Both the position numbers and the translations under genes were made by a program. Below are positions 1 through 20,736 of a DNA stretch of 20,736 bases, piece by piece. A model generated the notes under the pieces. It ran no database searches and was not told the origin of the DNA. It was given only the letters and a program-made list of their open reading frames with translations. The stretch comes from a virus. Numbering within the stretch: position 1 is the stretch's first letter; each line of letters opens with the position of its first letter. Where the stretch lies: the IMG/VR virus record IMGVR_UViG_3300026257_000033, positions 1 through 20,736 of that record; one strand, written 5' to 3'.

Positions 1-10
1 GCAAATTCAT
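1..10 (-). CDS. Possible first codons of the next gene (partial, runs out of window)
   Basis: An ATG on the minus strand at 10-8 begins Met-Asn-Leu and runs off the left edge. Reading back from it in the same frame there is a GTG at 16-14 and then stop codons, so the gene must start here or at the GTG. In T4 and many cyanophages uvsX follows gene 43, and UvsX proteins often begin with a short Met-Asn/Asp-hydrophobic stretch, so uvsX is the expected neighbour. That identity rests on gene order only; three codons prove nothing. Confidence 0.3.
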
Positions 11-34
11 TTCCACTGTCTTTTATTACATTAT

Positions 35-214
35 CTAAGAACCCTGCCATTCTTTTACCTCACTTTCATACATTCTAACATAATCGTGGTCTTGTGACAA
101 GAGGTTGGCGTAAGCATCTGCTGTTACCTTCTCTTCAAAAACCTTGATCTGTTCTGCTTCAAGTGCTTCCATTTGTGCATCCTGATATGTTACTGTCCAA
201 ACCGTTTTACTCAT
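35..214 (-). CDS. Small conserved-type hypothetical protein (59 aa) after gp43
   Basis: I do not recognise a function for this 59-aa protein. It starts Met-Ser-Lys, is rich in Glu and Ala in the middle (residues 11-30, probably helical), and has no signal peptide or membrane segment. A longer frame opens at 256, but I chose the ATG at 214 for two reasons. Its ATGA overlaps the stop codon of gp43 by 4 bases, and AGGGAG lies 9 bases upstream, inside the last codons of gp43. It is therefore probably translationally coupled to DNA polymerase. The next gene begins about 25 bases further on. Confidence 0.72.
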   Translation of the reverse strand: MSKTVWTVTYQDAQMEALEAEQIKVFEEKVTADAYANLLSQDHDYVRMYESEVKEWQGS

Positions 215-2700
215 GTAAAGAAACTCCCTAGTGTAATTTTTTTCTCGTGTGTCCAACCAACACAGTTTAGCACATTAATCAACGGATTCAAGAAACACTT
301 ATCAAACTGTCGCTGATAGTCCACGTACTTCTCCAAACCAAACTCAGTTGGAAGGTCACCAAAAAATGTGATGACATCCTCGTGTATAGGATTTGGAACC
401 TTGAGATAGATATATTTAATCTTCTCACCCTCTTGAATATAAGGGTGTTTATGTTCTATCTTATGTTTCTTAACATAATGATTGTATAGTAAAGCACCCC
501 TTACGTGGATGGGTGTTCCTTTACTGTAGATTTCTCTTGGGTGACTATATTTTGCGAGGTTGTTGACTCCTCGTGGGAATGCGACTTCTTCGTATGGTCG
601 ATTCCGTGTCTCTGTTCTGATCTCATTGATAAAAGAGATAAGTTCATCATTTGTTTTGCTGATAATGATCTTAAAAGCTGCATACAACTTGTCCCTAAAA
701 TACTGTGGTGTAGAAGACCTTGCAGTCTCCAGTCCCATGATTTTCATCTTGGGTTCTTTGTATCGAACTCCTTCTGAGTCCCACACGTTTAGTATGTATC
801 TTTTCTTGGCAGTCCATATACCTCTATCGGCAATGTTCTCCCTCTTCATGATCATCTTTTGGTCATACGCTGAAACATACGAAGCCAGCTCCTCATACGA
901 GGAGTCAATAAACGGTTCCAACTTATCTTGGCAGATCTTATCAAGTAAGGCCACGATCCTAGCCTTATCACTAGACTTATTACTAAAAAATTTATCAACA
1001 AGAGGTCCAAGATTAAGATAGATTGAGTCGGTATCTGATGCAATGACGTAATCTATGTCTCGACTTTGTAACAGTTTATTTAGGTACGCATTCATCTTAT
1101 TCTCTATCCAACGGATAGAAACCTGTCCCGACAAGGTGATTGCCTCAGCATTTGCAAGACGATAGTATCTAAAATGCTCGTTACCAATAGCACCATAAGC
1201 ACTGTTCAAAGAGATCTTCTTTGCCATCTGTATATTATTACAGCGAGCAATCTCTTTCACTAGATCATTACTAGGATTCTTTTCATACTCCTTCTTAGCC
1301 TCAATCATTTTCTTCTTGAAGATGACCCTAGAATCATACATCTTCTGCATCATCTGTGGTAAGAATCCATGCTTATCCTTCCTGTACTGTGCTCCATTAG
1401 CACATACAGCATACTCACCATCTATCTCAGTCTCTTTGTTTAGAATCCCTTCAACGCTCGCGCTGGCATGTCTAGTCTCCCAGAGGGTTTCTGGTGAGAT
1501 ATTGTACTGCATAATAAGGTGAGGGTAAAGGCTATTGAGGTCAAAATTAACAACCCAATCATAGCGTCCTGGTTTCGGTTCCTTGACATAAGCACCTGCG
1601 TACTGACGATCTTTAACTGCTTCTTTTTTAGGTGGTATTGCTACCTTACGTTTACTCAGTTCGTGATATATGTAGTTGTCCCACATACGAACTTGAGAGA
1701 AAACATCTTCATAATTAACCTTAGCATCATAAGCCATAGTGAATGCTAAGTCAATCAATTTCATCTTATCATCTAACTTGTCTACCAATCTAACATCATG
1801 TATGTTGTATTCAACAAACTTCTGCCAGTCATTCTCGTAGAACTCCTTAAATGTATCATACTCTGAGTGATCTAACTTCTTCTCATTTAACTCTACACTA
1901 CAAATATAATCTAACCTATAACTCTCTTGGTTTGAATAAGTAAACTTCTTATACAGATCATAATAATCCAGAGTAGATATACCTAATGTATCTACTGCCA
2001 TTTGCCTACGACCTTTAATATAGATCTCTCGTCTTGAAACTAATCTCCACGGAGAAAGAAGTTTAACTTGTTTCTCACCAAGTATCCTCTCAATACGATT
2101 AGCAATGTAAGGCATATCAAACAACTGCACATTCCACCCTGTAATTACATCAGGATAATTCTCCTGCCAGTAACCAAGAAATGCATTGAGCATTGCTTCT
2201 TCTGATCTGAAGTGCATATAATCCACTTGAGAATCATTGTTAACAAAAGGTCTTGCTCCCCATACAGTGATACGTTGTGTAAAACTATCCTTGATACTGA
2301 TAGCAAGGATCTCTTGATCTGCTGCTTCAATATTAGGAAAGCCGTTCTCTGCTGCGGTCTCAATGTCAATGTTAAAGACTCTTATCTTTGAAGTATCATA
2401 CTTAATCTCATCCTCTGGATGCTCCTCTGCCATATACTGATACAGGAACCTAGTATTACCATAGATATCAAAGTCTGGTACTTCCTTATACTGTTTAACA
2501 AATTCTCGGGCTTCCTTAATAGAACCAAACTTATGTGGTTCTACACAGTCACCTTCTAGAGTTCTCCATTCAGAGTAATTCTTTGAAGGCAAAAATAGCG
2601 TGGGGTTGAAAGGAACCCTCACGCTATATCTGTTACCATTTTCATAACCACGAACTAGCAAACGATTGCCAGCTTGTTCAACACTGGTATAGAACTTCAT
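211..2700 (-). CDS. 43: DNA polymerase gp43, family B
   Basis: This is the replicative DNA polymerase with 3'-5' proofreading exonuclease, 829 aa (T4 gp43 is 898). Exonuclease motifs are visible: DIE (D112, E114), the NVQLFD block (D195) and YNIHD (Y298, D302). Polymerase motifs follow: motif A DLNSLYP at 387-393, motif B KKISLNSAYG near 494-503, and motif C SDTDS at 555-559 with both catalytic aspartates. The last ten residues, KKITLGSFFT, resemble the C-terminal clamp-binding peptide of T4/RB69 polymerase, so it probably docks on gp45. The frame is uninterrupted, with no intron or split as seen in some T4-like phages. Its stop codon region overlaps the start of the following 59-aa gene, and its own start overlaps the end of the upstream Sm-like candidate by 4 bases (ATGA). 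Confidence 0.97.
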   Translation of the reverse strand: MKFYTSVEQAGNRLLVRGYENGNRYSVRVPFNPTLFLPSKNYSEWRTLEGDCVEPHKFGSIKEAREFVKQYKEVPDFDIYGNTRFLYQYMAEEHPEDEIKYDTSKIRVFNIDIETAAENGFPNIEAADQEILAISIKDSFTQRITVWGARPFVNNDSQVDYMHFRSEEAMLNAFLGYWQENYPDVITGWNVQLFDMPYIANRIERILGEKQVKLLSPWRLVSRREIYIKGRRQMAVDTLGISTLDYYDLYKKFTYSNQESYRLDYICSVELNEKKLDHSEYDTFKEFYENDWQKFVEYNIHDVRLVDKLDDKMKLIDLAFTMAYDAKVNYEDVFSQVRMWDNYIYHELSKRKVAIPPKKEAVKDRQYAGAYVKEPKPGRYDWVVNFDLNSLYPHLIMQYNISPETLWETRHASASVEGILNKETEIDGEYAVCANGAQYRKDKHGFLPQMMQKMYDSRVIFKKKMIEAKKEYEKNPSNDLVKEIARCNNIQMAKKISLNSAYGAIGNEHFRYYRLANAEAITLSGQVSIRWIENKMNAYLNKLLQSRDIDYVIASDTDSIYLNLGPLVDKFFSNKSSDKARIVALLDKICQDKLEPFIDSSYEELASYVSAYDQKMIMKRENIADRGIWTAKKRYILNVWDSEGVRYKEPKMKIMGLETARSSTPQYFRDKLYAAFKIIISKTNDELISFINEIRTETRNRPYEEVAFPRGVNNLAKYSHPREIYSKGTPIHVRGALLYNHYVKKHKIEHKHPYIQEGEKIKYIYLKVPNPIHEDVITFFGDLPTEFGLEKYVDYQRQFDKCFLNPLINVLNCVGWTHEKKITLGSFFT

Positions 2701-2999
2701 TCAGTCAACACTTCAGGATTAGATCCATAGTACCTAGAGAGAATATCTCTACCAGGCTCTATAAACGTTATTATATCAGAAGATCGCACAACTGTCTCCT
2801 TTTTGTCAGAGAAATGTAGCCAGTCTTTCAACTGTCCTTCAGGTGTGACCTCCATAGGATCTACAAGAATACAATCTGGGTCACCAAACTGTGCTCCTTC
2901 GATCTCTTCAACCTTCGCTAGTATCCACTGATGCTTCAGTAGAAGTATCTGTGGTATCGTCTGTTGTTGAATCGGTTCCTGCTGCTGGCTCTCCATCAT
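2697..2999 (-). CDS. Sm-like candidate protein, paralog 3 of 4 (100 aa)
   Basis: Small protein of unknown role, directly upstream of gp43 and overlapping it by 4 bases. After a Gln-rich N-terminus (residues 3-13) it has a strand-like block LLLKHQWILAKVEEI (19-33), an Asp-Pro at 47-48, and the block SDIITFIEPGRDILSRY (74-90). The neighbours at 2908-3345 and 3317-3706 and the gene at 19081-19503 show the same arrangement, so I treat the four as paralogs. An Sm/LSm-type beta barrel would fit the length and strand pattern, but that is inference. The start is supported by GAGG just upstream of the ATG pair. This start makes the gene overlap the previous one by 92 bases in another frame. The overlap appears real, because the first conserved block lies partly inside it. 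Confidence 0.72.
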   Translation of the reverse strand: MMESQQQEPIQQQTIPQILLLKHQWILAKVEEIEGAQFGDPDCILVDPMEVTPEGQLKDWLHFSDKKETVVRSSDIITFIEPGRDILSRYYGSNPEVLTE

Positions 3000-3345
3000 T
3001 TACCTCGAAGAATATTTGCTCATCTGATAGACCGATTTCATGCAGTCTACTTACATAATTATCTAGGATACCATTATCAGGGAAGACACATGTAAGAATG
3101 TGCTCACCACCAATACGGTGTTCTTCGATAGGACTAAATGGACACCACCTTTCATAGCGAATAGGAATGGTTCCGTCGTCTGGGTTCACATCACCAAGTG
3201 ATAATGTGTAAGGATATAACATCCTATACCCAATTACCTTTTCTTGATCTTCACTACGAACCTCTCCAAAGAGACATAAAACTCTTTCGCCAGTGGCGAG
3301 AGTTACGACCCTTGCATTATGATTCGTCTTCAGTTCGTTCTCCAC
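2908..3345 (-). CDS. Sm-like candidate protein, paralog 2 of 4 (145 aa, GTG start)
   Basis: Middle member of the tandem trio upstream of DNA polymerase. The core holds LATGERVLCLF (16-26), YPY (44-46), RWCPFSP (66-72) and HILTCVFPDNGILDNY (82-97), matching its neighbours block for block. Residues 119-145 form an acidic Thr/Ser/Asp-rich tail of low complexity; most of that tail is encoded in the DNA that also encodes the start of the next gene. The start is GTG at 3345, chosen because AGGAG (3353-3357) stands exactly 7 bases upstream and no ATG precedes the conserved core. It overlaps the preceding paralog by 29 bases. The function is unknown. A nucleic-acid-binding Sm-like role is plausible beside regA and gene 43 but is not shown by the sequence. 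Confidence 0.78.
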   Translation of the reverse strand: MENELKTNHNARVVTLATGERVLCLFGEVRSEDQEKVIGYRMLYPYTLSLGDVNPDDGTIPIRYERWCPFSPIEEHRIGGEHILTCVFPDNGILDNYVSRLHEIGLSDEQIFFEVNDGEPAAGTDSTTDDTTDTSTEASVDTSEG

Positions 3346-3706
3346 TATGCATCTCCTTTGTTAGTTTTAATGAGCTTTCTAATTCAACTTCACGTTTTTC
3401 TTTGATCTTTTGTTCGTATGATGTTTGCAATCCTGGTTCAGCATTGCTAATAGTCATAACTGCATCATAAGGCATTTTGAATTGCCAGTCAGAAGAATAA
3501 GGATTCCACTTGCTAAAGCGAACCTTATACTCAGAACCTAATTGCTCAGTAAGATACTGTGGTTCAGCGGTATCTAAGTGTAGGACGTATGGATCTTCCA
3601 TGAGAAGACATACTCCCTTCTTATTATCCCCCTCTCCATCATATATTTCCTTGAGTTCCGTGATAACACGTTCCCCAGTTCTTAGGGTAATTACTTGGCA
3701 GGCCAT
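3317..3706 (-). CDS. Sm-like candidate protein, paralog 1 of 4 (129 aa)
   Basis: First gene of the unit leading into DNA polymerase. The conserved blocks are LRTGERVITEL (8-18), DPY (38-40), FSKWNPYSSD (64-73) and VMTISNAEPGLQTSY (83-97). A charged, probably helical tail follows (98-129). There is no signal peptide or membrane segment. It is the clearest representative of the four-member family in this window. A strong promoter lies just upstream (-35 TTGACT, -10 TATACT) with only 20 bases between the -10 box and the ATG and no Shine-Dalgarno sequence, so this mRNA should have a very short leader. The family role is unknown to me. Strand spacing and size suggest an Sm-like fold, which is inference. 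Confidence 0.82.
   Translation of the reverse strand: MACQVITLRTGERVITELKEIYDGEGDNKKGVCLLMEDPYVLHLDTAEPQYLTEQLGSEYKVRFSKWNPYSSDWQFKMPYDAVMTISNAEPGLQTSYEQKIKEKREVELESSLKLTKEMHSGERTEDES
3353..3357 (-). promoter_or_regulatory. Ribosome binding site deciding a GTG start
   Basis: AGGAG on the minus strand ends 7 bases before the GTG at 3345. It fixes the start of the 145-aa Sm-like candidate, which has no suitable ATG. The site lies inside the coding end of the preceding paralog. Confidence 0.7.
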
Positions 3707-3726
3707 ATCGTATTCGCGCTGTGGTT

Positions 3727-3755
3727 AGTATAGCATTAAGAAACAGAAGAGTCAA
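3727..3755 (-). promoter_or_regulatory. Sigma70-type promoter for the Sm-like trio and gp43
   Basis: TTGACT (-35, 3755-3750), a 17-base spacer, and TATACT (-10, 3732-3727) preceded by TGC, giving an extended -10. This is a near-consensus host sigma70 promoter. It overlaps the last codons of hsp20. The predicted start of transcription, near 3720, leaves a leader of about 14 bases. Confidence 0.8.
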
Positions 3756-4188
3756 GCTTTTTAAGTTCCTTTCCGAACCAAAGTTTTCTCTTCTGTGAAT
3801 CTGGTACAAATCTCTCTAGATGGACAGTAAGTAAACCATTGACAAAGGTTACTTCTTTAACCTCTACATCTGGTCCAATCTCCCACTGTCTGCTGAACGA
3901 TCTAGAGGCTATACCTCTATGCTTGTAATTCTCTTCCTTCTTCTCTGGATATGCAGAAACTTTCAGAACATTCCGTTCTGTTGTAACTTCGATATCTGAC
4001 TCTGAAAATCCAGCAAGAGCGATCTCCAAACTGGTTCTACCATCAGGTCCGTTAATGACGTTATAAGGAGGATAATTTGATCCTGCTCCTGACGCATACG
4101 ATTCAAGTCTTCTGAATGTGTCATCAAATCCAATAGAAAACGGTGTGTAATGTTCCCACACGAAGTGGTTAAGGTCTTTGTTACCCAT
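3736..4188 (-). CDS. hsp20: Small heat shock protein, Hsp20/alpha-crystallin family
   Basis: An ATP-independent chaperone that holds unfolding proteins, 150 aa, the usual length for bacterial IbpA-type proteins. The alpha-crystallin domain spans roughly residues 38-127. It includes YPPYNVI (39-45), the ALAGF turn (57-61), RGIASRSFSRQW (91-102), typical of the strand 6-7 region, and NGLLTV (117-122), the family's terminal G-x-L signature. The C-terminal I-x-I anchoring motif appears as L-W-F (136-138). Small heat shock genes are common in cyanomyoviruses. It stands alone between regA and the Sm-like trio, with its own promoter, a leader of about 56 bases, and AAGGAG 9 bases before the ATG. It may support folding of phage proteins or protect the host cell during infection; the sequence does not say which. 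Confidence 0.93.
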   Translation of the reverse strand: MGNKDLNHFVWEHYTPFSIGFDDTFRRLESYASGAGSNYPPYNVINGPDGRTSLEIALAGFSESDIEVTTERNVLKVSAYPEKKEENYKHRGIASRSFSRQWEIGPDVEVKEVTFVNGLLTVHLERFVPDSQKRKLWFGKELKKLDSSVS

Positions 4189-4250
4189 GATTGTTAGCTC
4201 CTTTATTAAGCGAGTTTGTGTTTTGTGATCCCTTACGGCGATCAGTATTA

Positions 4251-4259
4251 ATTATAACA
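4251..4259 (-). promoter_or_regulatory. Extended -10 promoter for hsp20
   Basis: TATAAT at 4256-4251 is preceded by TGT, giving a perfect -10 with the TGn extension. No good -35 hexamer is present. It lies in the only sizeable gap on this side (4189-4284), and the leader to the hsp20 ATG carries a good Shine-Dalgarno sequence. Confidence 0.55.
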
Positions 4260-4284
4260 CAAGACTCTAATCATAGAGGACGGT

Positions 4285-4677
4285 TTACTCTACTTCCTGC
4301 TTCTTCCTACCAATATTATATTTGGATTCTAAAGTCCATTCACCCTTCTCTTTAAAAGCAAGAACTTTAATTTGATTGAGTGGAGCTAAGTCTTGGATCT
4401 TTGTTTGACTGAGTGCATCTATAGAGATCAATCCCCAATCAACAAGTAACTGTACTATACGATTTCTACGTTGAACATCGTTGGATGATAAATTTGTTTT
4501 CTTACCATCAAGGGCGAAGAGTTCCTTGAAATGGACTATGTAATACTTACCCTGCTTATGGAGAATATGACACGACTGGTATATCTTTTTTTCCTTACGG
4601 GATGCAACACCTATACGTGTTAGCGTCTCTCTCACCTTGAGAAAATCATCTGGTTCGCCTAATGCGACCTCAACCAT
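4285..4677 (-). CDS. regA: RegA translational repressor of early mRNAs
   Basis: RegA binds the start region of many early T4 messages, including 44, 45 and its own, and blocks ribosomes. The protein matches T4 RegA (122 aa) almost throughout: EPDDFLKVRETLTRIGVAS near the start, YQSCHILHKQGKYYIVHFKEL in the middle (residues about 33-53), an RR-x-x-I-V-x-LL-x-DWGLI block, and the ending WTLESKYNIG. I chose the ATG at 4677 (130 aa) because it aligns with the T4 start. An in-frame ATG at 4716 has a better Shine-Dalgarno sequence (AAGGTGG, within the end of gp62) and would add 13 residues, so the start is uncertain. It follows gp62, the order found in T4 (44, 62, regA, 43). Confidence 0.95.
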   Translation of the reverse strand: MVEVALGEPDDFLKVRETLTRIGVASRKEKKIYQSCHILHKQGKYYIVHFKELFALDGKKTNLSSNDVQRRNRIVQLLVDWGLISIDALSQTKIQDLAPLNQIKVLAFKEKGEWTLESKYNIGRKKQEVE

Positions 4678-4699
4678 GTCAGACTGTTTCCATTGAATA

Positions 4700-5095
4700 T
4701 CATGATCTACGCTCATGTGTACCACCTTTTCTTAATAAATATGAAATATTTTCAAGTTGATCCTTCGTTAAAACTCGTAGAGCCTGGAGTGCTTTATCGT
4801 CATTATAACCATAATACTCTTTAACTACTTCAAGATATTCAATAGAATCTTTCTTGGACCAAGGAGAGAACCTCTTTCTTGGTTTCACACTATTTATTAA
4901 AAAATCATATTGCATCTTCTTTGGTAGATGCCATGACTTATTCATTTCATTTACCAACAAGACTGTATCGGTAAAGGATGATAAGCATTTATTAATAACA
5001 TATGGTTGATACTTACGAACAGCATCAGAATCATCATCCAATATATTCTTCTTGGATTGGTTGATTGAGTAAAGATAATCTTTCAGTTGGTACAT
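4700..5095 (-). CDS. 62: Clamp loader small subunit gp62
   Basis: gp62 forms the clamp-loading complex with gp44 and opens the gp45 ring onto primed DNA. It is 131 aa, clearly shorter than T4 gp62 (187 aa). The recognisable core is residues 45-80, where a helix of the type NEMNKSWHLPKKMQYDFL leads into PRKRFSPWSK, matching the T4 segment with PRGKRYGKWAK. The C-terminus, RKGGTHERRS, is encoded over the alternative start of regA. Its first 20 codons overlap the end of the 74-aa membrane protein gene in another frame. Identification rests on this core and on its place before regA; length and N-terminus differ from T4. Confidence 0.9.
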   Translation of the reverse strand: MYQLKDYLYSINQSKKNILDDDSDAVRKYQPYVINKCLSSFTDTVLLVNEMNKSWHLPKKMQYDFLINSVKPRKRFSPWSKKDSIEYLEVVKEYYGYNDDKALQALRVLTKDQLENISYLLRKGGTHERRS

Positions 5096-5258
5096 CGTTC
5101 CAATGGCGTATCACGCCAGCAGTAATAAAACAATTAGTGACAAGGTAAGTAATGAAAATAATACTGCGAACAGCACATACCGCATTATCATACTCTGTAG
5201 TTGTATGATCCGAGAAACTTCCCAAGGCATACTTCCATATCCTCAATAATTTAACCAT
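5034..5258 (-). CDS. Small single-pass membrane protein (74 aa) before gp62
   Basis: I recall similar proteins near gene 62 in other cyanophages but know no function. Residues 1-26 are soluble and basic to mixed (KLLRIWKYALGSF). One hydrophobic segment follows at about 29-51 (VRSIIFITYLVTNCFITAGVI), then a short tail. The start overlaps the stop of the upstream 58-aa gene by 8 bases. The last 62 bases also encode the beginning of gp62. A membrane protein coupled to clamp-loader synthesis is odd. It could tether replication near the membrane or be unrelated to it. Confidence 0.78.
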   Translation of the reverse strand: MVKLLRIWKYALGSFSDHTTTEYDNAVCAVRSIIFITYLVTNCFITAGVIRHWNDVPTERLSLLNQPIQEEYIG

Positions 5259-5427
5259 TCAATTGATCAGGTTTGTTAGAGAATCCCATAGTAGTACGTC
5301 GATACCAAAGTTCTTGTACACCATCTTCTTCAAGTTCACTAAGTTTGTCCTGTAGTTGCTTAAGCTCTTCAGTAGTGTAGAGCCATGGCTGTTCTAGTGC
5401 TTTCCGTAATGCTTTCTTGGCTTTCAT
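5251..5427 (-). CDS. Small basic/helical hypothetical protein (58 aa)
   Basis: The protein begins MKAKKALRKALEQPWLYTTE and continues with a charged helix, KQLQDKLSELEED, at residues 23-35. No function is recognised and there is no membrane segment. The frame overlaps the end of purN by 59 bases (out of frame), and its stop overlaps the start of the next gene by 8 bases, as is typical for this operon. Its well-formed composition, high Lys/Leu/Glu content and exact coupling on both sides support a real gene. Confidence 0.68.
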   Translation of the reverse strand: MKAKKALRKALEQPWLYTTEELKQLQDKLSELEEDGVQELWYRRTTMGFSNKPDQLNG

Positions 5428-5941
5428 ATAATTGATTAATTACTAAAGGTAATAGTCTGTACTCTGCCCTTTGAATACGCTGAGTTAATGTTTCAACAGT
5501 ATCATCAGGACATATATTAACCACCGACTGCTCTATTATAGCACCACCGTCAAGCTCTTCGTTAACATAGTGGACAGTGCATCCTGTTTCTTTCTCTCCT
5601 GCTTCCATTGCTTGTTCCACTGCATGTAATCCCTTATACTTGGGCAGTAAGGATGGATGTACATTTATAAGAGGACAATGAAATGCTGCTGGATCTTTAA
5701 CGACCCTCATATATCCTGCAAGGACAATAAGATCTACTCTCCATGCTTTAAACAACTGCCTCATACTATCTTCATTCTTTGCCTTAATACAGCAATGAGG
5801 AATACCAAATTTCTCTGCTCTTTTTGCAGCACCACATTCACTCTTGTTGTGTATCATTAACACAACCTCATGCTTGGTTACTGACCGAATTATGTTCTCG
5901 AAGTTCGTTCCGTTGCCAGAACACATTACTCCTAGTCTCAT
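5369..5941 (-). CDS. purN: Phosphoribosylglycinamide formyltransferase PurN
   Basis: PurN transfers a formyl group from 10-formyltetrahydrofolate to glycinamide ribonucleotide, the third step of purine synthesis. It is 190 aa (E. coli PurN is 212). The N-terminal phosphate loop SGNGTNFE is at 8-15. The catalytic block INVHPSLLPKYKG is at 92-104 with Asn93 and His95 intact, and ELDGG at 129-133 supplies the catalytic Asp131. All three key residues are therefore present, and the enzyme is predicted active. The C-terminal 20 residues are encoded over the start of the 58-aa gene and do not resemble the family. The start overlaps the preceding gene by 4 bases. In a phage replication operon it probably increases purine supply for DNA synthesis. 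Confidence 0.95.
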   Translation of the reverse strand: MRLGVMCSGNGTNFENIIRSVTKHEVVLMIHNKSECGAAKRAEKFGIPHCCIKAKNEDSMRQLFKAWRVDLIVLAGYMRVVKDPAAFHCPLINVHPSLLPKYKGLHAVEQAMEAGEKETGCTVHYVNEELDGGAIIEQSVVNICPDDTVETLTQRIQRAEYRLLPLVINQLYESQESITESTRTAMALHY

Positions 5942-6105
5942 TTTTCTTTAGTGCGATTGATTAGTGAGATAAATTTATCCGCTGCGAACGTACCACCAAC
6001 ACAAACATCTATTTCGTCTCCATCATCCCACACAGGTTCACCATTCTTCTTTCTCATATCTAGAGCCTTCTCTAGATCATCTATAATCTTCTGTGTTATC
6101 TTCAT
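5938..6105 (-). CDS. Small hypothetical protein (55 aa)
   Basis: The protein starts MKITQKIIDDLEKALDMRKK and has a central acidic patch, GEPVWDDGDEIDVCVGG (22-38). A short helix ends it. I recall similar small cyanophage proteins but no function. It is coupled to both neighbours by 4-base ATGA overlaps: its start lies in the stop of the 92-aa gene, and its stop lies in the purN start. It has no membrane segment or signal peptide. The precise overlaps on both sides make a chance frame unlikely. Confidence 0.72.
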   Translation of the reverse strand: MKITQKIIDDLEKALDMRKKNGEPVWDDGDEIDVCVGGTFAADKFISLINRTKEK

Positions 6106-6380
6106 CTTACTTCATACTCCCGACCTGTCATATCCCAATAAGATTGTTCTGGTGGTTTAGGATCATCATACCCTCCCTTTAATTTATTCTTATACTCTCT
6201 TTCATCCAATACTTCGTTAATTAATATCTTCATCTCCTCAACATATGTTGGAGTGAACAACCGTTGAGGCAATTTTATCATAGGTTTAAATACCTTATCG
6301 CCCGATCCTTTTTGATTTGGATCAGCAGGACCACTCATTCCCTGAGTGTCTATGTAACTTCCTGGCTTTGGTTTACTCAT
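6102..6380 (-). CDS. Hypothetical protein (92 aa)
   Basis: No family recognised. The first half is Gly/Pro/Ser/Lys-rich and probably disordered (residues 1-33). A helical part follows at about 45-68, including VEEMKILINEVLDEREYKNK, and then a Pro/Tyr-rich tail. The start shares the eight bases ATGAGTAA with the stop of the preceding 34-aa gene. The stop overlaps the start of the 55-aa gene by 4 bases. It belongs to the belt of small genes between the methylase and purN. It could be an adaptor or a structural peptide, but I have no evidence for either. Confidence 0.7.
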   Translation of the reverse strand: MSKPKPGSYIDTQGMSGPADPNQKGSGDKVFKPMIKLPQRLFTPTYVEEMKILINEVLDEREYKNKLKGGYDDPKPPEQSYWDMTGREYEVR

Positions 6381-6477
6381 CTTTTTCTTTTAGTTGTTCT
6401 TTCCAAGCATCAATAAGGAGTTGCAACTCAAGGATGCGTTCCTCAGCGGTCTTGATTTTTTCTTCTAGATACTTCAT
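6373..6477 (-). CDS. Very small coiled-coil protein (34 aa)
   Basis: The protein begins MKYLEEKIKTAEERILELQL and is a charged helix with heptad-like spacing of Leu and Ile almost throughout, so a short coiled coil is likely. It is coupled to both neighbours: a 4-base ATGA overlap with the 47-aa gene above and an 8-base ATGAGTAA overlap with the 92-aa gene below. At 34 codons chance cannot be excluded. The perfect coupling is the main support. Confidence 0.58.
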   Translation of the reverse strand: MKYLEEKIKTAEERILELQLLIDAWKEQLKEKDE

Positions 6478-6617
6478 GAAAATACAGCGTTAACGGAAAC
6501 AACCCTAGCATTAGGGTTACGGGCAAGTGCTACTTTTCTTGCTTCATCATAGTTGCGGCACTGTACAGTCTCCTTAAAGACGGTTCCTGCAACGAATAGT
6601 TTTACTTCACACTTCAT
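6474..6617 (-). CDS. Small conserved-type cyanophage protein (47 aa)
   Basis: The 47-aa protein starts MKCEVKLFVAGTVFKETVQC, followed by a helix with NYDEARKVALARNP (22-35) and a final strand, VVSVNAVFS. The predicted beta-beta-alpha-beta order suggests a tiny folded domain. I recall very similar proteins in other cyanomyoviruses but no assigned role. It overlaps the end of the methylase gene by 11 bases. A small inverted repeat (AAGGA/TCCTT, 6625-6639), just before the start, contains the nearest purine-rich sequence and could affect initiation. Downstream it is coupled to the 34-aa gene by ATGA. Confidence 0.76.
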   Translation of the reverse strand: MKCEVKLFVAGTVFKETVQCRNYDEARKVALARNPNARVVSVNAVFS

Positions 6618-7446
6618 AGTTTGTAAGGACTAGTTCCTTCCTGCTTGCTTGATCTATATTATAGCACCCCACGGAGCGCATGGTATAAGTGTGTGCAAAT
6701 TCCCCAACTGTCCACTCCTTAAATCGATCCTTCACGATCTGACTGGAATTGTATGAGACCAGCATAGGGGCAGTGAATTCGTCACATATCTTAGCAAAGT
6801 CATCATGGTCAAACTTCTTATGCATTCCACCCTTTCTACCATAAAGATTGTCTTTAATATCATATGGTGGATCTAAGTATGTGAACACACTCTTCTCGTC
6901 AGTCAACATCATCTCATAAGAAAGATTTGTTATTCCCCAATTTTGGATGAGTTCGCTGTATTCGGTAAGTCTGTCGATTCCACTGATGGAAAAGTTGGAT
7001 TGTGACGCTTGTGGGCTGAAGGAAGAAGACTCAGTAAGACCACTAAAGGAACACTTATTAACGATATAAAAAGCGACGGCACGATCAAAGTTAGATTTTT
7101 CTTTGTCATTAATACTCTCCTTCATTATTTGAAATAAACATCGACATGAGTCATCATTAGGGTGAGAAATTTTAAGACCATTTATTTCTTTATAAAGGGC
7201 ATTTCCATCATGCTGTAACTCAAACCAAAAATTATATAATGGTTCGTATAAATCATTAACCCATATCTTTATATCAGGATACCTCTTTGTAATCTCCAAC
7301 GCTACTGAACCACCACCCAAGAATGGTTCACGAAACTCCTTGTATCCTTTCAAGTCAGGAAAATACTGTAGCAATTTAACTACAGCACGTGACTTTCCAC
7401 CTGGATATCTAAGTGGTGTTTTCAATGACTTAAGAGTCTTTGGCAT
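6607..7446 (-). CDS. dam: DNA adenine methylase, class D12 (Dam-like)
   Basis: Predicted N6-adenine DNA methyltransferase, 279 aa (E. coli Dam is 278). Motifs in the family order: TPLRYPGGKS (10-19), which contacts S-adenosylmethionine; EPFLGGGSVAL (40-50), the FxGxG motif; and the catalytic DPPY (192-195). A putative target-recognition region lies between (about 85-170). No partner restriction gene is present, so this is an orphan enzyme. It may shield phage DNA from host nucleases or mark it for replication or repair. GATC is common in the window and not visibly depleted, but the true recognition site cannot be read from the protein. The start overlaps the upstream stop (TAATG), with GAGG 8 bases upstream. 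Confidence 0.94.
   Translation of the reverse strand: MPKTLKSLKTPLRYPGGKSRAVVKLLQYFPDLKGYKEFREPFLGGGSVALEITKRYPDIKIWVNDLYEPLYNFWFELQHDGNALYKEINGLKISHPNDDSCRCLFQIMKESINDKEKSNFDRAVAFYIVNKCSFSGLTESSSFSPQASQSNFSISGIDRLTEYSELIQNWGITNLSYEMMLTDEKSVFTYLDPPYDIKDNLYGRKGGMHKKFDHDDFAKICDEFTAPMLVSYNSSQIVKDRFKEWTVGEFAHTYTMRSVGCYNIDQASRKELVLTNYEV
6658..6666 (-). promoter_or_regulatory. Possible internal extended -10 element in dam
   Basis: TGCTATAAT lies inside the methylase gene, 40 bases before the 47-aa gene. It matches the extended -10 form of the stronger promoters in this window, but no -35 hexamer is visible and the sequence is also coding. It is a weak candidate. Confidence 0.25.
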
Positions 7447-7631
7447 TAATAGAACCTCTGTCTAGCAACAGTTACCTGATCAAGCAACTCATTAATTGCT
7501 TCTGACATCTGACGATAACCAGATCCAACATACATCTGTCCTGCAAATACTGATACTGTTGCAGCACCCCAAAACAAATAATAGAATCTGGACTTAACCT
7601 GATGTCTTTGTTTCTTCTTTAGTTTAGTCAT
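7446..7631 (-). CDS. Small single-pass membrane protein (61 aa)
   Basis: A basic N-terminus (MTKLKKKQRHQVKSR) precedes one hydrophobic segment at about 16-37 (FYYLFWGAATVSVFAGQMYVG), then an amphipathic tail. The charge pattern predicts the N-terminus in the cytoplasm. I recall near-identical proteins in other marine cyanophages but know no function. It overlaps the upstream oxygenase gene by 8 bases and shares TAATG with the methylase below, so it is part of the coupled operon. With the 74-aa protein before gp62 it is the second small membrane protein within the replication genes. Confidence 0.82.
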   Translation of the reverse strand: MTKLKKKQRHQVKSRFYYLFWGAATVSVFAGQMYVGSGYRQMSEAINELLDQVTVARQRFY

Positions 7632-8322
7632 ACTTATTCACCACTATGTTCGTTGTTAGTACAATCCGTTCCTCGTCACTATCACTAGATTCACATCCAT
7701 GTGTGACGTGTCCCGGAAAGATTAGATAATCACCTGTCTCTACAGGAATGGTTAACGGATTCTGTTTATGACTGTAACTAATCTTAGTACTGTCACTATT
7801 CAATACAGCAGTATTCATACCTCCAGATGGTTCAACCATAAAGTTACCACTGTTATCTGGATGATTCAAATAATAAGCACAGACATAATCAACAATTCCG
7901 TGATCATGTGGTAGTGTTCTAGCACCTCTATAATGAACATTAAACCATGATCTATCTATCAAAAAGAACTTATCTTCTGTTCTCTGTCTGTCCTGTAAAT
8001 CAACACTATGAAATCCTGTATCAAATACAGGACTAAGCATATGACTAGGAACACGAGTTCGATCATTCACTCTAAAATGAATGAACTGTAAATCATTATA
8101 CAACTGTTTGTAAAATGGTGCAAGCTCTTCTATCCTATGTGGACGATACCTATCATAACCAACTGTAGAAAATGCATCACCCTCCTCTAAAGGAGATTGA
8201 ATCTGTCCACTACATTGATCTTTTATTAATGATAGATTCTGTTTTATCTCACCATAACTTTTAGGACGATCAAGATGACCTTTCCAAATATATGGGGTAT
8301 CAATGTTTATAGCATCAATCAT
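7624..8322 (-). CDS. 2OG-Fe(II) oxygenase-like protein (232 aa)
   Basis: Predicted non-heme iron dioxygenase that would use 2-oxoglutarate and O2. The C-terminal half carries the likely metal site: LPHDHGIVDYVCAYYL (137-152) with His139/Asp140/His141, then SGNFMVEP (158-165), GDYLIFPGHVTHGC (197-210) with His205 and His208, and Arg219, which may bind 2-oxoglutarate. The N-terminal 120 residues are not recognised. Such oxygenases are frequent in cyanophages, and their substrates are mostly unknown. Its ATG overlaps the stop of gp44 by 4 bases, so it is made with the clamp loader. Possible substrates include a protein side chain or a modified base. I cannot choose between them. Confidence 0.8.
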   Translation of the reverse strand: MIDAINIDTPYIWKGHLDRPKSYGEIKQNLSLIKDQCSGQIQSPLEEGDAFSTVGYDRYRPHRIEELAPFYKQLYNDLQFIHFRVNDRTRVPSHMLSPVFDTGFHSVDLQDRQRTEDKFFLIDRSWFNVHYRGARTLPHDHGIVDYVCAYYLNHPDNSGNFMVEPSGGMNTAVLNSDSTKISYSHKQNPLTIPVETGDYLIFPGHVTHGCESSDSDEERIVLTTNIVVNKYD

Positions 8323-9263
8323 CTGAATTCACAACTCATCATAATTTCGGTTAAACAAGCAAGCATATTAATTTCATGATCAGCCACGACAGTAGCATCT
8401 TTCATATACCTTGCTATTATAAGAACTGCTTCCGGGATTGAAGCAGGTTTAAGAACAGTGTATGTACTATCATATATCTTACGAAAGATAGTGGTGGGAT
8501 CATTATCCATATGTTGCACCACCCAATTCTTTACTGTCTTAAAATCTTTCTGCTTCAACGCCGAAAGAAGACTATCAAAATTAACATCAGCAACATCAAC
8601 GAGAATAGCTGAGTCAATGGCTCCAGTAGCAGAATAGCGTTGACACTCATTGATAAGCCTACGCCAGTCAGGATAATACCTCCTAATAAGCTTAGCCAAA
8701 ACCTTATCTTCAAATTTAACATCTTCTTTTTTTAATATACCTCTAAGTCTTTCAAAGAATTGACCTTGTAATTGTACAGACTGTTCATTCTTAATACGAA
8801 AATCAACCACAGTACATCTTGAATGCAGTGGTTCGATAATCTTGTTTATAAAATTACAGGTAAGAATGAATCTACAATTGTTATGATACTCCTCTATAGC
8901 AGACCTGAGACACAATTGAACATCGTTGGTCGTGTTATCTGCTTCATCTATAATGACGACCTTGTGGGACGTTCCAGAGGTCAGTGAGACTGTTGTAGCA
9001 AACTGACGTATCTTGTTTCTAGCAGTCTCCAAGAACCTACCCTCATCTGATCCATTGATCAGAATATATGATGCACCGATCTGATCACAAAGAGCTTTCG
9101 CAATAGTGGTCTTACCAACACCAGCAGATCCAGTAAGTAAAAGATTAGGTAGTTCACCTTGACTGACGAATCCCTCAAATACCTTCTTGATAGTTTCTGG
9201 TAGAATACAATCATCAACTTTCGTTGGACGGTACTTCTCTACCCATAAAAATTCTTTACTCAT
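8319..9263 (-). CDS. 44: Clamp loader large subunit gp44 (AAA+ ATPase)
   Basis: The ATPase subunit of the clamp loader, 314 aa (T4 gp44 is 319). It begins with the FLWVEKYRPTKVDD signature of clamp loaders. Walker A is GSAGVGKT (45-52), Walker B VVIIDEAD (102-109), and sensor 1 lies near FILTCN (132-137). The arginine-finger motif SRC is at 148-150. The C-terminal part is the collar helix bundle. It loads gp45 together with gp62, which here lies more than 3 kb further on, because two oxygenases, a methylase, PurN and small genes have been inserted. The start shares ATGAGTAA with the stop of the oxygenase above. Confidence 0.97.
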   Translation of the reverse strand: MSKEFLWVEKYRPTKVDDCILPETIKKVFEGFVSQGELPNLLLTGSAGVGKTTIAKALCDQIGASYILINGSDEGRFLETARNKIRQFATTVSLTSGTSHKVVIIDEADNTTNDVQLCLRSAIEEYHNNCRFILTCNFINKIIEPLHSRCTVVDFRIKNEQSVQLQGQFFERLRGILKKEDVKFEDKVLAKLIRRYYPDWRRLINECQRYSATGAIDSAILVDVADVNFDSLLSALKQKDFKTVKNWVVQHMDNDPTTIFRKIYDSTYTVLKPASIPEAVLIIARYMKDATVVADHEINMLACLTEIMMSCEFR

Positions 9264-9852
9264 TATCTAAACTCAGGTTGAAGGAGAATGTCATACGCAT
9301 TGTAGCACTGGTAGATGGTTCTACGCAATGCTCTAGGTACGGTGGGAAAAGTATCACATCCCCATCCTTGATATCAGGTTTCAAGGTGTCAGCAAAATAC
9401 TCTTGGAATACATTGCTTTGATGTGGGAACTTATGAATCCTGTTGTTATTATCAGGACGCATAAAGGTTGTTGGAGTTGATCCTTTGTGGTAATAGATAC
9501 CACACCAATAAGGATTCTTTCTCATACAACCATTAAGATGTGTATGTGGTTCCTGTCCCTGTGTATCATGGTAGATATTATACCAAAAACTATCGTACTT
9601 AAATTTGTCTGGTATATTATTCTCAGCAAAGACATATTGTATCTGCTGTTTTAAATCTGCCATGAGGCTGTCTCTTATTTGAGGAGAGACAATTGGATCA
9701 ACATCTGTAATGTTAGGGAAACTAGAATTGACAGATGTAGTCCACCCTTTAGGTCTTCTATCAAGCTTCTCTGTATCAGCAATATTATACTTACTATGGT
9801 AATCAAACCTGAACGTGATTAATGGTACAAAGAAAACCTGATGTAATTGCAT
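9256..9852 (-). CDS. 2OG-Fe(II) oxygenase-like protein (198 aa), putative 2OG-FeII_Oxy_5 type
   Basis: Predicted dioxygenase of the short type found widely in marine phages. Residues 84-125 contain the WYNIY strand, then EPHTHL (101-106) supplying His103/His105, then WCGIYY (116-121). GDVILFPPYLEHCVEPS (164-180) gives the distal His175, and MRMTFSFNL (185-193) gives Arg186, a likely 2-oxoglutarate ligand. The substrate is unknown. The gene is locked between gp45 (TAATG overlap) and gp44 (8-base overlap). Beyond the jelly-roll motifs I see no close resemblance to the 232-aa oxygenase on the other side of gp44, so they are probably not recent duplicates. Confidence 0.82.
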   Translation of the reverse strand: MQLHQVFFVPLITFRFDYHSKYNIADTEKLDRRPKGWTTSVNSSFPNITDVDPIVSPQIRDSLMADLKQQIQYVFAENNIPDKFKYDSFWYNIYHDTQGQEPHTHLNGCMRKNPYWCGIYYHKGSTPTTFMRPDNNNRIHKFPHQSNVFQEYFADTLKPDIKDGDVILFPPYLEHCVEPSTSATMRMTFSFNLSLDNE

Positions 9853-10565
9853 TATGGTTCTAAAGCAATATAATACTTGAGACCCAATCTCTCATTACTC
9901 CACTCAGAGATAAGTGCTTTAGATACTCTAGTAGAATAAACAAAACTCTCTTGTGGTTCAGATGACTCAACAAGAACCTTACGAAAATCTAACAGACGAA
10001 CATTCTCCATCTTAACATCTAGTTCTAGATCTCCATTTGATGTACCCTCTACCTTCTGCTTGAAATTATTGCTTGTATCATTATCTTTATCCCTAAGAAC
10101 TAACCTAATCTCTTCATCCTGACAACTAAAGGTTAGGTCTGGAAGATTGAGTATATCCTTAGATGCTTTCTGTAGATCAAGAAGAGCATTATTATGGATG
10201 GTGAATTCAATATCAGACTCTGGAAAAGTTACACTCTTATCAGGAGCAGACTTCAGAGTAATCTCTGGATCACTAAAATAATAACGAACTGACTTACCAG
10301 AATCTCTAACAGTAAGATAGTCAGGTGAGTCAAATTCTAAAGTAGGACTATCAAACAATCTAAGAGTACCAAGAAACTGTGCTAGATCATAGATTGCGAA
10401 ATCAATAGGAAACTCCTCCTCGCAAGTATACTCTGCTAATATGTTCTCTGCATTACTGATGGTCTTAATCACATTCCCTTTACGGAATATAATAGACTTA
10501 TTAATATCCACAAAATTGGTCAGTACCCCAATTGTTTCTCTTGTTAGTCTAACTTTATTTGTCAT
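9852..10565 (-). CDS. 45: Sliding clamp gp45
   Basis: The trimeric DNA clamp that gives polymerase processivity and, in T4, also activates late transcription. It is 237 aa from the ATG at 10565 (T4 gp45 is 228). The alignment with T4 starts at once (LTRETIGVLTNFVDINKSII against LSKDTTALLKNFATINSGIM). The clamp motif IDFAIYDLAQFLGTL follows in the first domain, and the chain ends YYIALEP, as in T4 (VVALEAD). The open frame reaches 10625, but the upstream residues have no counterpart, so I use the later ATG. It overlaps the DUF3310-like gene by 11 bases, with a purine-rich GGAG well upstream. Confidence 0.96.
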   Translation of the reverse strand: MTNKVRLTRETIGVLTNFVDINKSIIFRKGNVIKTISNAENILAEYTCEEEFPIDFAIYDLAQFLGTLRLFDSPTLEFDSPDYLTVRDSGKSVRYYFSDPEITLKSAPDKSVTFPESDIEFTIHNNALLDLQKASKDILNLPDLTFSCQDEEIRLVLRDKDNDTSNNFKQKVEGTSNGDLELDVKMENVRLLDFRKVLVESSEPQESFVYSTRVSKALISEWSNERLGLKYYIALEP

Positions 10566-10863
10566 AATCAACGGTAAATGATGTAGCTCCAGTGTTAGCA
10601 GCTTGAGCAGCCGCAGTTTTATCATTGAAGTGGAGTAGAAGCAGACCGTAATGAATAATCTTTATGATATCCTTACGTGCTGATCCTTTTCTGTCATAAC
10701 GTGATGCATACTTAAGGACATTACTCCTACAGAATGCCTCAGCATCACCCACAGAATCAATAAGGTCAAGAGTCTGAACGTTTCCGACAGAATAATGACC
10801 TCTGTATGTTTGACTGATGTAATCATGAACTTCCTTCAGGAGTTCATCTTCATTGTATTTCAC
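10555..10863 (-). CDS. DUF3310-like small protein (102 aa, GTG start)
   Basis: The block HYSVGNVQTLDLID, followed by AFCRSNVLKYASRYDRKGSARKDIIKIIHYG, resembles phage proteins of the DUF3310 family, which carry the pattern HY...NV.KY..R...K....D..K...Y. Their role is unknown; some are labelled nucleotide kinase without strong support. A TTG at 10872 could start the frame. I prefer the GTG at 10863, because GTGA overlaps the stop of the 54-aa gene exactly like the ATGA couplings elsewhere, and GGA sits 5 bases upstream. It lies immediately before the clamp gene and downstream of an internal promoter, so it heads the gp45 unit. Confidence 0.78.
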   Translation of the reverse strand: MKYNEDELLKEVHDYISQTYRGHYSVGNVQTLDLIDSVGDAEAFCRSNVLKYASRYDRKGSARKDIIKIIHYGLLLLHFNDKTAAAQAANTGATSFTVDYDK

Positions 10864-11024
10864 GGTTTCCAAACGTAAAGTATATCATCATAATAGCACT
10901 CTCTTTGAATGCCGTCAAGATTTATAACCCGATACTTTTGTCCGTCTCGACTTATAACCCGACTTGGAGAGATTGTGCAATGCTTATCTCTAACTGTAAC
11001 TAACTGACCAACCAGAGTACTCAT
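10860..11024 (-). CDS. Small protein with a 10-residue internal repeat (54 aa)
   Basis: The 54-aa protein starts MSTLVGQLVTVRDK and ends with CYYDDILYVWKP. Two tandem ten-residue units occupy residues 22-41, RVISRDGQKY and RVINLDGIQR, encoded by DNA that also repeats (TTATAACCCGA on the plus strand, 30 bases apart). The pattern suggests a small beta-sheet protein, perhaps SH3-like. No function is known. The start is well supported: GGAGG 6 bases upstream and a 4-base ATGA overlap with heme oxygenase. The gene also contains a good promoter for the DUF3310/gp45 unit. Confidence 0.74.
   Translation of the reverse strand: MSTLVGQLVTVRDKHCTISPSRVISRDGQKYRVINLDGIQRECYYDDILYVWKP
10890..10918 (-). 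promoter_or_regulatory. Sigma70-type promoter inside the 54-aa gene, for gp45 unit
   Basis: TTGACG (-35, 10918-10913), a 17-base spacer, and TATTAT (-10, 10895-10890) preceded by TGC. The structure matches the promoters of gp55 and the Sm-like trio. It would start a transcript about 20 bases before the GTG of the DUF3310-like gene, giving the clamp gene a message independent of cobS and heme oxygenase. Confidence 0.62.
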
Positions 11025-11722
11025 TTCTTACCTCCAAACAATTTACGTTTTACTAATCCTACAACAACCTTAAACAGACCTCTACCAAAGGTATCACCAG
11101 TCCCTTCCATCTCATCAAACATATCCATATTTAAACGGAATGCGTAATTAGCTTCAGTAACAATAGCATCCTTTTGTTTTTGATCTAGGTTTAAGTTATC
11201 TAGGGTTGATCTATATCCAACTTTAAATTCCTTAGCATTAGGAATCTTATCAAACTCATAGAAGTAAAAACCCTCTCCTTCTGGGTTATCAAGAACACCC
11301 TGAGCAATACCTTTAAGGATCTGTCCACCAGACAGGTCACCCATGTACCTAGTGTAACAATGAGCTGCTAAGAGATATGGAGATTTCTTTTCGACTTCTC
11401 GTATCCTAGCAACATAAGCATCACATGCTGGAGATGCTTTAATAAGTCCTCTCCAATTGGGACCGTAATAGAATCTAAGATCTCTAGAAAGAGATTCTGC
11501 TCTAGACAGTTCAGGGAAATATAAAGAACCAATTACAGGATCACGCTGAAGAGACTTAAGAGAATCCTCTAGTGTGGAGTAAACATAATAGAAGTTGGTA
11601 AGCAACTTACCATACTGTTCTACACTAAGAACACCTCGTAAAAATCCTGCGATAAACTTAGTGTTTTCTGCTGCTGAATGGGACTCCTTAGTCCCATCCT
11701 TTAACTGTTGTGCTAGAGCCAT
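11021..11722 (-). CDS. ho1: Heme oxygenase HO1
   Basis: Opens heme to biliverdin IXalpha, releasing CO and iron, with ferredoxin as electron donor. Biliverdin is the precursor of phycobilins. It is 233 aa, the usual length for cyanobacterial HO1 (about 240). The proximal heme ligand is His15 in TKESHSAAENTKF. The distal helix carries YTRYMGDLSGGQ (123-134), with the Gly-rich stretch that lets O2 approach. Both are intact, so activity is expected. No phycobilin reductase gene (pebS, pcyA) lies in this window. It is coupled to the CobS-like gene by TAATG and to the 54-aa gene by ATGA. It is a known cyanophage auxiliary gene and probably supplies bilins or iron during infection. Confidence 0.96.
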   Translation of the reverse strand: MALAQQLKDGTKESHSAAENTKFIAGFLRGVLSVEQYGKLLTNFYYVYSTLEDSLKSLQRDPVIGSLYFPELSRAESLSRDLRFYYGPNWRGLIKASPACDAYVARIREVEKKSPYLLAAHCYTRYMGDLSGGQILKGIAQGVLDNPEGEGFYFYEFDKIPNAKEFKVGYRSTLDNLNLDQKQKDAIVTEANYAFRLNMDMFDEMEGTGDTFGRGLFKVVVGLVKRKLFGGKK

Positions 11723-12849
11723 TATCCTAATTCCTTAATGTCGGTTTCCACGTCTGCATCTATCTTATCATATAATTCGATAAATGACTGCTTTGTTTCA
11801 TCATCGAAACGATTGACACAAACTTTGATTGCTTTCATGCGGTCATTCCAAATTGCGAATGCACGAATGATATGTACTAGACGGCGGGTACTAATGATCT
11901 CATCAATACCACCATCCTTAAAGGTCTTACGAATAATGTCAGACCAGTTAGCAAGGTTCTCACAGAACTTCTCGTCAAGTACACCTAAATTACCAGCAAC
12001 CTTCTTGAGAATCTTAGTCTCAACTGATACTGTAGGATACTCTTGCTCAAATGTCAAGGCGAATCTCTCAAGGAATGCTTCATTCAATACATTAGTACCG
12101 ATGAAACGTCCATCATCCGAACCCTTACCTTTGGTATTTGCGGTTGCGATGATGTTGAATCCTATTTCTGGTTTGACGAACTTTCCTATCTTCTTCAAGA
12201 AGACTCCTTTTCCTTCGAGGATGGACTGTAAACAAAGTATCTTATTAGATGCAAGGTCCACTTCATCCAGAAGTAAGATTGCACCACGTTGTAATGCTTC
12301 GATGACTGGACCATTGTGCCATACCGTTTCGCCATTAACAAGGCGAAACCCACCAACAAGATCGTCTTCATCTGTTTCGATTGTAATGTTAACCCTAATC
12401 AATTGCCTTCCTAACTGAGCACATGCTTGCTCTACACTAAGTGTCTTACCATTACCAGATAGTCCAGTAATGAATGTAGGATAGAACATATTAGAATTGA
12501 TAATTCTCTTTACATCAGAGAAGTTACCAAACGGTACAAAATTTGGATCCTTATCTGGAGTAAGATCAGGAGATGCTATGTAAGATGGATCAAAAGAATC
12601 TACCAACTTTGTTTTGTTTGCAGACTGTGCTTGATATGTTTTCTCAAGTTTTTCTGCGATGGTTAAATTCCATTTACCACGCTGTACCTTCTGGAACTGT
12701 GGGAGTTTATTAATTCTTTTAGTTACGCTCTGTACTTGTACACCAAACTTAGTGGCAAAGTCTTTAACGTTCTGACTAGTAATCACTTCTCCATTCTTCG
12801 CGAGAGAAGAGATCAAATCATCATCAGTAAATTTCGCTTGAAATGGCAT
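11722..12849 (-). CDS. cobS: CobS/MoxR-type AAA+ ATPase
   Basis: 375-aa AAA+ ATPase. The N-terminal 65 residues look like a helix-turn-helix domain (NVKDFATKFGVQVQSVTKRINKLP). The ATPase core has Walker A GLSGNGKT (129-136), the MoxR/CobS-typical ETDEDDLVGGF (158-168) and WHNGPVIEAL (177-186), Walker B ILLLDEVD (191-198), and sensor 1 FNIIATANT. In bacteria CobS and CobT form the ATPase part of the cobalt chelatase with CobN. Cyanophages carry cobS widely, usually labelled porphyrin synthesis. Here the gene directly upstream encodes a VWA protein, so a MoxR/VWA remodelling pair is an alternative. There is a -10 box just before the gene, no Shine-Dalgarno sequence, and a coupled heme oxygenase downstream. 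Confidence 0.92.
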   Translation of the reverse strand: MPFQAKFTDDDLISSLAKNGEVITSQNVKDFATKFGVQVQSVTKRINKLPQFQKVQRGKWNLTIAEKLEKTYQAQSANKTKLVDSFDPSYIASPDLTPDKDPNFVPFGNFSDVKRIINSNMFYPTFITGLSGNGKTLSVEQACAQLGRQLIRVNITIETDEDDLVGGFRLVNGETVWHNGPVIEALQRGAILLLDEVDLASNKILCLQSILEGKGVFLKKIGKFVKPEIGFNIIATANTKGKGSDDGRFIGTNVLNEAFLERFALTFEQEYPTVSVETKILKKVAGNLGVLDEKFCENLANWSDIIRKTFKDGGIDEIISTRRLVHIIRAFAIWNDRMKAIKVCVNRFDDETKQSFIELYDKIDADVETDIKELG

Positions 12850-12874
12850 TGGTCAATTTCTTTTGTATGAATAT

Positions 12875-12880
12875 AGTATA
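12875..12880 (-). promoter_or_regulatory. Probable -10 box for the CobS-like gene
   Basis: TATACT lies 25 bases before the ATG, in the 78-base gap after the CobT-like gene. No good -35 is visible and there is no TGn extension, so the promoter would be weak or need an activator. The distance to the start codon matches the other promoters here. Confidence 0.38.
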
Positions 12881-12898
12881 GGTCATTGAGAGGGGAAT

Positions 12899-12922
12899 GG
12901 GGAAGATGATGGACACTTCCCC
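12899..12922 (-). terminator. GC-rich hairpin after the CobT-like gene
   Basis: GGGGAAG and CTTCCCC pair perfectly over 7 bases around a 10-base loop, starting 5 bases after the stop codon. It is followed by ATTCCCCTC rather than a run of T. It may therefore be a factor-dependent or partial terminator, or an mRNA end-protecting stem, rather than a standard intrinsic terminator. Confidence 0.45.
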
Positions 12923-12927
12923 GACTG

Positions 12928-15126
12928 TCACGCTACATGATCAACGAATGAAGTAAGTAGCTTCTTATTGGTGGACTTACTCTTAAGCATCTTCTTAAAT
13001 GCTTTAGTGATCTGTCCTTTAGTTGCATCTTCCTTTACCTCAAACTCAGTCTCATCTTCCAAACCTTTAGAATTGATAGCATAGAGAGCACTGTATCCTT
13101 TAGGGAATGGAATGATTGCAGACTTTTCTTTTCTCCACTGCTTCTGAACTTCATCATAATGTTCGTAAGAAGCATATCTACCAACGAAGTTACTAAGTTG
13201 TGTTCCTGCTAATAGACGGAAACCTATTACATTAACACCAGGATTTCTATCACGTACCTGTTGAATGAATGTTGAAGTTACATTATAATAACCATCAAAC
13301 CTTTCATATACTTTTCCAGTACTACGATCTCTTAATTGGCAGTCGCCACATAAACTACGTGGACTTATATATTCCTCACCTTTATGTTCCAACCAGATCC
13401 TTTTACCATAAGAAGTACCACATGCTTCTCCATCACTTAGTATGCACACATTTACTTTCTGTAAATCATTATCCTTCTTGAACTCTGGTATGATGTAATT
13501 AGTCATAATGATTGCTTCATTCAATGGAGTACCAGAGAGATTCAATCCAGCTGTGCTGTGGTATGTAGTCTTGTTAGTGAATTGATATACTTCTCTCCAA
13601 ACATTAAGACACATACGCTCATAATCTTTACCATTAGAACGTGATGAAATAAGATTCACCATAGTAAACATTACAGGATCAATGTGAACCTTATTCTCTT
13701 TAAGTTCTGGTTGAGGTCTACCACCATAAGATGTATTATAGTAATGATCATAGTTAGAATAATCACGATCACCATCCATTGCACGTTCTGCAATCTCCCA
13801 CTCATTAGTGAATGCATATACTTCAAATGGGATCTGAACTTTCTTACAGAATGCAGTTAGATTAAGTAACTGCTTTACTGTTCCAAAGATCTCATTTGCC
13901 ATAGAACCAGACCAGTCAAGTATGAATATCAATCCATGATTCTTCCCATCAGGAACAACATTGATTCTCTTAAATAAGTCTTCGTTGAATTTATAAGTAT
14001 GAAGCTTCGTTGTATCGAGAACCCCAGTACGAGCAGTACCAGTACGAGCATAAGCGTCAGCTGATTTCCTACATTCAAATTCTTTAACCAAGTAGTTAAC
14101 TTCTTTCTGTGATGACTTACGAAACTCTTTATACTCATGATCTACCTGCTTATAAGTTTTCTTGTACCATACATAATCTCCTTCCTCTTCCTCAAACATT
14201 GAATCATCATACTTATTAAGATCGATCCATTCATGTACTCTCTTCCAATCAGCAACATATTTATCAAGATCAACCTTATCAGGAATCTCAATATAATTTA
14301 TTGGTCTGCCAGTATTACGTGTTAGATTCTTAGAAGAATCATCGAATGATCTTTGAGTCTGAACCTCGTCAATATCATTTTGAATATTCTCAGATCCACC
14401 CTGACCGCCACTACTGTAACTAGGATTTTCTAAATCAGCAGGATCTTGTCCTTGATCCCATTCTCCTTGTTGTTGCTGATCTTCTGAATCTTCAGAATCA
14501 GTCTCTGTTTGATCATCCTCATTAGGAGTAGTACCACCATCAGTACCAGTCTTAATGGATATATCTTCTAATTCTTCTTGCTCTTTCTGTTGGATCTTAC
14601 TGTACTCATATATCTCCTCTGCTATTCTACAAACCTCATCAAATGTTTCTGCTTTCTCAACACGTTCTACAAAGTCCTTCTCATTATCCTCAAAAGGAAT
14701 CATAGCAGAAGCACCAACCTTATAGTGTAGATTGATACGGTCAATTAAATTAAACTGTTCTACATCCTGACCATTAATCTCAAAGAAGTCAATAGCATTA
14801 AGTTCATTGTATCCACCATTAAAACTCTTACGAAGTCCTGGATACTTACGCTTCATGAATTTCTCAATACGTACATCTTCAACAACGTTGATGTAATCTT
14901 TAGGGCAATCTGCTACTGGATCTATATTAGGTGTGAACAATGCATGTCCAACCTCATGTCCAACTAGCATATCATATACAATGCTGCTTGCTCTGTCCCA
15001 GTTGGGAAGGGTCAATACTCTACGATCTACATCAAAAGATGCAGTGTCAACATTACGGTGCTCAACTACTAAATTTTCAGTTGCAAGTAGTCGGGCAAGA
15101 TTTCCTTTAATTTCCTGTCTTGACAT
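12928..15126 (-). CDS. cobT: CobT-like VWA-domain protein with HEXXH metalloprotease motif (732 aa)
   Basis: Large protein in three parts. Residues 1-180 carry HEVGH (57-61) followed by NVVEDVRIE (80-88), a zinc-peptidase-like HEXXH plus downstream acidic helix. Residues 181-270 are an acidic, Gln/Gly/Ser-rich linker, as in CobT. Residues about 395 to the end form a von Willebrand A domain with the metal-ion site DWSGSMA (404-410), a Thr in LSGTPLNEAI (near 535), and ILSDGEACG (near 565). A CGDC pair nearby could bind metal. It stands directly upstream of the CobS-like ATPase, the normal CobT-CobS pairing. No CobN is present here. It could be a chelatase component or a protease/remodelling factor. 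It has its own -10 box and lacks a Shine-Dalgarno sequence. Confidence 0.88.
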   Translation of the reverse strand: MSRQEIKGNLARLLATENLVVEHRNVDTASFDVDRRVLTLPNWDRASSIVYDMLVGHEVGHALFTPNIDPVADCPKDYINVVEDVRIEKFMKRKYPGLRKSFNGGYNELNAIDFFEINGQDVEQFNLIDRINLHYKVGASAMIPFEDNEKDFVERVEKAETFDEVCRIAEEIYEYSKIQQKEQEELEDISIKTGTDGGTTPNEDDQTETDSEDSEDQQQQGEWDQGQDPADLENPSYSSGGQGGSENIQNDIDEVQTQRSFDDSSKNLTRNTGRPINYIEIPDKVDLDKYVADWKRVHEWIDLNKYDDSMFEEEEGDYVWYKKTYKQVDHEYKEFRKSSQKEVNYLVKEFECRKSADAYARTGTARTGVLDTTKLHTYKFNEDLFKRINVVPDGKNHGLIFILDWSGSMANEIFGTVKQLLNLTAFCKKVQIPFEVYAFTNEWEIAERAMDGDRDYSNYDHYYNTSYGGRPQPELKENKVHIDPVMFTMVNLISSRSNGKDYERMCLNVWREVYQFTNKTTYHSTAGLNLSGTPLNEAIIMTNYIIPEFKKDNDLQKVNVCILSDGEACGTSYGKRIWLEHKGEEYISPRSLCGDCQLRDRSTGKVYERFDGYYNVTSTFIQQVRDRNPGVNVIGFRLLAGTQLSNFVGRYASYEHYDEVQKQWRKEKSAIIPFPKGYSALYAINSKGLEDETEFEVKEDATKGQITKAFKKMLKSKSTNKKLLTSFVDHVA

Positions 15127-15149
15127 GCTTGTTTTTTATTGATGTACAC

Positions 15150-15158
15150 ATCATAGCA
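15150..15158 (-). promoter_or_regulatory. Extended -10 promoter for the CobT-like gene
   Basis: TGCTATGAT (15158-15150) lies in the 42-base gap after gp46. The nearest -35 candidate, TTGATC at 15180-15175, is 19 bases away. The -10 ends 23 bases before the ATG. Immediately downstream is a short inverted repeat, GATGT-GT-ACATC, near the expected transcription start, which could be an operator. Confidence 0.45.
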
Positions 15159-15168
15159 GAGATATGGG

Positions 15169-16914
15169 TCAACCGATCAACCCATGTGTCACTTCATTAA
15201 CTGTCTCACTGATGGTCGAAAAGTTCTTGACCTTCTCAGCAGTAATGGTTCTGTCAAATTTATCGCTCATCTGTTCCTTATGACTGATTACAAATACATT
15301 TGTACTATCATCGAAATTACGTAGGATCCAACCAAGATCAGAAGAACCAGATTGGTCAAGCGAGCCGTCAAAGATTTCATCTAATATCAAAAGGTTAGTG
15401 TCAACGCTATTTTTAAGTTTAGCAACAGAACGCCAAGTAAGCAACAAAGCAATATCAATTCGAGCCTTTTCGCCCTCCGAGAAACTGTCATATGTAAATA
15501 CATCTCTATACCTACTCTTAATTATTTCTTCAAAGTTCTCATCAAGAGTAAAATTGACATAAAAGTCCATACTCTGAAGATACTTATTGATCAATTGATT
15601 CATTGCTGGAAGATATGTTTTGATAATCCTAGTCTTAATACCATTGTCCTTCAGCAGTTGTGAAGCAACATACAACGTATCCTTCTCCTTCTTACCAGCA
15701 GATACCTGACTCTTCAAATCTTTCTTCTCTGACACAAGACCTTCTAGTTTAACAAACTCAGCTTTCTTATCTGGATTAGATCCTTCCAGTTCTTTTATCT
15801 CTTTATCCAATTCACCAATGCTTTTTCTTATAGTAGTGATCTTATAATTTGCCTGAGTAATGGAAGCGTTACGTCCTATTACATCCTGAGATAGTTTAGT
15901 GAACTCATCTTCCCTTTCTTCTTCCTTTTTGATTGCAGTAGCAAGATCATCTAACCCCACATGCAAATTAGATAATGCCTTTTCACCTTCTTGTATCTTA
16001 CCTTCTCTAAATTCATCACTTAAATCTTGTGTACAGGTAGGACATATATGATTATCTACAAAGAATCCATGCTCCTTCTCACATGTAGATAACTTAGTTT
16101 GGATTTTTGTAAGGAATTTATTTAACTTCTTAAGTTTAGTCTTAGAGTTTGACAACTCTTCCATCCTCACAGAAAGCTCTTCCACTTCCTTTGTAAGATT
16201 TTCAATCTCTCCATTGTTAACTGTCTCATCTTCCATTAGAGATGCTATCTTCTCATTCTTCTTATCCACTTCCTCTTGATTCCTTTTCTCCATATCAAAC
16301 ATATACTTCTTCTGAAGTCCTATCTTCTCTTCTAGAAGATGTACCTGATAATCTAAATCTTTAATCTCTTCATTATTTTCTCTGACTTTATCCTTAAGTC
16401 TTTGATTCATTATAGAGAATACTTGAATGTCTAATATATCCTCAATGATTTCTCTACGTTGTGGTATAGACAGTTTCATAAAAGGAACAAATGTACTAGA
16501 ACCCAACACTACAATCTGAGTGAAGGATTTAAAATTCATCTTCAATACATTCTGTTCTAGATTCTTCTGTTGATCTACTGCCTTAGCATCCTCATCCCAC
16601 ATCTCACCATTACAATAGATCTCAAACCTATTGGGTTTGATACCACGTATAATTTTATATTCATTCTTACCAATACTAAACTCTATCTCTACCATAGTGT
16701 CTTTCTCATTGACACTATTGACCAACATACCCTTACTAATTTTTCTAAAGGACTTCCCAAACAGCGAAAAGGTCAACGCATCTAAGATGGTTGACTTACC
16801 AGCACCGTTAGTACCGACTATTAAATTTGTCCTAGAACGCACCAAATCAATCTCTGAAAAAGTATTTCCTGTTGAGAGGAAATTCTTCCAGCGAACTTTT
16901 TTAAATAATATCAT
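15169..16914 (-). CDS. 46: Recombination nuclease subunit gp46 (Rad50-like)
   Basis: SMC-type ATPase that partners gp47 to resect DNA ends for recombination-dependent replication and to degrade host DNA. It is 581 aa (T4 gp46 is 560). Walker A is GTNGAGKST (34-42). Long coiled coils span about 165-290 and 300-420 around the zinc-hook CPTC (291-294). The ABC signature SFSEGEK is at 478-484, and Walker B LLILDEIFD is at 508-516. All parts are intact. The start overlaps the DUF3110-like gene by ATGA. In T4, genes 47 and 46 are also close together and in this order. Confidence 0.97.
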   Translation of the reverse strand: MILFKKVRWKNFLSTGNTFSEIDLVRSRTNLIVGTNGAGKSTILDALTFSLFGKSFRKISKGMLVNSVNEKDTMVEIEFSIGKNEYKIIRGIKPNRFEIYCNGEMWDEDAKAVDQQKNLEQNVLKMNFKSFTQIVVLGSSTFVPFMKLSIPQRREIIEDILDIQVFSIMNQRLKDKVRENNEEIKDLDYQVHLLEEKIGLQKKYMFDMEKRNQEEVDKKNEKIASLMEDETVNNGEIENLTKEVEELSVRMEELSNSKTKLKKLNKFLTKIQTKLSTCEKEHGFFVDNHICPTCTQDLSDEFREGKIQEGEKALSNLHVGLDDLATAIKKEEEREDEFTKLSQDVIGRNASITQANYKITTIRKSIGELDKEIKELEGSNPDKKAEFVKLEGLVSEKKDLKSQVSAGKKEKDTLYVASQLLKDNGIKTRIIKTYLPAMNQLINKYLQSMDFYVNFTLDENFEEIIKSRYRDVFTYDSFSEGEKARIDIALLLTWRSVAKLKNSVDTNLLILDEIFDGSLDQSGSSDLGWILRNFDDSTNVFVISHKEQMSDKFDRTITAEKVKNFSTISETVNEVTHGLIG

Positions 16915-17180
16915 TCTTTCTTATAGTCTTCAGGTGGGATCAGAAGATCATCAGGAGATACAATGGTGAATAGTTGACCACGATCCTGACATGCTCCTAT
17001 TATAACATGGTCGTCAATCTCTACTAACTGCATAGGTGGGTATGCTGGATCTGTTTCTATATGATAGAGATACCTTTCAGCATCATCTTCTACCTGAAAC
17101 AAAGGAACCACCCTCTTCTTATCATCAGACCACACAGAGAATACCCCTTCTGGTTGATCCTCTAGGGTGACGATAAACAT
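16911..17180 (-). CDS. DUF3110-like protein (89 aa) between gp47 and gp46
   Basis: The start (MFIVTLEDQPEGVFSVW), the block VPLFQVEDDAERYLYHIE (25-42), and the ending in which an acidic segment meets QLFTIVSPDDLLIPP resemble the DUF3110 family. That family is typical of cyanobacteria and their phages and usually has the pattern LF...DDA.RY. Its function is unknown. It may have been acquired from a host. It is coupled on both sides: TAATG with gp47 and ATGA with gp46. It is therefore made in step with the two nuclease subunits and could act on them, but no direct evidence shows this. Confidence 0.78.
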   Translation of the reverse strand: MFIVTLEDQPEGVFSVWSDDKKRVVPLFQVEDDAERYLYHIETDPAYPPMQLVEIDDHVIIGACQDRGQLFTIVSPDDLLIPPEDYKKE

Positions 17181-18223
17181 TACACTACCTCACAGCTTTC
17201 AATATATAGTGACCTCATTACATTCTTGAGGTGTGACTTGTCTACGGCGATCTCTACTTCATCAATGTATTCATTAAGTAGGGTAAGAGTATCCTTAGTG
17301 GATACCTCAAGATCCTTCTTATCATCTTCTGTTACTAGTGTCTCTACGATTTTTATATCATAGACACCATGATTATAAAGACGATCAACCAGAGTTTCAA
17401 ACATCTGATAATTCTGTTTCTCTTCTACTATGATCTTGATAAACTTATCAGCATAGTGAGAAACATCTAACTTATTATAATCATGCTCTGTATCATTATA
17501 GAAGATCTTATCAAAAATTTCAAATGGATTCTTAATCCACTTTAGCTTATCTGTTTCTGTATCATAGATATGGAATCCTCGTTGATCCTTATAATCATTC
17601 CAGAACATCTGATAGGGATTGCCCAAGTACTGTACATTCCCTCTCTTAGAACGATGATGGAAGTGACCAGACCAGACACGATCATACTTCTTAAATATAG
17701 AAGTTTCCATTCCTCCATGATCGAATCTCATTCCGGGTGTCACTTCAAACCCATTCAATTCTAAATGACCACACACTATACTTGCGTTCGACTTATCTAT
17801 AATATTCATTGCCTGATCATTATTACCAGAATTAATCCATGGAAGCATCAGGAACTTCTTACCACCTTGAGTTATCTCTTTAGGTTCTGTGTAGATGGTT
17901 ATATTATTGTACTGTTCTAATAACAGTTCAGGAGAATTAATTTTATTTGTGTTCTTATAGTATGTTGTATGATTCCCAAGAATCATGTGTACATCATACT
18001 TTTCAAGTCTGTCAAAATAAGATGCCTTAATGCGAGCAAGAGTATTATAGTCCACAGACTTTCTATTATCAAATGTGTCGCCCAAATCAAAGACAGTGGT
18101 GATACCTTCTCTCTCAAGAGTAGGGAAAAATATTTCATCGTAAAATCTTTGGAAGAACTTCCAGAATGCTAGTGAACCTTTGCGACCATCTAAATGTTGG
18201 TCTGTGATGATTGCTATCTTCAT
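17180..18223 (-). CDS. 47: Recombination nuclease subunit gp47 (Mre11-like)
   Basis: Metal-dependent nuclease subunit that works with gp46, 347 aa (T4 gp47 is 339). The calcineurin-type phosphoesterase motifs are in order: DQHLD (8-12), GDTFDNR (48-54), GNHTTYY (83-89), GHLELNG (152-158) and SGHFHH (185-190). In many relatives the third motif reads GNHD; here Thr replaces the Asp, while the Asn and His that act in catalysis are kept. The C-terminal region (about 225-347) would bind gp46. It is preceded by a 31-codon ORF coupled by ATGA and belongs to the gp55-gp46 transcription unit. Confidence 0.96.
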   Translation of the reverse strand: MKIAIITDQHLDGRKGSLAFWKFFQRFYDEIFFPTLEREGITTVFDLGDTFDNRKSVDYNTLARIKASYFDRLEKYDVHMILGNHTTYYKNTNKINSPELLLEQYNNITIYTEPKEITQGGKKFLMLPWINSGNNDQAMNIIDKSNASIVCGHLELNGFEVTPGMRFDHGGMETSIFKKYDRVWSGHFHHRSKRGNVQYLGNPYQMFWNDYKDQRGFHIYDTETDKLKWIKNPFEIFDKIFYNDTEHDYNKLDVSHYADKFIKIIVEEKQNYQMFETLVDRLYNHGVYDIKIVETLVTEDDKKDLEVSTKDTLTLLNEYIDEVEIAVDKSHLKNVMRSLYIESCEVV

Positions 18224-18315
18224 AGCATTCGTGTCTTTATATTATATACCTTTCTTGTTTGAGGATATAACTCTCTCAATCTTTTTACTATTGCTAATTG
18301 AATTTCAAGAATCAT
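18220..18315 (-). CDS. Possible very small gene before gp47 (31 aa)
   Basis: The peptide starts MILEIQLAIVKRLRELYPQT and is basic. It fills the gap between the 50-aa gene and gp47, overlapping the first by 11 bases and the second by a 4-base ATGA. At 31 codons it may be a chance frame that serves only to bring ribosomes to gp47. Exact fit on both sides is the only support. Confidence 0.42.
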   Translation of the reverse strand: MILEIQLAIVKRLRELYPQTRKVYNIKTRML

Positions 18316-18457
18316 CTCTGGTTTTAATTATGATACGGTTGTTTGCATAGTCTGCTATAAACTCAAGTTCCACATCATGTGGCCACATTAGTTCTTCATA
18401 CAAGGCATTAATTCTATGCATGTCCTCGTAGAGATCATTGATGTGCTGTTCTTCCAT
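18305..18457 (-). CDS. Small hypothetical protein after gp55 (50 aa)
   Basis: The acidic 50-aa protein starts MEEQHINDLYEDMHRINALY (helical), followed by a strand pair around VELEFIADYANNRIIIKTR (29-47). No function is recognised and there is no membrane segment. Its ATG overlaps the stop of gp55 (TGATG), so it should be translated together with the late sigma factor. The two-part helix-then-hairpin layout and the tight coupling make it a probable real gene. It might be an accessory to gp55 or gp47, but this is only positional inference. Confidence 0.68.
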   Translation of the reverse strand: MEEQHINDLYEDMHRINALYEELMWPHDVELEFIADYANNRIIIKTRDDS

Positions 18458-18963
18458 CAGCGGTTCATTTTAGTTTCTATGTTCTCTTTAATACTTCCCA
18501 TGTCAGCATAAGAAGCATTCATACCTGTCATTGTACCCTCGTATGTGTCAGTATGCATGACTTCATCATACCCTGACTTCTCTAGGATCTTATTTTTAAT
18601 TTCCAGTTGCTTCTTTTCCTTCTGTATTCTTCTTAAGAATGCATAGTATATAATCTGTGTAAAATAAGCAAATGGATTCTTTGATTTTTCTGGATCAAAG
18701 TTATCAATATATTGTAAGCAATTTTCTATACCATCGCATATCATATCTTCACGGAACATATAATTAACGAAGTTAGGTTTATACGATAAGTGGGTAGCGA
18801 TCTTTAAAAAACAAGACCCCAAGTAATTAGTTACTCTGGGTCTGGGATCACCTGCCTCTTTAGCAGCAAAAACTTTATCTCTATACGCACTTATCGCAGT
18901 AAGAAATTCTTTATTATTGACGTAGTATTCTGTCTTTTTTCTTGCCATTACTCTTGCTGCCAT
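18457..18963 (-). CDS. 55: Late-transcription sigma factor gp55
   Basis: A minimal sigma factor that directs host RNA polymerase to late phage promoters, 168 aa (T4 gp55 is 185). It aligns with T4: YYVNNKEFLTAISAYRD (13-29) against YVNNKELLQAI, then REDMICDGIENCLQYIDNFDPEKSKNPFAYFTQIIYYAFLRRIQKEKK, the sigma region 2-like core (residues about 71-118). The T4 protein ends with a hydrophobic/acidic clamp-binding peptide; here the chain ends KENIETKMNR and no such motif is visible. The ATG at 18963 is 23 bases from a strong -10 and lacks a Shine-Dalgarno sequence. A second ATG lies at 18948. Confidence 0.94.
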   Translation of the reverse strand: MAARVMARKKTEYYVNNKEFLTAISAYRDKVFAAKEAGDPRPRVTNYLGSCFLKIATHLSYKPNFVNYMFREDMICDGIENCLQYIDNFDPEKSKNPFAYFTQIIYYAFLRRIQKEKKQLEIKNKILEKSGYDEVMHTDTYEGTMTGMNASYADMGSIKENIETKMNR

Positions 18964-18986
18964 GTTTGAGTATCAAACTTGTATTA

Positions 18987-19015
18987 AGTATAGCACCCAG
19001 TTTGACTTTTGTAAA
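18987..19015 (-). promoter_or_regulatory. Sigma70-type promoter for the gp55-47-46 unit
   Basis: TTTACA (-35, 19015-19010), a 17-base spacer, and TATACT (-10, 18992-18987) with TGC before it. It lies in the 117-base gap upstream of gp55. The leader would be about 17 bases with no Shine-Dalgarno sequence. Confidence 0.78.
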
Positions 19016-19033
19016 GGGGCTTGACACGAGACC

Positions 19034-19065
19034 AAAAACCCAGTAGGATAACTCTGTGCAGGGTT
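19034..19065 (-). terminator. Possible terminator after the uvsW unit
   Basis: On the minus strand AACCC (19065-19061) can pair with GGGTT (19041-19037), followed directly by more T residues (TTTTT in all). An inner AGT/ACT pairing may extend the stem with a bulge. The stem is short, so this is only a moderate candidate, but it separates uvsW and its partner from the gp55 promoter. Confidence 0.38.
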
Positions 19066-19080
19066 GAAGGGATGAAGTGC

Positions 19081-19503
19081 TTAGCTTTTTTTATAGATAC
19101 TCTCTAAGTTCTTCTTGGTTTCCATTATAGAACCCAGATATCCAGATTCTCTAGAGAGTTTTGATCCCTTGCTTTGTGGACCTTTACCAGCATTTATTCT
19201 TTGGATGGTTACTTCATAGAAGTTTTTAATATGATCATCCAATTCTGTGCAAGTAATAATATGAGATCTATTAATGATGTACATATCTTCAAAGGATGCA
19301 GCAACCCACTCTTTGAGAGAGAACCCTGCAATTTCTAAGTTACCTTTTCTAGTACGAGCAGACTCTACCTGTAGAGGATTCTCCAGAATAACTTTATCGT
19401 CTTCAGGAAGATAGCACACTTTTGCTATGACCTCTTCACCAGAGATCAATTTTAGAGTTGCGAAGAACTCTTCTTCTGCTAGGTTTAAATCTGGTTCTGT
19501 CAT
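19081..19503 (-). CDS. Sm-like candidate protein, paralog 4 of 4 (140 aa), coupled to uvsW
   Basis: Unknown function. It carries the blocks of the trio upstream of gp43: LISGEEVIAKV (19-29), ENPLQV (41-46), and SHIITCTELDDHIKNFY (80-96). It then has a basic Gly/Lys/Ser-rich tail (105-140) that the others lack. The start overlaps the UvsW stop by 4 bases (ATGA), so both are made from one message. Its position beside a recombination helicase, and that of its paralogs beside DNA polymerase, suggest a role in nucleic-acid metabolism. The Sm-like fold is inferred from length and strand pattern only. Confidence 0.8.
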   Translation of the reverse strand: MTEPDLNLAEEEFFATLKLISGEEVIAKVCYLPEDDKVILENPLQVESARTRKGNLEIAGFSLKEWVAASFEDMYIINRSHIITCTELDDHIKNFYEVTIQRINAGKGPQSKGSKLSRESGYLGSIMETKKNLESIYKKS

Positions 19504-20736
19504 CTCAGGTTAACTCTGATTACTTCGTATTTAAAATTCTCATCATTGTAGATGTTTACTCTTTCATTAAGATGTTTAAGAGTATAATTTTGTCCACCAA
19601 TATCATCTGCGATATCATATAGTGTTGCTATATCTTTTCCTTCCCCGCGGCGAAGGACTCTACCAATGCTTTGGAGGTTTCTAATTCTGGATTTACTGGG
19701 GCTTGCGAACACGATATTGTGAAGACGCTTAATATTGATACCAGTACTAAAAGTACCATAGGACGCGACGATGATTGCATTTGATTCTTGCTCTGTAATT
19801 TGACGGACCTCTTCACGATCCTCAACATCTACCCCACCATGAACGAAAAACGTTTTGCGCGATGATGTTACAGAATTATTTATTAAATCGAAAAGTGGTT
19901 CTCCGTGCTTCTCGACATAGTTAAATAGTACTAGAGTGTTACCAGTCAGATCTTTAACTAAATTTTTAATAAGGTTATTTCTGGCAGTATGTTCAACAAG
20001 ATAATCTATCTCTTCATGAAAAGACTCGAAGTGTGCAGGGTCATGCTTACACAACAATATCTTGATCCTAAATTCCGATAGGTATCCAGACTTGATTAAA
20101 TCATCAGTCTTTGTTACTCTATCACAAGAACCAAAGAGTCCTTCCAACACCCACTTATGCGTTTTACTTCCATCCAATGTACCAGTGAAACCAAATCTAT
20201 ATTTCGCATTATGAAGTTTCGTCATTATTCCTGTTAATGATTTAGACTTAAAGAGGTGAGCTTCATCACCTATAACACAATCTATATCATCAAAGTATCT
20301 CTTAGGAAATTTGTATATAGATTGCCACGTTGAAATAATAACATTTTTATTAGTATTTTTATCCTTCCCACCATATATCTTATGAACATGAGCATCCGCA
20401 CTCCATCCGTAGTCACTGAAGTCATTGACCATTTGCTCCACAAGGGAAGTAGTTGGCACGATTATAAGTATCTTCTTTGCGGTGGCGCAATAGTATCTGA
20501 CGAGGGCGTAGATCATAAGAGACTTCCCAGACCCCGTAGGAGAAAGAAGTAGCTTACGGTTCATTCGTATTGCTTCATGCACTGCACGATACTGGTAGTC
20601 TCTAGGTTTAACCTTAGAGATCTTATCCATAAAAACTTTTATTGCAGGTAAAGAAGCGAATTCATTTACCTCACGTATATCACCATACCATTCATCGTTT
20701 TCTATATGGAGTTTGTAGTCTCGCTCCTGAACGAAA
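19500..20736 (-). CDS. uvsW: UvsW helicase (5' end outside window)
   Basis: Superfamily 2 helicase that remodels branched DNA and removes R-loops, moving T4 to recombination-dependent replication. An ATG lies at 20630, but the frame stays open to the window edge (35 more codons). T4 UvsW (about 587 aa) has a longer N-terminal domain, so the true start is outside. Numbering from that ATG: Q-motif-like RDYQYRAVHEA (10-20), Walker A PTGSGKS (31-37), DEAH (122-125), motif III TGT (149-151), a Gly-rich motif V region near YGTFSTGINI, and motif VI QSIGRVLRRGEGK. The catalytic core is complete. It is coupled to the Sm-like candidate below by ATGA. Confidence 0.95.
   Translation of the reverse strand, partial: FVQERDYKLHIENDEWYGDIREVNEFASLPAIKVFMDKISKVKPRDYQYRAVHEAIRMNRKLLLSPTGSGKSLMIYALVRYYCATAKKILIIVPTTSLVEQMVNDFSDYGWSADAHVHKIYGGKDKNTNKNVIISTWQSIYKFPKRYFDDIDCVIGDEAHLFKSKSLTGIMTKLHNAKYRFGFTGTLDGSKTHKWVLEGLFGSCDRVTKTDDLIKSGYLSEFRIKILLCKHDPAHFESFHEEIDYLVEHTARNNLIKNLVKDLTGNTLVLFNYVEKHGEPLFDLINNSVTSSRKTFFVHGGVDVEDREEVRQITEQESNAIIVASYGTFSTGINIKRLHNIVFASPSKSRIRNLQSIGRVLRRGEGKDIATLYDIADDIGGQNYTLKHLNERVNIYNDENFKYEVIRVNLR

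Follow-up and report, generated by a model that had tools for sequence, protein, structure and literature searches.

The window, a 20.7 kb stretch of DNA (20,736 bp) from a marine cyanobacterial virus, has the gene order of the T4-like cyanophages. On the minus strand the order is gp62, regA, and hsp20, then three small genes, termed here SmA, SmB, and SmC, and then gp43, the DNA polymerase gene. SmA (3317–3706) encodes an Sm/LSm-like protein of 129 residues that belongs to PHROG 431 and the T4-GC 176 group. SmB (2908–3345) starts with GTG and encodes a 145-residue Sm/LSm-like paralogue with an acidic Thr/Ser/Asp tail. SmC (2697–2999) encodes 100 residues, again Sm/LSm-like, of the DUF6561 family, PHROG 483, and the T4-GC 177/417 group. 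gp43 extends from 211 to 2700. A fourth gene, SmD (19081–19503, minus strand), encodes a 140-residue Sm_like protein and is flanked by the uvsW helicase gene (19500–20630, minus strand) and the late sigma factor gene, gene 55. An earlier note on this DNA had placed the three small ORFs and the fourth copy correctly. It also described the trio as consecutive and beside regA; the trio does lie ahead of gp43, but hsp20 separates it from regA, and SmB overlaps both of its neighbors.

The overlaps are 29 nt for SmA/SmB, 92 nt for SmB/SmC, and 4 nt for SmC/gp43, where the SmC stop and the gp43 start codon share ATGA. The uvsW stop likewise overlaps the SmD start by 4 nt. Of 244 distinct junctions between SmC and gp43, 96% have such a stop–start overlap, of either 4 or 1 nt. 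Elsewhere in the replication cluster, gp44 is flanked by two ORFs (7624–8322 and 9256–9852, minus strand) that by eye look oxygenase-like.

A sigma-70-like promoter, TTGACT-17-TATACT, is found at 3727–3755 on the minus strand, within the end of hsp20 and 20 nt ahead of the SmA start. The site is credible not from the scan alone but because its spacing and its distance to the SmA start are kept in relatives. That is, among about 210 distinct upstream regions, most keep the 17-nt spacer and 20–23 nt to SmA while the hexamers drift, and in P-HM1-type phages the promoter is often a perfect TTGACA-17-TATAAT. Its score is among the best of the scan, but sigma-70-like sites in the region are no more numerous than in shuffled sequence. 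The added claim that the promoter shows the trio to be expressed as one unit with the polymerase goes too far, as a promoter alone is no proof; the ORF overlaps and RNA-seq of phage S-PM2 do point there. Under phosphate limitation, S-PM2d131 and S-PM2d132 rise with gp43, uvsX, gp41, and mazG (PMC10976474). By gene order and T4-GC numbers, these two are the orthologues of SmA and SmC; S-PM2 is another phage, having a pair rather than a trio.

Four Sm-like paralogues

Comparison of the sequences supports the view that SmA, SmB, SmC, and SmD are paralogues of one family. The phrog_431 profile alone matches all four window proteins (9e-38, 5e-31, 8e-6, and 3e-4), and the individual PHROG assignments are phrog_431 for SmA (1.7e-34) and SmB (6e-29), PHROG 483 for SmC, and phrog_471 for SmD (2.7e-38). 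Profile–profile comparison of separate family alignments with hhalign, a check proposed in the earlier note, also links the four, with E-values of 1e-16 for A–B, 1e-11 for A–C, 2e-9 for A–D, 5e-8 for B–C, and 5e-7 for C–D; B–D is the weakest pair (3e-4, probability 39%). The shared sequence blocks that had drawn attention to these genes are thus beyond chance. The best-supported blocks in SmA are V-x-x-L-[KR]-x-G-[ED]-x-[VI]-I, W-x-P-[YLF]-[ST], and [VI]-x-[TAS]-I-x-x-P followed about 8 residues later by Y, the last of which is the best kept in SmB, SmC, and SmD. In a tree of the Sm domains, B, C, D, and PHROG 527 form supported groups, SmB being a clade of its own (support 98/99), and A falls into several sub-groups. 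The deep order of the tree is unsure because only 101 columns were available.

Pfam recognizes the family in part. SmD scores over the cut-off of the Sm_like model PF16243 (34.8 bits vs 29.4); SmA, SmB, and SmC all fall short of that model. SmC is a full member of PF20198, DUF6561 (76.8 bits against a cut-off of 27; 1.4e-21); SmA scores 20.8 bits, under that cut-off, and SmB is without any Pfam match. None of the four matches the general Pfam LSm models, and a Pfam search up to E = 1 gave no match to the Hfq family. An Sm1-like L-K-x-G is found in SmA (G11 in 68/76 sequences) and an Sm2-like [VI]-R-S in SmC (R72 in 37/59, S73 in 58/59).

By sequence, convincing relatives in the PDB are limited to 3BY7, an Sm/LSm-like ocean protein (JCVI_PEP_1096686650277), and TIP60, an engineered fusion derived from it. 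In single-sequence searches, SmC matches 3BY7 at 1.2e-4 and SmA matches TIP60 at 0.003. In profile searches, 3BY7 is the best PDB match of all four proteins (1e-8 for SmA; only 0.016 for SmB). AlphaFold2 models of SmA (pLDDT 84, 76 sequences) and SmC (pLDDT 85, 59 sequences) are alike, each predicted to be a five-stranded bent LSm barrel with a C-terminal helix. The top Foldseek matches of both models are again 3BY7 and TIP60 (E 1e-5 to 5e-4), with TMt to 3BY7 of 0.82–0.89 for SmA and 0.75–0.80 for SmC. The second tier consists nearly throughout of Sm/LSm chains, from spliceosomes, Lsm rings, and archaeal SmAPs, at a probability near 1 and E 0.004–0.04; all PDB matches listed beyond 3BY7 and TIP60 are Sm/LSm chains or complexes holding them, including two chains of NatC complexes. 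No Hfq is among the Foldseek matches listed for the two models, and the bacterial protein is a functional analogy only.

The sequences of SmA, SmC, and SmD therefore support an Sm/LSm fold, as do the profile of SmB and the predicted structures of SmA and SmC. The barrel suggested in the earlier note is thus supported, and the two predicted structures have not come out as unrelated. Its pointer to a structurally described Sm-like protein of putative cyanophage origin was also right, because 3BY7 is the top match by both sequence and model. Identity between 3BY7 and the window proteins is only about 20%. In the tree, 3BY7 lies outside groups A, B, C, and D and close to the PHROG 527 copies; of all sequences from the loci, it matches one of these copies best. 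The resemblance to eukaryotic Sm/Lsm proteins and archaeal SmAPs lies in the second-tier structural matches and in the expansion of paralogues within one organism, but the phage proteins lack a sequence match to them, carry the extra helix, and are acidic.

The acidity is general. SmA to SmD have pI values of about 4.25–5.15, whereas RegA, gp62, gp55, and UvsW are basic, and in relatives the median core net charge of the groups is -5 to -9. This argues against an ordinary Hfq-like surface or a ring that binds RNA simply through basic charge. It does not decide the matter of RNA binding, since Sm proteins are able to hold bases in their pore with only a few charges.

The phage Sm_like fold family itself is already known, as Pfam Sm_like, and cyanomyophages were earlier stated to carry Sm/Lsm RNA-binding proteins (PMC7029224). 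What is new here, as far as the literature searched shows, is that DUF6561 (SmC), which had no named fold in the libraries searched, and PHROG 431 (SmA and SmB) belong to that family. The SmD orthologues, in PHROG 471 and cyanophage records, are widely labeled "methylamine utilization protein", which is likely a misannotation.

Distribution and origin of the copies

Ten complete phage records were surveyed: eight cyanophages, HTVC008M, and T4. A, C, and D are present in all eight cyanophages, and the total of Sm-like copies per cyanophage ranges from 3 to 5. S-RSM4 has five, namely A, B, C, D, and one at 153.6 kb. Syn9 and S-MbCM100 carry an additional PHROG 527 copy; that of Syn9 lies between gp44 and dam/gp62 (133396–133692; L526:1897-2193). 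In S-CREM2, Sm-like ORFs lie at 21.65, 22.06, 29.2, and 123.5 kb, and the deposited record names the one at 123.5 kb an Sm-like RNA-binding protein. In HTVC008M, D alone was found. T4 has no Sm-like gene, and there is nothing between its regA and gp43.

With few exceptions, the array across loci reads g62-regA-hsp20-A-[B or second A-like]-C-g43. Two or three Sm-like genes adjoin gp43, depending on the phage; the extra member is ahead of A in P-HM1-type arrays and after A in the trio. T4-GC 530 of P-HM1, which lies inside the array, was considered as a further Sm-like gene and rejected, as its sequence looks unrelated by reading and is missed by the Sm profiles.

The SmD of the window occupies the place usual for PHROG 471. 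The order uvsW-SmD-g55 is common to cyanophages, HTVC008M, and Sinorhizobium phage phiM12, in which the 4-nt overlap is identical and SmD is the only copy found. The phiM12 gene (22410–22769; L540:3911-4270) is unnamed. Because phiM12 has SmD too, we infer that the copy beside uvsW is ancestral and that the gp43-side copies are later. The latter would stem from duplication of an SmD-like gene, with a subsequent split into A, B, and C. Among the structures of a viral model library, the SmA fold occurs in many cyanophages and in BcepSauron, phiRSL1, phiM12, Atu_ph07, and IME-SM1, nearly always in proteins without a name. One Sm-like query (A1), run against bacterial and archaeal genomes, yielded no confirmed relative.

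RNA structure at the SmC–gp43 junction

Two RNA hairpins are predicted at the junction, both on the minus strand. Hairpin II (2723–2766) lies in the 3′ part of SmC, about 23–66 nt ahead of the gp43 start. A longer hairpin (2588–2637) covers codons 22–38 of gp43. Folding windows were compared with a null of synonymous-codon shuffles that used the codon usage of each locus. In trio-type phages, the excess structure in SmC lies about -93 to -55 and -57 to -22 relative to its stop, with a mean of up to -4.7 kcal/mol (n = 31); in gp43, the excess is at about +66 to +114, with a mean of about -12.6. Windows in regA, hsp20, SmA, and SmB never fall below -2.3. The effect sizes are to be preferred to the t values, which are inflated; the search was exploratory, and the loci are related.

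Of the 7 pairs of hairpin II, a mean of 6.0 are formed, compared with 3.81 (sd 0.19) under the null. In the alignment of the gp43 hairpin, paired cells amount to 91.4%, a figure that leans upward since the rows were picked for good folding; slid controls give 36–45%. Five pairs of this hairpin have compensatory changes on both sides. Its covariance model is found only at the gp43 start in S-RSM4, ACG-2014e, and ACG-2014i, with weaker matches in S-PM2 and Sf-FP1 that are partly due to protein conservation. Outside trio-type phages, strong hairpins are limited to some relatives. Directly upstream of hairpin II, many relatives have a second hairpin, in some with a UUCG loop (e.g., L017:859-989). 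No Rfam family or tRNA is found in the window. The gp43 hairpin was rejected as an intrinsic terminator: the U run is broken in many relatives, and the outer stem takes up part of it. The structure signal at the junction may reflect a role at the DNA level.

T4 provides a precedent, in that a hairpin about 40 nt ahead of the gp43 AUG lets the protein repress its own mRNA (PMC3014915). Hairpin II occupies the place of that operator. In contrast to T4, the predicted hairpin here is inside the SmC gene, and a second, larger one is inside gp43. The tandem expansion, the tight coupling to gp43, and the junction hairpins appear to be undescribed in the literature searched.

Possible roles of the Sm-like proteins

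Our preferred reading, held tentatively at a probability of about 0.45, is that Sm/LSm-like rings, possibly mixed from A, B, and C, act on early and replication mRNAs and tune polymerase output. By analogy with the relative 3BY7, used as a five-fold assembly, SmA to SmD would form small rings. A, B, and C, made together through translational coupling, may assemble as mixed rings. The rings may then work alongside RegA on early and replication mRNAs, as RNA chaperones or as regulators, and the structured SmC–gp43 junction would be the most likely local target; these last two steps are the least certain. In favor of the overall reading are the shared family and fold, the kept gene order, overlaps, and promoter, the co-regulation in S-PM2, the RNA structure at the junction, and the absence of Sm-like ORFs from the S-CREM2 virion list. 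Counting against it are the acidity of all four proteins, the lack of a match to the general Pfam LSm models, and the limited range of phages with strong hairpins.

Instead of RNA, the proteins may bind protein. They could belong to the replisome as LSm-fold modules, in the form of acidic rings or subunits contacting gp43, UvsW, or clamp-loader proteins. The acidic cores, the fixed places beside gp43 and uvsW, the location of the extra Syn9 copy, and the co-regulation with replication genes in S-PM2 (PMC10976474) would all fit. Yet T4 replicates without any Sm-like protein, and the known members of the Sm fold mostly bind RNA. We place this reading on the unlikely side.

Nor need the paralogues mix. 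Separate homomeric rings with distinct targets, the outcome of neofunctionalization, would suit the old, well-separated paralogue groups and a SmD that is encoded elsewhere and stands alone in HTVC008M and phiM12. The relatives point the same way: TIP60 is a homo-oligomer with a five-fold assembly, and 3BY7 holds five copies of one chain. On the other side, subunits that assemble together would be expected to come from overlapping, co-expressed genes, as A, B, and C do, though this is not proof; we regard purely homomeric rings as rather unlikely. The preferred reading, for its part, does not need a fixed hetero-ring, because the gp43-side array holds two or three Sm-like genes, and a requirement for a fixed five-subunit hetero-ring is ruled out by the copy number of 3 to 5 among cyanophages. 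Its boldest form, a heteromeric SmA/SmB/SmC LSm ring that arose independently of the eukaryotic hetero-rings, binds the junction hairpins, and sets DNA polymerase synthesis, is improbable.

Less probable still is that the small ORFs mainly serve gp43 in cis, translation of SmC opening the RNA structure and coupling gp43 initiation, with the proteins secondary. The near-constant stop–start overlap, the hairpins exceeding synonymous nulls on either side of the gp43 start, and the T4 operator hairpin (PMC3014915) are in keeping with it, but the Sm-like proteins are conserved as proteins, other arrays have them without such hairpins, and SmD has no gp43 link. A place as minor virion components, for which one could cite the suggestion that the neighboring Hsp20 assists capsid maturation (PMC3037559), can practically be dismissed. 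The genes belong to the replication cluster, and the virion proteome of S-CREM2, a list of 52 proteins in which small ones can be missed, includes none of that phage's four Sm-like ORFs (PMC10665884). In that list, the homologs have thus not turned out to be virion parts, an outcome that the earlier note had named as a refutation.

In the sea, cyanophages of this kind count among the most abundant viruses. Sm-like genes are widespread in them and are mostly labeled hypothetical or misnamed. With PHROG 431, PHROG 483, and DUF6561 recognized as Sm/LSm-like, hundreds of phage genes acquire a fold and a role that can be tested, and the conserved RNA structure around the gp43 start is a ready target for such tests. 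If the tandem copies do mix in rings, these phages would have taken the step from homomer to heteromer independently, as occurred in the spliceosome.
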